The position numbers were made by a program, and so were the translations under genes. Below, one piece after another: positions 1 to 64,000 of a stretch of DNA of 64,000 nt. The DNA lies in assembly GCA_020073165.1 (NCBI GenBank), contig JAIQFP010000018.1, positions 1-64,000 of the forward strand, written 5' to 3'. The notes under the pieces were generated by a model that was not told the DNA's origin, ran no database searches, and saw only the letters and a program-made list of their open reading frames with translations. The DNA comes from Terriglobia bacterium (GTDB lineage: Bacteria; Acidobacteriota; Terriglobia; Terriglobales; Acidobacteriaceae). Position 1 is the stretch's first letter. Every line of letters starts with the position of its first letter.

Positions 1-789
1 GGAGGTGACCACCTCGCGCCGGAAGAACCCCTGTCCGCCGCCGAAGAGGCAGATGCCGCCCAGGCGCGGGTTCGCCTCCACCTCCACAGCCTCCAGCCAG
101 GACCGCTCCAGGCTCAGCAGCCGCACGAAGGCGCTGGCCGGGCCCTCGATCGTCGCGCAGATGCCCTGGATGGCCGCCGGCGGGTCCGGCTGCCCGAAGA
201 CGCGCACCAGTTCGTCGAAGGCTGCCTGGTCCATCTCATGGTCGGCGTCCAGGAAGCCGATCACGTCGCAAGCCGGCGCGCGGGCCACGCCGTAAGCGAC
301 GGCCGCCCCGCGCCCGCCGGGCGGCGTGGACTTGTCAATGGGCAGGATGCGCGGGTCCTCGGCGGCGCGCGCGCGCACGTAGTCCGCGCTGCCGTCCGTG
401 GAAGCCGCCTCAAGCACGTAGCAGAAGCGCAGCTCCCCGTCGTACTTCAGCGCCATCATGGCGGGCACGGTGCGCCGCAGGGAGACGATCTCGTTCAGCC
501 CGGGGATGACGAGCGCGATGGAGGGCCGGGCGTCGGTCGGCGGCGCCGGCCGGGGCCTGAAGAAGCGAACCACCACCGACAGGAACAGCGAGCGCAGGAC
601 CGTGCCGCCCCCGACCACCAGCGCGACCCACAGAAGCGGGGCGGCAGCGCGCGGGCAGGCAACGGCCCCTGCCGCGCCGGCCGCCAGCAGTACGGCGCAC
701 ACGGTCACGATGAGGCGGTGGCCCTTCCGCGAACCTTTCCCCTCGGTCACCTGCACAGCAGGTCCCTCCGCTTGGCGCCGTGCCCGCAT
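1..789 (-). CDS. Family 2 glycosyltransferase, membrane-anchored (partial, C-terminus off the window)
   Basis: Reading the minus strand from an ATG at 789 gives an uninterrupted 263-residue frame running off the window edge. Residues about 28-75 contain two hydrophobic segments, so the enzyme is probably anchored in the inner membrane. A GT-A fold follows: the opening strand IALVIPGLNE, a second conserved block around EAASTDG, and the metal/nucleotide-sugar motif GFLDADHEMD (a DxD equivalent). The end visible here, LGGICLFGGGQGFFRR, is typical of processive or polyprenyl-type GT2 enzymes. Substrate is unknown. The next gene, a PHP phosphoesterase, is divergent; in some phyla PHP and GT2 modules are neighbours or fused. 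This gene lies in the segment that appears foreign to the rest of the contig (see the junction entry). Confidence 0.8.
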   Translation of the reverse strand, partial: MRARRQAEGPAVQVTEGKGSRKGHRLIVTVCAVLLAAGAAGAVACPRAAAPLLWVALVVGGGTVLRSLFLSVVVRFFRPRPAPPTDARPSIALVIPGLNEIVSLRRTVPAMMALKYDGELRFCYVLEAASTDGSADYVRARAAEDPRILPIDKSTPPGGRGAAVAYGVARAPACDVIGFLDADHEMDQAAFDELVRVFGQPDPPAAIQGICATIEGPASAFVRLLSLERSWLEAVEVEANPRLGGICLFGGGQGFFRREVVTS

Positions 790-810
790 TATACCCGCCC
801 CGGCCCGGTC

Positions 811-968
811 TGCAATGCATTGGGGCGGACCCGGTTCCTGCTCGTGCTCCTGCTCGTGCTCGTGCTCCCGCTGTGGCCGTTCCTACCAGCGAGCAGGGAT
901 CAGTAGCCAACGCCTTCCGGCCGAGGTCGAGGTCGAGGGCGAGGGCGAGGTGCAATGCATATCGGGGA
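811..968. repeat. Hexanucleotide-word arms flanked by TGCAATGCAT
   Basis: The spacer between the GT2 and PHP genes contains degenerate tandem hexamers: CTCGTG/CTCCTG units at about 838-870 and GTCGAG/GGCGAG units at about 924-950. The two runs are roughly reverse complements of each other, and the whole is bracketed by the 10-mer TGCAATGCAT at about 811 and 953. The run resembles the word-arm elements found later in the window, but uses a GC-rich hexamer. No coding content is apparent. Confidence 0.5.
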
Positions 969-1049
969 CCGTCCGCCCGCTTCTCACGCCGCCCTAACCC
1001 GCTCCACAAGATCGCGCCGTACAATGTCTTACAGAAAGGAGAGAGAGGC

Positions 1050-1595
1050 ATGAACGCCATGCAATCGAGAGCCGACCTGCACACGCATAGCAAGCATTCG
1101 GACCGGCCCAGCGAGTGGCTGCTGCGCCGCATCGGGGCGCCGGAGAGCTTTGTGGAGCCGCTGGAGGTGTACGAGACCTGCCGCGCCCGCGGAATGGACT
1201 TCGTCACAATCACCGACCACAACCGAATTGACGGCGGGCTGGAGATCGCCCACCTGCCGGGCACCTTCATCTCCGCCGAGGTCACCACCTACTTCCCCGA
1301 GGACGGCTGCATGGTGCACTGCCTCGTCCACGGCATCACGCAGGAGCAGTTCAAGGCCATCCAGCAGGTGCGAGAAAGCATATACGAGCTGCGCCGCCTC
1401 CTCGTTGAGCAGGACATCGTGCACTCCATCGCCCACCCGCTCTTCAGCGTCCACGACCGCCTGACGGTGGACCACATCGAGAAGCTGATGCTGCTGTTCA
1501 ACCGCTTCGAGGGCCTCAACGGCAGCGTCAGCGCCCGCTCGAACAAGGTGGCCAACGCCGTCTTCCGCAGCCTGACGGCCCCACGAATCGCGTGA
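1050..1595 (+). CDS. PHP-domain phosphoesterase, C-terminally truncated at a contig join
   Basis: The start at 1050 is set by AAAGGAG at 1035-1041, and TACAAT at 1020-1025 is a plausible -10 element. Conserved PHP metal ligands are visible: DLHTHSKHS (residues 9-17), TITDHNRI (about 50) and the IAHP motif (about 128). The family hydrolyses phosphoesters with two or three bound metals. The protein ends after only 181 residues: FRSLT is followed by a few unrelated residues and a stop, whereas homologues continue with a further His/Asp-rich metal-binding segment. The missing part coincides with the start of the atpF homology, so the truncation is probably a chimeric join rather than a natural protein end. 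Confidence 0.75.
   Translation: MNAMQSRADLHTHSKHSDRPSEWLLRRIGAPESFVEPLEVYETCRARGMDFVTITDHNRIDGGLEIAHLPGTFISAEVTTYFPEDGCMVHCLVHGITQEQFKAIQQVRESIYELRRLLVEQDIVHSIAHPLFSVHDRLTVDHIEKLMLLFNRFEGLNGSVSARSNKVANAVFRSLTAPRIA
1570..1595. other. Probable chimeric junction between two genomes or loci
   Basis: The PHP gene is conserved in look up to about 1577 and then loses homology. The atpF frame is open from 1576 (a stop lies at 1573-1575) and already encodes the Glu/Asp-rich pre-membrane segment expected inside acidobacterial subunit b. Two genes are therefore both truncated at the same point, with no insertion sequence or direct repeat. An assembly chimera is the simplest explanation; illegitimate recombination is the alternative. 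Confidence 0.65.
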
Positions 1596-2175
1596 GGCTG
1601 CCGGCGAGGACGATCAAAGTCAGTTCAAACACTCATCTTCAGTTCAGTTGGTCGCCAAACTCACTGACCTTAGCCTGGAACACGCTTACTGGCTCTGCGT
1701 GTCGTTGAATTTCTTGGTCATTGCAGCGGTCATCATCTGGCTGTCGAAAAAGAACCTGCCGGGGATGTTTCGCAACCGCACTGCCTCCATCCAGAAGGCC
1801 ATGGAAGAGGCCCGCAAAGCCAGTCAGGACGCCAACCGGCGGCTAGCCGAGATTGAAGCGCGGCTGGCCCGCTTGGACGGAGAGATTGGCGAGATGCGCG
1901 GCGCAGCGGACAACGAAGCTGTGGCCGAGGAAGCGCGCATCAAGGCAGCCGCGGAGGAAGATGCGCGCAAGGTGGTGGAAACAGCGCAGCAGGAAATCGC
2001 CACGGCAGCCAAGACAGCACGTCGCGAACTGACCGCCTATGCGGCCGATCTGGCCGTGGCTCTGGCAAGAAAGCAGATCAAGGTAGACCCGGCCACGGAC
2101 CAAGGACTGGTACGCAGCTTTGCCGAACAACTTTCCAATGGCGGTCGGCGCAAGACCGGCAAGGAAGACTCATAG
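1576..2175 (+). CDS. atpF: ATP synthase F0 subunit b (5' end missing)
   Basis: Subunit b forms the peripheral stalk linking the membrane a/c ring to F1. The frame is open from 1576; EAAGEDDQSQFKHSSSVQ precedes a single membrane segment (AYWLCVSLNFLVIAAVIIWL) and a long charged coiled coil (EARKASQDANRRLAEIEARL onwards) ending in the delta-binding C-terminus. A TTG at 1648 could act as a start but has no ribosome-binding site and would remove the conserved acidic stretch, so I take the native start and signal-like N-terminus to be lost at the junction. The gene is 3 bases ahead of atpH, so the two are co-translated. Genes for subunits a and c are not in the window. Confidence 0.85.
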   Translation, partial: RPHESREAAGEDDQSQFKHSSSVQLVAKLTDLSLEHAYWLCVSLNFLVIAAVIIWLSKKNLPGMFRNRTASIQKAMEEARKASQDANRRLAEIEARLARLDGEIGEMRGAADNEAVAEEARIKAAAEEDARKVVETAQQEIATAAKTARRELTAYAADLAVALARKQIKVDPATDQGLVRSFAEQLSNGGRRKTGKEDS

Positions 2176-2178
2176 CGT

Positions 2179-2718
2179 ATGGCCTCCGTCACCAGCACCT
2201 ACGCCCGTGCCTTCGCCGACGCGGTCTTCGCCAGCCGGCTCGACGCGACCAAGACTTTGCGTGAGGCTCAATCCCTCGCGGCGCTTGTGGCCAGCAGCAA
2301 GACACTGCGCGACGTCTGGGAGACGCCCGCGATTCTGGCGGAACAAAAGAGGGCGGTGCTGGATGCCATGGTGGCCCGCGAGGGAATTTCCCGTCCGGTG
2401 CGGAATTTCATCGCGGTGCTGATTGATCACCGCCGCATTCATTTTCTCGAGCCTATCGTCAAGCAGTTTGAGCAGGAACTAAACCAGCGGATGGGATTCG
2501 CGGAAGCCGAAATCACCAGCGCGCGTGAGTTAAGCCCTGCCGAAAAGCGGGCGCTAGAGACCCAAGTAGAGAAATTGACCGGAAAGAAAGTGCAGGCCCG
2601 GTACTCCCGTAACCCGTCCCTTCTCGGTGGGGCCATCATCAAGGTCGGCAGCACTATTTACGACGGCTCGATCACGGGACAGTTGGAAAGGATACGGGAG
2701 GCGCTAAGCAGCAGTTAG
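2179..2718 (+). CDS. atpH: ATP synthase F1 subunit delta
   Basis: This 179-residue protein is the OSCP/delta connector between the peripheral stalk and the alpha3beta3 head. The N-terminal helical domain begins TYARAFADAVF, a typical delta opening, with RRIHFLEPIVKQF near residue 90. The C-terminal part carries the family signature of delta subunits, including GGAIIKVGSTIYDGSITGQL near residues 150-170. It starts 3 bases after atpF, consistent with translational coupling. A 129-bp spacer with a large nested hairpin separates it from atpA. Confidence 0.95.
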   Translation: MASVTSTYARAFADAVFASRLDATKTLREAQSLAALVASSKTLRDVWETPAILAEQKRAVLDAMVAREGISRPVRNFIAVLIDHRRIHFLEPIVKQFEQELNQRMGFAEAEITSARELSPAEKRALETQVEKLTGKKVQARYSRNPSLLGGAIIKVGSTIYDGSITGQLERIREALSSS

Positions 2719-2811
2719 CAATTGGCAATTAGCACTTAGCATTTAGCTGAGAGAGGTTCTTGCCAGTATTAGGCAGAAACCTCAGGGGCCAAGTGCTGAC
2801 TGCTAATTGCT
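2717..2811. repeat. Nested word-arm hairpin, atpH-atpA spacer
   Basis: Outer left arm: AGCAATT (2717-2723) and AGCACTT (2731-2737) inside a run of TTAGCA-like words. Outer right arm: AAGTGCT (2791-2797) and AATTGCT (2805-2811), their reverse complements. The inner hairpin pairs GGTTCTTGCC (2755-2764) imperfectly with GGCAGAAACC (2772-2781). The whole spacer can fold as one long imperfect stem-loop directly upstream of atpA. It does not end in a T-run, so it is not an ordinary terminator. Confidence 0.7.
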
Positions 2812-2814
2812 TAA

Positions 2815-4380
<1,566 letters not shown>

Positions 4381-4382
4381 GA

Positions 4383-4885
4383 ATGAGGATGAAGACAGCG
4401 CTTGCGGTGATTGGGTTGTTTGCCGCAGCAGTGTCGTGTGGCCCGCAACCGCTCTCGAAGCAGGAGTTGACGCAGCTAGGTGTCGATCAGGTTTCATCTA
4501 CTCGCAAAGCGATTGCTGATTCCTATCTGCGATGGATCGATGCCACCAAGGCAAAGAACGTGGACGCTGCAGTTTCACTTTACGACGATGAAGCCGTGAT
4601 GTTGCCAGACGACGCCAACACAGTGAAGGCAAAGACGCGATCCGCGATTTCTATAAGCAGTGGTATAGCGGCAACGACAAATTGATCAAGCAGCAGTTTG
4701 ACGATACGGGCTTGTTCATGAGCACTCCCGACATCGCCATCGAAACGGCGGATTTCTCCGGCGTATCGAATGTCGACGGGAAGGAAGTTGTGTTTCGAGG
4801 AAAGAATCTGATCGTCTGGAAGCGGCAGTCGGACGGTTCGTGGAAGATTTTGCGCGATATTTGGAACGTCTCGCCCGCAAAGTGA
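4383..4885 (+). pseudogene. Frameshifted SnoaL/DUF4440-like lipoprotein gene inside the atp operon
   Basis: The 5' part encodes a lipoprotein-type signal (TALAVIGLFAAAVSCGPQ) and then a ketosteroid-isomerase-like N-terminus (IADSYLRWIDATKAKNVDAA...). At about 4622-4632 the conserved reading continues in another frame as GKDAIRDFYKQWYSGNDKLI and runs to a stop at 4885, ending in the fold's final strand (DGSWKILRDIWN). Deletion of one base near the GTGAAGG at 4623-4629 would explain the shift. Intact, the protein would be about 167 residues, a usual size for SnoaL-like domains. Function is unknown. It may be a real pseudogene or a sequencing error; reads across 4615-4635 would decide. Confidence 0.75.
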
Positions 4886-4899
4886 GAGCTAGATAGCAA

Positions 4900-5946
4900 A
4901 TGGCCAACATACTCGATATTCGGCGCCGCATCCGCAGCGTGACCAACACGCGGCAGATCACCAAGGCCATGAAAATGGTTTCGGCGGCAAAGTTGCGCCG
5001 TGCCCAGGAACGGGCGCTGGCGGCGCGTCCCTATGCGCAGATGCTGACCAATGTTCTCAAGTCGCTGGTGTCGCGAGCAGAGATCTATGATCCCGAAACC
5101 GGCGCGCCTCGTCATCCCCTCCTGGCTCAGCGGAATGAGAAAAATATCCTTCTGATCGTAGTTGCGGGTGATAAGGGTCTCGCGGGCGCTTTCAACACCA
5201 ACATCCTGAAAGCAGCCGCGCGCTTCCTCGAGACCGAGTTCGGCAAGAACATTGAGATCGAAACTATTGGCCGTAAAGGGCGAGATTTTCTGCGTCGACG
5301 TTACGCGTCCGCTCCGCCGCGCGACGCAGAATCCCAGGAGTCACCGCGCACCACGATTGTTGGTGAGCAGGTCGGCGTCTTGAACAAGGTTGAGTATGCC
5401 CTGGCATCAGCCCTGGCCGAGCGCGTGATCGAGCGCTACGGCAAGTGCGAGATTGATTCGGTTTACCTGGTGTTCAATGAGTTCAAGTCGGTAATCGCCC
5501 AGCGCCTCATCGTGGAGCAGATTCTACCCGTCGAGCAGATCGGTGTCGCCCCCGTGCTTCAGGCTGAAGAGATGACCCAGAAAGAACGGGAACGGGCGCT
5601 CGAGGCGGCAAAAGCTGCGGGAGTAGGACTCCGCGCGGCCGACACGCGTGCGATGGACGCTGCCGCTGCCCGCTTCGCTGCTGCGCCGGTAGATTACATC
5701 TATGAGCAGCCGGCGGCGGAGCTGTTCAACTCGCTGCTCCCGAAGTACGTCGGCATTCAGATTTTTCATGCCTTGCTGGAGTCGGTCGCGGCCGAGCATG
5801 CCGCCCGCATGACCGCCATGGACGCGGCCACCAACAACGCCACCGACATGATCGATTCCCTGACGCTGGCCATGAATCGCGCCCGCCAGGCGAAGATCAC
5901 GAAAGAGATTATCGAGATTGTAAGCGGAGCAGCAGCCGCACAATAG
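4900..5946 (+). CDS. atpG: ATP synthase F1 subunit gamma
   Basis: Gamma is the rotor shaft of F1. The N-terminal helix is typical (RRRIRSVTNTRQITKAMKMV), as is the C-terminal helix (MTAMDAATNNATDMIDSLTL) that inserts into alpha3beta3. At 348 residues it is longer than the usual ~290. The extra length lies in at least two places: an insert around residues 140-160 (RRRYASAPPRDAESQESPRT) and a charged alanine-rich helix near 225-260 before AAPVDYIYEQ. The inserts have good coding character and look lineage-specific. Confidence 0.95.
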   Translation: MANILDIRRRIRSVTNTRQITKAMKMVSAAKLRRAQERALAARPYAQMLTNVLKSLVSRAEIYDPETGAPRHPLLAQRNEKNILLIVVAGDKGLAGAFNTNILKAAARFLETEFGKNIEIETIGRKGRDFLRRRYASAPPRDAESQESPRTTIVGEQVGVLNKVEYALASALAERVIERYGKCEIDSVYLVFNEFKSVIAQRLIVEQILPVEQIGVAPVLQAEEMTQKERERALEAAKAAGVGLRAADTRAMDAAAARFAAAPVDYIYEQPAAELFNSLLPKYVGIQIFHALLESVAAEHAARMTAMDAATNNATDMIDSLTLAMNRARQAKITKEIIEIVSGAAAAQ

Positions 5947-7441
<1,495 letters not shown>

Positions 7442-7446
7442 GGACA

Positions 7447-7517
7447 GTCGTCAGTCGTCGGTCGTCAGTCATCGGCAAGATCGAACTTGCGGAGACTTGA
7501 CAGCTGACGACTGACGA
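7447..7517. repeat. Nested word-arm hairpin, atpD-atpC spacer
   Basis: Left arm: repeated GTCGTCA words, with TCGTCAGTCGTC at 7448-7459. Right arm: TGACGACTGACGA at 7505-7517, its reverse complement. Between them is a short inner hairpin, GCAAG (7475-7479) with CTTGC (7486-7490). This is the same outer-words/inner-hairpin plan as at 2717-2811, built from a different word. Confidence 0.7.
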
Positions 7518-7526
7518 AAATGACTG

Positions 7527-7934
7527 ATGCCAGACACTTTCCAACTCGAAATCGTCACCCCAGACAAGATGGTGGTGCGCGACGCCGCTGACGAGATGCA
7601 GCTTCCCGGCAAGAAGGGTTATCTGGGCATCCTGCCCGGGCACGCGCCCTTGATCACCGAACTGTCAGTCGGCGAAATCATCTATAGCGCCAACGGCTAT
7701 ACCCATCATCTGGCGGTTGCCTGGGGCTTTGCCGAGGTGCTCCCCGACAAGGTGACGGTGCTGGCGGAGACTTGCGAGCGCGCCGAGGACATCGACATAA
7801 GGCGCGCCCGGGAAGCCAAACAACGCGCCGAGGAACGCCTCAAGAGCGGCAATCCCGAAGTGGACTTCAACCGCGCCGCCAGCGCCTTGCAACGCGCCCA
7901 GACACGGTTGGAAGTCGCGGAAAGAAAGGGCTAG
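7527..7934 (+). CDS. atpC: ATP synthase F1 subunit epsilon
   Basis: Epsilon is the small rotor subunit that couples gamma to the c-ring and can inhibit ATP hydrolysis. At 135 residues it has a normal length. The N-terminal beta-sandwich contains FQLEIVTPDKMV and the signature GYLGILPGHAPLITEL; the C-terminal helical hairpin is alanine/arginine-rich (REAKQRAEERLKSG). It is the last gene of the cluster; the next gene is convergent, 62 bases away, with no clear T-run terminator between. Confidence 0.95.
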   Translation: MPDTFQLEIVTPDKMVVRDAADEMQLPGKKGYLGILPGHAPLITELSVGEIIYSANGYTHHLAVAWGFAEVLPDKVTVLAETCERAEDIDIRRAREAKQRAEERLKSGNPEVDFNRAASALQRAQTRLEVAERKG

Positions 7935-7996
7935 AAAGTGTTCTCCGTGCCCTCTGTGTAGGCTCGGCATCCTCCGCCGTTCAAGATTTCTCCCTG

Positions 7997-8890
7997 TCAG
8001 TGCGACTCTTGTACCTCACCCACCGGCACAATCTTCGTCTCAGCCCGGAACTTCTGATAGTCGTGGTACGTGACATCCTCGGAAATGTTGAAGCCTTTGA
8101 GCAGCGCTACGCGGGCGTCCAGTTTAAGGGCCACGTGTTTTGGCAGCCAGACTTCGTCGTTGATCCGCGTCTGCTCAATCTGGATATTCGATCCCTTGTG
8201 GAGACGCGCCAGGAACAAGCCCACTGAGACGGTATCGATGCACTGGATGTCGAGTTTCACCCACTGCATCTCGGTTTTGTCCAGCCAGACGCGGAAACGG
8301 AACTTGGGCAGGAATTTCGCATCTTTCATGTGCGGCTCGAAACCGGGCCGGGGATCTGCGTCAATCACGTAGGTTGACCGGCCTTCCCACTCTTCTGTGC
8401 CTGCCAGCCGGAAGTTGTAGGCGTCCGCGATCTCTTTGACGAAGGCGCGGGCCTCTTCACGGTCCTTCTCCTGTTTCTGCAGACGCTTCTTACGGTCTTC
8501 CTCGCTCTCATTCTTGCGCTTGTCAATGATTTTCTCAATTTTCTCGTCTTCCTTCCGGGCATCTTTCTCCGCCAGCGGCTTGTCGTCCCTGGCAATCAGC
8601 TTACGCACCGGTTCCTCGAACAGCACCATGATTTCGTAGCTTCGGATTTCCGCCGACTTCAGCCGGCCTTTGCCGTCCAGCTTGTGCTCCTCCTCGCGCT
8701 GGATGTAGGTGTAGTCGCGCTGCTTCTTGTCGTTCTCGATGTCCTTCTCGGCGGCCTGGCGGATGAGTGTGCGGATCTGTTCGTTGGTAGGAGTCTCGGT
8801 TGTATCCGCCGAGGTTCTCGTTTCCTGTGCGGGCGCAAACATTGTCACCAGAAACAGGATGATGGACAAGATCGCGAATCGGAGCATCAT
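7997..8890 (-). CDS. Secreted LolA-like acidobacterial protein of unknown function
   Basis: The 297-residue protein starts with a Sec signal (MLRFAILSIILFLVTMFAPAQ). Residues about 35-150 are highly charged and probably helical, with many EK/DK pairs. The C-terminal half alternates beta-strands (GRSTYVIDADPRPGFEP, FRFRVWLDKTEMQWVKLDIQ), a pattern seen in outer-membrane lipoprotein-sorting (LolA/LolB-like) folds and common in acidobacterial secreted proteins. No catalytic motif is visible. It is transcribed in the same direction as the downstream-numbered cupin-like gene, 27 bases away, so the two may share a transcript. Confidence 0.7.
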   Translation of the reverse strand: MMLRFAILSIILFLVTMFAPAQETRTSADTTETPTNEQIRTLIRQAAEKDIENDKKQRDYTYIQREEEHKLDGKGRLKSAEIRSYEIMVLFEEPVRKLIARDDKPLAEKDARKEDEKIEKIIDKRKNESEEDRKKRLQKQEKDREEARAFVKEIADAYNFRLAGTEEWEGRSTYVIDADPRPGFEPHMKDAKFLPKFRFRVWLDKTEMQWVKLDIQCIDTVSVGLFLARLHKGSNIQIEQTRINDEVWLPKHVALKLDARVALLKGFNISEDVTYHDYQKFRAETKIVPVGEVQESH

Positions 8891-8917
8891 AGCGAAGGTT
8901 ACGTCGTTAGAACCAAG

Positions 8918-9652
8918 TCAGTTCCCGGAAGATGCCTGTTCGCGCAGCTCAATGACCACAAACCGCGCCGGGTCGGTGCCATTGTTTACGAGTTCCGACT
9001 TGCGTCCGGGCTCAACCCAGTACAGTTCCCCTTGTGACTTGCGAATCCGGTTCTTCTCCGTTTTTAAATCGAAGTCGCTCAGCGCGATTACCAGCTCCGC
9101 ACCCTCCTTCTCGGGCGCCGGGTACGAATCGTCCGGTAGCAGCTGCACATCTTTCACTGTGGCCTCGCCCAGCGCCATGACGCTGGCGAACTTGGCCCGC
9201 GAGTCAACCGGCGGAGGCAGGGCACTGCTGCCGTATTCCCAGTGTCCCGCACCGGGCTGGTAGCCGAAGCTGGTCACCTTCGGGTTCAGGAATTCCACGG
9301 TGAGGTTGTGATACTCGTTGGGGGTATCGTTGCGCATGGTACGTGCTGGCCCACCGAAGAAGAAGCGCACATCGTTCTGGTTGTAACGGTACGTGATGAC
9401 GCCCGCCTGTCCCTCACCCCAACTCGCAATTTCGCAGTCTGCCAGGGTAACTACCAGGTAATTGTGCTCGTGGCGTGTGAGCTGGGTAGAAGTATGCGCG
9501 CCAATCGCAACCTCAAACACCCGGACTTTGTCATTCTCCAGCAGCAGGCGATGATGCGGTTCGGAGGTAATGTCTACCACATCCTGCGTTACGGCTGTCA
9601 CCGAACAGAGGAGGCATAACAAAACACCGGCCACAAGCGGGTTTTTCCTCAT
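8918..9652 (-). CDS. Secreted cupin-like protein
   Basis: I start at ATG 9652 because MRKNPLVAGVLLCLLCSVTAV is a clean signal peptide; an upstream in-frame start would put a charged leader before it. The mature part (244 residues in total) looks like a double beta-barrel of the cupin type, with HHRLLLENDKVRVFEV and THLTRHEH-like His positions (TQLTRHEHNYLVV) followed by a second strand set near GELYWVEPGRKSEL. Metal ligands are plausible but not proven. It precedes the LolA-like gene on the same strand. Function is unknown. Confidence 0.65.
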   Translation of the reverse strand: MRKNPLVAGVLLCLLCSVTAVTQDVVDITSEPHHRLLLENDKVRVFEVAIGAHTSTQLTRHEHNYLVVTLADCEIASWGEGQAGVITYRYNQNDVRFFFGGPARTMRNDTPNEYHNLTVEFLNPKVTSFGYQPGAGHWEYGSSALPPPVDSRAKFASVMALGEATVKDVQLLPDDSYPAPEKEGAELVIALSDFDLKTEKNRIRKSQGELYWVEPGRKSELVNNGTDPARFVVIELREQASSGN

Positions 9653-9800
9653 AACAAGGTTCCACTCCAAGTCTTCCCGTGCGCACAAAACTTGCAAAGT
9701 TTTGACAAGGTCTTAACAACCCTCGAGCCCGTGTGCTCTATGGTGTCTATCGGCTCATCCAAGCTTGTCAGCTTGGGCCAGGCCGAAAGGAGCACGACAT

Positions 9801-10205
9801 ATGCACTCATCTTCTTCAGTGCGCATCCTGTGCGTGGACTCATCCGATACGCGGCGTGTGCACCTGCACACGATGCTGGAAAAGGCCGGGTTTGACGTTT
9901 GGATGGCCCGTGACGTCAGCGATGCAATTTCCCTCGCGACCCGCTTGCCACTCGACGCCGTTGTCGCCGACCAACCCTCGACCCTGGGCCATGAGGAAAG
10001 CTGGGAGAAGCTCATGGCCATACGCTCCGCGCTGCCGGTGCTGGTGCATTCGGCAGCGCCCCACATGGGAGGCTGCTCGGCCAGTGCGGGCGATTTTGCG
10101 GCTGTGCGCACCGGGAATCCTCAAGTCATCATGGCAATTCTGACCCTGCTGTTAGGCCCGGCGGGCCGGCATGAACCAGAAGTTCCCGCCTACCACACAG
10201 CATGA
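9801..10205 (+). CDS. Stand-alone degenerate receiver (REC) domain
   Basis: A strong AAAGGAG at 9786-9792 places the start at ATG 9801, giving 134 residues. The fold pattern is that of a response-regulator receiver: VRILCVDSSDTRRVHLHTML, a second helix, then DAVVADQPS with the presumed phospho-acceptor Asp57. The family's paired acidic residues are reduced to one near residue 13, and the conserved Lys after strand 5 is not recognisable (PVLVHSAAPH). There is no output domain and no kinase nearby. It may bind a partner without phosphorylation. The terminator at 10239-10312 follows. Confidence 0.65.
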   Translation: MHSSSSVRILCVDSSDTRRVHLHTMLEKAGFDVWMARDVSDAISLATRLPLDAVVADQPSTLGHEESWEKLMAIRSALPVLVHSAAPHMGGCSASAGDFAAVRTGNPQVIMAILTLLLGPAGRHEPEVPAYHTA

Positions 10206-10238
10206 AGCAGGGCCAAGGATTTATAAGGCTCCGTCGAG

Positions 10239-10312
10239 AGATCTTCGCAGAAATCGCCATCATCCCTTCATAAGCCCCAAGAGGCGGTTTCTGCGATCTC
10301 GGCGGTTTTTTA
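10239..10312. terminator. Terminator-like hairpin between convergent genes
   Basis: The left arm at 10239-10258 (AGATCTTCGCAGAAATCGCC) pairs with 10283-10299 (GGCGGTTTCTGCGATCT) with few mismatches and a 24-base loop. A second GGCGG and a T-run (10306-10312) follow on the plus strand. It probably ends the receiver-domain transcript. Confidence 0.6.
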
Positions 10313-10951
10313 TTTTGCACCTCGGTCTGTGCGAGGTACCGACTTTTCCGCTCGCCCCAGACATCCCGCCCGGAACGAACGATCGTCCAGCCGGTGCAGA
10401 CGCTTCGCCATCGCCGGCGTGAGCAGAGGGTAGTGGCGGATGTCGAACAGATACTCGGCCACAAACCACAGCGGCTTGTCGGTGGTCATCCACTCCAGGG
10501 CGTCGAAGCGCGCCAGGTTGACGGGGCCCGAGAAGCGGCGCAACGAACGCTCCCGCCGCAGGTTGAAATACACGTCAAAATAACTCAGGGCCAGCTCCCG
10601 CAGAGAACGGTAAACCGGCTCACGGTAGCGGCACCCGGTGTAGTTCGATTTGGCCACCGCGCCCCAGTGATCGTTTCTGCGGTAGATGGCCACTACGTGG
10701 TCCGTATCTTTGTCCGCTTCCAGATCGAACACCAGCGGCTGGTATCCATTCGCCCGCAGCGCCACCGCCGCCAGCATGGCGCCTTCGAAACAGTGCGCCG
10801 TGTTCTCCCGCAGCACATGCCGTGGCGACCAAGCAGTATCCGCCAGGTGATATGGCATGTCGTCGAGGAAACGCTGGATGCCGTGCGGGTCTTTCAGGCT
10901 GCGCAGCTTGCGCAGTTCGGCCGGAGAAAAGCCGCTAATGCCGTTTCGCAT
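10310..10951 (-). CDS. Transglutaminase-like cysteine protein
   Basis: This 213-residue protein has no signal peptide. Residues 48-105 resemble the transglutaminase-like/papain-like core: an invariant-looking Cys54 in ENTAHCFEGAMLAAVALRANGY, His85 in DTDHVVAIY, and Asn103 after GAVAKSN, spaced as in a Cys-His-Asn/Asp triad. Such domains act as peptidases, amidases or cross-linkers; the substrate cannot be predicted. The rest is basic and aromatic-rich. It is convergent with the receiver gene and codirectional with gph. Confidence 0.55.
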   Translation of the reverse strand: MRNGISGFSPAELRKLRSLKDPHGIQRFLDDMPYHLADTAWSPRHVLRENTAHCFEGAMLAAVALRANGYQPLVFDLEADKDTDHVVAIYRRNDHWGAVAKSNYTGCRYREPVYRSLRELALSYFDVYFNLRRERSLRRFSGPVNLARFDALEWMTTDKPLWFVAEYLFDIRHYPLLTPAMAKRLHRLDDRSFRAGCLGRAEKSVPRTDRGAK

Positions 10952-10974
10952 GATTGAGTGCAGTGTACCGGAAG

Positions 10975-11012
10975 TTCGCTGGTCGCCAGTAGCTGGTGAC
11001 TAGTGGCTAGGG
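10975..11012. repeat. Single word-arm (CTGGTGACTAG-like)
   Basis: The short spacer between gph and the transglutaminase-like gene is made of CTGGTCGCCAGTAGCTGGTGACTAGTGGC-type words, all variants of CTGGTGA or CTAGTGG. No inner hairpin is visible. Confidence 0.45.
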
Positions 11013-11016
11013 AGTT

Positions 11017-11703
11017 TCATCCCAGCAATGTGGCCAGTTCCGGCGGCGTATCCACCACGACGTCAGGCGGGGCCTCGCACAAAGTGTGTGGAGCAAAGCC
11101 GTAGGTGACGCCGCAGGTCCAGAGTCCCGCATTGCGTCCGGTGAGCACATCGTTTGAGGAGTCTCCCACCATCAGCGTTTCCTCCGGACGCATCTTGGTC
11201 TGGTGCAGAATGGTCTGGGCGCCCAGCGGGTCGGGCTTCTTGGTGGCAAAGCTGTTGCCGCCGTACACCGAGACAAAGAACTCGCCGAGGCCGAGGGCTT
11301 CGATAATCGCGCGCGAAGGGTGCACCGGCTTGTTGGAGAGCACTGCCATCAGGCGGCGCGTGCCGTTGGCGTTCTGGATGGCAGCCAGTGCGGGCTTGAT
11401 GCCGTCGTAAACAACCGTGTGGTCGAGCTTATGCTCGCGATAGTAGGCAAGAAAATAGTCCAGGCCACGTTTGAGGAAGTGTTCGTCCTTGGGATCGCCC
11501 AGCGCCCGCCGCACCAGCATGGGAGCGCCGTCCCCCACGTACGACGCCACGATTTCCTCAGGCAGTTCAGGACGGCTGAAATGCCGCAGCATAGCATTGA
11601 TCGAGTGCACCAGGTCCAGTCGCGAGTCAATCAGGGTACCGTCCAGATCGAAGATCAGCAGCCTGATGGTGTGAGGATCGAACTGGTGGTTGAACTTGAT
11701 CAT
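11017..11703 (-). CDS. gph: Phosphoglycolate phosphatase-like HAD hydrolase
   Basis: HAD-superfamily phosphatase, 228 residues from ATG 11703. Motif I is LLIFDLDGTLIDSR (nucleophile Asp and acid/base Asp), motif II is MAVLSNKP, motif III is the Lys in FATKKPDP, and motif IV is MVGDSSNDV. The small helical cap between motifs I and II fits the phosphoglycolate phosphatase group, which removes 2-phosphoglycolate arising from DNA repair or oxygenation reactions; other small phosphate esters are possible. A longer in-frame start would only add residues encoded by the repeat-rich spacer, so I reject it. Confidence 0.85.
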   Translation of the reverse strand: MIKFNHQFDPHTIRLLIFDLDGTLIDSRLDLVHSINAMLRHFSRPELPEEIVASYVGDGAPMLVRRALGDPKDEHFLKRGLDYFLAYYREHKLDHTVVYDGIKPALAAIQNANGTRRLMAVLSNKPVHPSRAIIEALGLGEFFVSVYGGNSFATKKPDPLGAQTILHQTKMRPEETLMVGDSSNDVLTGRNAGLWTCGVTYGFAPHTLCEAPPDVVVDTPPELATLLG

Positions 11704-11718
11704 GCTGATTTCAAGGAT

Positions 11719-11830
11719 AGCATTCAGCCCTGAGCCCTCAGCCAAACCAGCATCTTCGGCTCACTTTCCTTGAGGACCCTTCAAGGATAGGGTAGGACCG
11801 GTGATGGCTGAATGCTGAGTGCTGAACGCT
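11719..11830. repeat. Nested word-arm hairpin, gph-E1 divergent spacer
   Basis: Outer arms: AGCATTCAGCC (11719-11729) with its exact reverse complement GGCTGAATGCT (11806-11816), each continuing into TGAGTGCTGA-like words. Inner hairpin: TCCTTGA (11767-11773) with TCAAGGA (11781-11787). The decamer TCAAGGATAG also occurs twice (11711-11720 and 11781-11790). The element sits between two divergent genes and overlaps their likely promoters. Confidence 0.75.
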
Positions 11831-11840
11831 GCCTGCCCAG

Positions 11841-11856
11841 TGCTATGATTTACAAT
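11841..11856 (+). promoter_or_regulatory. Candidate extended -10 promoter of the E1 gene
   Basis: TGCTATGAT at 11841-11849 is a good extended -10 (TGn-TATGAT); TACAAT at 11851-11856 is a second candidate. No convincing -35 lies upstream because the region is the repeat arm. The E1 start is at 11895. Confidence 0.45.
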
Positions 11857-11894
11857 GCTTTGGCATCGTTCTACCCCCGGAACCAGGGAAACGG

Positions 11895-14096
11895 ATGGCA
11901 ACCAAGACAGAGCCTGACCTGAGGAAGACGGGCAAGTCCTATGAGGGGCTTTCCCGCGAGCAACTGGTCGAAGCCTACCGCATCATGTACACCTCCCGGC
12001 GGGTGGACGACCGGGAGATCCTGCTCAAGCGGCAGCAGAAAATCTTCTTCCAGATCTCCGGCGCCGGGCATGAGGCGGTGGGCGTGGCCGCGGGCTTTGC
12101 CCTCAAGTCGGCCTACGACTGGTTCTATCCTTATTACCGTGACCGAGCCCTGTGCCTTGCCCTGGGCGCTACCCCTTACGAGATGCTCTTGGAGGCCGTG
12201 GGCGCAGCCGACGATCCGAACTCCGGTGGTCGGCAGATGCCCTCCCACTGGAGCTTTCCCAAGCTCAACGTGGTTACCCAGTCCTCGCCCACGGGGTCGC
12301 AGGTTCTGCAGGCGGTAGGTTGCGCCGAAGCCGGACGCTACTTCGCCGCCCACCCCGAGACTGCTAAGAAAGCCACCGGCGATTATCGCCAGTTTAAAGA
12401 CGTCATGTTCCACGGTGACGAGGTCACTTACGTTTCCCTCGGCGATGGCACTACCAGCGAAGGTGAGTTCTGGGAGGGGATGAACACCGCCTCCAACCGC
12501 AAGCTGCCGGTGGTCTTCGTGATCCAGGACAACGAATACGCCATCTCCGTCCCGGTCGAGGTGCAGACTGCGGGCGGAAACATCTCCCGCCTGGTTGCCG
12601 GTTTCCCCAATTTCCATTTCGAAGAGGTGGATGGCATCGATCCGGTCGCGACCTACGCGGCTTTCATGCGTTCGGTGGCGCACTGCCGCGCGGGCAACGG
12701 CCCCGCTTTCATCCACGCCCATGTCATCCGCCCGTACTCGCACTCCCTCTCCGATGACGAGCGGCTCTATCGCCCTGAGTCCGAACGCCAAGACGAAGTG
12801 GCGCGCGACCCCATCACCCGCATGCAGATGTTCCTCATCCGCGAAGGCATTCTGGATGAAAAGGGGATCAACCAGCTCGAAAAGCAGGTGGAAGACGATC
12901 TGCAAGTGGCCGTAGACCAGGCTCTGGATGCGCCTTTACCCACGCCTGACACGGTGGAGCATTTCGTCTATTCACCGGATCTGGATCCCACGTCCTCCGC
13001 TTTTGCGACCGAGCCAGCTCCGGTCACCGCCCAGGCGGTTGCCAGCGACGGCAAGAAGGCTACGCAGCCCAAGACCATGGCCGACCTGATCAACGCTACC
13101 CTGCGCGATGAGATGCGACGCGACGGGCGCATCGTGATGTTCGGGGAAGATGTGGCGGACTGCAGCCGCGAACAGTATCTCGAGCAGAAGCTGATCAAGG
13201 GCAAAGGCGGCGTGTTCAAGCTGACCTCCGGCCTACAGGCGGAGTTTGGTTCTGACCGGGTGTTCAACTCGCCGCTGGCGGAAGCCAATATCGTGGGCCG
13301 CGCCACTGGCATGGCCACGCGCGGGATGAAGCCAGTGGTCGAGATCCAGTTCTTCGACTACATCTGGCCGGCCATGATGCAACTGCGCAACGAACTGCCA
13401 CTCATCCGCTGGCGCTCAAACAACGGCTTTTCATCGCCCGCGGTGGTGCGCGTGGCCATCGGCGGATATCTCACCGGCGGCGCTATCTATCATTCGCAAT
13501 GCGGCGAGAGCATCTTCACCCACATTCCCGGCTTGCGCGTCGTGTTCGCCTCCAATGCGCTCGATGCCGCCGGCCTGCTGCGTACTTCTATTCGCTGCGA
13601 CGATCCCGTCCTGTTCCTGGAGCACAAGCGCCTCTACCGCGAAACCTTCGGACGCGCCCCCTATCCCGGCCCTGACTACATGATTCCCTTTGGCAAAGCC
13701 AAAGTCGTGCAGGCGGGAATTGACCTGTCGGTGATTACCTACGGAGCGGTGGTGCCCCGCGCCCTGCAAGCCGCGCAGAAGCTGGAACGCGAGCACGGGG
13801 TCAAAGTCGAAGTGATCGATCTGCGCTGCCTCAGCCCCTTTGACTGGGAAGCCATCGCCAATTCCGTACGCAAGACCAACCGCGTAATCGTCGCCTACGA
13901 AGACTCACTGAGCTGGGGCTACGGTGCGGAAATCGCAGCCCGCATCGCAGACGAACTCTTCGAGCATCTGGACGCCCCTGTACGCCGCGTCGCTGCCAAA
14001 GACACCTTCGTGGCCTATCAGCCCATCCTGGAAGATGCCATCCTTCCTCAGGCCGACGACCTCTTCCGTGCGATGAAGCAGCTCAGCGAGTTCTGA
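11895..14096 (+). CDS. 2-oxo acid dehydrogenase E1, alpha and beta subunits fused
   Basis: This 733-residue protein joins both E1 subunits. The alpha half (to about 350) has the thiamine diphosphate motif [10 protein letters not shown] from residue 183 with the closing Asn213 in QDNEYAIS, and the entry segment [15 protein letters not shown]. After a Pro/Ala/Thr linker (about 355-390) the beta half runs from [16 protein letters not shown] with [18 protein letters not shown] and the C-terminal transketolase domain ([17 protein letters not shown]). E1 decarboxylates a 2-oxo acid and transfers the acyl group to lipoyl-E2. The closest pattern is the branched-chain (2-oxoisovalerate) type, but pyruvate cannot be excluded. 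No E2 or E3 gene lies nearby. Confidence 0.88.
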
Positions 14097-14130
14097 AACT
14101 GAGAACTGAGAACCAGGAACTAGGAACTGC
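14097..14130. repeat. Single word-arm (GAACTGA-like) after the E1 gene
   Basis: Immediately after the E1 stop the spacer reads as successive ACTGAGA/ACCAGGA/ACTAGGA words. Similar words in the opposite sense occur at about 52167-52200. Confidence 0.45.
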
Positions 14131-14230
14131 TGCTAATCCAGACATGCGGTTCCTTCGTCACGGCAGGTACTGATTTGCCATCAATCACAGCTGGACGGTC
14201 GCGGGATTACCAGGGCTTGCCTTTCGCCGA

Positions 14231-14659
14231 TCACTTCTTTGGTGCTTTGCTTACGCTTCCACCCCCGCCGCGCCGAATGCTGTCAAGCGCAATTGGGCCG
14301 GCCCCGAAGAAGATCAACGCGAAGGCAATTGCCGCCAGGGCAAGAGGGAACTGGTAGCCCTTGTCCCCCAGCAGGCCGTTATGCCAGTGCACTTTCCAAA
14401 TGGCGACACCCAGGTCAATGCAGATGGCCAAGGCTGAGGCCCGGGCAAACAATCCCGCGAGTACCAGCAGTCCGCCCAGGAATTCCGCCGCCGCGGACAG
14501 ATAGGCCCACCAGCCCGGCAGGCCCAGGCTGGTGACGTATTGCACGTGATGGGCGAGCCCGCCGAATACCTTGGGATACCCGTGGGCGACCATGACCACG
14601 CCCAACACCACGCGCAAGACCAGCAGCGCCAAGGGCTGAAGACGATCGAGGTAGCGCAA
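14231..14659 (-). CDS. DoxX-family membrane protein
   Basis: A TTG at 14659 preceded by GGAGG with a five-base gap is the best start and gives 142 residues, a normal DoxX size; a longer GTG start would add a non-conserved leader. Four membrane helices are evident: LALLVLRVVLGVVMVAHGYP, WWAYLSAAAEFLGGLLVLAG, SALAICIDLGVAIWKVHW and LALAAIAFALIFFGAGPI. The HGYPKVFGG loop is typical of DoxX/YphA proteins, some of which partner with quinone-linked or thiol redox enzymes. Substrate and partner here are unknown. Confidence 0.8.
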   Translation of the reverse strand: MRYLDRLQPLALLVLRVVLGVVMVAHGYPKVFGGLAHHVQYVTSLGLPGWWAYLSAAAEFLGGLLVLAGLFARASALAICIDLGVAIWKVHWHNGLLGDKGYQFPLALAAIAFALIFFGAGPIALDSIRRGGGGSVSKAPKK

Positions 14660-14797
14660 GCGTTCCTCCGGAAGACGACAGCTTACCGCAGGCAAGGGAA
14701 TTGCAGAAGTAAGAAGAGCGGTGCAGTCTGGGGCGGTCACCCTTTTCCGGCGTCATCCTTCGCCCGGCTAAAGCCAGGCTCGGGACGACGCCATCAC

Positions 14798-15988
14798 TCA
14801 CTCCAGCGCGTACTCAATCCTGATTCCCCGCCGTGCCATCTCCTCCAGGAACATATCGGCCGGCACATCGCGCTCCTGTAGGACCGCGCCGCGCTTGGCA
14901 ATCGCGCCCGAGGCCAGCATCTGCACCACGATCGAAGCCGGAAACGCCGTAGTGCGCATCATGGCGCTCATGTCAGTCTTGGGGTCGTAGTGATCCACCA
15001 GGGTGAACGACGCCACGTGCCCCTTCAGCCGTCCACCGAGCAGGCCGCGCACGCCCGGCGCGCGCACCGACTCATGCGCTTCCAGCCGCATGATGCACAC
15101 GTCCGGGCCCTTGCTGGCGAACTTACCCTCAAAAACCTTCGACATCACTGCCCGCGGGGCAATCTCTGCTTTGCCGATCTTCATCTTCTCGCTGGAGAAC
15201 AGTCCCAGTTCCTTCAATTCACACAGCAGGTCGTAGTGCCCGGGATAGCGCAGCGTCTTCTCAAAGCACTCGCCGACCTTGCCTGCAAAGCTTTCGGGCA
15301 GGGTCGAGGTGCCGCCCGAGGTATGAAACGCCACCAGCGGCGAGAAGCCCGCCATGTGGAACTCTTCCGGCTCGGTCAGCGCCTCAATGGTCACCAGCTT
15401 GCCTTTGCGCAGGATGCGTGCCGGCTCAACGTATTCGTTGATTAGCCCTTCCACCGAAAACACCAACTGGTAGTGAAACGGGGGCATGGGCCTCTCCGGC
15501 AGACCGCCGACATAGAGCCTGAGCGCGTCCGCCCGTCCCCCCAGGCGCAGCACCAGCTCTGCGCCCAGGATGGAGGCCATCCCCGGAGAGAGCCCGCAGT
15601 CGGGCGCCAGCGCCACGCCACGTTTTTCCGCCTTCTTCGCCAGCGCCAACTCCTGGCGGACGACGGTATTGTTGCCGCCGAGATCGGCGAAGTGGCAACG
15701 CGCTTCCACCGCCGCCCTGGCTAGGCCGAGATTCAGGAAGTAGGGAACCGCCGAGAGACAGCCGTCATGACCGCGCATCAGACGGCTGGCGGCCTTCTCG
15801 CTGGAAGCATTCAGCGCGACTGCCCGCACCTTCTTTTCGCCGGTGATCTTGTTGACCCGGGCCGCCACTTCTCTTGCCCGCCGCAGGTCGCTGTCCGCCA
15901 GCGTCACCGCTTCAACTGCCTCTTGCCGGGCCATGTCGTACGCGGCGGCTGAGCCCATCATGCCGGAACCGATGACCAGAAGCTTCAT
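14798..15988 (-). CDS. Saccharopine dehydrogenase-family oxidoreductase
   Basis: A 396-residue NAD(P)-dependent enzyme. The Rossmann opening MKLLVIGSGMMGSAAAYDMA is followed by a substrate-domain insertion and family blocks CHFADLGGNNTVV and LAPDCGLSPGMASILG. The group includes lysine 6-dehydrogenase-like and carboxynorspermidine/saccharopine reductases; the exact amine substrate is not predictable from sequence. It is a stand-alone gene; a short non-coding stretch lies upstream. RBS and start look ordinary. Confidence 0.8.
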   Translation of the reverse strand: MKLLVIGSGMMGSAAAYDMARQEAVEAVTLADSDLRRAREVAARVNKITGEKKVRAVALNASSEKAASRLMRGHDGCLSAVPYFLNLGLARAAVEARCHFADLGGNNTVVRQELALAKKAEKRGVALAPDCGLSPGMASILGAELVLRLGGRADALRLYVGGLPERPMPPFHYQLVFSVEGLINEYVEPARILRKGKLVTIEALTEPEEFHMAGFSPLVAFHTSGGTSTLPESFAGKVGECFEKTLRYPGHYDLLCELKELGLFSSEKMKIGKAEIAPRAVMSKVFEGKFASKGPDVCIMRLEAHESVRAPGVRGLLGGRLKGHVASFTLVDHYDPKTDMSAMMRTTAFPASIVVQMLASGAIAKRGAVLQERDVPADMFLEEMARRGIRIEYALE

Positions 15989-16295
15989 GAGTGCACCTGT
16001 AGAGTCACTGATAGTGTCAACTGAACCAGCAAGATTACAGGAGCCGAGAACTTTGAAGAAGTGATGAAGCGCACAGAGCAGGTGGTTACCAGTCCCATGC
16101 CAGAGCGCTGCCCTGCGTCGCGGAACCAGAGCTGCGCCCTACTTACCGAGAGTTTTCTTGAAGAACGCGATGACTTCTCGATTAAAGTCGCGAGACGATA
16201 TAGACAGCAGATCTGGCGCTTTCGTTAGCTGGACTGATCGCCCAACCCGCTCTCGTCTGAATCCGAACGGCCACTTGCAGGATTGCTGGCAGCCT
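15989..16295. other. Gene-free stretch with a decayed minus-strand coding remnant
   Basis: There is no intact gene in this 307-base stretch. Its left part should hold the promoter of the saccharopine dehydrogenase-like gene: TTGACA reads on the minus strand at 16020-16015, but I see no -10 at a proper distance. The right part contains the remnant listed separately. Confidence 0.4.
16139..16294 (-). pseudogene. Possible remnant of an alpha/beta-hydrolase C-terminus
   Basis: On the minus strand a frame ending at TAG 16141-16139 reads SSRDFNREVIAFFKKTLGK, which looks like the last helix of an alpha/beta hydrolase or S9-type peptidase. Upstream the frame stays open but has lost recognisable motifs (no His or Ser box), and no start is available before the TPR gene. 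I interpret it as a decayed fragment. The match is short and could be chance. Confidence 0.3.
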
Positions 16296-17498
16296 CTAGT
16301 CTTTGGCGAGCTTCCGGAGCGCGCGGCGCGCTGTCTTGCCCTCCTCCGTGTCAGGCACAGCCTCGGCGACCCGCTGATAATGTGCGCGGGCTGCGTCCGG
16401 CTGCTGCGAGCGGATTTGCAGGTCTGCCGCCGCTAGTTCTGCGACATAGATGTAACGATCACTTCCTGACGTGGATCCGGCTTCTGTGTATCGTGCCAGC
16501 GCCGGTTCGCTCTGCTGCAGGTGTTCGTAGGCTTGTCCGGCCTGATAGAGAATCTTGGGGAGGGGAACGTCCTGGTACCCGGCTTCGTTGGCCCGGTGCC
16601 TGGTCAGGATGGCGTCGTAGGCCTGGGCAGCCGAACTCCAGTCATTCATCAGGCCGAAAAGCGCCGCGACCTCATACGGCAAGAGATAATTGCGCGGATA
16701 CGAGCGCGCCATCTCCTGATAGAGAGCTAGCGCTTGGGGATATGTCTTCTCGCGCTGATAGAGAACTGCCAGCATCAGCTTGGCGTCCTCGCGCGCGTAG
16801 TTGCCTTCTTCAGTTACCCGTTTGATTTGCAGCAGACCTTCGTCGCGGTCGCCGTGCCGGCCGGTGAGCGCGGCCAGGACTTTGATGTACCACGGCAGGC
16901 TGCCCACGATGTAGTTGTTCATCCCCACGACCAGGTAGCAATCGACATATGCAGAGTCGAGCTTCAGCAGATCTTGATGGTACTTGAAAGCCGCCGTGGC
17001 CTCGTGCAACGCCGGCATGTACTCCTTGCGGAGCGTGAAATGATAGGTGGCGCGTGTGCCGTGAGTCACCCCAGCCCAGTACATCGCGTCTTTGTCCTTG
17101 GGGTCGTTCTTGAGCCGTTGCTCGGCTAGCTCCTGTGCCTTGTCCAAAACCGAGAACAGTTCCTGTTGAAAGGACGGCGTCACCGCCACTTTACTCGGTC
17201 TGAACACGGCTCCGCCCTGGCCATAGACGCTGGACTCCAGCACGCCGCGCCGAAACATCTCCTGGTAGAGGGTGGCGATTGCCAGATAGTTCCACGCGCG
17301 CAAGTCCGCGGGGTGGGCTTCCACCCAGCCGCGTAATTGCTGCTTGGCGGTGTCGTACTCGAAGTTTCGCAGGTGTGTGATGCCGACAGCAACGGGATCG
17401 CTGCCATCACCTTGTCGCAGCGATTCGCGTTGCTGTGCGCATCCTGGGAGTGCATTCATCAGTGCCAGGAGCAGAACCAAAATGGAGCCCAATTTCAT
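16296..17498 (-). CDS. TPR-repeat lipoprotein
   Basis: A 400-residue secreted protein. The N-terminus MKLGSILVLLLALMNALPGC is a signal with a lipobox-like LPGC, so the mature protein is probably a lipoprotein. The rest is tandem tetratricopeptide-like helices: early copies around RNFEYDTAKQQLRGWVEAHP and later ones around KTYPQALALYQEMARSYPRN and ALARYTEAGSTSGSDRY. TPRs are protein-binding scaffolds; no enzymatic motif is visible. It is upstream of, and antisense-neutral to, the cytochrome P460 gene on the same strand with 266 bases between. Confidence 0.75.
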   Translation of the reverse strand: MKLGSILVLLLALMNALPGCAQQRESLRQGDGSDPVAVGITHLRNFEYDTAKQQLRGWVEAHPADLRAWNYLAIATLYQEMFRRGVLESSVYGQGGAVFRPSKVAVTPSFQQELFSVLDKAQELAEQRLKNDPKDKDAMYWAGVTHGTRATYHFTLRKEYMPALHEATAAFKYHQDLLKLDSAYVDCYLVVGMNNYIVGSLPWYIKVLAALTGRHGDRDEGLLQIKRVTEEGNYAREDAKLMLAVLYQREKTYPQALALYQEMARSYPRNYLLPYEVAALFGLMNDWSSAAQAYDAILTRHRANEAGYQDVPLPKILYQAGQAYEHLQQSEPALARYTEAGSTSGSDRYIYVAELAAADLQIRSQQPDAARAHYQRVAEAVPDTEEGKTARRALRKLAKD

Positions 17499-17703
17499 GA
17501 CAACCCCGCCTTCCTCTCTATTCTTCTATGCCTGGAAACGAAATACTATCCCTGTGGGCACGCGGCATCACATGGCCACTCTGGGCGCGCCTCCGCTTTG
17601 GCGCAATGCACAGCGTCTCAACTGATCCTCAAACGGTCTTCAGTGGTAAGTTGCTGATTGTGAGGGAGCTTTCAGAACTCTCGTCCGGAGGTAATCCGGG
17701 AAG

Positions 17704-17725
17704 AGACGGGGCAGGAGCCCCGTCT
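17704..17725. repeat. REP-like stem-loop (AGACGGGGC/GCCCCGTCT)
   Basis: Perfect 9-bp stem, AGACGGGGC at 17704-17712 and GCCCCGTCT at 17717-17725, with an AGGA loop. There is no T-run. It lies in the 266-base spacer between the P460 and TPR genes and resembles in plan the stem-loops at 35023 and 39414. Confidence 0.6.
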
Positions 17726-17764
17726 GTACGGCAACTTCAATCAGGGCGGCCGGGCGGGCGCCGC

Positions 17765-18352
17765 TTACTTGGCCCCGTCCACGTTCTCCCGCTCCGCGTT
17801 GTAGGTGCCGAACTTCTTGGCCACCGGCTTCAGCGTGGGATAGAACTGAACAAAGCTGTGCTCAACCGCGGCGTGCGCCTCGTGACAAGCGAAGCAACCT
17901 TCCTTGGGATGGGCTTTGGCAGACCTCGTGTCTTCGCCGAAGCTGAAGTAGGCCCATTCTTCCGGGAAATGGCTTTTGTCTTTCACCTCCACTCCCATGC
18001 CCATGAAGTCGGTCTGAAAATGTCCGACTTTGTTGATGGAGCCTTTGGTCTGGGAATCACGTTCCTCGACGACGAAGATGCTCTTGTTGGGCCATTTGCC
18101 GGATTTCTGGAACTCCGCGTACGCCCACTGCGGCACAAAGACGTTGGTGAACATTTCGTGCCCGCCGATTTTCGGGCTGTAGCTCATCCCCAAGCCAGCA
18201 GACAGGAAGACCCACTCACGATAATTCTCGGGACGAAGCAGTTGATTGTCGGTGGTGTACTGCGGCAGGGCAGGCGGCGAGGTTGGAGCGGCCGCCAGCA
18301 GCAGTCCGACAGCGACGACCAGCACGATCGAGAACAGCAAAGGGTTCTTCAT
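17765..18352 (-). CDS. Cytochrome P460-family protein
   Basis: A 195-residue periplasmic c-type cytochrome. A hydrophobic N-terminal segment (PLLFSIVLVVAVGLLLAAAP) exports it. The single haem-binding motif CFACH is at residues 153-157, near the C-terminus as in cytochrome P460, with the family core YREWVFLSAGLGMSY near residue 45 and MFTNVFVPQWAYAEFQKSGKW after it. Classical P460 oxidises hydroxylamine or detoxifies nitric-oxide-related species; many soil bacteria carry homologues of untested activity. The start at 18352 is supported by AAGGAG a few bases upstream. Confidence 0.88.
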   Translation of the reverse strand: MKNPLLFSIVLVVAVGLLLAAAPTSPPALPQYTTDNQLLRPENYREWVFLSAGLGMSYSPKIGGHEMFTNVFVPQWAYAEFQKSGKWPNKSIFVVEERDSQTKGSINKVGHFQTDFMGMGVEVKDKSHFPEEWAYFSFGEDTRSAKAHPKEGCFACHEAHAAVEHSFVQFYPTLKPVAKKFGTYNAERENVDGAK

Positions 18353-18426
18353 CTAGCTCTCCTTAACCGGCAAATTTGTCGGTACACTCTCGTCTTGTCC
18401 AGAAGCTACCTGATAATAAAATCTCT

Positions 18427-18507
18427 TGTCATCCTGAGCGGAGCGAAGGACCTGCTTCTTGCCGGCGCCGGGAGAAAGCAGGTCTTTCGCTCCGCTCAAG
18501 ATGACAA
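18427..18507. repeat. Long inverted repeat of the GTCATCCTGAGC type
   Basis: Left arm about 18427-18458 begins TTGTCATCCTGAGCGGAGCG and runs through GAAGGACCTGCTT; right arm about 18473-18507 is its near-exact reverse complement (AAGCAGGTCTTTCGCTCCGC, then TCAAGATGACAA). The loop is GC-rich. I recall this sequence type as a widespread intergenic repeat in several bacterial phyla. It separates P460 from the ADOP permease gene. Confidence 0.75.
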
Positions 18508-18546
18508 TGCTTGCTCCGATTATCTTCCGGTCAACTGAAGCTCTTC

Positions 18547-21195
18547 TTACTCACATCGCAATGCGACGGTCGGGTTGACCCGAGCGGCCCGCCGCGCGGG
18601 CACATAACAAGCCGAGAGTGCAGCGATGGCCAGAACAGCGCCCACGCCCACGAAAGTCAGCGGATCCGTCGGTGTGACCTCGAACAGGAGTCCCTGTAGG
18701 ATGCGGGTAAGCCCGACGGCGCCCAGCACCCCGAGGATCAGCCCGACAGTCGTCAGCACTACGCCCTGGCCCAGCACCATGCGCAGGATTTCCCTGGGCC
18801 AGGCGCCGATCGCCATGCGCACGCCGATTTCGTGGGTACGCTGGCTGACAGACAGGGCCATGACCCCGCCGATGCCCGCTGCCGCAATCGCCAGCGCCAG
18901 CAGCGCGAACAGGCCCAGCAGGTTCGCGGTGAGGCGCGGCGCGGCAATCGATTCGGCGCGCACCTGCTCCAGCGATTGCACGCGGGCCGCGGGTTGGTCG
19001 GGATCGATCTCGTAGATATGCTGGATGATCCTGCGGGCGATGCTCATCGGCTCGACCGCGGTCTTGACCACCAGGCTGGCGCCCATAACCGGGCTGTCGT
19101 TGAGTGGAACATAGATCTCATCGCTGGCATCTTTGTCGAGCCCGTACTGCTTGACGTCGCCCACCACCCCCACAATCTGGATCCAGGTCTTGCCCTTGTC
19201 GGTCGAAATGCGCTTGCCGACCGGATCCTGGGTGCCCCAGAAATAATGCGCCGCCGTGCGATTCACGATGGCCACGGGCGGCGTGTCCTGGCGGTCCTGG
19301 TGCGTGAAATCGCGGCCTTCGAGAAGCGGAATGCGCAGGGTCTGGAAATAACCCGGAGTGACCACGCGGAAGTCACCGATGGGCAGCGATGCAGAGTCGC
19401 GGCCTTCGATGGTGAAGTCGTTACTCATCGGGTCCATACCAATCAGGGGAAAGGTCATGCCAGCGGCAGCGGAAAGCACGCCCGGCTGGGTCTGAAGCCT
19501 CTCGAGCAAGGCATTGTAGAAGGCGCGTCGTTTGTCGTCCGTGTTGTACTTGGTGAAGTTTAGGTTCAAGCGCATGGTGAGCACGTTTTCGGGTTCAAAG
19601 CCAGGGTTCACGTGCTGAAGCTTGAGGAAGCTGCGCAGCATCAGGCCGGCACCGATCAGCAACAGGAACGACACTGCGACCTGCGAGATGATGAGAACGC
19701 TGCGCAGACGACGTCGGCCAATGCCAATGGTGGATTGGACGCTGCCTTCCTTGAGGTTGCCGATGTTATGCCCGCGGCTGTCGAGTGCGGCCACCGAACC
19801 CGAAACCAGGCTCACGAGTACGGCAACACCAAGGGTAAACAGGAGCACGGTTCCGTCCAGATGGATTTCGCCGGCCCGCGGAGTAAAGCGAGCGACATAG
19901 GTGACCAGCAGGCTAAGGCCGTTCTGCGCAAAGACCAGGCCTAGAGCAGCGCCTGCCAAGGCGAGCAGAAAGCTCTCTGTCAGCAACTGGCGGAACAAGC
20001 GGTTGCGCCCGGCTCCGAGGGCGGCGCGCACTGCCAGCTCGCGCTCCCGTTTCACCATGCGTGCCAAATTGAGGTTGGTCACGTTGGCGCAGGCAATGAG
20101 CAGCACGAAGCCTGCGGCACCGAGCAACACCAGCATGGTGGTGCGTGCGTTCTGCGTGAGTTGTTCGCGCAGCGATAAGGCCCAGGCCCCAACATCGAAG
20201 CTAGGGGGATAAACGTCCGGATAGGCACGCTGGGCATTCAGGATGATGCTGTTGAGATCGGCGGTCGCCTGGCGGAGGCTCACCCCGGGTTTCATCAAGC
20301 CGAACACACTCATCATGCGGTCGCTGCGGTTGGCCATCATCTGCGGATCGGACCGGAACGGGCAGGCCGTAGTCGGCATGTAAACATCGTTCTGGTCGGG
20401 ATACTGTGGCAGTGGTGGCAGCACTCCGATTACCGTATGCAGGCGATCGTTCATGGTGAAGGTCTTGTTAACAACCGTGGGATCGCCGCCAAAACTGCGG
20501 ATCCAGTATTCGTACGTCAACAGCAGGACCGCAGGTGCGCCCGTCTTCTCGTCATCGGCGCGAAAGGCGCGTCCCAGCAGCGGTTTGACCCCAAAGGCAT
20601 CAAAGAAATTCCAGGAGACGACGCCGGTCATTACCCGCTCGGGTTCCTTGCGCCCGAGCAGGATGAACGCCATCGAGTGGTATTCCACCAAGGCATCAAA
20701 CGAGCGGTTCTGAGCGCGGTAGTCGAGAATTTCTGGCACCGAGAACGACACATCGGGAAAGCCGGCGCGGGGAGCGCCTTGTTTGACCAGCACCATGCGC
20801 TCGCCGTTCTCGTAAGGCAGCGGCTTGAGGAGCACGGCGTTAACCACGCTGAAGATCGCAGAATTGGCCCCGATGCCAAGGGCCAGCGTGAGCACCGCCA
20901 CGGCGGTAAAGCCCGGGTTGCGGCGCAGCATGCGGGCCCCGAAACGGAGGTCCTGAAGAAAAGTTTCCAGCACCGGGAGGCCGCGGCGGTCGCGGTAGCT
21001 TTCCTTGGTGGATTCGATGCCGCCCAGTTTGATGAGGGCGTGGCGGCGAGCCTCTTCCGGAGTCATGCCGGAGCGCAGGTTGTCCTCAATGTGCATCTGC
21101 AGATGACTCTCAATCTCCTCCGCCAGCTCGCGGTCGCGCTGCTCTTTATGGAACAGGCCGCCGAGGCGCAAAAACAGGGCGCGCAGAGTTTTCAT
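18547..21195 (-). CDS. ADOP-family ABC transporter permease (MacB/FtsX duplicated)
   Basis: An 882-residue permease of the acidobacterial duplicated orphan permease type. The cytoplasmic N-terminus (LAEEIESHLQMHIEDNLRSG, MTPEEARRHALIKLGG) is the ADOP hallmark. The first membrane helix (FTAVAVLTLALGIGANSAIF) is followed by a MacB-type periplasmic domain, an FtsX block (LVLLGAAGFVLLIACANVTN with NLARMVKRERELAVRAALGA), a second periplasmic domain and a final FtsX block ending RVNPTVALRCE. No ATPase gene is adjacent, as usual for this family. The start at 21195 overlaps the padR stop as ATGA, so translation is coupled and PadR probably controls it. Confidence 0.92.
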   Translation of the reverse strand: MKTLRALFLRLGGLFHKEQRDRELAEEIESHLQMHIEDNLRSGMTPEEARRHALIKLGGIESTKESYRDRRGLPVLETFLQDLRFGARMLRRNPGFTAVAVLTLALGIGANSAIFSVVNAVLLKPLPYENGERMVLVKQGAPRAGFPDVSFSVPEILDYRAQNRSFDALVEYHSMAFILLGRKEPERVMTGVVSWNFFDAFGVKPLLGRAFRADDEKTGAPAVLLLTYEYWIRSFGGDPTVVNKTFTMNDRLHTVIGVLPPLPQYPDQNDVYMPTTACPFRSDPQMMANRSDRMMSVFGLMKPGVSLRQATADLNSIILNAQRAYPDVYPPSFDVGAWALSLREQLTQNARTTMLVLLGAAGFVLLIACANVTNLNLARMVKRERELAVRAALGAGRNRLFRQLLTESFLLALAGAALGLVFAQNGLSLLVTYVARFTPRAGEIHLDGTVLLFTLGVAVLVSLVSGSVAALDSRGHNIGNLKEGSVQSTIGIGRRRLRSVLIISQVAVSFLLLIGAGLMLRSFLKLQHVNPGFEPENVLTMRLNLNFTKYNTDDKRRAFYNALLERLQTQPGVLSAAAGMTFPLIGMDPMSNDFTIEGRDSASLPIGDFRVVTPGYFQTLRIPLLEGRDFTHQDRQDTPPVAIVNRTAAHYFWGTQDPVGKRISTDKGKTWIQIVGVVGDVKQYGLDKDASDEIYVPLNDSPVMGASLVVKTAVEPMSIARRIIQHIYEIDPDQPAARVQSLEQVRAESIAAPRLTANLLGLFALLALAIAAAGIGGVMALSVSQRTHEIGVRMAIGAWPREILRMVLGQGVVLTTVGLILGVLGAVGLTRILQGLLFEVTPTDPLTFVGVGAVLAIAALSACYVPARRAARVNPTVALRCE

Positions 21196-21533
21196 GACTC
21201 CTCCGAGGGTGCCAGAAAGCGCGCGAGGATGGCAGTGGTCTGTTCCCAATCCTGCGCTTCTTTCTCGAGCTGCTTCCGCCCGGCGCGCGTCAGCTTGTAG
21301 TACTTGGCCTTGCGGTTGTTGTCCGAGACGCCCCACTCGGAGGCGATGTAGCCCTCCTGCTCAAGTTTGAGAAGGGCCGGGTAGAGCGTCCCGTAGTTGA
21401 CCGACAACAGCTCGCCGCTGGTTTGCTCGATGCGGCGCGCGATGCCGTATCCGTGCAGCGAGCCCATAGTTTCGAGAGTCTTCAGCACCATCAGGGCCAG
21501 GGTGCCCTGCCAGACATCGGCTTTGTCGGTCAT
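21192..21533 (-). CDS. PadR-family transcriptional regulator
   Basis: A 113-residue winged-helix repressor. I use ATG 21533 (MTDKADVWQGTLALMVLKTL), seven bases after AGGAG; longer in-frame starts give a non-conserved leader. The family core is clear: SLHGYGIARRIEQTSGELLS, then VNYGTLYPALLKLEQEGYIA (recognition helix and wing), ending in a dimerisation helix (GRKQLEKEAQDWEQTTAILA). In Acidobacteria padR genes typically precede ADOP permeases and respond to small aromatic or toxic compounds, but the ligand is unknown here. Two copies of a candidate operator lie just upstream. Confidence 0.92.
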   Translation of the reverse strand: MTDKADVWQGTLALMVLKTLETMGSLHGYGIARRIEQTSGELLSVNYGTLYPALLKLEQEGYIASEWGVSDNNRKAKYYKLTRAGRKQLEKEAQDWEQTTAILARFLAPSEES

Positions 21534-21541
21534 AAACCCAC

Positions 21542-21594
21542 TCCTATGGGAAAGCCATAGTAAGATGCCACAAGTCCTATGGGAAAGCAATAGG
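21542..21594. promoter_or_regulatory. Tandem candidate PadR operators
   Basis: Two near-identical sites, TCCTATGGGAAAGCCATAG (21542-21560) and TCCTATGGGAAAGCAATAGG (21575-21594), start 33 bp apart, about three helical turns. Each is itself dyadic: CTATGG-N5-CCATAG and CCTAT-N9-ATAGG. The proximal site overlaps the padR ribosome-binding site. Autoregulation of padR and its permease is the likely role. Confidence 0.6.
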
Positions 21595-22184
21595 AAAAAC
21601 GGCAGAGCAGGAGCCAAGAAGCTGAAAGCCGCCGAAGCGGCCCTGGCCCCCTCGCGGTCATCTCCCAGCCGGACTTCAACCTCTGGCAGCTTGTTCTGAC
21701 ATGGAACTTGCGGCAAGTTTTGGCGGAACTTAAGGCGAAAGCCCAGGGACCACAGTCGGATCGCAATGCCCCTTCGAGAATCGCAGAGCTTCCTTGCCCT
21801 TTGTGCCGGAAGCCTTGGCAATTACAGGCCTTTCCATGTGTCGTAATACCTTGGTACCGTCTCTAGTACTTTGGTTATGTGACGGGGCGAAAACTCGAAT
21901 CTGGTGTATAAATACTACATCCGGTTGTATCCCTGTATCTGTCGACCCCAACCCATAGCATCCATCTGCAACTGCCTTTAGGTTACTTTCCAGAAAACCG
22001 GCATAAAACCCTAAAAAACACGGTGTTTCGCCTTGAGCTTGGCAAATTCCCGGTTGATATATGCTCGGGGCACTGAAATTCACTCGAACGCAATTCTGTA
22101 CGAGGAATTTCCTCCCAAGTTCGCCCGACAGGCCGCAAAAAGCGCCTGGGCTGGGCCTGATTCTGTGGAAAGGGCAAATGGACT
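21595..22184. other. 590-bp gene-free divergent spacer before the pilus operon
   Basis: The stretch has no convincing gene: a 117-codon minus-strand frame at 21730-22083 lacks a ribosome-binding site, recognisable domain or codon bias. The right half (about 21880-22080) is AT-richer than the surroundings and should hold the promoter and a ~110-base leader of the HTH-pilMNOPQ operon. I looked for a cyclic-di-GMP riboswitch and did not find its conserved core. Confidence 0.5.
22033..22062 (+). promoter_or_regulatory. Weak sigma-70-like promoter candidate for the pil operon
   Basis: TTGAGC (22033-22038), 17 bases, then GATATA (22056-22061). Transcription would start near 22068, leaving a leader of about 115 bases. 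The match is partial. Confidence 0.3.
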
Positions 22185-22418
22185 ATGGCCGACTCGCGAG
22201 AAGTGATGAACATCCGCCAGGCGTCGCAGTACCTGGGAGTGAGTCCGGACACGCTGTACAAGTACGTGGGTGAGCAAAAGATACCCGCCTTCAAACTGGG
22301 CAACCGCTGGCGCTTCAAGAAGTCGAGGCTGGACCAGTGGATGGAAGAGAAGTCGAGCCAGATGGAGGCGAAAAGCAAGAAGAAACCGAAGGCGGCCGCC
22401 AAGGCTGCCGGAGAGTAA
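22185..22418 (+). CDS. Small excisionase/MerR-type helix-turn-helix protein
   Basis: A 77-residue protein whose residues 6-55 form the HTH_17/excisionase fold: VMNIRQASQYLGVSPDTLYK, then the short wing VGEQKIPAFKLGNRWRFKKS. The C-terminal 20 residues are almost only Lys, Ala, Glu and Ser, possibly a disordered DNA- or RNA-contacting tail. It is separated from pilM by only 10 bases, so it belongs to the pilMNOPQ transcript. A regulator of pilus genes or an architectural DNA-binding protein is possible; nothing in the sequence proves a target. Confidence 0.85.
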   Translation: MADSREVMNIRQASQYLGVSPDTLYKYVGEQKIPAFKLGNRWRFKKSRLDQWMEEKSSQMEAKSKKKPKAAAKAAGE

Positions 22419-22428
22419 AGGCGGGCAC

Positions 22429-23484
22429 ATGTTTGGATTCGGATCGAAGACGATAGTAGGTCTGGATGTGGGCTCCTCGAGCATCAAGGCAGTGGAGTTG
22501 AAGCGGGGGCGGGCGGGCATCGAAGTCGCCCACCTCGGGTTGGAACCACTGGCTCCGGATATCGTGGTTGACTCCATGATCGTGGACTCGGGCACGGTGT
22601 CGAGCGCGATTTCGAAGCTGTTCACCGAAAACCAGATCAAGTCGACCAAGGTGGCAACTGCGGTCAGCGGCCACTCGGTGATCGTGAAAAAGATTTCGCT
22701 GCCCTCGATGAGTGACCAGGAACTGGCGGAGACGATCCAGAAGGAAGCCGCGCAGCACATTCCCTTCGATCTCGCCGATGTGAACCTCGACTACCAGATC
22801 CTTTCCGAGGACGCCAGCAGCCCGCAGATGGACGTGCTCCTGGTGGCTGTCAAGAAGGACAAGATCCTCAACTACACCAACGTACTCTCGATGGCAGGGA
22901 AGACTCCGGCTATCGTGGACATCGATGCCCTGGCCTTGCAGAACTGCTACGAGTTCAATTACGAGCCGGCGCCGGGCCAGGTGGTGGCACTTTTGAATCT
23001 GGGCGCCAGCGTGATGAACATCAACATTGTGAAAGGCACGACGCCCCTGTTCCCGCGCGACGTCAGCGTGGGCGGGCACCAGTATACGGACTCGCTGCAG
23101 AAGGAACTGGACCTGAGCTTTGACGACGCTGAGTCGCTAAAGCTGGGCAACAAGGTGGGGACGGTGAGTGAAGACGCCAAGACCCCCATCCTGCAGCAGG
23201 TGACTGAAATCATCGTGCTGGAAATCCAGAAGACGTTCGACTTCTTTCGCGCCAGCGCGGCGGGAGAGCACATCGAGAAGATTTACCTGGCGGGCGGGTC
23301 GTCGAAGGTTCCCGGGCTGGTGGATGCCCTGCGCCAGGAATTCTCGCTGCCGGTGGAGATTTTCAATCCGTTCCAGAAGATCGCGCCTCCGGCGGACGGT
23401 GTGGGAGCAGAACTGATCGAGCAGAACGCCGGCCAGATGGCAGTTGCGGTGGGTTTGGCCTTAAGGAGTTTTGAAGACCTATGA
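22429..23484 (+). CDS. pilM: Type IV pilus inner-membrane platform protein PilM
   Basis: A 351-residue actin-like cytoplasmic protein that binds ATP and the N-terminus of PilN. The start is ATG 22429 (MFGFGSKTIVGLDVGSSSIK), which gives the classic PilM opening; a longer frame overlapping the HTH gene is spurious. Phosphate-binding loops DVGSSSIKAVEL and NLGASVMNINIVKG, and the adenosine motif IYLAGGSSKVPGL, are all present. It overlaps pilN by four bases (ATGA). Together pilMNOP form the alignment complex that connects the cytoplasmic motor with the outer-membrane secretin. Confidence 0.95.
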   Translation: MFGFGSKTIVGLDVGSSSIKAVELKRGRAGIEVAHLGLEPLAPDIVVDSMIVDSGTVSSAISKLFTENQIKSTKVATAVSGHSVIVKKISLPSMSDQELAETIQKEAAQHIPFDLADVNLDYQILSEDASSPQMDVLLVAVKKDKILNYTNVLSMAGKTPAIVDIDALALQNCYEFNYEPAPGQVVALLNLGASVMNINIVKGTTPLFPRDVSVGGHQYTDSLQKELDLSFDDAESLKLGNKVGTVSEDAKTPILQQVTEIIVLEIQKTFDFFRASAAGEHIEKIYLAGGSSKVPGLVDALRQEFSLPVEIFNPFQKIAPPADGVGAELIEQNAGQMAVAVGLALRSFEDL

Positions 23485-24086
23485 TCCGAATCAATCTGCT
23501 GGGAGCACCAAGACCGAAGAACAAACGGGGCAGCGCGGCGGCGTCGGCGGCGGTCGTGATGGAAGTGGGCGATGCCGGCTCACCGAAGATGAAGGTGCTG
23601 GTGGTGGTTGCCGTGGTGGCGGTTTTCAACCTCGGCTACTGGTACCGCCTGGACAAGGTGCACAAGGACATCGCGGTCAAGGTGCAGCAGGCGGAGCAAA
23701 AGAACCGGGAACTGGCCGACGTCAAGGCCCGCTACCTGGAGCGGCAGAAGCAGGCCGACAGCTACAAGCGCCGGGTGGATGTCATCGATCAGTTGCGGGC
23801 GGCGCAGTCTGGGCCGGTGAACCTGCTGAATATGATCGGCGACACGGTGAACGGAACCGAGGCAGTGTGGCTCAACACCATGAAGGACGAGGGCCAGAGT
23901 GTGGATATCCAGGGGATGGCGCTGAGTGCGGACGCGGTCGCCAACCTGATCGAGAATTTGCAGAAGACCGGCTATTTCCGCAACATCGAGATCAAAGAGA
24001 CCTACCAGGACACCTCGTTCAAGGACATGCAGGCGTTTCAGTTCACCTTGACCTGCGAAAAAGGCGGGGACAAGGGCAAGTCGTAA
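23481..24086 (+). CDS. pilN: Type IV pilus alignment protein PilN
   Basis: A 201-residue bitopic protein. Its cytoplasmic tip MIRINLLGAPRPKNKRG carries the INLL motif that docks into PilM. A single membrane helix (KVLVVVAVVAVFNLGYWYRL) follows at about residue 37, then a coiled coil and a ferredoxin-like periplasmic domain (WLNTMKDEGQSVDIQGMALS). The start overlaps the pilM stop. Confidence 0.93.
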   Translation: MIRINLLGAPRPKNKRGSAAASAAVVMEVGDAGSPKMKVLVVVAVVAVFNLGYWYRLDKVHKDIAVKVQQAEQKNRELADVKARYLERQKQADSYKRRVDVIDQLRAAQSGPVNLLNMIGDTVNGTEAVWLNTMKDEGQSVDIQGMALSADAVANLIENLQKTGYFRNIEIKETYQDTSFKDMQAFQFTLTCEKGGDKGKS

Positions 24087-24099
24087 GGGACGGGACACT

Positions 24100-24744
24100 A
24101 TGGCGAACTTCGGTGAAATGTCGGGTGTGAAGCAATGGGCGGTCCTGTTGGCGGGAGCAGCGCTGATCAGCGGAGCGTTGTACTTCACGCTGTTCAAGAC
24201 GCAGCGCGAAGCCAACGCGACGGCACAGCACAACCTGGAAGTCAAGCTGCACGAGAACGCAGAACTGGAAGCCTACAAGCCCAAACTGGCGGAGATTGAG
24301 CGCCAGCTGGCCAGCCTGAAGCAGCAACTGGAAATCGAGCGCAAGATCGTGCCGGACGAGAAGGAAGTCGATGGCTTCATGAAGATGATGGACGCGGAAG
24401 CCATGAAGGCCGGCATCGAACTGCGGCGCTACACCTCCAAGCCGGTCAGCGTGCGCGACTTCTACAGTGAGCTGCCCTTCGAGATGGAGTTGGATGGTCC
24501 CTACTACTCAATGCTGAACTTCTTCGACCGCGTGGGCAAGCTGGAGCGGATCGTCAACGTATCGGGGCTTCAGGTAGCGACTACTAAGAAGCCTTCGGAA
24601 GCCAAAGCCAAACACAGCTACCAGTATGCGCCGAATGAGAGCGTGGTAGCGACGTGCATGGCGACCACCTTCTTCAGCCATGACATGGAAGTGCCGGCCA
24701 GTGCACCGGCGCGGCCTGGCCAGCCCAAGCCGGCCAAGAGGTAA
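24100..24744 (+). CDS. pilO: Type IV pilus alignment protein PilO
   Basis: A 214-residue partner of PilN with the same topology: one membrane helix (WAVLLAGAALISGALYFTLF, about residues 11-30), a coiled coil (LAEIERQLASLKQQLEIERK) and a periplasmic ferredoxin-like domain (FYSELPFEMELDGPYYSMLN). The Pro/Ala-rich tail is short. It begins 13 bases after pilN. Confidence 0.93.
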   Translation: MANFGEMSGVKQWAVLLAGAALISGALYFTLFKTQREANATAQHNLEVKLHENAELEAYKPKLAEIERQLASLKQQLEIERKIVPDEKEVDGFMKMMDAEAMKAGIELRRYTSKPVSVRDFYSELPFEMELDGPYYSMLNFFDRVGKLERIVNVSGLQVATTKKPSEAKAKHSYQYAPNESVVATCMATTFFSHDMEVPASAPARPGQPKPAKR

Positions 24745-24756
24745 CAAGGGAAACCT

Positions 24757-25527
24757 ATGAAGCTGACGACTGGAATTCTGATATTGGGGATGGCAGCCGG
24801 AACTGCCTGGGCGCAGAACCCGGACGTCATCGAAAACACGCGCAACACCATGAACGCAGTGGTGCAGAAGAAGGCGATCGACTCGAACGCCGCTCTGGCT
24901 GCTTCGCAGGGACCGGCGGCGAAACCGCCCGCGCCCGCCAGCAGCAAAGCGGCGACAGCGGCCCATGCCAAACCGGCTTCCTCGAGCGCGAGCAGCACGA
25001 CCGCAGCCAAGCCGGTGGGGTCTGCGAAGACCGCCAGCAAGCCAAAGGTTGCGGTGACGCCGCACGTGGCCATCAAGGCCAAGACCGCCAGCAAGCCGGC
25101 CGCGACCAAGGCCAAGGCGGCCAAGCCGGCGAAGCCCCAGCCGCCGGTGGCCGTGGCGGACAAGGAAAATCCAGAGGCCAAGAAGGAATCGTCGAAGGTG
25201 ATCAACCTGACGGGGCGGCGGGATCCATTCGTCAGCCCAGTTGTCAACCGCACCATGGTGGGCTCGGGCTGCAGCACGGGCAAGAAGTGCCTGGCGGTGG
25301 ACCAGATCAACCTGAAGGGTGTGGTGAAAGCCGAGGCCGGGATGATCGCCGTGGTGGTGAACGCCATGAACAAGGCGTACTTCTTGCGGGAAAACGATCC
25401 GGTGTTCAACGGCTACGTGGTGAAGATCACGGGAGACTCGATCATTTTCAAAGAGACCATCCCGGACAAACTGGGCAAGCCGTTTACCCGGGAAGTGACC
25501 AAGAGGATTACGACGCCGGCGGTCTAA
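24757..25527 (+). CDS. pilP: Type IV pilus assembly lipoprotein-like PilP
   Basis: 256 residues. The N-terminus is a Sec signal (MKLTTGILILGMAAGTAWAQ) without an evident lipobox Cys, unlike proteobacterial PilP. Residues about 40-145 are a low-complexity Lys/Ala/Pro/Ser linker, long enough to span the periplasm. The C-terminal beta-domain (NLTGRRDPFVSPVV, then GVVKAEAGMIAVVVNAMNKA) is the PilP homology region that contacts PilQ. It contains Cys-x6-Cys (GCSTGKKC), possibly a disulfide. Assignment rests on order and on the RRDPF motif. Confidence 0.82.
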   Translation: MKLTTGILILGMAAGTAWAQNPDVIENTRNTMNAVVQKKAIDSNAALAASQGPAAKPPAPASSKAATAAHAKPASSSASSTTAAKPVGSAKTASKPKVAVTPHVAIKAKTASKPAATKAKAAKPAKPQPPVAVADKENPEAKKESSKVINLTGRRDPFVSPVVNRTMVGSGCSTGKKCLAVDQINLKGVVKAEAGMIAVVVNAMNKAYFLRENDPVFNGYVVKITGDSIIFKETIPDKLGKPFTREVTKRITTPAV

Positions 25528-25626
25528 GGTCCGGCGGCAGGAGGCCGGCGAATGCCGGCAGGCAAGAAGAATTTTGGGAGAGAGTTCACGGGGCGAGCCG
25601 AGCGCAAGCCCGTGGGGAGAAGCGAA

Positions 25627-27711
25627 ATGCGAAAGCAACTGCTGGGTGTTTTCCTACCGCTGCTGGTCGTGGCACTGATGGCAGCGGCTGAGACGCAGGG
25701 CACGGGCACTGAGGCCAACCCGCACGCCGCGCTGCAGAAAGTCAGCGTGGTGCGCGGCCAGGACGGAATCAGCGTGGAGATCACGGCACGCGGGCAACTG
25801 ACCCCGCAGCTGAGCACGCTGAACCGCCCGGAGCGTGTCGTGCTCGACCTGCCCAACACGGTGATGGCGACAGCACAGAGCCGCATCAGCGTGGATGGCG
25901 ATGGCGTCAAGGGCGTGCGTGTCGGCATGGACGGCCAGAAGCCACCGACGACGCGCGTGGTGATCGACCTGGAGCGGGCGTGCCGCTACGAGTTGGTGCC
26001 CGGCAGCGACCACAAGCTGGTTCTGAAGCTGCACCCAGCGTCGGCCCAGGCAGCCAGAAAGCCTGCGGCAAGCACGGCCCCTCTGGTGGTGAAGAAGGAA
26101 GTGGCTGCCAGCAAGCCGGCCGTAGTTGCGGCCCCGGCGCTGGTGCTGCCAGCGGCGGAGAACAAGCCGGCTGCGTCCTCTTCCTCGGCGACCGACTATG
26201 TGTTTGTTGAGCCTTCCTACAAGGCCAAGGACGCGCCCGCGGCCGCAGAAAGCAAGCCGGCCGTGACCGCCGCACCGGAACGGGCCACGGAAGCCGCTGC
26301 CAAGTTCTCGGAGAAACCCGAGGGCAGCCTGCTGCCCACGCCCAGCGCCTCCATGCAGGCGGAAGCGGCGGCGCCCCAACCCGCGGTGAACATGGCGGCT
26401 GAGCAGAAAGCGCAGATGGAGCAGCATCACGCGACGACCGGCCCCAAGTACACCGGCGAGCCCATCTCGGTGAACCTGAAAGACGTGGATCTGAAGGATT
26501 TCTTCCGGCTGGTCCACGAAATCAGCGGACTCAACGTGGTGCTGGATCCCAATGTCAAGGGCATGCTGACCATCGTGCTGGATGACGTGCCGTGGGACCA
26601 GGCGCTGGACATCGTTCTCAAGAACAACGGGCTGGCGCGGCAGCTGGATGGCAACGTGTTGCGCATCGCGACCATGGATACCCTGCGCAAAGAAGCCGAA
26701 GCGCGCCGGGCACAGCAGGAAGCCGAGGCTCTGGCCGTGGACAAAGTCACGGTCACTCGTTTCCTGAGCTATGCGCACTCCAAAGACGTCGTGCCTACGA
26801 TCAAGAAGTTCCTTACGCAGCGCGGCGATGTAATCTCCGATGATCGCACCAATGCGCTGATCATCTCCGACATCCCCAATGTGATGCCGGCAGTGGATCG
26901 GTTGCTGACCCAGCTCGACCGCAAGACGCAGGAAGTGGAAATCGAAGCCCGGGTGGTGGCGGCGACGCGCAGCTTCGCGCGCGACATCGGCACCCAGCTC
27001 GGCTTCGGTTGGGGCAACGGACACGATGCGGTGGGCGGCGCATCCAGCGTCGGCACCACGCCGACCCAGGTCAACGGACTGACCCCCGGCTACATCACGG
27101 TTGGCGGGTCGGGGTCTGCTGCCGGTACGCAGATTCCGCTGTTCTCCAACCTGCCGGTCACCAGTCCGACCAGCGGCCTGACCTTTATCAGCGCCAGCAA
27201 CAATGCCCGCATCGACTTCATCCTGACTCTGGCGGAGTCGCGCGGCTTGCTCAAAATCCTTTCCCGTCCGCGGGTGGTCACGCAGAACAACATCCAGGCT
27301 CTGGTTCGCCAGGGCGTACGCGTGCCCATCGTGACCCAGGCGCAGTTAGGCGGTCCGCCGACAGTGAGCTACGTGGATGCTTTCCTGCGGCTGACTGTGA
27401 TTCCGCAGATCACCTCGGAAGGCACCATCTTCCTGAACGTGGACGTAGAGAACACCACGCCTGACTTCGGGCGCACGGTGCAGGGCAACCCCACGCTGAT
27501 CACGCAGCAGGCCACCACCCAGGTGCTGGTCACCGACGGCGGTACGGTTGTGATCGGTGGCGTGATCCAGACCCAGAACTCGATCAACGTTCTGCAGGTG
27601 CCGCTGCTGGGTGACATCCCGGTGTTCGGCAACCTGTTCAAGCGGCGCACGGTCAACACCTCCAACCAGGAGCTGATCTTCTTCATCACGCCGCGCATCA
27701 TTCAGACATAG
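25627..27711 (+). CDS. pilQ: Type IV pilus outer-membrane secretin PilQ
   Basis: 694 residues from ATG 25627, preceded by GGGGAG; an in-frame start 75 bases upstream would put a charged leader before the signal peptide (QLLGVFLPLLVVALMAAAET). An AMIN domain (VEITARGQLTPQLSTLNRPE, about 40-120) anchors it to peptidoglycan. A disordered Ala/Pro/Lys linker follows, then the secretin N0 (SVNLKDVDLKDFFRLVHEIS) and N1 domains, and the secretin barrel with LKILSRPRVVTQNNIQALV and a C-terminal VPLLGDIPVFGNLFKRR. It forms the pore through which pili pass. Last gene of the operon; a strong terminator follows. Confidence 0.95.
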   Translation: MRKQLLGVFLPLLVVALMAAAETQGTGTEANPHAALQKVSVVRGQDGISVEITARGQLTPQLSTLNRPERVVLDLPNTVMATAQSRISVDGDGVKGVRVGMDGQKPPTTRVVIDLERACRYELVPGSDHKLVLKLHPASAQAARKPAASTAPLVVKKEVAASKPAVVAAPALVLPAAENKPAASSSSATDYVFVEPSYKAKDAPAAAESKPAVTAAPERATEAAAKFSEKPEGSLLPTPSASMQAEAAAPQPAVNMAAEQKAQMEQHHATTGPKYTGEPISVNLKDVDLKDFFRLVHEISGLNVVLDPNVKGMLTIVLDDVPWDQALDIVLKNNGLARQLDGNVLRIATMDTLRKEAEARRAQQEAEALAVDKVTVTRFLSYAHSKDVVPTIKKFLTQRGDVISDDRTNALIISDIPNVMPAVDRLLTQLDRKTQEVEIEARVVAATRSFARDIGTQLGFGWGNGHDAVGGASSVGTTPTQVNGLTPGYITVGGSGSAAGTQIPLFSNLPVTSPTSGLTFISASNNARIDFILTLAESRGLLKILSRPRVVTQNNIQALVRQGVRVPIVTQAQLGGPPTVSYVDAFLRLTVIPQITSEGTIFLNVDVENTTPDFGRTVQGNPTLITQQATTQVLVTDGGTVVIGGVIQTQNSINVLQVPLLGDIPVFGNLFKRRTVNTSNQELIFFITPRIIQT

Positions 27712-27732
27712 CACGAGGTAGCAGTACAGCAA

Positions 27733-27771
27733 GCCGCCGGCGTCCCGAACAGGGCGTCGGCGGTTTTGTTT
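27733..27771 (+). terminator. Intrinsic terminator of the pil operon
   Basis: GCCGCCGGCGTCCC (27733-27746) pairs with GGGCGTCGGCGGTT (27752-27765) around a five-base loop and is followed by TTTTGTTTT. It also lies between two convergent genes. Confidence 0.85.
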
Positions 27772-27812
27772 TGGAAGCCAGTTGCCAGACCCCGTCCCCG
27801 GGCAGGGAACGG

Positions 27813-30473
27813 CTACCTTGATGGGGCGGTGGCGTTGAGCACGATGTGGAGCGGATCGATATGTTCTGGTTTGACGTAGCGGTTCACCAGGAAGCGACGC
27901 CCGTCCTTGGTGACGTCGTAGGTGTAGAGATCGGTGGAAGAGACCGGGGCCCGGCCGTGAAATTGGAACAAGGGTGTGGGCGCGCCAGTGGAGAACGTGG
28001 TGTCGGCGACCACCGGCACCGCGGTGAGGGTGCCGTGCGGACCGATGTAGAAGATCTCTTTGCCGTCGCCACGCCAGCGCGGTTCGGTGCCGCCGCCGCG
28101 CGAAACCTGCCACTTGCCGGAAGCGCCCGGGAAGTTGGTGACATAAATTTCCCAATCACCGGATTCGTTCGAGGCGTACGCCACCCACCGTCCGTCAGGG
28201 GAAACCTGCCCGTTGGTTTCGCTGGCCTTGGTGGCCAACAAAGGCACAGGTTTGCCTCCCGCGGAGGGAACGAGCACCAGGTCCGAGCCCCCCGAAGCCA
28301 GTTGCAGGGTACAGAGGATTTGCTGATCGTCGGAGGACCACGAATTGGGAATAATATCGTCGCTTTGAGAGCTCTGGAAAAGAAGCCTCGGAGCTTCCAG
28401 ACCCTGCACTTTCTTCACATACATGTTGGCTCCACTCGCCGCCGATCGGAAGGCGATGGAGGAACCGTCGCGTGACCAGATACCGGCCACCTCTTCTGAA
28501 GGATCAAAGGTGAAGCGCGAGGTCGTACCTTGCTTGAGGTCTGCAATCCAGACATCCACGTTGTTGGCCTTCACGTCGGTAATGTCCGCGGAGACGCGGT
28601 TGCCGTCCGGGGATATCGTGGGATTGGCGAGGACTCCTGGATCGCTGACCCGGCCCAAATCCTTGCCCGTTCGGTCATACCAGGTCAGCGCGGAGAATGA
28701 CGATCTGGCAGCAGCGCTATAAACCAGAGTTCCGTCATTGGCCGCAGTGAATGAGCCCCAATATGTGGAGGGCAGGAACCCCACTCCCTCGCCGATCACG
28801 TGCGCTTCACCCGTCGTCCGGGCGCGCGAAATGTCCAAGGGGATCGCCATCAGAGTTTGACTGTTAGCCAGATAGAAGAGGAAGCCGTCTGCATAACCCG
28901 GGTTCGACAGGGCCGGCACCAACAGCGTCTTCCCGCCCGTGGTCACAGAACTCAAATAAATGCCGCTGGTATGGTCGTCCGGAGCGTTGTTGAAATTGCC
29001 TGCCCAAAAAAGGAAGTGATCGCCATCGGGGAGAAACAGAGGCCAGCGGTGAGATGCTTCTTGCGGAGTGAACGTCTTGTCGGTGAGCGGCGCCGCCGCG
29101 CTGCCGTCGGCCTGCACCTTCCAGAGGGGTCCGCCGGCATCAGCAGCGTACACGATGACGCCGCGGCTTCCCCAGCTTCCGCCCCGGCCGCTGGAACTGG
29201 TGGCCAGGACCTGCGCCGCCCCTCCGGAGGCGGCGATCTTTTTCAGCTTGTTGTCAGCGAAGAACGCGACATAGGAATCGTCAGGCGACCAGAAGGGATA
29301 GCTGGCCCCTTCGGTACCCGGCAGAACGGTAGGGCTTCCGGCTCCTATGGGCTGCATCACTAGCATGCTCCCGCCCGAGGCATCATCGGGCGAGACGTAC
29401 GTAAGCATCTTGCCATCGGGAGAGATGGCCAGATAGGACGCTTCCGCGCTGAGGGGAATCGCGAAGTCCAGCCGCTGGGCATGGGGAACTGCGCGCGTAA
29501 CCAGGAGAAAGACGACAGCCGCCAACGAAATCACCGCCACGGCCGTTGCCATCCACAACAGCTTTGGCTTGGACGCCGGCCTGGGCAGCGCGCGCAGCGC
29601 TGTGGCCGATTCCGTTCCAGACAGCGCGCCCAGCGCGAAGCGCAGATCGCGCGCCGACTGAAACCGGTCCGCCGCATTCTTCTCCAGGCAGTGCCGGATA
29701 ATGCGTTCCAAGCCCGGCGACATTTTCATCTGTACGGCGTCGAGTTCGGCGGGCTCCTCCTTGAGGATGGCGTTCATGGTTTCAATCGCGGACTGGCCAT
29801 TGAACGCCCGGTTGCCGGTCAACATCTCATAGATCACCGTTCCCAAGCTGAAAAGATCGGAGCGCGCGTCGACAGGCAATCCACGAACCTGCTCCGGCGA
29901 CATGTAGGACGCGGTGCCTAGAACTACGCCCGCTGCGGTTCGCACAGATTCCCCCGCCGTCAGCGCGGCGGTTACGTTTGAAGCGGCCTCGGCCTGCTCA
30001 AACTTGGCCAGTCCGAAATCAAGAATCTTGATTCGTCCATTGCTCGTCAGGAACAGGTTGTCCGGTTTGAGGTCGCGATGGACCATGCCTTTCTCGTGCG
30101 CAGCGGCCAGCCCGTCCGCCGCCTGGATGGCATACTCCACGGCCTTGCGCTGCGGAATGGGGCCTTGCTGGATCCGCTCGCGCAAACTCTCACCTTCAAG
30201 CAACTCCGAAACCAGGTAAGGCGTGCCTTCGTGCGTGCCCACGTCGAACACAGCCAGGACATTGGGATGACTTAGGGCGGCAACTGCGCGGGCTTCCTGC
30301 TCGAACCGCCGCATGCGCTCAGCATCCTGGGCAAACGACTGGGGCAGGACCTTGACGGCAACGTCGCGTCCGAGCCGCGAATCGTGCGCCCGATAAACCT
30401 CCCCCATGCCGCCTGCGCCGACCGGCGCCGCGATTTCGTAGGGACCCAAACGTGTGCCCGTGGTAATGGCCAT
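27813..30473 (-). CDS. Serine/threonine protein kinase fused to a TolB-like beta-propeller
   Basis: 886 residues. The N-terminal Hanks kinase has the Gly loop GAGGMGEVY (19-27), Lys41 in VAVK, catalytic HRDLKPDN (Asp134) and the DFG motif at 152-154, then GTASYMSPEQVRG. A membrane helix (LWMATAVAVISLAAVVFLLV) at about 305-325 leads to an extracytoplasmic seven-bladed propeller of WD40/TolB repeats (SPDGKMLTYVS, SPDDSYVAFFAD, SPDGRWVAYASNESGDWEIY). The architecture suggests a sensor that binds a periplasmic ligand or protein. It is one of the most expanded families in Acidobacteria. No substrate can be named. Confidence 0.92.
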   Translation of the reverse strand: MAITTGTRLGPYEIAAPVGAGGMGEVYRAHDSRLGRDVAVKVLPQSFAQDAERMRRFEQEARAVAALSHPNVLAVFDVGTHEGTPYLVSELLEGESLRERIQQGPIPQRKAVEYAIQAADGLAAAHEKGMVHRDLKPDNLFLTSNGRIKILDFGLAKFEQAEAASNVTAALTAGESVRTAAGVVLGTASYMSPEQVRGLPVDARSDLFSLGTVIYEMLTGNRAFNGQSAIETMNAILKEEPAELDAVQMKMSPGLERIIRHCLEKNAADRFQSARDLRFALGALSGTESATALRALPRPASKPKLLWMATAVAVISLAAVVFLLVTRAVPHAQRLDFAIPLSAEASYLAISPDGKMLTYVSPDDASGGSMLVMQPIGAGSPTVLPGTEGASYPFWSPDDSYVAFFADNKLKKIAASGGAAQVLATSSSGRGGSWGSRGVIVYAADAGGPLWKVQADGSAAAPLTDKTFTPQEASHRWPLFLPDGDHFLFWAGNFNNAPDDHTSGIYLSSVTTGGKTLLVPALSNPGYADGFLFYLANSQTLMAIPLDISRARTTGEAHVIGEGVGFLPSTYWGSFTAANDGTLVYSAAARSSFSALTWYDRTGKDLGRVSDPGVLANPTISPDGNRVSADITDVKANNVDVWIADLKQGTTSRFTFDPSEEVAGIWSRDGSSIAFRSAASGANMYVKKVQGLEAPRLLFQSSQSDDIIPNSWSSDDQQILCTLQLASGGSDLVLVPSAGGKPVPLLATKASETNGQVSPDGRWVAYASNESGDWEIYVTNFPGASGKWQVSRGGGTEPRWRGDGKEIFYIGPHGTLTAVPVVADTTFSTGAPTPLFQFHGRAPVSSTDLYTYDVTKDGRRFLVNRYVKPEHIDPLHIVLNATAPSR

Positions 30474-30510
30474 GAAGGGTTCTCATTATATCCTTGAGGG
30501 TCGGTGTGTG

Positions 30511-30538
30511 TTGGCGCAGTGCAGGCGCCTGTTACACT
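30511..30538 (+). promoter_or_regulatory. Promoter of the Xaa-Pro peptidase gene (near-leaderless)
   Basis: TTGGCG (30511-30516), a 16-base spacer and TACACT (30533-30538) preceded by a TG two bases earlier. Transcription would start near 30545, one or two bases before the ATG at 30547, so the mRNA would be leaderless; no Shine-Dalgarno is visible. Confidence 0.5.
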
Positions 30539-30546
30539 GCTCCCCG

Positions 30547-31647
30547 ATGGACCACCAGGGTCGCCAGGCAAGGCTGCGAAATGAGTTGGGCCGTAGCCGG
30601 CTCGATGGACTGCTTGTCACGCATCTCCCAAACATCCGCTACCTTTGCGGATTTAGCGGCAGCTCCGGGGCGCTGCTGATCAGCGAAGGCAAGAGTGTCT
30701 TTTTCACCGATGGCCGCTATACCACTCAGGCGAAGGCGGAAGTGCAAGGGGCACGGGTCGTGATCCGCCGCAAGGCGGCAGCGCTGGCTGCCGCGGAGTG
30801 GATGAAAGCCAACCGTACGAGTCTGGGCGGTAAGCGTCCCGGGAGACTTGGGATCGAAGCTCAGCACCTCACCGTCGCTGCATGCAACCAGCTGGCTCAA
30901 GCTCTTGCATCCAATTTCCGGCTGAGAGAAGCTCCGCCTCTGGTGGAAAGCGCGCGCATGGTGAAGGACGCGGAAGAAATTGAACGCGTTCGCGCGGCGG
31001 TCCTGCTGGGCGCCGGTTTGTTTGATTGTGCGCTGAAAGCGATTCGTCCGGGCGCGAAAGAAGTGGAGGTAGCCGCGGAGATGGAATACCAGGCGCGACG
31101 GGCCGGAGCGGACCAGATGTCGTTTGAAACCATCATTGCCTCAGGTGAACGCTCGGCGCTGCCGCACGGGCGGGCTTCGGACGCTCCCATTCCGGCCACG
31201 GGATTCGTGGTCTGCGACTTCGGTGTTATACTCGCTGGCTACTGTTCCGACATGACCCGTACCGTGCATGTGGGCCGTCCTCCGAACGAAGCCCGCAGGA
31301 TTTACGAGGCGGTGCGGGAGGCGCAACAAGCCGCGGTGGCCGCTGTAAGACCCGGGGTGAGCGTTGGCGAGGTCGATGGGGTAGCCCGCAAGTTGTTTCA
31401 ATACAACAAGTTAGGTCGCTACTTTACGCACTCGACCGGACACGGCGTGGGGCTTGAGATTCATGAGGCACCCCGAGTGGCGGCGGGACAAACAGAAACC
31501 TTGTGCCCCGGAATGGTGATCACCATTGAGCCCGGAGTCTACATTCCCGGGAAATGGGGAGTGCGAATCGAAGACATGGTTGTGGTTACGGAACAAGGGT
31601 GCGAGGCTTTGACACCCACCAGCAAGGAATTGATTGCGATCGCGTGA
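30547..31647 (+). CDS. M24 family Xaa-Pro peptidase
   Basis: 366 residues. The N-terminal creatinase-like domain (residues 1-125) precedes the pita-bread metallopeptidase domain. Dinuclear metal ligands are recognisable: Asp in VVCDFGVILAGYCSDMTRT, His in GHGVGLEIHEAP, Glu in MVITIEPGVYIPG, and Glu in GVRIEDMVVV. The enzyme removes the residue before, or cleaves dipeptides containing, a proline; aminopeptidase P and prolidase cannot be told apart here. I chose ATG 30547 over a longer frame because the upstream part overlaps the divergent kinase gene and the promoter. accB follows after 36 bases. Confidence 0.9.
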   Translation: MDHQGRQARLRNELGRSRLDGLLVTHLPNIRYLCGFSGSSGALLISEGKSVFFTDGRYTTQAKAEVQGARVVIRRKAAALAAAEWMKANRTSLGGKRPGRLGIEAQHLTVAACNQLAQALASNFRLREAPPLVESARMVKDAEEIERVRAAVLLGAGLFDCALKAIRPGAKEVEVAAEMEYQARRAGADQMSFETIIASGERSALPHGRASDAPIPATGFVVCDFGVILAGYCSDMTRTVHVGRPPNEARRIYEAVREAQQAAVAAVRPGVSVGEVDGVARKLFQYNKLGRYFTHSTGHGVGLEIHEAPRVAAGQTETLCPGMVITIEPGVYIPGKWGVRIEDMVVVTEQGCEALTPTSKELIAIA

Positions 31648-31683
31648 AGGTCGTAGCTGGCAACTGCCGTTTTCCTATCCCAG

Positions 31684-32184
31684 ATGAACCAGAAAGAGCT
31701 GAAGGAACTCATAGAGTTCCTAATCGAAAAAGACATAGCCGAGTTCGAGCTGGAACGCGGCGATGTCAAGGTGCGCATCAAGCGCGGCGCTGACTCCAGC
31801 GGGCCCGCCGTCCAGGACACCCGTTTCTTTGCCGTGCAGTCGGCGCCTCCTTCGTCCGCCACGGTGGACTCTGCGCCGTCCGCCACAACTCCCCCTAGGA
31901 CGACGACGCCCGAACCGGCCGCGCCAGAACCCAGTGAGGACCTGCACATGGTGCGCTCCCCGATCGTCGGCACGTTTTACGAGTCGCCTTCTCCCGGAGC
32001 GCCTCCCTTCGTGAAACCGGGCGACATGGTGGAGGTGGGGCAAGTGTTGTGCATCGTGGAAGCCATGAAGCTGATGAACGAGATCGAGTCCGATGTGGCC
32101 GGGGAAGTCGTAAAGAAACTGATTGCCAATGGGCAGCCGATTGAGTACGGGCAGGAGTTGTTCGCCATACGGTCGCGAAAATAG
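31684..32184 (+). CDS. accB: Biotin carboxyl carrier protein of acetyl-CoA carboxylase
   Basis: 166 residues. The N-terminus ([20 protein letters not shown]) is the usual AccB helix, followed by a Pro/Ala/Thr-rich flexible linker (about 40-85). The C-terminal biotinyl domain holds the biotinylated Lys129 in the invariant motif EAMKLMNE, and [19 protein letters not shown] precedes it. The carrier shuttles CO2 from biotin carboxylase to the carboxyltransferase, the first committed step of fatty-acid synthesis. An intrinsic terminator lies directly after it, before accC. Confidence 0.96.
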
Positions 32185-32205
32185 GGAATTGGGGAACGGC
32201 ACCCG

Positions 32206-32229
32206 GGCGCGCTGGGCGCGCCTTTTTTT
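32206..32229 (+). terminator. Intrinsic terminator between accB and accC
   Basis: GGCGCGC (32206-32212), loop TGG, GCGCGCC (32216-32222), then T7 (32223-32229). A canonical rho-independent terminator in an otherwise conserved gene pair. Confidence 0.8.
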
Positions 32230-32309
32230 GTGTGACGCACAGGTGGCCTGGTGGAGCGAGTAGCCAGTGGAACCTGGCCGGAGCGAAGCCGAAGGGACGC
32301 CGGCGCTAA

Positions 32310-33677
32310 ATGTTCAAGAAAATTCTGATTGCGAACCGCGGTGAGATCGCTCTGCGGGTGATTTGTGCCTGCAAGGAGCTTGGCATTCGCACCGTGGCTA
32401 TCTACAGCGAGGCCGATCGCAACTCACTGCCGGTGCGCTTTGCCGATGAGGCCATCTGCATTGGCCCGCCGCAGTTGGCGCAGAGCTACCTGAACATTCC
32501 CGCGGTCATCAGTGCCGCAGAGATCGCCAACGTGGACGCCATCCATCCCGGATACGGGCTGCTTGCCGAGAACGCCAACTTCGCCGAGGTGGCGGAAACC
32601 TGCAACATCAAGTTCATCGGCCCGCCTCCGGAAATCACCCGCCTGATGGGAGAAAAAGAAAAGGCGCGGGCGGCGATGAAAAAGGCGGGAGTGCCGATCC
32701 TACCGGGGTCGGAAGGCATTCTTGCCAATGAGGGCGAAGCGCTGGAGTGGGCGCGGCAAGTGGGGTCCCCGGTGATCATCAAAGCCTCCGCCGGCGGCGG
32801 CGGGCGTGGCATGCGCATTGTGCGCAACGAGGAAGACCTGCCCGCCCTGTTCAAGGCGGCGCAGTCCGAGGCCGCGGCCGCCTTCGGCAATGGCGACCTC
32901 TACATGGAGAAGTTCATCGAGCGGCCCCGGCACATCGAGTTCCAGATTCTCGCCGACCAGTACGGCAACGTCGTCAGCCTGGGAGAACGCGAGTGCTCCA
33001 TCCAGCGGCGCCATCAGAAGTTGCTGGAAGAGTCTCCCTCCACCCAGATGTCCCCTGAGTTGCGCCAGCAAATCGGCGAAGTGCTCAGCCGTACACTGTC
33101 CGAAATTGGCTACGTGAATGCCGGCACCATCGAGTTCCTCATGGACGAGGACCGGCGGCTGTATTTCATTGAGATGAACACACGTATCCAGGTGGAGCAC
33201 CCGGTCACGGAAATGGTCACCGACGTGGACCTGGTCAAGAGCCAGATTCTGCTGGCCGCGGGCGAGCGCATGGAAACAGTTCTCCACGGGCCCATCGTGC
33301 ATCGCGGCCACGCCATCGAGTGCCGCATCAATGCCGAGCATCCGGAAAAGTTCACGCCCTCGGCAGGGAAGATTACGGCATTTCATCCGCCGGGCGGCAC
33401 CGGTGTGCGCATTGACACCGCGGCCTACGCCGAGGGCACAATTCCTCCGTACTATGATTCCCTGATCGCCAAGCTCATCGTGCGCGGCAAGGACCGTGAA
33501 GAAGCCGTCTCGCGCATGTCCCGGGCGCTGGAGATGTTCATTGTGGAGGGAATTTATACCACCATCCCGCTGCACCGGAGAATTCTGGCCGATCCCGACT
33601 TCCGCGCCGGGAAGCTGGATACGACGTTCATTGAACGGTTCCTGGCGAAGAACGAAAAAAACAAGCTGACGGCATAG
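32310..33677 (+). CDS. accC: Biotin carboxylase of acetyl-CoA carboxylase
   Basis: 455 residues with the ATP-grasp fold. The opening [20 protein letters not shown], the glycine-rich ATP loop [14 protein letters not shown], the block [17 protein letters not shown] and the catalytic [19 protein letters not shown] with RIQVEH are all intact. It carboxylates the biotin on AccB using bicarbonate and ATP. The carboxyltransferase genes accA and accD are not in the window. Confidence 0.97.
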
Positions 33678-33688
33678 TCCCAAACAGA

Positions 33689-34381
33689 ATGGCCACATCG
33701 ATCAAGACAATTGGCGATTTGCCGAAATTCCATGTTTTCGCGATGACTCCACCAGAGAGTCGAGGTGTCGCTTCTAATGATTTTGAGCTCTCGGGTGCTT
33801 TTGACCGGATGGAGGGTGTCAATGAAGGAAGTTGTTTTCTACTGACATCGGACAAAGGTGTCTTGATTGGCTTATTTGGGGAGCTCCGGTTCCTGCAGAT
33901 TGCCGAGAGAACAGCCATGTTTCACACGACCGAGGAATCCATGCCCGAGGTACTTGGAAGGGAACTGACCTATCTGAAAGAGCCCTGGAAGCCGCACCAC
34001 ATTTGGATGGTCGATCCCAGGTGGACGTGGAAGCGGACGTTATACCAAGCGAAGGACGTCATTAGCAGAACGATAAGAGATAACAAAGTCAGCATCGTGG
34101 ATGGCCAGGAAGTGTGGGATTGGATCGAGATCAAGAGATTGGCGGAGAAGGCCGGCGACTCAAGATACTATCCGGTCTTCCCGGACGGGCGAACCACACT
34201 ACCACCGGCAGGGCCGGACGGCGTTATTAAGGGTGGCTGGGATCATGAGCACTGCGAGCTCTGCGAAGCCCATGTCGATGCGGGGAAATACGGATATGTC
34301 GATCCAGGGGAACACTGGGTCTGCGAAGCGTGTTATGGCAAGTATGTCGTGAATCATGACCTTTCGTTCATGAATCCATGA
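33689..34381 (+). CDS. Unknown protein with C-terminal paired-Cys (zinc-ribbon-like) motif
   Basis: 230 residues, no signal peptide and no membrane helix. I do not recognise residues 1-175, which mix beta-strands with amphipathic helices and are rich in Trp/Tyr around residues 95-150 (WKPHHIWMVDPRWTWKRTLY). The C-terminus has GGWDHEHCELCEAHVD and then HWVCEACYGKYVV: two C-x2-C knuckles about 25 residues apart, probably one zinc site, a motif I know from small orphan proteins in several phyla. Base composition is lower in GC than neighbours, so it may be a late arrival. It overlaps thiE by four bases (ATGA). Function is unknown. Confidence 0.8.
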   Translation: MATSIKTIGDLPKFHVFAMTPPESRGVASNDFELSGAFDRMEGVNEGSCFLLTSDKGVLIGLFGELRFLQIAERTAMFHTTEESMPEVLGRELTYLKEPWKPHHIWMVDPRWTWKRTLYQAKDVISRTIRDNKVSIVDGQEVWDWIEIKRLAEKAGDSRYYPVFPDGRTTLPPAGPDGVIKGGWDHEHCELCEAHVDAGKYGYVDPGEHWVCEACYGKYVVNHDLSFMNP

Positions 34382-34992
34382 ATCGCTTACCTCGCCTTTA
34401 CCCTATCCTTGACACATCGTGTTTTCCTGATCCAGAAGCGCTTCTTCTGGCGGCCGAGGAGTTGGTTGCGGCCGGGGTCACCCTGCTGCAATACCGCAAC
34501 AAGACCGGCAATGCCCGCCAGATGCTGGATCAGGCGCTGGAGTTGAGACGCCGGCTCGGCAGTTCCGTCAAACTCATCATGAACGACCGCGCCGATCTGT
34601 GCTTGGCAGCAACATTCGATGGGGTGCACGTTGGGCAGGACGATTTGTCGTCGGAAGGGGCCAGAAAAGTGATTGGCGAAGGGCTGTGGCTGGGGGTTTC
34701 CACCCACAATCCGGAGCAGGTTTCGGAGGCAGACAGAACCTCCGCGGACTACCTCGCAATCGGGCCTGTCTTTGCGACCTCCAGCAAGGTCAATCCTGAT
34801 CCCGTCATCGGCCTCGAAGGGGTGCGCCGCGCTCGGGCCCTGACCCGCAAACCGCTGGTGGCGATTGGCGGGATCACCCGGGCGAATTGCGGGTCGGTCA
34901 TTGACGCGGGAGCTGACTCCGTGGCAGTGATATCCGACTTGGTACACGAGCCTCGCAAATCAGCAGAGGAATTTTTGCGGATATTGCGGTAA
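34378..34992 (+). CDS. thiE: Thiamine-phosphate synthase
   Basis: A 204-residue TIM barrel that joins hydroxymethylpyrimidine diphosphate and thiazole phosphate to thiamine phosphate. Family blocks: LVAAGVTLLQYRNKTGNARQ, KLIMNDRADLCLAATFDGVH, VGQDDL, and ADYLAIGPVFATSSK with PLVAIGGIT near the C-terminus. The diphosphate-binding loops are intact. Its start overlaps the stop of the unknown Cys-motif gene. No other thi gene is present, and no TPP riboswitch is visible upstream. Confidence 0.93.
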   Translation: MNRLPRLYPILDTSCFPDPEALLLAAEELVAAGVTLLQYRNKTGNARQMLDQALELRRRLGSSVKLIMNDRADLCLAATFDGVHVGQDDLSSEGARKVIGEGLWLGVSTHNPEQVSEADRTSADYLAIGPVFATSSKVNPDPVIGLEGVRRARALTRKPLVAIGGITRANCGSVIDAGADSVAVISDLVHEPRKSAEEFLRILR

Positions 34993-35022
34993 AGTCATGA
35001 GACCCTGAACGTGCCACGGTTC

Positions 35023-35040
35023 GCGGACAAGAGTGTCCGC
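35023..35040. repeat. REP-like stem-loop (GCGGACA/TGTCCGC)
   Basis: GCGGACA (35023-35029), loop AGAG, TGTCCGC (35034-35040), flanked by GCCAC on both sides of the element. No T-run. It lies in the thiE-permease spacer. Confidence 0.6.
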
Positions 35041-35062
35041 GCCACACAACCTTAGGAGACTC

Positions 35063-36652
35063 GTGAGCACCGAGACGAAGCCCCCTACTCCGGTCACGGC
35101 GGTTAGTGACTGGGAAATCCATAGTCATCAGGATGCGGAACTCATCAAAGGCTTGGGTCTGACCAGCGCCACCATGCTGGTGATGGGTTCCATGATCGGC
35201 TCCGGCATCTTCATTGTGTCGGCTGAGATCGCCCGCGAGGTGGATTCTCCGGCGTTGCTGATCCTGGCGTGGGTGGTCACCGGGTTCATGACTATCGTGG
35301 GCGCCCTGAGCTACGGGGAACTGGCCGCCATGATGCCGCGCGCCGGCGGCCAGTATGTTTACCTGCGGGAGGCGCTGGGACCGCTCTGGGGATTCTTGTA
35401 CGGCTGGACGCTGTTCCTGGTGATCCAGACCGGCACGATCGCTGCGGTGGGCGTGGCCTTCGGCAAGTTCCTCGGCATCTTTGTTCCTTCCATCTCCTCC
35501 TCGAACTGGATTCTGCATTTCTGGAAGGTGCCGCGCATCCCTATCGGCCCCATGGTTCTGGGAAATATGGACGTGGGGCTCAACACCCAGAACCTGGTCG
35601 CGATCATTGTGGTCGTGCTGCTGTCGGTGATCAACATCTTCGGGATCAAGACAGGCGCCTTCATCCAGAACATTTTCACCTTTGCCAAAGCGTCAGCGCT
35701 GTTCGGGTTGGTGCTGCTAGGGTTGTTTATCGGACGCAACGCGCAAGCGCTGGCGGCGAACTTCCACGGAAATTTCTGGCACAACGCGGGATTGGGCGCG
35801 CAGCATGCGGTGCAGGTCGGAGTGGGCGGGCCCATGGTGATGGTGGGCACGCTGACCATTCTGGCCGTAGCCCAGGTGGGGTCCTTGTTCTCCGCCGACG
35901 CCTGGAACAATGTGACTTTCACGGCCGGTGAAGTGAAGAATCCCCATCGCAACCTGCCCCTGTCGCTGGCCATGGGAACGGGCTTTGTGATTGCCCTCTA
36001 CATCGGCTGCAATTTCATCTACCTCAATGTGCTGCCGCTCGATGGCGTGGCCCACGGCGCGACGATTCTGGAGCGAGGTATCAAGTATGCCACCGAAGAT
36101 CGTGTGGCCACCGCGGTCCTGACCCAGATGTTCGGCGCGCTGGGCGGCTTTCTGATGGCCGCCGCCATCATGATCTCCGGCTTCGGCTGCAACAACGGCT
36201 TGATTCTGTCAGGTGCGCGCGTTTACTACGCCATGGCTAAGGACGGTCTGTTCTTCCGCAAGGTCGCCAAACTGCATCCTAGGTACAAGACGCCCGCGGT
36301 TTCGCTGATGGTACAGATGGTATGGACCTGCGTGCTGTGCATCTCGGGTACCTACGGGCAGTTGCTGGACTACATCGTCTTCGCTGTGCTGGTGTTCTAC
36401 ATCCTTACGATTGTCGGGCTATTTGTACTGCGGCGGACGCATCCGGAGGCAGAACGGCCTTATCGCGCCATCGGCTACCCGGTGCTGCCTGCCATTTACA
36501 TCGTCATGGCATTGTTTATTGATGTCGTGTTATTACGCTACAAACCGCAGTACACTTGGCCGGGCCTGATTATCGTACTGGTGGGGATTCCCGTGTATTA
36601 CCTGTGGTCGCGGCGCTCGGGTGCGGTGACGGCAGGAACGACCGTTTCATAA
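35063..36652 (+). CDS. APC-superfamily amino acid permease
   Basis: 529 residues from GTG 35063, four bases after AGGAG; the longer frame starts inside the stem-loop spacer. Twelve or so membrane helices are visible. The first carries the unwound substrate motif GSMIGSGIFIVSAEIA, with further family blocks GGQYVYLREALGPLWGFLYG and AQVGSLFSADAWNNVTFTAG. It is a secondary amino acid transporter, with the LAT-like/AdiC-like pattern; substrate is unknown. The second, related permease follows 21 bases later, so both may be co-transcribed. Confidence 0.9.
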   Translation: MSTETKPPTPVTAVSDWEIHSHQDAELIKGLGLTSATMLVMGSMIGSGIFIVSAEIAREVDSPALLILAWVVTGFMTIVGALSYGELAAMMPRAGGQYVYLREALGPLWGFLYGWTLFLVIQTGTIAAVGVAFGKFLGIFVPSISSSNWILHFWKVPRIPIGPMVLGNMDVGLNTQNLVAIIVVVLLSVINIFGIKTGAFIQNIFTFAKASALFGLVLLGLFIGRNAQALAANFHGNFWHNAGLGAQHAVQVGVGGPMVMVGTLTILAVAQVGSLFSADAWNNVTFTAGEVKNPHRNLPLSLAMGTGFVIALYIGCNFIYLNVLPLDGVAHGATILERGIKYATEDRVATAVLTQMFGALGGFLMAAAIMISGFGCNNGLILSGARVYYAMAKDGLFFRKVAKLHPRYKTPAVSLMVQMVWTCVLCISGTYGQLLDYIVFAVLVFYILTIVGLFVLRRTHPEAERPYRAIGYPVLPAIYIVMALFIDVVLLRYKPQYTWPGLIIVLVGIPVYYLWSRRSGAVTAGTTVS

Positions 36653-36673
36653 TCTTAAGGAGAAACCAATCGG

Positions 36674-38245
36674 ATGGCCAACCTTCTGGCAACCAAACCG
36701 CTGGACATGATCCTGACCGAGTCGAGGGAAGAAGGGGAACACTCCCTTAAGCGCGCCCTCGGTCCCACCAACCTCATCACCCTGGGAATCGGGGCCATCA
36801 TCGGCGCAGGAATTTTCGTGCTAACCGGGGCTGCGGCCGCTCAGTACGCGGGTCCGGCGATTGTGCTCTCTTTCGTTCTTGCCGGTATTGCCTGTGCCTT
36901 TGCCGGACTGTGCTATTCCGAGTTTGCGTCGCTGATTCCTATCGCTGGTTCCGCCTACACTTACGGGTATGCGACGCTGGGCGAAATTTTTGCCTGGATC
37001 ATCGGCTGGGACCTGATTCTGGAATATGCCTTCGGGGCCGCCACCGTGGCCTCCGGCTGGAGCGGCTACGTTAACTCCTTCCTGCAGGATTTCGGGATTC
37101 ACATTCCACCCTCGCTGACCGCCACCCCGGGGACCGACATGGTGATGTACAACGGGCGCTGGGAGCGTCTGGCAACCATCCTGCCGACCCTGAAGGCACA
37201 CGCGGTCGATCCTTCCACGCTGCAGCATGTGCAGGGCAGCTTCAATTTGGTGGCGTTCGTGGCGATTTGCCTGGTCACGCTGGTGCTGGTCATTGGCATC
37301 AAGGAGTCCGCCAACCTGAACTCGGGGATCGTGATCGTCAAAGTGGCCATCGTGCTGACCTTCATCGGCATCGCGACCATCTTCGTGTTGCACGACCCCG
37401 CTGCGGCAACCAAGAACTGGACACCGTTCATTCCGCCGAACACGGGCGAATTTGGACACTATGGATGGTCTGGAATCGCCCGCGGCGCAGCGGTAATTTT
37501 CTTTGCTTACATCGGGTTTGATGCGGTCTCCACGGCGGCCCAGGAAGCCAAGAACCCGCAGCGCGATATGCCCATCGGGATTCTGGGATCGCTGGTAATC
37601 TGCACCATCCTCTACATTCTGGTTTCCGGATTGCTGACCGGCGTGGTTTCCTACACCACGCTCAATGTGCCCGATCCGGTTGCGGTCGGGATCGACCATA
37701 CCGGGGTGCGCTGGGGCAGCATTCTGGTGAAGGTGGGAGCGATTGCCGGCCTGGGCAGCGTCATGCTGGTGATGCTCCTGGGGCAATCGCGCGTCTTCTT
37801 TTCCATGTCGCGCGATGGGTTGCTGCCCCAGTGGGCTGGCGCCGTGCACCCGCGCTTCCGCACTCCCTGGATCTCCAGCATCCTCGTGGGCATCTTCGTG
37901 GCGATTTTCGCTTCGCTCATCCCCATTGGGATTTTGGGCGAACTGGTGAGCATCGGCACCCTGCTGGCTTTCGTCATCGTCTGCGCCGGGGTCTGGATTC
38001 TGCGCGCGCGGCGGCCGGAACTGCATCGTCCCTTCAAAACCCCATGGGTACCGTTTGTGCCGATCATGGGGATACTGATTTCCGGTCTGATGATGGCCAG
38101 CCTGCCGCTCGACACTTGGTTGCGGCTGATCATCTGGCTCATCATCGGCATGGCCATTTACTTGGGCTATGGACGGTACCACAGCCGGGTGCAGGCAGCC
38201 GTGAGCGCCCCGGAGCCCAAGACTCCGAAAGTAATGGCGGACTGA
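36674..38245 (+). CDS. APC-superfamily cationic-amino-acid-type permease
   Basis: 523 residues with twelve or more helices. The N-terminal motif LKRALGPTNLITLGIGAIIG then AGIFVLTGAAA, the block GSAYTYGYATLGEIFAWIIG, and FFAYIGFDAVSTAAQEAKNP match the CAT/YfnA branch of the APC family. It is distinct from the preceding permease (different helix 1 and C-terminus), so the pair is not a recent duplication. A short Glu/Pro/Lys tail ends the protein, and a terminator follows at 38265. Confidence 0.92.
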   Translation: MANLLATKPLDMILTESREEGEHSLKRALGPTNLITLGIGAIIGAGIFVLTGAAAAQYAGPAIVLSFVLAGIACAFAGLCYSEFASLIPIAGSAYTYGYATLGEIFAWIIGWDLILEYAFGAATVASGWSGYVNSFLQDFGIHIPPSLTATPGTDMVMYNGRWERLATILPTLKAHAVDPSTLQHVQGSFNLVAFVAICLVTLVLVIGIKESANLNSGIVIVKVAIVLTFIGIATIFVLHDPAAATKNWTPFIPPNTGEFGHYGWSGIARGAAVIFFAYIGFDAVSTAAQEAKNPQRDMPIGILGSLVICTILYILVSGLLTGVVSYTTLNVPDPVAVGIDHTGVRWGSILVKVGAIAGLGSVMLVMLLGQSRVFFSMSRDGLLPQWAGAVHPRFRTPWISSILVGIFVAIFASLIPIGILGELVSIGTLLAFVIVCAGVWILRARRPELHRPFKTPWVPFVPIMGILISGLMMASLPLDTWLRLIIWLIIGMAIYLGYGRYHSRVQAAVSAPEPKTPKVMAD

Positions 38246-38264
38246 ATTCCCGCGATTGTTTTCT

Positions 38265-38300
38265 AAGGCCTTCCGCAAATACGCGGAGGGCCTTTTTGTT
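38265..38300 (+). terminator. Intrinsic terminator after the permease pair
   Basis: AAGGCCTTCCGC (38265-38276), loop AAATAC, GCGGAGGGCCTT (38283-38294) with one G-T wobble, then a T-rich run. Confidence 0.85.
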
Positions 38301-38304
38301 CTAT

Positions 38305-38389
38305 AGTCGTCAGCGAGTCGTGGGTCTTTCGTCCTTGGGTGTTGGCAGGATTCAGGCCAACGACGAACGGCCAGCGGCCAGCGACCAGC
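38305..38389. repeat. Nested word-arm hairpin before the K+ channel gene
   Basis: The left side repeats GTCGTCAGCGAGTCG-type words and the right side GACGAACGGCCAGCGGCCAGCG-type words. TTCGTC (38328-38333) pairs with GACGAA (38362-38367), and the inner hairpin is GTTGGC (38341-38346) with GCCAAC (38356-38361). Same plan as the atp spacers, but the arms are less perfect. Confidence 0.5.
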
Positions 38390-39388
38390 ATGAACGCTTT
38401 TCGCCACCTCCGCCTGATTGGTCTCGCTCTGGTCGGCGTGATGCTCGTCGGGACCGCAGGCTATCACTTCATTGAAGGCTGGCCCTGGTTTGACGGCTTC
38501 TACATGGTGATCACCACACTGACCACCATCGGCTACCAGGAGACCCATCCGCTCTCCCACGCCGGGCGGGTGTTCAATGTCTTTCTCATCTTCACCGGGG
38601 TTGCCCTGGTTTTTCTCTCCATCGGGACGCTGACCCAGGCTTTGCTAGAATTCGAACTGCGGAGCTTCTTCGGAAGGCGGCGCATGGAACGCGACATCGA
38701 GCGGCTCACCGGTCACTACATCATCTGCGGCGCCGGGCGCGTGGGACGCAGCGCAGCCCGCGAACTGGCGCGCAAGCCGGTGCCGTTCGTGATGATCGAA
38801 CAAAGCGAAACCAAGGCCGCGCGCTACGGCGGCGAATGGCTGACCATGATCGGCGACGCCACCCAGGAGCAGACGCTGCGCGAGGCGCATATCGAGCGCG
38901 CCCGCGGGTTGGTGGCCGCCACCACCACCGATGCAACCAATCTGTATATCGTTCTGACCGCGCGTGGACTGAATCCAAAGCTCCGAATTATCGCCCGCGC
39001 CAGCGAAGACGACGCGGAAAAACATTTGCTCACCGCCGGTGCGGACTCGGTGGTATCGCCGTATCATTTCGCCGGGCAGCGCATTGCGCAATCCTTCCTG
39101 CGGCCACATGTGGTCAGCTTCCTGGATACGGCCACCACCCACTTGGGTATGGACCTGGAGATCGGCGAGATCTGCGTGGGGAGGGACTCGTCGTTTGCCG
39201 GCAAAACCATTGAAACTTCGCACATCCGCCAGGACCGAGGTGTGATCATCCTGGCCATCAAGCGTGTGGACGGTATGCACTTCAGCCCTTCTCCCGAAGA
39301 CCGCATCGAGCCCGGCGATTACCTGATCGCCATGGGCGAACCTTCCCAACTGCGACAACTGGAACAGATGGCAACGGCGCGGGCATGA
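38390..39388 (+). CDS. Two-helix potassium channel with TrkA-N/TrkA-C (RCK) domains
   Basis: 332 residues from ATG 38390. Two membrane helices flank a pore loop with TTLTTIGYQE (residues 43-51), in which TIGY replaces the canonical TVGY and Q the usual G; this variant recurs in bacterial RCK channels. Residues from about 105 form an RCK Rossmann domain (HYIICGAGRVGRSAARELAR) and the C-terminal TrkA-C domain (EICVGRDSSFAGKTIETSHI). The channel should pass K+ under control of a bound nucleotide or ion. An upstream in-frame ATG is rejected, as it lies in the repeat element. Confidence 0.88.
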   Translation: MNAFRHLRLIGLALVGVMLVGTAGYHFIEGWPWFDGFYMVITTLTTIGYQETHPLSHAGRVFNVFLIFTGVALVFLSIGTLTQALLEFELRSFFGRRRMERDIERLTGHYIICGAGRVGRSAARELARKPVPFVMIEQSETKAARYGGEWLTMIGDATQEQTLREAHIERARGLVAATTTDATNLYIVLTARGLNPKLRIIARASEDDAEKHLLTAGADSVVSPYHFAGQRIAQSFLRPHVVSFLDTATTHLGMDLEIGEICVGRDSSFAGKTIETSHIRQDRGVIILAIKRVDGMHFSPSPEDRIEPGDYLIAMGEPSQLRQLEQMATARA

Positions 39389-39413
39389 AGATCCTCATCG
39401 CCAGCACCTGTGG

Positions 39414-39434
39414 GGACGGGCGCCTCGCCCGTCC
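39414..39434. repeat. REP-like stem-loop (GGACGGGCG/CGCCCGTCC)
   Basis: Perfect 9-bp stem GGACGGGCG (39414-39422) and CGCCCGTCC (39426-39434), loop CCT. It is followed by GAGCGAAGCGAGG, which resembles the inverted-repeat family at 18427. No T-run. Confidence 0.6.
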
Positions 39435-39470
39435 AACCGAGCGAAGCGAGGCCCCCGGGATTACTCCCAA

Positions 39471-41051
39471 ATGAAAATCGTCACCGCAGCCGAAATGCGC
39501 GAGATCGATCGCATCACCAGCGAGCGCTTCGGTGTGCCTTCGCTCACTCTCATGGAAAACGCGGGCACGGCGGTGGCAGACTTTGTACTCGGCCAATATC
39601 CCTCGGCGCGCCGTGTCGGCATCGTTTGCGGCAAGGGCAACAACGGGGGAGATGGTTTCGTCGCAGCCCGCAAGCTGGAGCAGGCGGGCAGGGAAGTGCG
39701 CCTCCTGTTGCTGGCGGAGCCGTCGGAACTGAAGGGCGATGCCGCCGAGATGTTCAGCAAGCTTCGACAGGCCTACGTCGTGGTGCGCTCCGGCGAGGAA
39801 CTGCTGGGGGAAAAAGCACGCGCCGTGTTTGAGTCCGATGTGCTCGTAGACGCGATCCTGGGGACAGGCTTTCGGCCGCCGGTGAGCGGGCTTTATGGCC
39901 AGGCGATCGCAGTGCTGAATGCGAGTAGTGCGCCGGTCGTGGCGGTGGATATAGCGTCGGGCGCCGACGCTGACGTCATGGGAGAGCAGACCGGCGCGGT
40001 CGCCCGAGCCGATGGAGTTGTCACCTTCACCGCGCCGCGTCCCGCTCATGTGTTCGGGTTGCTTACCACGGGACCGACCGTAATTGCGCCCATCGGTTCG
40101 CCCGATGCCGCGATTGTCTCCGCGCTGCAACTCAATGTGATCACGGCCCGCGAGGTGGCGCCGCTGATCGCCGCACGCCCACCCGCTGCCAACAAAGGAA
40201 CCTTCGGCCACGCGTTGGTCATCGGCGGGTCCGTGGGCAAAGCGGGCGCCGCAGCCATGGCAGGAATGTCCGCCCTGCGCGCGGGCGCGGGCCTTTCTAC
40301 GATTGCTACGCCCAAGTCGGTGTTGCCGACCGTAGCGGGCTTCCATCCCGAGGTCATGACCGAGCCGCTGGAAGAAACCGAAGCCGGCAGCATCTCCACG
40401 CGCGCCTTGGAATACGGCCGATTGGATAAACTCGTCGAGGGCAAAACCGTGCTCGCCGTCGGCCCGGGAATCTCCCGTCAGGCGGAGACGGCGGAGTTTG
40501 TGCGCACGATTGCGGCAAAGTACAAGACTCCCATCGTGCTGGATGCGGACGGCCTCAACGCATTCGAGGGCCGGGCAAAGGAACTGCGCGGCAAAGGGCG
40601 TGCGCTGGTGATCACGCCGCATCCCGGCGAAATGGCGCGGCTCACCGGTTCTACCGTGGCAGCGGTGCAGCGGGACCGTCTGACCGTGTCCCGGACGTTT
40701 GCCCGGGAGCACGACTGCATTGTGGTGCTGAAAGGTCATCGCACCCTCATTGCTCAGCCGGACGGAACCGTGTGGGTGAACACCACGGGAAATCCCGGCA
40801 TGGCGACTGGCGGCACGGGCGACATCCTCACCGGAATGGTGGCAGGTTTCATGGCGCAGAATCCTGGGCATGTGGTGGAGGCGGTCATCGCCGCTGTCTA
40901 CCTGCACGGCCTCGCCGGAGATGTGGGCCGCGAGAGCATGGGAGAACAGTCGCTGGTGGCTACCGATCTGGTGCGGGCTTTGCCGGAATCCATGCGGCGG
41001 GTGCGGGAAGCCGCCGCCAGAGCGGGAAACCTCGTCACCATCTTCTCCTAG
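39471..41051 (+). CDS. nnr: Bifunctional NAD(P)HX epimerase/dehydratase
   Basis: 526 residues. The N-terminal YjeF_N epimerase (about 1-215) shows VGIVCGKGNNGGDGFVAARK and VDAILGTGF. The C-terminal ribokinase-like dehydratase (about 225-520) shows FGHALVIGGSVGKAGAAAMA, DADGLNAF, VITPHPGEMARL and NTTGNPGMATGGTGDILTGM. Together they repair hydrated NADH and NADPH, epimerising the R form and dehydrating the S form using ADP or ATP. Both domains have intact motifs. It lies upstream of, but is not tightly linked to, the PilZ gene. Confidence 0.95.
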   Translation: MKIVTAAEMREIDRITSERFGVPSLTLMENAGTAVADFVLGQYPSARRVGIVCGKGNNGGDGFVAARKLEQAGREVRLLLLAEPSELKGDAAEMFSKLRQAYVVVRSGEELLGEKARAVFESDVLVDAILGTGFRPPVSGLYGQAIAVLNASSAPVVAVDIASGADADVMGEQTGAVARADGVVTFTAPRPAHVFGLLTTGPTVIAPIGSPDAAIVSALQLNVITAREVAPLIAARPPAANKGTFGHALVIGGSVGKAGAAAMAGMSALRAGAGLSTIATPKSVLPTVAGFHPEVMTEPLEETEAGSISTRALEYGRLDKLVEGKTVLAVGPGISRQAETAEFVRTIAAKYKTPIVLDADGLNAFEGRAKELRGKGRALVITPHPGEMARLTGSTVAAVQRDRLTVSRTFAREHDCIVVLKGHRTLIAQPDGTVWVNTTGNPGMATGGTGDILTGMVAGFMAQNPGHVVEAVIAAVYLHGLAGDVGRESMGEQSLVATDLVRALPESMRRVREAAARAGNLVTIFS

Positions 41052-41179
41052 CCCGATGTACCACCGGACATTGGCTACCTCGCCAACAGTGCCATCTCTT
41101 TGCTAACTGGGTAATTAGCGTAACCTCGCAAGGCGAGCTCCATTCGAATCCGGACAAGTGCTTCGGTAATCTGTCGGGA

Positions 41180-41197
41180 ATGGCACGGGAGTGCCAT
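41180..41197. promoter_or_regulatory. Palindrome ATGGCAC-N4-GTGCCAT before the PilZ gene
   Basis: A perfect 7-bp dyad, ATGGCAC (41180-41186) and GTGCCAT (41191-41197), 12 bases before the favoured PilZ start. The same dyad occurs upstream of the Flp pilin gene at 46288-46307. Confidence 0.45.
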
Positions 41198-41209
41198 AGT
41201 TACTTTGCT

Positions 41210-41602
41210 ATGACCCACTTCCCCCAACCACACCCACAGCGACGCGCGACGCGAATCCAGCTTGGGGGCTCGGTTCCTGCCCTCGTGATGCTGGAAGATG
41301 GCGGACGCGCCAGAGGCAAACTCCAGACGATCTCCGTTACCGGCGGCTTGTTGCGCATGCCCAAAGCGCTCGAGCAGGGCGACTTTGTCGAGGTTGCGTT
41401 TCAGACCCAGTCGGGTCCGGTCCACGGCATGGCGGAAATGTTGGTGCCCATGCGGGCGACCGACGGCGTGCTGCAACCCTTCCGCTTCGTGGCCCTGGGC
41501 GACGACGATCATCGTACCCTGCGCATGGTGGTGGACTCGGTGACCGACCGGAGCTTTGCGGGAATCCGCTCCAGCCAGTGGACGACGCCCAAGCAGGTGT
41601 GA
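41210..41602 (+). CDS. PilZ-domain protein
   Basis: 130 residues from ATG 41210; an alternative ATG at 41180 is part of the palindrome and is less likely. The PilZ barrel begins with the cyclic-di-GMP switch-like HPQRRATRIQLGGSVPALVM, and LQTISVTGGLLRMPKALEQG corresponds to the second PilZ motif ([D/N]xSxxG here read as SVTGG, so ligand contacts are not certain). Single-domain PilZ proteins usually relay c-di-GMP to motility, pili or exopolysaccharide; the window encodes all three types of target. Confidence 0.8.
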   Translation: MTHFPQPHPQRRATRIQLGGSVPALVMLEDGGRARGKLQTISVTGGLLRMPKALEQGDFVEVAFQTQSGPVHGMAEMLVPMRATDGVLQPFRFVALGDDDHRTLRMVVDSVTDRSFAGIRSSQWTTPKQV

Positions 41603-41647
41603 GGATGCTCTGAGCTGACCCTCTCCGCTTCCTGGTGGAGAGCTCGC

Positions 41648-41668
41648 TATACTGGTCTCACGACCAGT
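41648..41668 (+). promoter_or_regulatory. -10 element and dyad immediately before tsaE
   Basis: TATACT at 41648-41653 is a strong -10. It overlaps the perfect dyad ACTGGT-CTCACG-ACCAGT (41651-41668), which ends directly at the ATG at 41669. The leader would be about 8 bases. Confidence 0.5.
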
Positions 41669-42100
41669 ATGCACACCCAGGAATTCACCACTCATTCACA
41701 AGAGGAGACGATTGCGCTCGGTCGCAGATTGGCCGCGAGCCTTGCTCCTCCCAAGCTGGTAGTGCTGCGCGGTGAACTGGGGGCGGGCAAGACCACTCTG
41801 ATCAAGGGCATTGCCGAGGGATTCCGGGCCGCCTCTGAAGAAGATGTCACCAGTCCTACCTTCACCCTGGTGCATGAATACCGCGGGCCGGAAGTGGTCG
41901 TCTACCACATTGATCTTTACCGGGTGGATACCGCGCGCGAACTCGAAACCCTGGGCATCGACGACCTCATCTCCGAGAACAGCGTGCTGCTGATCGAGTG
42001 GGGAGAGAAGTTTGCGCGATTCGCGCGCGAGCGCGATGTGGAAATTGCGCTGGAGCGGCTGGGAGAGAACGATCGGCGAATCAAGGTGGAAAGCCGTTGA
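41669..42100 (+). CDS. tsaE: tRNA threonylcarbamoyladenosine synthesis ATPase TsaE
   Basis: 143 residues. The P-loop is VLRGELGAGKTTLIKGIAEG (about residues 33-52). EEDVTSPTFTLVHEYRG and VYHIDLYRVDTARELETLGI follow, then LLIEWGEKF near residue 110. TsaE cooperates with TsaB and TsaD to make t6A in ANN-decoding tRNAs. Short leader and overlap of the dyad with the -10 suggest control at initiation. It is convergent with fabI, with only 7 bases between stops. Confidence 0.93.
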   Translation: MHTQEFTTHSQEETIALGRRLAASLAPPKLVVLRGELGAGKTTLIKGIAEGFRAASEEDVTSPTFTLVHEYRGPEVVVYHIDLYRVDTARELETLGIDDLISENSVLLIEWGEKFARFARERDVEIALERLGENDRRIKVESR

Positions 42101-42107
42101 ACAGCCG

Positions 42108-42878
42108 TTAGAACCCCATGATGTTGTACCCGCAATCCACGTAGATCACCTCCCCGGTGATGCCCGAGCTAGCGTCAGAAGCGAGAAAGACTCCCGTGGC
42201 GCCGACCTCATTCACGTCTACGTTGCGCTGCAGCGGAGCGCGCTCGGCGTGGGATTTCAGCATGTCGCTGAAGTCGGCGATGCCACGCGCGGCCAGAGTC
42301 TTGATGGGGCCGGCGGAGATAGCGTTGACGCGAATCCTGCGCTTGCCCAGGTCGTACGCCAGGTAGCGCACTGTGCATTCCAGCGCCGCTTTGGCTACCC
42401 CCATCACGTTGTAGTGGGGCACGACTTTTTCCGCGCCGTAATAGGTCAGAGTCAGAATGCTGCCTCCGTCCTCCATCAGCGGGGCGGCGCCACGGGCGAG
42501 TGCAATCAGCGAATACACGCTGATGTCGTGGGCGATGCGGAAGCCCTCGCGTGTGGTATTGACGAAGTCGCCTTTCAACTCCGCAGCGGGAGCGAATCCG
42601 ATGCTGTGTACCAGGGCGTGCAGCTTGCCGTAGCGCTGCTTCAGCGTGGCAAAGAGCGTGTCAATCTCTGCATCGTTGGAGACATCACACTGGAAAGCCT
42701 CAGCACCGGGCAGGGAAAGGATCAAGTCCTCCGCTTCCAGCTTCAACCGTTCGTTTTGATAGGTGACGGCGAGTTTAGCGCCCGCGCTGTGCAGCCCCTG
42801 CGCGATCGACCACGCGATGCTGCGTTTATTGGCGACTCCGAAAACAACAGCAGTACGGCCTTCTAGATTGGAGGACAT
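42108..42878 (-). CDS. fabI: Enoyl-[acyl-carrier-protein] reductase (NADH)
   Basis: A 256-residue short-chain dehydrogenase. The FabI-type cofactor loop is [20 protein letters not shown]. Catalytic positions Tyr146, Tyr156 and Lys163 coincide with those of the E. coli enzyme ([20 protein letters not shown]). FabI performs the last step of fatty-acid elongation. Its presence together with accB and accC, though not in one operon, fits the type II fatty acid pathway. Triclosan sensitivity would be expected but is untested. Confidence 0.96.
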
Positions 42879-42953
42879 GATGGCTCCCGGGAAATTTAAA
42901 GGGAAAGGATAACAAGATTTGCTACCTAGACACAGGGGCGCAGAGAAGAATTG

Positions 42954-44207
42954 TCAGTCCGCCGGGCTGGTTTTCCGCACCGGCGTTGTTCCTGCCACCG
43001 GCCAACTGGCGCTGACGAAGGCGCCGGCGTAGACCAGGCCGATGATAGAGAATCCCGCCACCAGGTTGTATTGCGCCACGGCTCCCACCGTGAGGGCCAG
43101 GACGATCTGCAACATGGTGCCGCCGAAATAGAACGTGTTCTGGACGCGTCCCATGAAGTGTTGTGGCACCTGTTCCATGAGGCTGGTGTTGATGGCAACC
43201 CCGCTCACCCCACGGCCGGAGCCCATGAGCCCGTACACCGCCACTGCGATGGCCAGCAGCGGAGAAAGCGGGGCCAGGATCATGCACATCGCCAGCAGAC
43301 CCATAGAAATCGCAATCGAGCGGCGTGAGCCCAGCCAGGTAATCACCTGCGGGGCGTACAAGGCGCTCAGAAAGGCGCCTGTGCCCCATCCCGCATTCAG
43401 CCACCCGTACCCCACTGCGCCGGCGTGAAAAACCTTGTCGCTCAGCGGCGGGGTCACAACCACTCCTGTCAGCATGGCGCTCAGAAACAGCGCCCAACTG
43501 ATCCCCAGCAGAACAATCTTCGGCTTGCCGCGCAAGAAGTGGATTCCCTCGCGCATCTCGCGCACGAAGCGTTCCAGCGCGGTCTCCGCAGCGAGGATGT
43601 CGGCGCGCAACTCTGCCGGACGTGGCACCACGTGGCGTCCCTTGCGCACTGCGAAGTAGCAGAGAAACGACACCAGGTAGGTGGAGAAGTCAATCAGCAG
43701 CACCCCGCCCAGCCCGATGTGGTTGTATACGAATCCAACGATCGAGCCCGCAATCAGCCAGCCTCCCTGGATACCCGCCAGCAGAAAAGTGTTGGCGTGG
43801 ACAAACTCCTCATCCGGGGTCAATTCCTGGATGAGCGCAGTGATGGTGGGCCAGAACATCCAAAATCCAGCCGCCACCAGGGTGTTCATCAGGTAGAGTT
43901 CCCAGACCCTCGCCTTGCCAGCGAATGCCAGCAGAGAAACCATCAGAATGATGATGGCGCGCAGCGCATCGAGCCACATAACCAGCCGGCGCCGGTCTTC
44001 GCGGTCAATGATGACGCCGGTGAAGGGAAGCATCAGCATGGCCGGGATTGTCTGCAGGACGGCAAACGTCCCCAGCGCCATTTCCGAATGCGTTGCCTGC
44101 AGGATGTACCACGCAACGGCAGCAGCGTTCATGCCGCTGCCCAGCATGGAGATCACGTTGGCCGCGAAAACGTAGCGCAACGCGCGTTTCTGCAGGATCG
44201 ATCGCAT
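42954..44207 (-). CDS. MFS transporter
   Basis: 417 residues with about 12 membrane helices. The loop between helices 2 and 3 has the MFS signature (FTGVIIDREDRRRLVMWLDA). The pattern ALRYVFAANVISMLGSGMNA at the N-terminus and the enterobactin-exporter-like (TMEM/EntS) organisation suggest a small-molecule exporter; substrate unknown. It is divergent from the metallo-hydrolase gene and codirectional with fabI, 75 bases away. Confidence 0.88.
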   Translation of the reverse strand: MRSILQKRALRYVFAANVISMLGSGMNAAAVAWYILQATHSEMALGTFAVLQTIPAMLMLPFTGVIIDREDRRRLVMWLDALRAIIILMVSLLAFAGKARVWELYLMNTLVAAGFWMFWPTITALIQELTPDEEFVHANTFLLAGIQGGWLIAGSIVGFVYNHIGLGGVLLIDFSTYLVSFLCYFAVRKGRHVVPRPAELRADILAAETALERFVREMREGIHFLRGKPKIVLLGISWALFLSAMLTGVVVTPPLSDKVFHAGAVGYGWLNAGWGTGAFLSALYAPQVITWLGSRRSIAISMGLLAMCMILAPLSPLLAIAVAVYGLMGSGRGVSGVAINTSLMEQVPQHFMGRVQNTFYFGGTMLQIVLALTVGAVAQYNLVAGFSIIGLVYAGAFVSASWPVAGTTPVRKTSPAD

Positions 44208-44361
44208 GATTTCAAATCTAACATGTCAGAACCCGGGCACGGGAGGAGTGGCCCCGGCGAGCGCCAACCACCTTGGTCTCGGGATCTCCTGCTATCCATT
44301 GCGCTGAAGCAGAGTCTAAACACGCCCAGAGCCCGAACGAGACCAAGGCGGAGAACCTGGA

Positions 44362-45531
44362 ATGAAAAGAATGGTGCGGAAGCGTGGGTTGTCCACAGTA
44401 GTGATCTCGAATGCGATCTGCGTTTCACTAGTTCTCGCGCTGGCGAGTCTCGCGCAAGGGGCCTCGTGGGTGACGACGCAACGCGGTGTCACCAAGGTTG
44501 CGGACGGAGTGTACGTCATCATTCATAAAGACGCGGTCGTGGGGGTCTGGCCCGAGGGAAACACGACAGTCATCATCGGCGATCGCGCAGTGTTCGTGGT
44601 GGATGCATGTTTTCTGCCCAGCAGCGCCAAAGAAGATATCGCCGAGATCAAGCGTTTCACCTCGAAGCCGGTTCGCTACCTGCTCAATACTCACTTTCAC
44701 ATTGACCACAACGCCGGCAACAGTGTCTACAAGGACGCATTTCCGGACGTCGAAATCATTGCCCAGACGGAGACCCGCAGATTCATGGACGACGCAAATC
44801 CGGCGTTCGCAGCCAATGTCGCCGACCCGAACGGCCGGCCTTCGACAGTAACTCTTCCTGCCCTGAAGAAAGAGCTCGAAAGCGGGATGGACGAAGACGG
44901 TAAGGCGCTCTCTGCGGAGGAGAAGGCTACAGTTCCGCAACAGATCGCCCAAGTGGAGAATGAAATCGCCGAATATCGAAATTTCAAGTACCAGACCCCG
45001 ACGATCACCTTCGACCATGAACTCGTGCTGGATATCGGGAACCGCGAGGTGCAGGTGGAACATTTAGGGCGAGGCAACACTCCGGGCGACGCGCTGGTTT
45101 ACCTGCCGCGGGAGAAGGTCCTGATCACGGGTGATCTCTTGACCTGGCCCATCCCGTATATGCGTATGAGCTATCCACGGGAGTGGGTCGAAGTGCTCCG
45201 GACCATGAGCCGGATGGATACCGACGTCATCGTTCCGGGACACGGCATGTTGCTGCACGACAAAACCTACATGAATGAGGTGATTGCACTTCTCGATTCT
45301 GTGGTCAAACAGGTTCACGAACAGGCGCCTAAAGTCGGATTTAACTCGCGGACCAAAGTTCCCAACCTCGAGGACATGCACGTTGATCTCGAGCCATTTC
45401 GGAAGAGCATGGCGGGCGACGATCCTGACAATAATGACTTCTGGAAGAACATCGTGGATCCCGGAATGCTGGGCGGTGTTAACCAGGGAGTGGTCGGGCG
45501 GGCGTATGCCGAGGAGATTGGCCGGTTGTGA
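44362..45531 (+). CDS. Secreted metallo-beta-lactamase-fold hydrolase
   Basis: 389 residues. The N-terminus has an export signal (residues about 13-33, SNAICVSLVLALASLAQGAS). The metal motif HFHIDH is at 111-116 (His111, His113, Asp115, His116). Further ligands are visible in VEHLGRGNTPGDALVYLPRE and the C-terminal DVIVPGHGM. The fold covers beta-lactamases, lactonases and others; the pattern resembles periplasmic B3-like or quinohemoprotein-associated members and I cannot name the substrate. No partner gene is evident. Confidence 0.85.
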   Translation: MKRMVRKRGLSTVVISNAICVSLVLALASLAQGASWVTTQRGVTKVADGVYVIIHKDAVVGVWPEGNTTVIIGDRAVFVVDACFLPSSAKEDIAEIKRFTSKPVRYLLNTHFHIDHNAGNSVYKDAFPDVEIIAQTETRRFMDDANPAFAANVADPNGRPSTVTLPALKKELESGMDEDGKALSAEEKATVPQQIAQVENEIAEYRNFKYQTPTITFDHELVLDIGNREVQVEHLGRGNTPGDALVYLPREKVLITGDLLTWPIPYMRMSYPREWVEVLRTMSRMDTDVIVPGHGMLLHDKTYMNEVIALLDSVVKQVHEQAPKVGFNSRTKVPNLEDMHVDLEPFRKSMAGDDPDNNDFWKNIVDPGMLGGVNQGVVGRAYAEEIGRL

Positions 45532-45553
45532 CGTCTACTGACCAAGCACTGGG

Positions 45554-45578
45554 TTGACACATCGCGTTCCCGTATACT
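45554..45578 (+). promoter_or_regulatory. TTGACA and TATACT before the methyltransferase gene
   Basis: TTGACA (45554-45559) and TATACT (45573-45578) are both near-consensus, but the spacer is 13 bases, too short for a standard sigma-70 site. With TATACT as the -10, transcription would start 1-2 bases before the ATG at 45587. Confidence 0.35.
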
Positions 45579-45586
45579 GCCTTTTC

Positions 45587-46234
45587 ATGTCCCTGCGACG
45601 GATATTCAAGAAAGAAAAGCAGGAGCACCGCATTCTGCGGCAAATCGAGCGAACCGGCGACGCCCTGCAGCCGGAGTATCACCGGGCGACGCCCGAGTGC
45701 CCGCATCCCGAACGCTGGAGCATGTTCGACTCTATGACCGCGGAGGTCGAGGTCCTGGAGTTCTTGCGTACCCTGGTCACCACCATCAAACCCGAGCTCA
45801 TAGTTGAAACCGGCACCTTCAGCGGGGTTAGCACCATCTGGCTGGCCGAGGGCCTGAAGGCCAACGGGCGGGGCAAGGTCATCAGTTGCGAATTCGATCC
45901 TGTGGTATTTGCCAAGGCGAAGGAGCGGATTGGCCAGTCGGCAGTGGCGGGCTGGATCGAGCTGCGTAACGAATCCAGCCTGGAGATGAAGGTGGAAGGC
46001 AAGATTGACCTGTTGTTCAGCGACAGTGACATGCCGGTCCGCGAGCAGGAGGTACGTCGCTTCCTGCCGCAGGTCAGCCCCTACGGGGTAATCCTCATGC
46101 ACGACGCCAGCTCCCATCTGAAGGTTGTGCGCGAGGCCGCGCTGAAGCTGGAGAAGGAAGGCCTGATCTCGGTGGTGCTGCTGCCAACGCCGCGGGGCCT
46201 GGTCGTGGCGCAAAAGAGGGAAGGGCGAAAGTAA
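45587..46234 (+). CDS. Class I SAM-dependent methyltransferase (CmcI/O-methyltransferase-like)
   Basis: 215 residues from ATG 45587. The Rossmann motif I is LIVETGTFSGVSTIWLAEGL; motif II follows as VISCEFDPVVFAKAKERIG, and the catalytic Asp-rich motif is IDLLFSDSDMPVREQEV, then GVILMHDASSHL. The set resembles cephalosporin hydroxylase/macrocin-O-methyltransferase-like enzymes acting on sugars or small molecules. It stands alone, followed by a hairpin-rich leader of the Flp pilin gene. Confidence 0.75.
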   Translation: MSLRRIFKKEKQEHRILRQIERTGDALQPEYHRATPECPHPERWSMFDSMTAEVEVLEFLRTLVTTIKPELIVETGTFSGVSTIWLAEGLKANGRGKVISCEFDPVVFAKAKERIGQSAVAGWIELRNESSLEMKVEGKIDLLFSDSDMPVREQEVRRFLPQVSPYGVILMHDASSHLKVVREAALKLEKEGLISVVLLPTPRGLVVAQKREGRK

Positions 46235-46287
46235 AGCGGCCCCTTGAAATAGTCCAGCTTTAAGTCGCACTTCACCAAACCCGGCCG

Positions 46288-46345
46288 TATGGCACTTTCG
46301 TGCCATAGACCGCCACAACTGGGCTATTGGCAACGTTTTGCCCAG
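46288..46345. promoter_or_regulatory. Tandem hairpins upstream of the Flp pilin gene
   Basis: First dyad: TATGGCAC (46288-46295), loop TTTC, GTGCCATA (46300-46307). Second: CTGGGC (46319-46324) with GCCCAG (46340-46345). The first shares ATGGCAC-N4-GTGCCAT with the site before the PilZ gene. Confidence 0.5.
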
Positions 46346-46453
46346 TCCCTACCATTGGAGCATACGGAATAAGGGGTCAGGGCCTATGTGCGTAATTGCA
46401 CCGTGGACCCTTTTGTCGCTTCTGATCCTGAGGTAAAAGAAGGAGGGAACTCC

Positions 46454-46618
46454 GTGGCAAGATTCATACAACGGCTTTGGAAGGATGAACAAGGCCAGGA
46501 CATCGCCGAATACGCGGTGATGCTGGCGGTCATCCTGGTAATCGTCGTGGGGACGATTCGCCTGATTGGCGGCAACGCCAACAACGTGTTCTCGTCCGTG
46601 GGCAGTGCGATCCAGTAA
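46454..46618 (+). CDS. Flp-family type IVb pilin
   Basis: 54 residues from GTG 46454, which follows a strong GGAGG at 46443-46447. The Flp signature is complete: a charged leader, then QDIAEYAVMLAVILVIVVGT with the Glu5-equivalent after the presumed prepilin cleavage site. The rest is short (GGNANNVFSSVGSAIQ). Flp pilins normally work with a tad secretion locus, which is absent from this window. A strong terminator follows, so this is a single-gene transcript. Confidence 0.9.
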   Translation: MARFIQRLWKDEQGQDIAEYAVMLAVILVIVVGTIRLIGGNANNVFSSVGSAIQ

Positions 46619-46699
46619 CATCCCGCAATTGATCGGCAAACTCGCGTAGTCTCCCCAGCCCGCGGTGCTTGCTGTCCTCGTTTTCTCCTCCTTCGATGG

Positions 46700-46729
46700 A
46701 AAAGCCTGGGTTCTGCGCCCAGGCTTTTT
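46700..46729. terminator. Intrinsic terminator after the Flp pilin
   Basis: AAAAGCCTGGG (46700-46710), 7-base loop, CCCAGGCTTTTT (46718-46729). The A and T tails suggest it may work in both directions, serving the convergent M48 gene too. Confidence 0.88.
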
Positions 46730-46752
46730 GCTTATCAGCACTGCGTTCAGTC

Positions 46753-48489
46753 CTACTTCGCCGGATCCGCGTTCACCGGCGCGGTGAGCGCCACCTTGTC
46801 TGGTGTCGAGCTCGACAGCCGCGTCAGATAGGGGAAGAAGGGTGTCACCTGGAACGGCATCTTCTCCCGCGGCGAGATCAACGCAACCGGCTTGGCCTTC
46901 AACAACTCGATGTGGTTGCTCCAGGGGTCCAGCTTCACCCGGCCCCCCAGGGGCAAAGCCGCGATCTGATCGGTACGCTGCATCTGCAGTTGTGGAGCGG
47001 AGTTGAGCACAGAAGCCATGCGGATGGACTTCCCGTTGGCCAGGCCGTTGCCCAGGTGAGGCCGGATCAGGTACTTGAGGTCGGGCGCATTCGCCTGCAG
47101 CGCCTTCAGGAAAAGTCCGGCGTTGGCCAGCTTGTCCTTGTAGGGAGAATTCGTAAGCAGCTCCACGGCTTTCTTGTCGGCAGCTTCTTCCTCGGACGCG
47201 GTGCGGTTGAAGTCGAGCCGGTCGAAGGTCTGTTCTTCCGAGAAGAACATGCGGTCATCGAAGGCGTACTTCGAATCCAGACGATGGCCCAGGACGATGT
47301 GACTGAGTTCGTGCGCCAATACCATCGCCAAAGAAGCCTCGTCGGGCAGCACATCCAGCAAGCCACGACTGATCACAATGGTGTGACCGACGGTGAAGGA
47401 CTCAAGCGGCAAAGTCAGCAGTACCCGGGTGCGCACCTCGGGCTGGATCTCCAGATTATTGGTGACGATGAGGTTGTTCACAACGATGTTCAGGGTCTTG
47501 TCGACGTCGCCCTCCGGCGCCAGCAACCCAATCTTCTGCATGCGTTCGAGCGCATTGTCTTCCGCCTGCCGCTGCCACAAGCGCTCGCTCTCGACCGGGG
47601 TGGCGTCCTGCGCTGCCTCGCTCTGGTCGCGGACAGTCTGCGGCGCATCCACCGTGATCTGGGTGAATTCTTCGTTGTGCGCCAGGCGTTGCAGGTCATA
47701 CCCCCAGAGCCGGGTCTGGGCCTTGAAGCGCAGTCCCTTTGGTCCGCCGGAGTCGGAGTTGGACTCTTCGCTGTAGATATAGGCAGGCAACCACAGGCCC
47801 GGCCGCAGGTTCAAGCGCCAGCTATCGAAATGCAAGTAGTAGCTGTGCTTGGGATGAGGATAATAAGTGCCATTGAAGCGCACGATGTTGTAATCCTGGT
47901 CCTCCACCCAGATTCGCCCCAGGAAGCGGCCATCACCGGTATGGGGCTTGGGCTGGACGTCAATGACCAGGCAGCGCACTTCTCCCAAGAATTCGCGGCG
48001 CACAAATGTGAAGTCGTAGGCCTTGCGCTGAAGGTCATCATCCAGAATTACCATCTGGGCAAAGCCGAGAGGGAGAAAGCGCACGGAATACAGGCTTGTC
48101 AGCTTGGACACCAGGCGAGTGCCGAAGCCCGGCTGCCCCAGGAAGGAACGATCTTCGGCGCCATTCGACAGGTCAAGGCGGCCGAGAAAATACTGGTCAC
48201 TGGACGGGACCTCGCCCATTTCCTTGTCGGGTTTAAGGTTTTGAATGTAAGTCTCCGCCAGCGGGTGGAGATGGCGCATCTGGGCAGTGTAGAAGTGCTC
48301 GCGCTCCACCATGCGATCGATCGCTTGGTTAAATGACGCCGCTGGAAGCGGGGGTACACTGAGCTGGGCCGAGGCTTGATCGCGAACGGGTGACAACGTG
48401 CCGCTGGAATTGCCGCCTTGAGCCGGGGCCCCTGGCGAGACAACGATCAGCGCCAATAACGTCAACAAAGCGGTCCTGAGAATACGCAT
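46753..48489 (-). CDS. M48-family metalloprotease with a large N-terminal domain
   Basis: 578 residues from ATG 48489: GGAAGG lies six bases upstream, which excludes the ATG two codons earlier (no spacer). MRILRTALLTLLALIVVSPG is a signal peptide. Residues to about 310 form an unrecognised beta-rich domain (LHFDSWRLNLRPGLWLPAYI). The peptidase part has LAMVLAHELSHIVLGHRLDS with the HELSH zinc motif and a downstream EEEAADKKAVELL that supplies the third ligand. A periplasmic quality-control or BepA/YcaL-like role is possible. It follows tonB on the same strand. Confidence 0.85.
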   Translation of the reverse strand: MRILRTALLTLLALIVVSPGAPAQGGNSSGTLSPVRDQASAQLSVPPLPAASFNQAIDRMVEREHFYTAQMRHLHPLAETYIQNLKPDKEMGEVPSSDQYFLGRLDLSNGAEDRSFLGQPGFGTRLVSKLTSLYSVRFLPLGFAQMVILDDDLQRKAYDFTFVRREFLGEVRCLVIDVQPKPHTGDGRFLGRIWVEDQDYNIVRFNGTYYPHPKHSYYLHFDSWRLNLRPGLWLPAYIYSEESNSDSGGPKGLRFKAQTRLWGYDLQRLAHNEEFTQITVDAPQTVRDQSEAAQDATPVESERLWQRQAEDNALERMQKIGLLAPEGDVDKTLNIVVNNLIVTNNLEIQPEVRTRVLLTLPLESFTVGHTIVISRGLLDVLPDEASLAMVLAHELSHIVLGHRLDSKYAFDDRMFFSEEQTFDRLDFNRTASEEEAADKKAVELLTNSPYKDKLANAGLFLKALQANAPDLKYLIRPHLGNGLANGKSIRMASVLNSAPQLQMQRTDQIAALPLGGRVKLDPWSNHIELLKAKPVALISPREKMPFQVTPFFPYLTRLSSSTPDKVALTAPVNADPAK

Positions 48490-48514
48490 AAACATCCTTC
48501 CCGAAGCTCTGGCT

Positions 48515-49558
48515 TCAGGCCAACTGAAAGACGATGTGGAGCACGGCGGTGGAGTCGGCGGGCTGGCCATCCCGCATGGCTGGCTTGAAACGAATTTGTT
48601 GAGCGGCCTGGACGGCTGCCTCGTCCAGTCCGTGACCGAGGCCGCGGACGATGCGCACCACGCGCAGCTTGCCCGAAGACTCGAACACCACTTCCAGCAG
48701 AACCTCGCCTTCAACGTGCAGCTTCCGGGCTTCCTCGGTGTAAGCGGGAGTGGGTTTAGAGACAATTTCCGCAGGAAGGACCTTGGCAGTCGCGGCCTCC
48801 GCCGGCTTGGAACGGACCTGGTTGGCAGCCACCGGCTCGGTATCTCCGAAGCCGCTTTGCCGTACCGTGCCGCGGGAAGTGCTCACCCGGCCGCTGCCAT
48901 CGCCGGTGGCGATGCCACTGCCGAATCCGGCGCTGGCCACTACACCCCGGGTCCCTTTTGCTCCCCCGGTTCCATTGCCATAGCCCGGTCCGGAGGGCAG
49001 GTCATAGGATCCCAGTTGGGCGATGGTCACCGGCTTGCCGCGGTTCTCGCGGGCGGGCACGCCATTGGGATCGCCAAACCCACCGGTCTGCACCTGCTGG
49101 GGTGCGCGCGCAATGGTTGGAGGCGCCGAACTGCCGGTCGAGAAAACATTGGTCTTCACCAGTTCTCGAGGAATGACAGGTGCCGTCGGCGGCAATTCTA
49201 CCGGCTTGGCGGCGACTTCAATCCGGGGCGCAGAAGGCGGGTCATCCGGTTTCGCCTTGGGCTTTTCCGGAGCCAGCCGCAAGGCGTTTGGAGACGGTGT
49301 CTCCATGTGGGCCAAGACCGCCGGCTTGATGAGCCGCACCGGCGCTGGTTCGTGGTTCACGGGCGGCGGAGTGCTCACCAACTGAATGAAGTGGTAATCG
49401 TGGGTAGGTGGAACCAGCACTTCGGGGTGGATCACCCCTACCCAGGCCAGCACCAGCAGAGCAACGCCCTGGGTGCCCATGCTGAACACAAACTCCTTCC
49501 ATGGTGGCCGCCTCTGAGGAAGTCCGGCGAACAAGCCATGGCTGGGAGCTGGCAACAT
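48515..49558 (-). CDS. TonB-family energy transducer
   Basis: 347 residues from ATG 49558. One N-terminal membrane helix (FSMGTQGVALLVLAWVGVIH) precedes a long Pro-rich periplasmic stretch (PPPVNHEPAPVRLIKPAVLA) and Gly/Ser-rich region, then the TonB C-terminal domain (SKPTPAYTEEARKLHVEGEV) ending IRFKPAMRDGQPADSTAVLH. It passes proton-motive energy to outer-membrane receptors. No exbB, exbD or receptor gene is nearby. Pairing with an M48 protease is unusual but the 25-base spacing suggests a common transcript. Confidence 0.9.
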   Translation of the reverse strand: MLPAPSHGLFAGLPQRRPPWKEFVFSMGTQGVALLVLAWVGVIHPEVLVPPTHDYHFIQLVSTPPPVNHEPAPVRLIKPAVLAHMETPSPNALRLAPEKPKAKPDDPPSAPRIEVAAKPVELPPTAPVIPRELVKTNVFSTGSSAPPTIARAPQQVQTGGFGDPNGVPARENRGKPVTIAQLGSYDLPSGPGYGNGTGGAKGTRGVVASAGFGSGIATGDGSGRVSTSRGTVRQSGFGDTEPVAANQVRSKPAEAATAKVLPAEIVSKPTPAYTEEARKLHVEGEVLLEVVFESSGKLRVVRIVRGLGHGLDEAAVQAAQQIRFKPAMRDGQPADSTAVLHIVFQLA

Positions 49559-50017
49559 AATAAACGTCTGATGTGCAGCTACGCTCGATAGCTGCCTTCT
49601 GGTCAAACTTATCGCGACGAAGGGCGATGCTTCCGGCCCTCGCTGAGTGGCTAGGAGGGTCAGAATGAAGATACTTGCGATCTCTGAGAGCACGAATGTG
49701 ACCACTTCTGTCCACAAAAGACAGAGGTAAGCAGTTGTTTTCGCAGCTACTTAGATTGATTGCAACGCATCTTACCAAAACCGAGGGTGAGGAAGGCAAA
49801 AATTTACACCTGTTTGCCCTTCTGAGTAGACAGCCGCGACCATTGCAGGAAACAGCTCCGCAAGGGCCCCCCTGGTGGTCGGACTGAGACGCGCGAGGGG
49901 ATCGACTGATTGGGTGATTGTGTAATCGAGTAATGTGCTCCAAGGAAGTCTGCTGCAATCAGGACCTTGCAGAGCTCAAGTTCCCCGATTGCCAAGTTAT
50001 GTAATTACCCGATTTCT
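49559..50017. other. 459-bp gene-free divergent-to-tail spacer with repeat element
   Basis: The left half should carry the tonB promoter on the minus strand; I see no clear sigma-70 pair. The right half is occupied by the word-arm element below. Open frames here lack ribosome-binding sites and homology. Confidence 0.5.
49907..50016. repeat. Nested word-arm hairpin, GATTGGGT type
   Basis: Left arm (49907-49934): GATTGGGTGATTGTGTAATC-like words. Right arm (49984-50016): CCCGATTGCC and AATTACCCGATTTC, the reverse-complement vocabulary. Inner hairpin: CTGCAA (49953-49958) with TTGCAG (49967-49972). The element ends at the stop codon of the nucleotide-sugar dehydrogenase gene. Confidence 0.65.
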
Positions 50018-51376
50018 TTAGCAGCGCACGATCTTCGCGCTGTGCAGCCCCCGAGTTGCGTTTCGTGTGTCCACCACCAGCTGCGATTCCTGCACGATGC
50101 GCGCATAGTCGTAGTCGGAGTGATCGGTCACAATCAGTACGCAGTCGTACTGGCCCAGGTTTTCCAGCGGAGCGCACGTCATCTGGAGATCGTACTTGCG
50201 ACCCTTGCCGACACGGGGGAAATAGGGGTCGTTATAGCTGACCTGGGCGCCCTCCTTCTGCAGCAGCTCAATAATGGTCAAGGCGGGAGACTCACGCAAG
50301 TCGTCGATATCTCTCTTGTACGCCACTCCTAGTACCAGGACGCGGGCGCCGTTCAGCGCCTTCTTGTGCTGGTTGAGCGCGCTCACCACCGAGGCCAGCA
50401 CGTGATAGGGCATGGAGGTGTTGATCTCGCCCGCCAGTTCGATGAAGCGAGTACGGAAATCGCACTCCTTGGCTTTCCAGGACAGATAGAAGGGATCGAC
50501 GGGAATGCAGTGTCCGCCCAAGCCGGGTCCGGGATAGAAGGGTTGGAATCCGAAAGGCTTGGTGGAGGCTGCCTCGATGACCTCCCAGATGTCCAATCCC
50601 ATGCGCAGGCACAAGAGTTTAAGTTCGTTGACCAGAGCAATGTTGACGCAGCGGTAGATGTTTTCCAGCAGCTTGGTCATCTCCGCGGCCGCAGGCGAGG
50701 ATACTGGCACGACCCGGTTGAAGATGGCGCCGTACAACGCCGCCGCCAGTTCCGACGCCTGGGGATCGAGACCTCCGACGACTTTGGGAATGTCACGCCG
50801 GGCCACTGTCTGATTGCCTGGGTCTTCGCGCTCGGGAGAGAAGGCGACGTAGAACTCCTGCCCGTTGGGTGCGCCGCCGCGGGCGGCCTTGAGACCATGA
50901 GGATTGCCTTTCTCCAGAATCGGAACCAGAACTTCTTCCGTGGTGCCGGGATAGGTAGTGCTCTCGAGCACGACGAGTTGTCCGGCTCGGAGATGTGGGG
51001 CAATGGAGCTGGCGGTGTCAGTGATGAAGCTCAGATCAGGTGCGTGGTATTCGTCGAGTGGCGTCGGCACGCAGATAATGATGGCATCCATCTGGGTCAA
51101 GCGGGAATAATCGGCGGTGGCTACAAATCCATGGCTGCGCGCTTGCTGAATCTCGGTGGCTGGGATGCGATAAATATAGGAGCCACCCTCGGTCAGAGTG
51201 GTCACCTTGAGCTGGTCGATGTCGAACCCGGTGACGGGGAACTTCTGCTCGGTGTAGAGCAGGGCCAGGGGGAGGCCGACGTAGCCGAGACCGATGATTG
51301 CCACTTTCGCCTGGCGGGCTTCGATTCTGGTCTTCAATTCGGAAAACTGGGTGGCGGGAACAGAGCGCGTAGTCAT
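50018..51376 (-). CDS. UDP-sugar (UDP-GlcNAc/ManNAc-type) 6-dehydrogenase
   Basis: 452 residues. The NAD site is AKVAIIGLGYVGLPLALLYT (about residues 24-43). The catalytic Cys lies in YPGPGLGGHCIPVDPFYLSW. The C-terminal domain has VLVLGVAYKRDIDDLRESPA. The set matches the WbpA/WecC branch that oxidises C6 of UDP-HexNAc to an uronic acid for surface polysaccharide. It is at the edge of the polysaccharide region. The start at 51376 is ordinary. Confidence 0.9.
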   Translation of the reverse strand: MTTRSVPATQFSELKTRIEARQAKVAIIGLGYVGLPLALLYTEQKFPVTGFDIDQLKVTTLTEGGSYIYRIPATEIQQARSHGFVATADYSRLTQMDAIIICVPTPLDEYHAPDLSFITDTASSIAPHLRAGQLVVLESTTYPGTTEEVLVPILEKGNPHGLKAARGGAPNGQEFYVAFSPEREDPGNQTVARRDIPKVVGGLDPQASELAAALYGAIFNRVVPVSSPAAAEMTKLLENIYRCVNIALVNELKLLCLRMGLDIWEVIEAASTKPFGFQPFYPGPGLGGHCIPVDPFYLSWKAKECDFRTRFIELAGEINTSMPYHVLASVVSALNQHKKALNGARVLVLGVAYKRDIDDLRESPALTIIELLQKEGAQVSYNDPYFPRVGKGRKYDLQMTCAPLENLGQYDCVLIVTDHSDYDYARIVQESQLVVDTRNATRGLHSAKIVRC

Positions 51377-51542
51377 GATAAAAAGTGTAGCGGAATTCTG
51401 CCAGCCAGGCGACCGCTTTCGTGCCGCGGAACTGACTTGCGTCTCACCTTAGTCTCCAGCTAGGGAGCAATTTCACCAATCCTGATTACTTAAGTCACCT
51501 AAGGAACTTGTCTCGCAAGGCCCCGGGAGGGTTCAAGATCAG

Positions 51543-52115
51543 ATGCACAAGGTGCGAATGTTGGTCATCCTGGCAGGAGTCACTTCGCTGGTGATGGTGG
51601 CGACCTCGGGGTGGTTCCTGGTCATGGATCAGCCACGCAAGGCGGATGTCATCGTGGTCATTGCCGGAGAAACGGACTACCGCCCGGCGCGCGGCCTGGA
51701 GTTAATGAGTCAAGGCTATGCGCCGCGGATGATCCTCAATGTCCCGGCGGGGGCAAGAGTCTATCAGTGGACCCAGCCAGAACTGGCGCAACGCTACATC
51801 GAGGGTCTGCCCCAGGCGTCGGCAATCAGCATCTGCCCGATTTACGGGCTCTCGACCAAGGCCGAGGCCCAGGATGCGGCACGCTGCCTGCAAAACGCCG
51901 GGAGGAGAGTTCTGTTGGTGACCTCCGATTACCACACCCGGCGGGCGTTGAGCATCTTCGAGCGGGAACTCCCCAATCACGACTTCAGTGTGGCGGCGGC
52001 CTACGATCCGCGGGAGTTCGGAATGCAATGGTGGCGCCGGCGGGAGTGGGCCAAGGTCAATCTTGACGAGTGGTTGCGCCTGGTGTGGTGGGAAGCTGTG
52101 GACCGTTGGCGCTAG
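51543..52115 (+). CDS. YdcF/DUF218-family protein
   Basis: 190 residues. A membrane anchor (MLVILAGVTSLVMVATSGWF) is followed by the DUF218 core: KADVIVVIAGETDYRPARGL, MILNVPAG, STKAEAQDAARCLQNAGRRV and VTSDYHTRRALSIFERELPN. Members (ElyC/SanA/YdcF) are linked to envelope polysaccharide or vancomycin tolerance, but biochemistry is unsettled. In Acidobacteria such genes often lie beside exopolysaccharide and exosortase genes, consistent with this position. Confidence 0.85.
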   Translation: MHKVRMLVILAGVTSLVMVATSGWFLVMDQPRKADVIVVIAGETDYRPARGLELMSQGYAPRMILNVPAGARVYQWTQPELAQRYIEGLPQASAISICPIYGLSTKAEAQDAARCLQNAGRRVLLVTSDYHTRRALSIFERELPNHDFSVAAAYDPREFGMQWWRRREWAKVNLDEWLRLVWWEAVDRWR

Positions 52116-52116
52116 C

Positions 52117-52215
52117 TTCCAGGTACCTGTCCCATGCCTCATACCCAGTCCCGGCTTCGTCTGAAAAACAGTTCTCAGGGTGCTGGTTCCCGGTTCTCAT
52201 GGGGACCAGATAGGT
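52117..52215. repeat. Weak word-arm pair before the FecR gene
   Basis: GGTACCTGTCCCATGCC-like words (about 52121-52140) and GTTCTCAGGGTGCTGGTTCCCGG-like words with CATGGGGACCAG (about 52170-52210) form imperfect complementary arms. The second arm is the reverse vocabulary of the words at 14097. Confidence 0.35.
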
Positions 52216-52217
52216 AA

Positions 52218-52246
52218 TTGACGGCCCCTGGGCAGCGGGCTAGGAT
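52218..52246 (+). promoter_or_regulatory. Sigma-70-like promoter of the FecR-domain gene
   Basis: TTGACG (52218-52223), exactly 17 bases, TAGGAT (52241-52246). Transcription would begin near 52253. Confidence 0.6.
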
Positions 52247-52285
52247 GGCGAAAATAGCCCAAAAAGTGGGAGCGGAGGAGTGCGC

Positions 52286-52945
52286 GTGCCTATGTTCCGC
52301 GATGCGCTTTGCTGGATGATGATAGCTGTATTCCCGTTGTCCCTGATGGCCGCCGACTCCGGCGCTGCCATGCTGTACGCGAGGGGGCCGGCATGGATCA
52401 ATGGCAGTACAGTGCCGCGGTCGTCGGCAATTTTTCCCGGGGATATGGTGCAGACCCAATCGGATTCGATGGCCCATATCAATGCTGCTGGCTCGAGCGT
52501 GATGGTCTTGTCGGACTCGCTGGTCAAGTTCGAAGGAGACGCGGTGTCGGTAGAGCATGGGAGTGTGAGCGTGACGACTTCCAGGGGCATGTTGACCCGG
52601 GCCGGAGAAGTGACTGTGGCTCCAGTGGCCGGTGCCTGGACAGAATTCGAAGTCACCGACGTGGATGGAACAGTTCAGATCATGGCGCGCAAAGGCGACG
52701 TGAGCGTCAGCGATGATACCGGCGCCACCAGCACCCTGCCGCAGGGTGAGGAGACCACGCGCGATGATTCACACAAGAAGGACAAGCGGAAAGGTGCCGG
52801 GGCGGCCCCGGCGGCCAGTCGCGGCATCCTGGACACCACCTATGCCAAGTGGATCGGCGTCGCGGCGGTTGGGGGATTACTGACCTGGGTCCTGCTCCAG
52901 GGGGATGAGCCGCTGAGTCCGTCGAGCCCGGCCAGCAAGCCGTAA
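52286..52945 (+). CDS. FecR-domain protein with C-terminal membrane anchor
   Basis: 219 residues from GTG 52286, five bases after GGAGGAG (52274-52280); GTG 52280 has no spacing and ATG 52292 is possible. Signal peptide: RDALCWMMIAVFPLSLMAAD. The FecR-type beta-helix follows: INGSTVPRSSAIFPGDMVQT, VKFEGDAVSVEHGSVSV, and GTVQIMARKGDVSV. A Lys/Asp-rich segment then leads to a C-terminal hydrophobic anchor (WIGVAAVGGLLTWVLLQGDE). FecR domains here are likely structural or ligand-binding on the periplasmic side rather than sigma-factor regulators, since no sigma gene is near. Confidence 0.8.
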   Translation: MPMFRDALCWMMIAVFPLSLMAADSGAAMLYARGPAWINGSTVPRSSAIFPGDMVQTQSDSMAHINAAGSSVMVLSDSLVKFEGDAVSVEHGSVSVTTSRGMLTRAGEVTVAPVAGAWTEFEVTDVDGTVQIMARKGDVSVSDDTGATSTLPQGEETTRDDSHKKDKRKGAGAAPAASRGILDTTYAKWIGVAAVGGLLTWVLLQGDEPLSPSSPASKP

Positions 52946-53084
52946 TGACGCTACTGTTTTGGGGGTCCTTCCTGGATTGCAGGTTCGCTTGTTCTTCGCG
53001 GGCCATCCCCGATGTCAAGTTTTTGTCACTAAGCGCCGTCGGTACCTTCCTGCGCTAGAATTCTGCTAACAAGCTGGAGGCCCG

Positions 53085-54857
53085 ATGTTACGCAGATGTT
53101 TGCCCCTTCCTGTTGTGTTCTTGCTTGTGGCCCTGATGCCCGGTTGCGGAGGAGGCAGCAGTGTCTCATCCCCGCAGGTTAGCGTTAAGGTAAGTGTTAG
53201 TCCCTTGGTCGCGAACGTGGCGGCGAACCAGTCACAACCGTTTTTTGCCTCGGTGACTGGGACATCCGACCGAACCGTCACCTGGCAGGTGAATGGAACG
53301 GCGGGAGGCGACACTACGGTCGGCACTATCGACAGCAGTGGCCTCTACACCGCGCCGGCACTCATTCCCGACCCCAAGACCGTGACTGTGACCGCAGTGC
53401 TGCAAGCAAATCCTTCGAAGAGTGGCTCTGCCAGCGTGACCGTGACCTTGGGGCTCACACCCAGGTCGGTACGATTGCATGTCAGAGATTCGTCGTGCAC
53501 CCCGACCCAGCAATTCGATTCCGCCGGGGCCAGTGCTGTGGACTGGCTTGTCAATGGCATCGGTCCCGGCGACCCCGACACGACCTTCGGTACCATCACG
53601 ACCTCCGGGTTCTACACCGCGCCCAGCGCGATTCCCGACCCGCTGAGCTTCAACCTTACCGCGACCGCGCAGGCTGATCCGGCCGAGTCCGCCAGCGCCC
53701 TCATTACGATTGATGCTGGCGATCCCGATTTGATTAATCAGGTTACCCAGGCCAGGCCCATTGCCCTGGGAACAACCGGCGGAAATGCGAACGATAAATC
53801 CAGCAGTTTCTGTTGTTCGGGAACTCTGGGGGCCCTGGTCACACGAAACAGCAACCTTTACATCCTGAGCAACAATCATGTCCTGGCGCGGAGCGGCAAA
53901 GGCGTAACCGGCGAGGCAATTTCACAACCCGGCTTGGTGGACAATCAATGCAACGTCGCTGCCACAGTCGCCAATTTAACCCAAGCGTCCGACCTAAATT
54001 CCGGAGGAACATCGCTTGCTGACGCCGCGATCGCGCAGATCATTACCGGGCAGGTGGATCCAAGCGGTGCAATTTTGGGATTCGGTCCGACGAGTTGTGG
54101 GATAGCCAGCGCTGCTCCACCTGCGAATACGACCATCGCGCCAGCGGTCGGCATGCCCGTCGCCAAGAGCGGCCGGACTACCGGGTTGACCTGCAGTACC
54201 ATCTCTGCGATCGACGTCGATGTGCAGGTGCAATATGAAAACTCCTGCGGCTCGAACTCTACCTTCCTGGTGACATTCAACAATCAAGCCGCGATTGACA
54301 GCACCACCTTTGGTGGCCCGGGAGATTCCGGGTCGCTCATTGTGGATTCGCAAACGTCCCAACCCGTAGCCCTGCTGTTTGCGGGAGACAACCCTCCCAC
54401 GGTTACGATCGCCAATCCCATCGCGGACGTATTCACCGCGCTGGCCGACCCTTCGCCCCCGCACGAGCAACCCACTTTTGTCGGCGGTGCGACGCATCCA
54501 GTGTCTGCCTGTGTTGACGCTACTGCTCTGGCAGCAAAGCGTCAGGGATCCGCAGTTCCGTTCGTTTCGCAATTGCCTGATGCTGAGGTCGCCCGCGCTA
54601 CCGTGGTGAAGAAGAATCACCTGTCGGCCCTGGAAGCCGACCCGGCCGTGATCGGAGTCGGCGTCGGCGCCGGTAGTGAGCCGGGACGGGCAGCAGTTAT
54701 CGTTTTCGTGGACAAGGAAAAAATGCTGCGCCACCCCATTCCCGCTGCGTTGGATGGGGTGGAGGCGAGGGTAGAAAGGGTCGGACGATTCCGGGCCTAC
54801 CGAGCCGCATGCCCAGCGACTATCAAAGCTGCGCCAGTCAGCATCTCACCGCGCTGA
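53085..54857 (+). CDS. Secreted lipoprotein: two Ig-like repeats plus trypsin-like serine protease domain
   Basis: 590 residues. A lipoprotein signal (VVFLLVALMPGC) is followed by two bacterial Ig-like repeats, each ending in the TIDSSGLYTAPALIPDP-type motif (about 35-115 and 125-210). Residues about 225-470 form a chymotrypsin-fold domain with a plausible triad: His265 in LSNNHVLA, Asp313 in SLADAAIAQI, Ser415 in GGPGDSGSLIV. Several Cys (CCSG, QC, SCG) may form disulfides. The C-terminal ~100 residues include a second small domain (VGVGAGSEPGRAAVIVFVDK). The stop overlaps the convergent polymerase gene by 20 bases. Confidence 0.8.
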   Translation: MLRRCLPLPVVFLLVALMPGCGGGSSVSSPQVSVKVSVSPLVANVAANQSQPFFASVTGTSDRTVTWQVNGTAGGDTTVGTIDSSGLYTAPALIPDPKTVTVTAVLQANPSKSGSASVTVTLGLTPRSVRLHVRDSSCTPTQQFDSAGASAVDWLVNGIGPGDPDTTFGTITTSGFYTAPSAIPDPLSFNLTATAQADPAESASALITIDAGDPDLINQVTQARPIALGTTGGNANDKSSSFCCSGTLGALVTRNSNLYILSNNHVLARSGKGVTGEAISQPGLVDNQCNVAATVANLTQASDLNSGGTSLADAAIAQIITGQVDPSGAILGFGPTSCGIASAAPPANTTIAPAVGMPVAKSGRTTGLTCSTISAIDVDVQVQYENSCGSNSTFLVTFNNQAAIDSTTFGGPGDSGSLIVDSQTSQPVALLFAGDNPPTVTIANPIADVFTALADPSPPHEQPTFVGGATHPVSACVDATALAAKRQGSAVPFVSQLPDAEVARATVVKKNHLSALEADPAVIGVGVGAGSEPGRAAVIVFVDKEKMLRHPIPAALDGVEARVERVGRFRAYRAACPATIKAAPVSISPR

Positions 54858-56205
54858 CGAAATCCTCGGAAAAGGGGCGCTGCCGCAGGGTTCGGCGCGT
54901 GCTGCCAAAGCGCGGTTCCAAGGCGGCCACCGTGCAAAGGACATAGAACAGCGCTGCGTTCGCGGGAATCTGCAGATTGAAATCTACCAGGCTGTGGACC
55001 AGGATGCCGGTGACGCCCAGCATGGCGGCCAGGGCCGCCGCGCCATTGGTGTCCGACGGCCAATTCCCCAGTTTCTTTGTGCCCCGGCCGTAGACAGCCG
55101 CCACGAACCACAGCATGGTGGCGAACCCCAGTGCACCCATCTCCACCAGCAGTTGCAGATAGTCGTTGTGGGCGGCGTTCACGAAGAAATTGGTGTAGAA
55201 AGTCCGGAACTGGGGATAGACCGTGGGAAAGCCCCCAAGTCCCCATCCCAGGATGGGCCGGTAGCGGAACATCCTCAAAGCGTCACGATCAATCGCCACA
55301 CGGGTCCCTCCGGCTAGTTCTGTGCGCGCCTCGGCATGAATGCTGACCATGCGTTTGGCCAATTCGCCGCCGCCGAGCCAGACCAGCAGTCCGACGACAA
55401 CCACCAGGAAAATGCCTGCGGCCACAGCGGTCCTGCTCGGTTTCTCCTTCCTGCTTGCTAAAACGGCAAGGATAGCGATCTGTACGGCGAAAGCCGCCAT
55501 GCCGCCACGTGATCCTGAAAGGAAGATGGAACTGGCCATGACGGCCGCAGCACACGCTGCCATGGTCTTCCGTGAGCCGTGCGCATAGCGGGTGAGAGCA
55601 AAGACCAGGGGAATCGGTGTCAGCATCTCCATGAGGCCGGCGTAGTGGTCGTGATTGACATAGGGGCCATAGATCCAACCACCGTGGGCCGGGGTGCGAA
55701 TCCAATAGAGCTTGCCCGTGGAACTGATGTTTTGGATCAAGGCAAACAGTGCTATCACAAAGCCATATACCGAGAACCCCACCGTCAAAGTCTTGACTTG
55801 CGAGGTTCGGCGCAGGCACTGGACTACCAGGAAACACAGCACGCCGTAGGCGCAGTACAAAAGCCCCGCGGAGAAAGTCTGGTAGCGGTATGCGGTGAGG
55901 CCCAACGCAAGCTGCACGACAAGGAGAGCCGCAAAAACGAGCATGGGGTAAAACAGGGGATTGGGCAGGACCTGCACCTGGCCGGATTGCGCCTGGCGGA
56001 AGGTCCAGAGCGCAAATAGCACCGCCGCCACGGTTTCCAGAATGAGAATCGACCACGCTTCCACGCCGCCAAAAGCCAGCGGGCCAAACATGAGCAGGCC
56101 AAACACCCCGTAGAACAGGATGGCATCCAGCCGCGAGGCGGGGGATGGCCGGTCCGCCGTGGAATGGGGGCTTCCCGCCGCCGATGAAGAAGTCTCAATG
56201 GGCAC
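54838..56205 (-). CDS. O-antigen ligase/polymerase (Wzy_C) family protein
   Basis: 455 residues with about 11 helices; I take GTG 56205, which overlaps the end of the upstream TPR gene by 11 bases (a start at 56244 is also open). Core: FMFGPLAF-like helix 2, YGFVIALFALIQNISSTGKL, and the Wzy_C periplasmic loop GPYVNHDHYAGLMEMLTPIP with SIFLSGSRGGMAAFAVQIAI. A second loop FFVNAAHNDYLQLLVEMGAL is also typical. It joins polysaccharide repeat units to each other or to a carrier. Together with the following Wzz/BY-kinase it suggests a Wzx/Wzy-dependent exopolysaccharide, although no wzx is visible. Confidence 0.88.
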   Translation of the reverse strand: MPIETSSSAAGSPHSTADRPSPASRLDAILFYGVFGLLMFGPLAFGGVEAWSILILETVAAVLFALWTFRQAQSGQVQVLPNPLFYPMLVFAALLVVQLALGLTAYRYQTFSAGLLYCAYGVLCFLVVQCLRRTSQVKTLTVGFSVYGFVIALFALIQNISSTGKLYWIRTPAHGGWIYGPYVNHDHYAGLMEMLTPIPLVFALTRYAHGSRKTMAACAAAVMASSIFLSGSRGGMAAFAVQIAILAVLASRKEKPSRTAVAAGIFLVVVVGLLVWLGGGELAKRMVSIHAEARTELAGGTRVAIDRDALRMFRYRPILGWGLGGFPTVYPQFRTFYTNFFVNAAHNDYLQLLVEMGALGFATMLWFVAAVYGRGTKKLGNWPSDTNGAAALAAMLGVTGILVHSLVDFNLQIPANAALFYVLCTVAALEPRFGSTRRTLRQRPFSEDFVSAVRC

Positions 56206-57466
56206 TGTCGTCGTGACTCGCTTCCACCAGGCGAACCCCGTCAATCCAGAGTCTGCCCTTGATGGGACTTCCAGCAGGTACGCGCTGCACGCGCAACACT
56301 AACAGCTTGGACTCGGGTCCGGTGGTCAGAGTACCGGCCACCTGCTTCCAGAAACTCGCGTCTTTCAGTTCCTCGCTGGCAAAGTATGTGCTTTGCGTGA
56401 ACAGATCCTGGATCGCGAAACGGGGCCCACCCGCGCCTTCGATGTCTTCGGACCTGAAGTAGGCGGAGAAGTCATAGCGGGTATTCGGCTGAACCGGGAT
56501 TAGCTGCCGGATGCCGGCGTCTTCGATCTTGGCTGTGTCAAAGGTGATCGACAGGGAGCGATGCCCACGATGAGACTGCGCGGGATCCAAAGCCAGAGAG
56601 ACATCGGGAGACTTAGCGTACAGCCAATCAAATCCACCATTGAGTACGTCGAGGCTGAAATCGCCATTGATGACAAGATTGTCGGGCGAGGGCTGGTAGG
56701 CTGAGAGCTCGGACAAGCCGGCGGCCTGTTGCCACACCAGCCGGGCCTGATCGGCGTCGCGCTGGCCCACCAGGTAGCGGATGTAATCAAAAACATGGCG
56801 GCGCTCAATGGGCAAGTGGAGCCGCACCAGTTGTTCCCAGACTTTGGCCGCACTGGCGGTCTCCTCTTTTGCCGTCAGCAGACTCAAGAACGAGGCGTAG
56901 ACATCGGGGATGGGAGGGACGACGTCGCGCAGCAGGGCATCAGCATCGGGTTTGGCTCGCCAGCAGAGGCGGAGGGCGGAATATTGTAAGCCGGTGTCGT
57001 TCTCCAGGACCACCCGGAACTCCTTCAACGCCAAGTCGGTCTCCCCGCGCACCAGGTAGAGGTTGGCGGCCTCCCAGGCGACCTCGGGACTTCTGGGGTT
57101 CGCGACGATGGCGTGCTCCAGCGCATCGCCCTGCCGGCTGGTGTCGCCGAGCAGGGCATAAGCCGCGGCCAGGTCGAGCCAGTAGTGGGCTTCATGGGGG
57201 TTCAACGCGATCGCCGCTTGGTAGGACGCTACCGCAGGTTCCGGGGAGGGTTGCACAACTGAGAAATAACGCCCCATCCGGTAGCGGTACTCAGCATTCC
57301 CCGGCTGCAATTGAATGGCACGCTGCAGGCTGACCAGATCAGGTTTCTCGGAGAAACAGGCAGCCAGATACTGTGTGGCTGCCAAACCCACGTAGGCGAC
57401 GGCCAAGAACAGGACCAGCGCCAGCCAAGAATTTTTTTTCGCTGGGCTGTGGAGCGGTATCAGCAT
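56195..57466 (-). CDS. TPR protein with C-terminal carbohydrate-binding-like domain
   Basis: 423 residues. One N-terminal membrane helix (LALVLFLAVAYVGLAATQYL) is followed by about four TPR-like repeats (GNAEYRYRMGRYFSVVQPSP to about residue 245). The last ~155 residues are a beta-sandwich: LVINGDFSLDVLNGGFDWLY, SHRGHRSLSITFDTAKIEDA and RLWIDGVRLVEA, a pattern of CBM/galactose-binding jelly rolls. A scaffold that holds glycans near the polymerase fits, and the coupling with the polymerase gene supports it, but neither part is tested. Confidence 0.75.
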   Translation of the reverse strand: MLIPLHSPAKKNSWLALVLFLAVAYVGLAATQYLAACFSEKPDLVSLQRAIQLQPGNAEYRYRMGRYFSVVQPSPEPAVASYQAAIALNPHEAHYWLDLAAAYALLGDTSRQGDALEHAIVANPRSPEVAWEAANLYLVRGETDLALKEFRVVLENDTGLQYSALRLCWRAKPDADALLRDVVPPIPDVYASFLSLLTAKEETASAAKVWEQLVRLHLPIERRHVFDYIRYLVGQRDADQARLVWQQAAGLSELSAYQPSPDNLVINGDFSLDVLNGGFDWLYAKSPDVSLALDPAQSHRGHRSLSITFDTAKIEDAGIRQLIPVQPNTRYDFSAYFRSEDIEGAGGPRFAIQDLFTQSTYFASEELKDASFWKQVAGTLTTGPESKLLVLRVQRVPAGSPIKGRLWIDGVRLVEASHDDSAH

Positions 57467-57512
57467 GAGGAACCATTAGCGGGCGAGCAAGTCACATTCA
57501 ATCTTCGCCACC

Positions 57513-59867
57513 CTACGCGCCGCTGGAAGTGGCCTTCGGGGCGGCGGATTCCTCTACGTCGCTCAACTCGTCCTCTCGATAGTAGCGTTGACCGTATTTT
57601 CCCTGGTATTCGTAGTAGTAATAATACTCGGGCGAACGCAGATCCACCGCGTTCAGCAACACCCCGCAAACGCGGGCGTTCACCTGCATCAGGAGGTCGC
57701 GCGCGCGGCGTAGCGCCTGCTTGGTGGTCTGCCCGGAGCGAATCACCAGGACCACGGCGTCCGCCCGGGTTGACATGACCACGGCATCGGTCACTGAGAG
57801 GGTCGGCGGTGTGTCTACGACGATGTGGTCATACTCTTCGCGCAACTCGGCGAGAACGTCCTTCATGTTGGTGGAGGCCAACAGTTCCGCCGGATTCGGT
57901 GGCGGAGTTCCTGCCGGCAATACGAACAGGGACGGCAGGAGCGACGAACGCACAGTAGCCTGCTGGATAGTGGCGCTTCCGGTCAGCACGTTGCTCAGCC
58001 CGGTTCTGGGGCCCATGCCGAGGGTCTTATGGATGCTGGGGCGGCGCAAGTCGGCATCGATCAGCAGTACGCGGGTACCCTTCTGGGCCAGCACGATGGC
58101 GGTATTAATGCTGGTCGTGGTCTTGCCCTCCTGGGGAAGCGCGCTGGTAATCAGGATGACTTTGGGCGGCGCGCCAAGAGAAGTAAGCAACAGCGAAGTG
58201 CGCAAGGCGCGATACGATTCCGCCATCTGGGACTGGGGCCGCGACTGGGTTACCAATTCCACCGCTTCCTTGGATGAAGCCACCGCCAGGCGTTGCCGTG
58301 TTCCGTTCTCCCTGGTCTTGGATCCCAGAGGGATCATCCCTAGGGAAGCCAGGGCCGAGATGATTTGTGCCTGCTCCGGGGTGCGTACCGTGTTGTCCAG
58401 GCCCTCCAGCAGGAAAGCGAGCCCAATGCCAGTGGAGAGGCCGAGCGCTAGGGCGAAAGAAAGATTGCGCGGTACATTCGGTTCCGTGGGCCCGGTGGGA
58501 ACGCGAGCTCTATCGACAGGGCGAATGTTATTGGAGCGCAGGCCGGCGGTGACACCGGCTTCTTTCAGTTTTTCCAGCAAGCCTTCGTAAAGCGTGCGGT
58601 TGGTCTCGACGTCACGCTTCAGCAGGCTGTACTCAATAGCACTCTCGTTGAGCTGATTGGCGCCTTGCTTCTGCCGTTCCAGGGCGTCACTCAGCATGTT
58701 CTCCCGCTGTAGCGATGCCAGATAGTTGCTGCGCACACTCGCTACCGCCTTCTTGGTTTCCAGCTGAATCTGTGCGTCTACTTCCTTCAACTGGCTGGTG
58801 AGTTGGGCCACCTTGGGGTAGGAAGGCCCGAACTGGGTGCTGAGTTGTGCCACCTGGATCCTCAGATCGGCTTTTTGCTCGCGCAGTTTTTCCAGCAGGG
58901 ATGATCCGCTGCTCCCTCCGGTGCCAGCCTCCACGTTGGCGGCTGCAGCGGCGGCCGCTGCCTCTCCGTCCCCGGACTGCACCATGCGATATATCGATTC
59001 CTTTTCCATGCGGTTCGATTCCGCGGCGGTTAGCTCTTTGTTCAATTCGTCCAGCTTGGCAGTGATGATGTTCTGCTTTTCGTCAATCCCCAGGATTTCG
59101 TGTTGCTTCTGGTACTTGACCAGCTTCTCCTGCGAGGTCTCGACCTTGATCTGCAGGTCCGCCAATTGTTTTTGCAGCCAGTCGGACGCCTGCATGGTGG
59201 ACTCGAAGCGGGTCTTGAAGTTCTGCTCGATGTAAGTGCTGATCAGAGTGTTGACGACCCGGGACGCCAGGTTCTTGTCCGGGCTGCGGTAGTGGATTTC
59301 AACGATGCGGGTGTTGGGCCGCAGCGCCACGCGGAGGTTCCCCTTGAAAGCGCCCAGCACCTCCGAGGTCTGCGTCGAATCGGCTTGGAGCGCATCCGTA
59401 GTCAGTTCCAGGGAGTTTACCGGGGGCTGGCCCTGCCCGCCGAACTCCGGCCGCTTGTCCAAGTTCAACTGCTTGATGACCTGCAGAGCCAGCAGATCGC
59501 TCCGCAGGATACTAACTTCGGTGTCCAGGTCGGCGGGATCGTAGTAGTAGTCGCCGCCTCCGCTGGGGGAATCCTTGAAATTCATGATCTCGGGGTCCAT
59601 CTTGTTGATGGCGATGCTGCCCGAGGCCTCATAGATGGGCGTGCTGCGCAGGGTGGCGATGGCTACGACGGCGAAGATCAGCGCCACGCTGCCGAGGACC
59701 ACCCACTTGCGCTTGATGAGGATGCGCAGATATTCCCGTAGGACGGAATCCTGTACCGGGAGTGCCGGATAGATATGGGGCGGCCGGTTCAACTCAATCG
59801 GATAGACGGACTGAGTCTCGCGCAAGCCTTGGCCGTTGTCTGGAATCAGGGGTCCCGAATCCATCAA
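57513..59867 (-). CDS. Polysaccharide chain-length determinant fused to a BY-type tyrosine kinase
   Basis: 784 residues. The Wzz domain has a first membrane helix at about 52-72 (RKWVVLGSVALIFAVVAIAT), a long periplasmic coiled coil (AESNRMEKESIYRMVQSGDG region), and a second helix at about 465-485. The cytoplasmic kinase has Walker A (TSALPQEGKTTTSINTAIVL, near 570-590), Walker A' (VLLIDADLRRPS) and Walker B (DHIVVDTPPTLSVTDAV). The C-terminus is a tyrosine cluster (YYYYYEYQGKYGQRYYRED), the autophosphorylation tail. It controls chain length and export through phosphorylation cycles. Confidence 0.95.
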   Translation of the reverse strand: MMDSGPLIPDNGQGLRETQSVYPIELNRPPHIYPALPVQDSVLREYLRILIKRKWVVLGSVALIFAVVAIATLRSTPIYEASGSIAINKMDPEIMNFKDSPSGGGDYYYDPADLDTEVSILRSDLLALQVIKQLNLDKRPEFGGQGQPPVNSLELTTDALQADSTQTSEVLGAFKGNLRVALRPNTRIVEIHYRSPDKNLASRVVNTLISTYIEQNFKTRFESTMQASDWLQKQLADLQIKVETSQEKLVKYQKQHEILGIDEKQNIITAKLDELNKELTAAESNRMEKESIYRMVQSGDGEAAAAAAAANVEAGTGGSSGSSLLEKLREQKADLRIQVAQLSTQFGPSYPKVAQLTSQLKEVDAQIQLETKKAVASVRSNYLASLQRENMLSDALERQKQGANQLNESAIEYSLLKRDVETNRTLYEGLLEKLKEAGVTAGLRSNNIRPVDRARVPTGPTEPNVPRNLSFALALGLSTGIGLAFLLEGLDNTVRTPEQAQIISALASLGMIPLGSKTRENGTRQRLAVASSKEAVELVTQSRPQSQMAESYRALRTSLLLTSLGAPPKVILITSALPQEGKTTTSINTAIVLAQKGTRVLLIDADLRRPSIHKTLGMGPRTGLSNVLTGSATIQQATVRSSLLPSLFVLPAGTPPPNPAELLASTNMKDVLAELREEYDHIVVDTPPTLSVTDAVVMSTRADAVVLVIRSGQTTKQALRRARDLLMQVNARVCGVLLNAVDLRSPEYYYYYEYQGKYGQRYYREDELSDVEESAAPKATSSGA

Positions 59868-60249
59868 TACTCCTCGAGCAACAAGCTCAACCGTTTACCT
59901 CACATGACAGCGCGCCGCATCACAGGCCTTGTGCTGTCGGGAGCGGAAAAATGAGGCTTGGGTCGTGATTTCCTGTTCCGACGCACAAACTCACCGCAGA
60001 AATTTATCGTTGAGCAATTGCGCACATCTTAACATTCCACCTCCAGAAGTCCTGACCGTAATTTGGCAGGTTCCAAACTGTTAACCTCCCGCGGGAAGTG
60101 GCCGCGCACTTGCGAAAATCTCCGCTATACTACCGTCTATCTTCTCGTCTTCCTGACACGGACAACTGAATGATTTTTCACTGCACTCCCGATAGCAAGT
60201 CGGCGTCGGCGGTGCAGCTTTGTGTTTTCACCTTCAAGGGGCAGCCTAG
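59868..60249. other. 382-bp divergent promoter region between the BY-kinase and pse genes
   Basis: No gene is present. TATACT at 60126-60131 is a good -10 for pseB with a leader of about 115 bases, though no -35 matches well. TCCCGCGGGA at 60087-60096 is a perfect 10-bp palindrome upstream of it and may be an operator. The part nearest the BY-kinase is AT-richer but shows no clear minus-strand promoter. Confidence 0.45.
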
Positions 60250-61275
60250 ATGAACTGGTCGGAACAGGTTGTGCTGGTCACCGGCGGTACGGGGTCGTTT
60301 GGCAAGAAGTTCGTGGAGTTGATGTTGCGCGACTACCGCCCCCACAAGCTCATCATCTTCAGCCGTGACGAACTCAAGCAGCACGATATGCGGACGGCTG
60401 GGTTTGATCATCCCAGCCTGCGCTATTTCATCGGGGACGTTCGCGACGAGCAGCGCCTGGAGCGGGCCCTCGCCGGAGTGACAGTGGTAGTGCACGCGGC
60501 CGCCCTCAAGCAGGTGCCGGCCTGCGAATACAACCCCTTCGAGGCCATCCAGACCAACATCATGGGCGGGCGCAATGTGATCGATGCCGCCATCAACAAG
60601 GGTGTCCACCGCGTGCTGGCGCTCAGCACGGACAAGGCGGTCAATCCCATCAACCTTTATGGTGCCACCAAGCTGTGCGCGGAAAAAATGTTTGTGCAGG
60701 CCAACGCCTACGCCGGTGCGCAGGATACCCGCTTCAGTTGCGCCCGCTACGGCAACGTCGTGGGCAGCCGCGGCAGTGTGATTCCAGTGTTTCAGGAGCA
60801 GCGCAAGCGCGGCCGGATCACCGTGACTGATCCCCGCATGACCCGTTTCTGGCTTACCCTGGAGCAGGGCGTGCGCTTCGTGGTGCACTGCATCGAGCAG
60901 ATGCACGGCGGAGAAATTTTCGTGCCCAAGATTCCCAGTATGAAGCTGGTGGAAATGGCGGAGGCCATCGCTCCCGGCTGCGAAGTGGAATACGTCGGCA
61001 TCCGTCCCGGCGAAAAGCTCCATGAAGTGCTGGTTTCCGAGGACGAAGCCCGCAACACGCTCGACCTGCCGGACATGTATGTGATCCAGCCCGCGCATTC
61101 CTGGTGGCGCAAGGAGAACTGGGTGCATGGGCTGCCGCTAGCGGACGGTTTCCGCTATACCAGCGATACCAATCCGCGTTGGCTCACGCCGGAAGAACTG
61201 TATGAACTGATTGATGCGGGATCGCCGGCGTCCGAGGGGCTGCATCTCGCCGAGCGGCAGCGCGCCCGGGCCTGA
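60250..61275 (+). CDS. pseB: UDP-N-acetylglucosamine 4,6-dehydratase (inverting)
   Basis: 341 residues of the extended SDR fold. The NADP loop is VVLVTGGTGSFGKKFVELML; the catalytic segment has STDKAVNPINLYGATKLCAE (Tyr and Lys of YxxxK near residues 137-141) with the family's Asp-Lys before it. RYGNVVGSRGSVIPVFQEQR is also conserved. It converts UDP-GlcNAc to UDP-2-acetamido-2,6-dideoxy-L-arabino-hexos-4-ulose, the first step to pseudaminic acid. It opens an apparent five-gene operon with very short gaps. Confidence 0.94.
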   Translation: MNWSEQVVLVTGGTGSFGKKFVELMLRDYRPHKLIIFSRDELKQHDMRTAGFDHPSLRYFIGDVRDEQRLERALAGVTVVVHAAALKQVPACEYNPFEAIQTNIMGGRNVIDAAINKGVHRVLALSTDKAVNPINLYGATKLCAEKMFVQANAYAGAQDTRFSCARYGNVVGSRGSVIPVFQEQRKRGRITVTDPRMTRFWLTLEQGVRFVVHCIEQMHGGEIFVPKIPSMKLVEMAEAIAPGCEVEYVGIRPGEKLHEVLVSEDEARNTLDLPDMYVIQPAHSWWRKENWVHGLPLADGFRYTSDTNPRWLTPEELYELIDAGSPASEGLHLAERQRARA

Positions 61276-61283
61276 GGGAGGCG

Positions 61284-62510
61284 ATGAGCGCAACTCCGGT
61301 GACCAAAACTCCAGCGAGCAGAGAAATGCTGGCCATCGACGGCGGACCGCCAGTGCGGAAGACGCTGCTGCCCTACGGACATCACTCGATCGAAGAAAGC
61401 GACATCGAGGCGGTAGTTCAGACGCTGCGCTCCGATTGGCTCACCACCGGGCCCAAAATAGCGGAGTTTGAAGAGGCGATTGCTGCCTGGGTGGGAGCGA
61501 AATACGCAGTCAGCTTCAGTTCGGGCACGTCCGCCTTGCACGCAGCCGCTTTTGCGGCGGGATTGCAAGCGGGCGATGAGGCCATCACCTCACCCCTGAC
61601 CTTTGCCGCGACCGCGAACTGTGTGCTCTATCAAGGTGCGACGCCGGTGTTTGCCGATGTTTCACCAGACACGCTGAACCTGGATCCCCAAGCGGCAGCG
61701 GCGCGAATCACATCGCGCACCCGGGCGATTCTTCCGGTTGACTATGCCGGTCATCCCGCAGATCTGGACGCCATTCTGAAACTGGCCGGGCAGCATGGAT
61801 TAATCGTGATCGAGGACGCCTGCCACGCACTGGGCGCGGAATACCGCAAACGCCGCGTGGGAAGCCTGTCCCACATGACCGTGTTCAGTTTTCACCCGGT
61901 GAAGCACTTGACGACCGGGGAAGGCGGCATGGTCACCACGGACAATCCGGAACACGCGGAGACGCTGCGGCGCTTCCGCAATCACGGAATCAGCAGCGAC
62001 GCCCGCCAGCGGCAGAGTCTCGGCCAGTGGCATTACGAGATGGTGCTGCTAGGTTTCAATTACCGCCTGACCGACATTGCATGCGCTCTCGGCCTGGAGC
62101 AATCGAAGAGATTGGACGCGAACCTGGCCCGGCGAAGGCAGATCGCCGCGCGATATGCCTCGGCATTCCGGGAGATGCCCGGGGTCGTTCCCCCACAGGT
62201 TCGCAGTGACGTGAATCCCGCGTGGCACCTGTATCCCATCCGCCTGGGCTTGCAGCAACTTTCTGCCGGCCGGGGGGAAGTGTTTTGCGCCTTGCGCGCG
62301 GAGAACATTGGTGTGAACGTGCACTACATTCCCGTGCACCGCCATCCCTATTACCGCGATCGTTTCGGCTACCAGGGTGGAGAGTATCCAGTCGCGGAAG
62401 ATGCGTATGAGCGGCTGATCAGCTTGCCGATGTTTCACGGTATGACCGATGCGGATGTGGAGGATGTACTGCACGCCGTGACCAAGGTGATAAGACATTT
62501 TTCGCGTTGA
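61284..62510 (+). CDS. pseC: Pseudaminic acid pathway aminotransferase
   Basis: 408 residues of the DegT/DnrJ/EryC1 PLP family, starting after AGGGAGG. The sugar-aminotransferase core is intact: LRSDWLTTGPKIAEFEEAIA, FSSGTSALHAAAFAAGLQAG, and the PLP-lysine in VFSFHPVKHLTTGEGGMVTT. It transaminates the PseB product to UDP-4-amino-4,6-dideoxy-N-acetyl-L-altrosamine. Assignment to PseC rather than another DegT enzyme rests on the operon context, which is strong. Confidence 0.92.
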   Translation: MSATPVTKTPASREMLAIDGGPPVRKTLLPYGHHSIEESDIEAVVQTLRSDWLTTGPKIAEFEEAIAAWVGAKYAVSFSSGTSALHAAAFAAGLQAGDEAITSPLTFAATANCVLYQGATPVFADVSPDTLNLDPQAAAARITSRTRAILPVDYAGHPADLDAILKLAGQHGLIVIEDACHALGAEYRKRRVGSLSHMTVFSFHPVKHLTTGEGGMVTTDNPEHAETLRRFRNHGISSDARQRQSLGQWHYEMVLLGFNYRLTDIACALGLEQSKRLDANLARRRQIAARYASAFREMPGVVPPQVRSDVNPAWHLYPIRLGLQQLSAGRGEVFCALRAENIGVNVHYIPVHRHPYYRDRFGYQGGEYPVAEDAYERLISLPMFHGMTDADVEDVLHAVTKVIRHFSR

Positions 62511-62542
62511 ATGCTCGGACCAGAGCGAAAGGCCGATAAGCT

Positions 62543-63193
62543 ATGAAGGCACAGCAGGAAACTCCGCAGATCAGCGAGTGGACAGGAAGCTTCGGGCGGG
62601 AATACACCGACCGCAACCCGCAGAACGCTGTCGCGCTCGATGCGTTGTACCGTGGGAATTACGGGGTCACCCGGAGAGAACTGAACCAGCGCTTCCTCCA
62701 GACGATTCCTTCCAGTGCCCGCATCTTGGAAGTCGGCTGCAACATCGGCAACCAGTTGATGCTGTTGCAGCAGTTGGGTTATGCCAACCTGCATGGCATC
62801 GAAATTCAGAGCTATGCGCTCGAGAAGGCGCGGCAGCAACTGCCCGGCGCCGTTTTCACGGAGGCCTCAGCGTTCGCGATTCCGTTTCCCGGCGAATCCT
62901 TCGACCTGGTGTTTACGTCGGGCGTCCTGATCCGCATCGCGCCTGCGGACCTGTCCAGGGCCCTGGATGAAATCCATAGGGTTGCCAAGACCTGGATTTG
63001 GGGACTCGAATATTACGCGCCCGCCTCTACCGAGATCAGGTACCGGGGTCACAATGGGTTGTTGTGGAAGAATGATTTCGCGCAAGTGTACCTCCGCCGC
63101 TTCGCGGACCTCGAACTCGTCCGCGAAGAGCGTCTGCGATATCTGGACAATGAAAACAGCGACGCGATGTTCCTGCTGCGCCGCACTGTTTAG
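62543..63193 (+). CDS. Pseudaminic-acid-associated methyltransferase
   Basis: 216 residues. The opening SEWTGSFGREYTDRNPQNAV is characteristic of the methylases found in pse loci. The SAM site is RILEVGCNIGNQLMLLQQLG, then DLVFTSGVLIRIAPADLSRA and the C-terminal ENSDAMFLLRR. It probably O- or N-methylates the nonulosonic acid or a precursor, but the position is unknown. It lies between pseC and the spsF-like gene, gaps 32 and 15 bases. Confidence 0.88.
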   Translation: MKAQQETPQISEWTGSFGREYTDRNPQNAVALDALYRGNYGVTRRELNQRFLQTIPSSARILEVGCNIGNQLMLLQQLGYANLHGIEIQSYALEKARQQLPGAVFTEASAFAIPFPGESFDLVFTSGVLIRIAPADLSRALDEIHRVAKTWIWGLEYYAPASTEIRYRGHNGLLWKNDFAQVYLRRFADLELVREERLRYLDNENSDAMFLLRRTV

Positions 63194-63208
63194 GCCAAGG
63201 GATTCCTG

Positions 63209-63961
63209 GTGAGGCCTCACGGTACAAACCCGAAGATTGTCGCGATCGTGCAGGCGCGGATGGGAAGCACGCGTCTGCCGGGCAAAGTGCTGCTGGACTT
63301 GGGCGGCGAAACCGTGCTGGCACGTGTGGTCAGGCGCCTGAACCGCGCCACGTTGGTTGACGAAGTCGTGGTCGCTACCACCGACTCTGCTGCCGATGAT
63401 GCCATCGTGCGGGAATGCGAACGGCTGGGCATCCTCAGTTTTCGCGGCTCGGAGAGCGACGTGCTAGACCGTTATTACCAAACGGCCCGGGCCTGCGGCG
63501 CTGAGGTCGTGGTGCGAATCACTTCCGATTGTCCGTTGATCGATCCCGAACTGGTGGATGAGACAATCCGAATATTTCTCGAGAAGCACGCTGACTACGG
63601 CAGCAATGTGTTTCCGCGAACCTATCCACGCGGGCTGGACACGGAAGTCTTCACCGCGGCGGCGCTGGAGCGGGCCTGGCGGGACGCGCGTGAACCGCAT
63701 CAGCGCGAGCACGTCACGCCGTATTTCAGCGAGCATCCAGAGCTGGTCCGGCTGGTTTTTGCTCGCGGACAGGCCGACTACAGCGGGTATCGCTGGACTC
63801 TGGACACTGCTGAAGACCTGGAGCTCCTGCGCGCCCTCTACTCACGGCTGGGCAATCGAGATACCTTCCACTGGCGGGACGCGCTGGCCGTGATGGAGCG
63901 CGAACCGGAACTCGCCGAGTTGAACACGCACGTGATGCAGAAATCAATCCACGGGCATTGA
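63209..63961 (+). CDS. SpsF/COG1861-type cytidylyltransferase-like protein
   Basis: 250 residues from GTG 63209. The nucleotidyltransferase opening is VAIVQARMGSTRLPGKVLLD, followed by DEVVVATTDSAADDAIV, VRITSDCPLIDPELVDETIR and RGLDTEVFTAAALERAW. The family is thought to activate nonulosonic acids with CMP in sps and pse loci and often replaces a classical PseF, but biochemical proof is limited. It overlaps the next start by one base (TGATG). Confidence 0.85.
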   Translation: MRPHGTNPKIVAIVQARMGSTRLPGKVLLDLGGETVLARVVRRLNRATLVDEVVVATTDSAADDAIVRECERLGILSFRGSESDVLDRYYQTARACGAEVVVRITSDCPLIDPELVDETIRIFLEKHADYGSNVFPRTYPRGLDTEVFTAAALERAWRDAREPHQREHVTPYFSEHPELVRLVFARGQADYSGYRWTLDTAEDLELLRALYSRLGNRDTFHWRDALAVMEREPELAELNTHVMQKSIHGH

Positions 63962-64000
63962 TGGCGGCCGGTACCCTCATCGTTCGGGCTGACGCCAGTA
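63961..64000 (+). CDS. pseG: Start of UDP-sugar hydrolase PseG (partial)
   Basis: The 13 complete codons from ATG 63961 read MAAGTLIVRADAS. PseG proteins begin with such an (I/V)RADAS strand leading to the GxGHxMR motif of the GT-B fold, which lies beyond the window. PseG removes UDP from the 2,4-diacetamido sugar. The identification rests on this short match plus the operon context. Confidence 0.65.
   Translation, partial: MAAGTLIVRADAS

Follow-up and report, generated by a model that had tools for sequence, protein, structure and literature searches.

The junction close to the start of the window (the whole stretch of 64,000 nucleotides that was analyzed, bases 1–64000 of contig C12 of the host genome) is very probably a chimeric contig end, a routine data error without biological meaning. 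Bases 1–1577 and bases 1588–64000 are not of common origin. Window base 1 (G000:C12:1) is the physical end of the contig, and only 1.58 kb separate it from the junction. The host genome consists of 35 contigs with 4.6 Mb, and its assembly is rated as 100% complete and 0.33% contaminated, which suggests that even an assembly with such ratings can bear kilobase-long foreign tails at its contig ends. Recognizing the chimera keeps the host species from being wrongly credited with gene transfer, gene loss, or a defective ATP synthase. The initial annotation had offered two readings, a chimeric contig or an unmarked recombination joining two loci; our analysis supports this choice of readings and favors the chimera, the host half severed at the junction having been located on another contig, C16.

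To the right of the junction the window carries the ATP synthase genes of the host. The gene for subunit b (atpF, 1588–2175, forward strand), of which the 5′ part is absent, has a Pfam ATP-synt_B match (1.1e-16), and its product is 87% identical to the 255-residue protein of G001, a genome of the same genus. It is followed by the intact gene for subunit delta (atpH, 2179–2718, forward strand; Pfam OSCP, 2.4e-43), in an order identical to that of G001, and by the gene for subunit alpha (2848–4380, forward strand), which was taken from the list of open reading frames. Collinearity of the window with G001 begins at 1588 and reaches at least 3674. From 1588 to the end of the G001 locus (L009), the DNA identity is 87.4% over 2093 columns. 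The atp operon of G001 is intact, with b′ (172 residues, Pfam ATP-synt_B) preceding b, and farther upstream G001 encodes a membrane protein and a GTPase resembling HflX, names that were read from the translations. Among the relatives of the window b gene (best 29 loci fetched), b′ is directly upstream of b in 28; the exception is L036, in which b begins 228 bases from the start of the locus. Neither of the two left-piece genes described below, PHP and GT2, was found beside b in any of the 29 loci, for which flanking sequence of at most 1.5 kb was fetched. A relative with the gene order of the window, which the initial annotation had named, together with even and spanning read coverage, as what would speak against a chimera, is thus absent from this set. 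The order b′-b-delta-alpha of the relatives' F-type ATP synthase operon is otherwise followed, as in G001 and G010; unlike in the relatives, the junction interrupts the window b gene within its 5′ part, and b′ is truncated on a different contig. A search of the host genome for a second intact b gene found none, and returned a single b-like match. Farther to the right, two frames (4335–4685 and 4682–4885) in the gap between the alpha and gamma genes (4381–4885) resemble, by eye, one small secreted ketosteroid-isomerase-like protein that is apparently frame-shifted; the alpha–gamma spacing in G001 is 68 bases.

The two sides of the junction can be delimited to within a few codons, and they agree with what had been annotated from the letters of the window: a PHP protein no longer recognizable from about 1577, and a b frame open from 1576 that has no start codon or signal sequence. 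The b frame is indeed open from 1576, immediately after a TGA at 1573–1575, and protein homology in the best matches begins at residues 3–6. The G001 protein has a hydrophobic N-terminus and about 60 N-terminal residues more than the window protein; the start codon and the signal-like segment of this orthologue are absent from the window, in which the N-terminus is incomplete. DNA homology to G001 begins abruptly at 1588, and leftward of 1586–1588 the in-register identity is about that expected by chance. On the PHP side, columns were counted over 80 relatives (the best 80 of 272 loci). Conservation is clear up to residue 176, with residues 175 and 176 (L and T, nucleotides 1572–1577) common to 75 and 54 of the 80 relatives, and is lost at residues 177–179, which match only 2, 1, and 4 of them. 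Residue I180 (nucleotides 1587–1589) is again common to 55 relatives and A181 to 9; the bases of I180 also lie within host-like codons (ESR in both the window and G010), and the two sides may therefore overlap by a few bases. The sequence thus places the break within 1577–1589, the zone in which PHP conservation ends and host homology begins, and any overlap of the two apparently does not exceed a few bases. The PHP gene and the b gene are both severed within the same 12 bases or so. No long shared sequence is seen at the C12 break, and this leans towards a chimeric molecule as the probable source of the join.

The left piece contains parts of two genes. The family 2 glycosyltransferase (GT2) gene at 1–789, on the reverse strand, is truncated by the contig end to 263 codons and has a match to Pfam Glycos_transf_2 (5.7e-09) and a GC3 of 0.913. 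The second gene, at 1050–1577 on the forward strand, encodes the N-terminal 176 residues or so of a PHP (CehA/McbA-like) and GT4 glycosyltransferase protein, truncated by the junction, as judged from column conservation and 69% identity to L038. Its frame as read in the window, 1050–1595, gives 181 residues and aligns to longer proteins. In six PHP relatives (L038–L043), to which the N-terminal stretch of about 176 residues is 56–69% identical, the frames extend about 410–670 residues beyond the end of the window copy. In the protein of L038 (845 residues), the PHP part is followed by glycosyltransferase group 1/family 4 domains, which occupy 452–804; measured against this protein, the window protein is without about 670 residues. 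The window copy therefore resembles a PHP-GT4 fusion protein over its N-terminal part, the GT4 domains being shown for L038 only, and it differs from L038–L043 in stopping where their frames continue. The fragment gave no Pfam match and scored 34 bits against the NCBIfam CehA/McbA model, the cutoff of which is 80, so that PHP is a weakly supported name for the fragment itself.

The relatives of the PHP fragment were collected by a pattern-based scan of the genome collection, of which the best 80 of 272 loci were used. The closest of these 80 are 69, 67, and 63% identical and belong to metagenome-assembled genomes of an uncultured bacterium (two cases) and of Kiritimatiellaceae; Lentisphaerae and others come next, among the matches listed. 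Around the host, 9 of 61 genomes match, namely the host itself at the window locus and 8 others, whose matches have E values of at least 9e-19 and identities of at most 44%. Around the genome of L038, 22 of 97 genomes match, the best being the genome of L038 itself (68%). Searched in the six genomes with the best PHP matches, GT2 gave weak matches only, in two of the six. The donor of the left piece was perhaps a GC-rich bacterium of the Kiritimatiellae/PVC side, as G066 (Kiritimatiellae, the genome of L043) is among the relatives of G061. Separate searches of the two halves, which the initial annotation had proposed, thus lead to different groups among the matches listed: the best match of atpF is in the same genus (87%), and the best match of PHP is in other phyla (69%).

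The composition of the left piece also sets it apart. For the first 1500 bases the tetranucleotide distance reaches 0.411 and exceeds that of every one of 276 overlapping interior pieces (mean 0.250, maximum 0.346), and this is the outcome of a comparison that had likewise been suggested beforehand. The GC content is 0.69 in the left piece versus 0.603, and GC3 is 0.91–0.93 in its genes versus 0.69–0.80 in five atp genes. The spacer at 836–951 holds GC-rich repeats of period 6/12 (Tandem Repeats Finder arrays 836–872 and 922–951); to the right of the junction, up to 12000, there are five arrays of period 7 and others of periods 9, 12, and 14, in keeping with the difference in spacer repeats that had been annotated. 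The warning that the left part should not be credited to the host is borne out by affinity and composition together. The period-7 tandem arrays are short (2710–2747, 5951–5972, 7445–7475, 11724–11743, and 11807–11831); the first three lie between the host atp genes or just past them, and at a score of at least 40 only those at 2710 and 7445 have period 7 in the whole window.

When the region upstream of b in G001 was compared with the host assembly, it matched C16:1335–2598 (86%), at the end of that contig. The match ends abruptly inside the 3′ part of b′, and no match to the G001 upstream region was found in C16:1–1334. In G001 coordinates, the breaks at C16:1335 and C12:1588 are 227 bp apart, and this 227-bp stretch, from the end of b′ to the middle of b, was not found in the host assembly. 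The tail of C16, 1.33 kb long, contains a C-terminal MraY fragment (C16:1–135; TIGR00445, 3.6e-20), a CYTH frame that is open at one end and lacks a start codon there (C16:134–661; 8.7e-15), and a TPR protein truncated at the junction (C16:819–1331). It is AT-richer, with a GC content of 0.454 over C16:138–1334. The two tails that flank one 227-bp gap thus differ in GC content (0.69 on C12 versus 0.454 on C16) and in their genes, and they do not look like a single insert. We suspect that the C16 tail is itself composite, because the stop of MraY directly precedes the start-less CYTH frame. The idea that a single uniform insert separates C12 from C16 was considered on its own and is disfavored by the same GC values and gene content.

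We propose that window 1–1577 is DNA of another bacterium that was fused, at the contig end, to a host contig stopping inside atpF. The fusion would have arisen in vitro or in silico, during library preparation or assembly; the candidate routes are a molecule formed by ligation, a read that is itself chimeric, and an erroneous overlap. Host coverage or assembly would have failed between the end of b′ and mid b, which are 227 bp apart in G001, and C12 and C16, flanking this gap, would each have been extended into unlike DNA. Chimeric ends are the best reading because both genes are cut together, the host half lies elsewhere, and the flanks resemble neither the host nor one another.

The main alternative is that foreign DNA was inserted into the host chromosome by a real illegitimate recombination that split b′ and b and deleted 227 bp. 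We regard this as very unlikely. The small distance between the two breaks in G001 would be expected if an insertion had been accompanied by a small deletion, and unlike DNA is indeed present on both sides of the gap. Against it, the two sides are unlike in GC content and genes, one of them looking composite, and the single b-like match would leave the host with an ATP synthase without intact b and b′. No transposase or integrase was seen among the ORFs of the C12 and C16 tails, the unassembled middle lying outside this view, and window 1–1700 gave zero blastn matches to plasmid and phage collections at an E value of 1e-5. The chimera is favored over recombination because the severed host half is on C16, whose end also meets unlike DNA. 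The related and even less probable idea is that the host took up short fragments of unrelated bacteria by illegitimate recombination, one of them replacing the 227 bp and breaking the stator genes. As separate candidates, a plasmid or phage origin of 1–1700 was rejected on the same searches of both collections, and an integrated mobile element is not supported by the assembled tails, in which GT2, PHP, MraY, CYTH, and TPR fragments were found but no integrase, transposase, or phage genes.

Contigs often end at strain differences. A rearrangement carried by a minority of the cells and followed by the assembler would fit this, but each side of one 227-bp stretch would then have to be fused to unlike DNA, and we consider such population heterogeneity extremely unlikely. 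Almost no credence can be given to ordinary horizontal transfer placing the GT2 and PHP genes beside the host atp operon: the PHP family does span phyla, but PHP and b are cut within the same few bases, unlike in a transfer of intact genes, the host upstream region is on C16, and the arrangement occurs in none of the 29 relative loci. Transfer of intact genes was rejected on the common cut and on the location of the host upstream region.

Chimeric contigs that combine the sequences of two organisms are described for metagenome assemblies in two papers (PMC7111523, PMC10978663), and such chimeras are, in the experience of the authors of one of them, rare (PMC7111523). The window resembles the contigs described there in having two organisms' sequences in one contig. 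It differs from them in that the foreign DNA forms end tails of 1.3–1.6 kb, on both sides of one host gap.

Tails at other contig ends of the host assembly may be of the same kind. All 70 contig ends were scored by tetranucleotide composition against the 276 interior pieces; 13 of them lie above every interior piece and 30 above the interior 95th percentile (0.292). Composition alone is non-specific, because the ends of the host genome are often atypical, and several atypical ends are due to transposases or repeats. The 13 outliers include C12s, C16s, C21s, and C31e (s, contig start; e, contig end), as well as C8e, C15s, C22e, C29s, and C32e; also among them are C3e, with IS21-type genes, and C26e and C31s, with transposases, these three as read by eye, and C2s, which is partly masked. 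C18s is outside the 13 and was selected by its GC profile. Genes were viewed at 15 of the 70 ends and five ends were compared with G001; the ends were picked for odd composition, hence they give no rate. The tails of C16, C18, C21, and C31 were termed odd from composition and gene content together.

The C21 start tail (L145:1–1942), with a KaiC match (1.7e-141) and a GC content of 0.407, precedes a break in G001 homology at about 1943. The adjoining G001 sequence is on host C3:127213–128098, with about 0.6 kb of G001 sequence not found between; the G001 match on C21 spans only 1943–2539 (597 bp), and 2540–5000 is also without a long match. The C18 start tail (L142:1–1011; acyltransferase, GC 0.693) meets a break at about 1012, across which lies a gene whose partial cNMP-binding match falls slightly under the cutoff. 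A search of the assembly for the host half severed from C18 gave only a 68% match on C3, and that half was not located. G001 homology breaks again within the same end (1672/1811), so that a break alone proves nothing. The C31 end tail (L190:3671–5000; S1/P1 nuclease, 5.7e-52; GC 0.671) has its break at about 1331; a second copy on C23 covers the breakpoint region (91%), and C31 is doubtful as a chimeric case. The C18, C21, and C31 ends, weaker cases than C12 and C16, are suggestive of further chimeric tails but are not proof of them. Many contig ends share identical or near-identical stretches of about 200–250 bases (for example C13s/C23s/C25s/C3s and C14s/C15e/C4e/C24s/C33e/C34e), as expected for contigs that stop at repeats.
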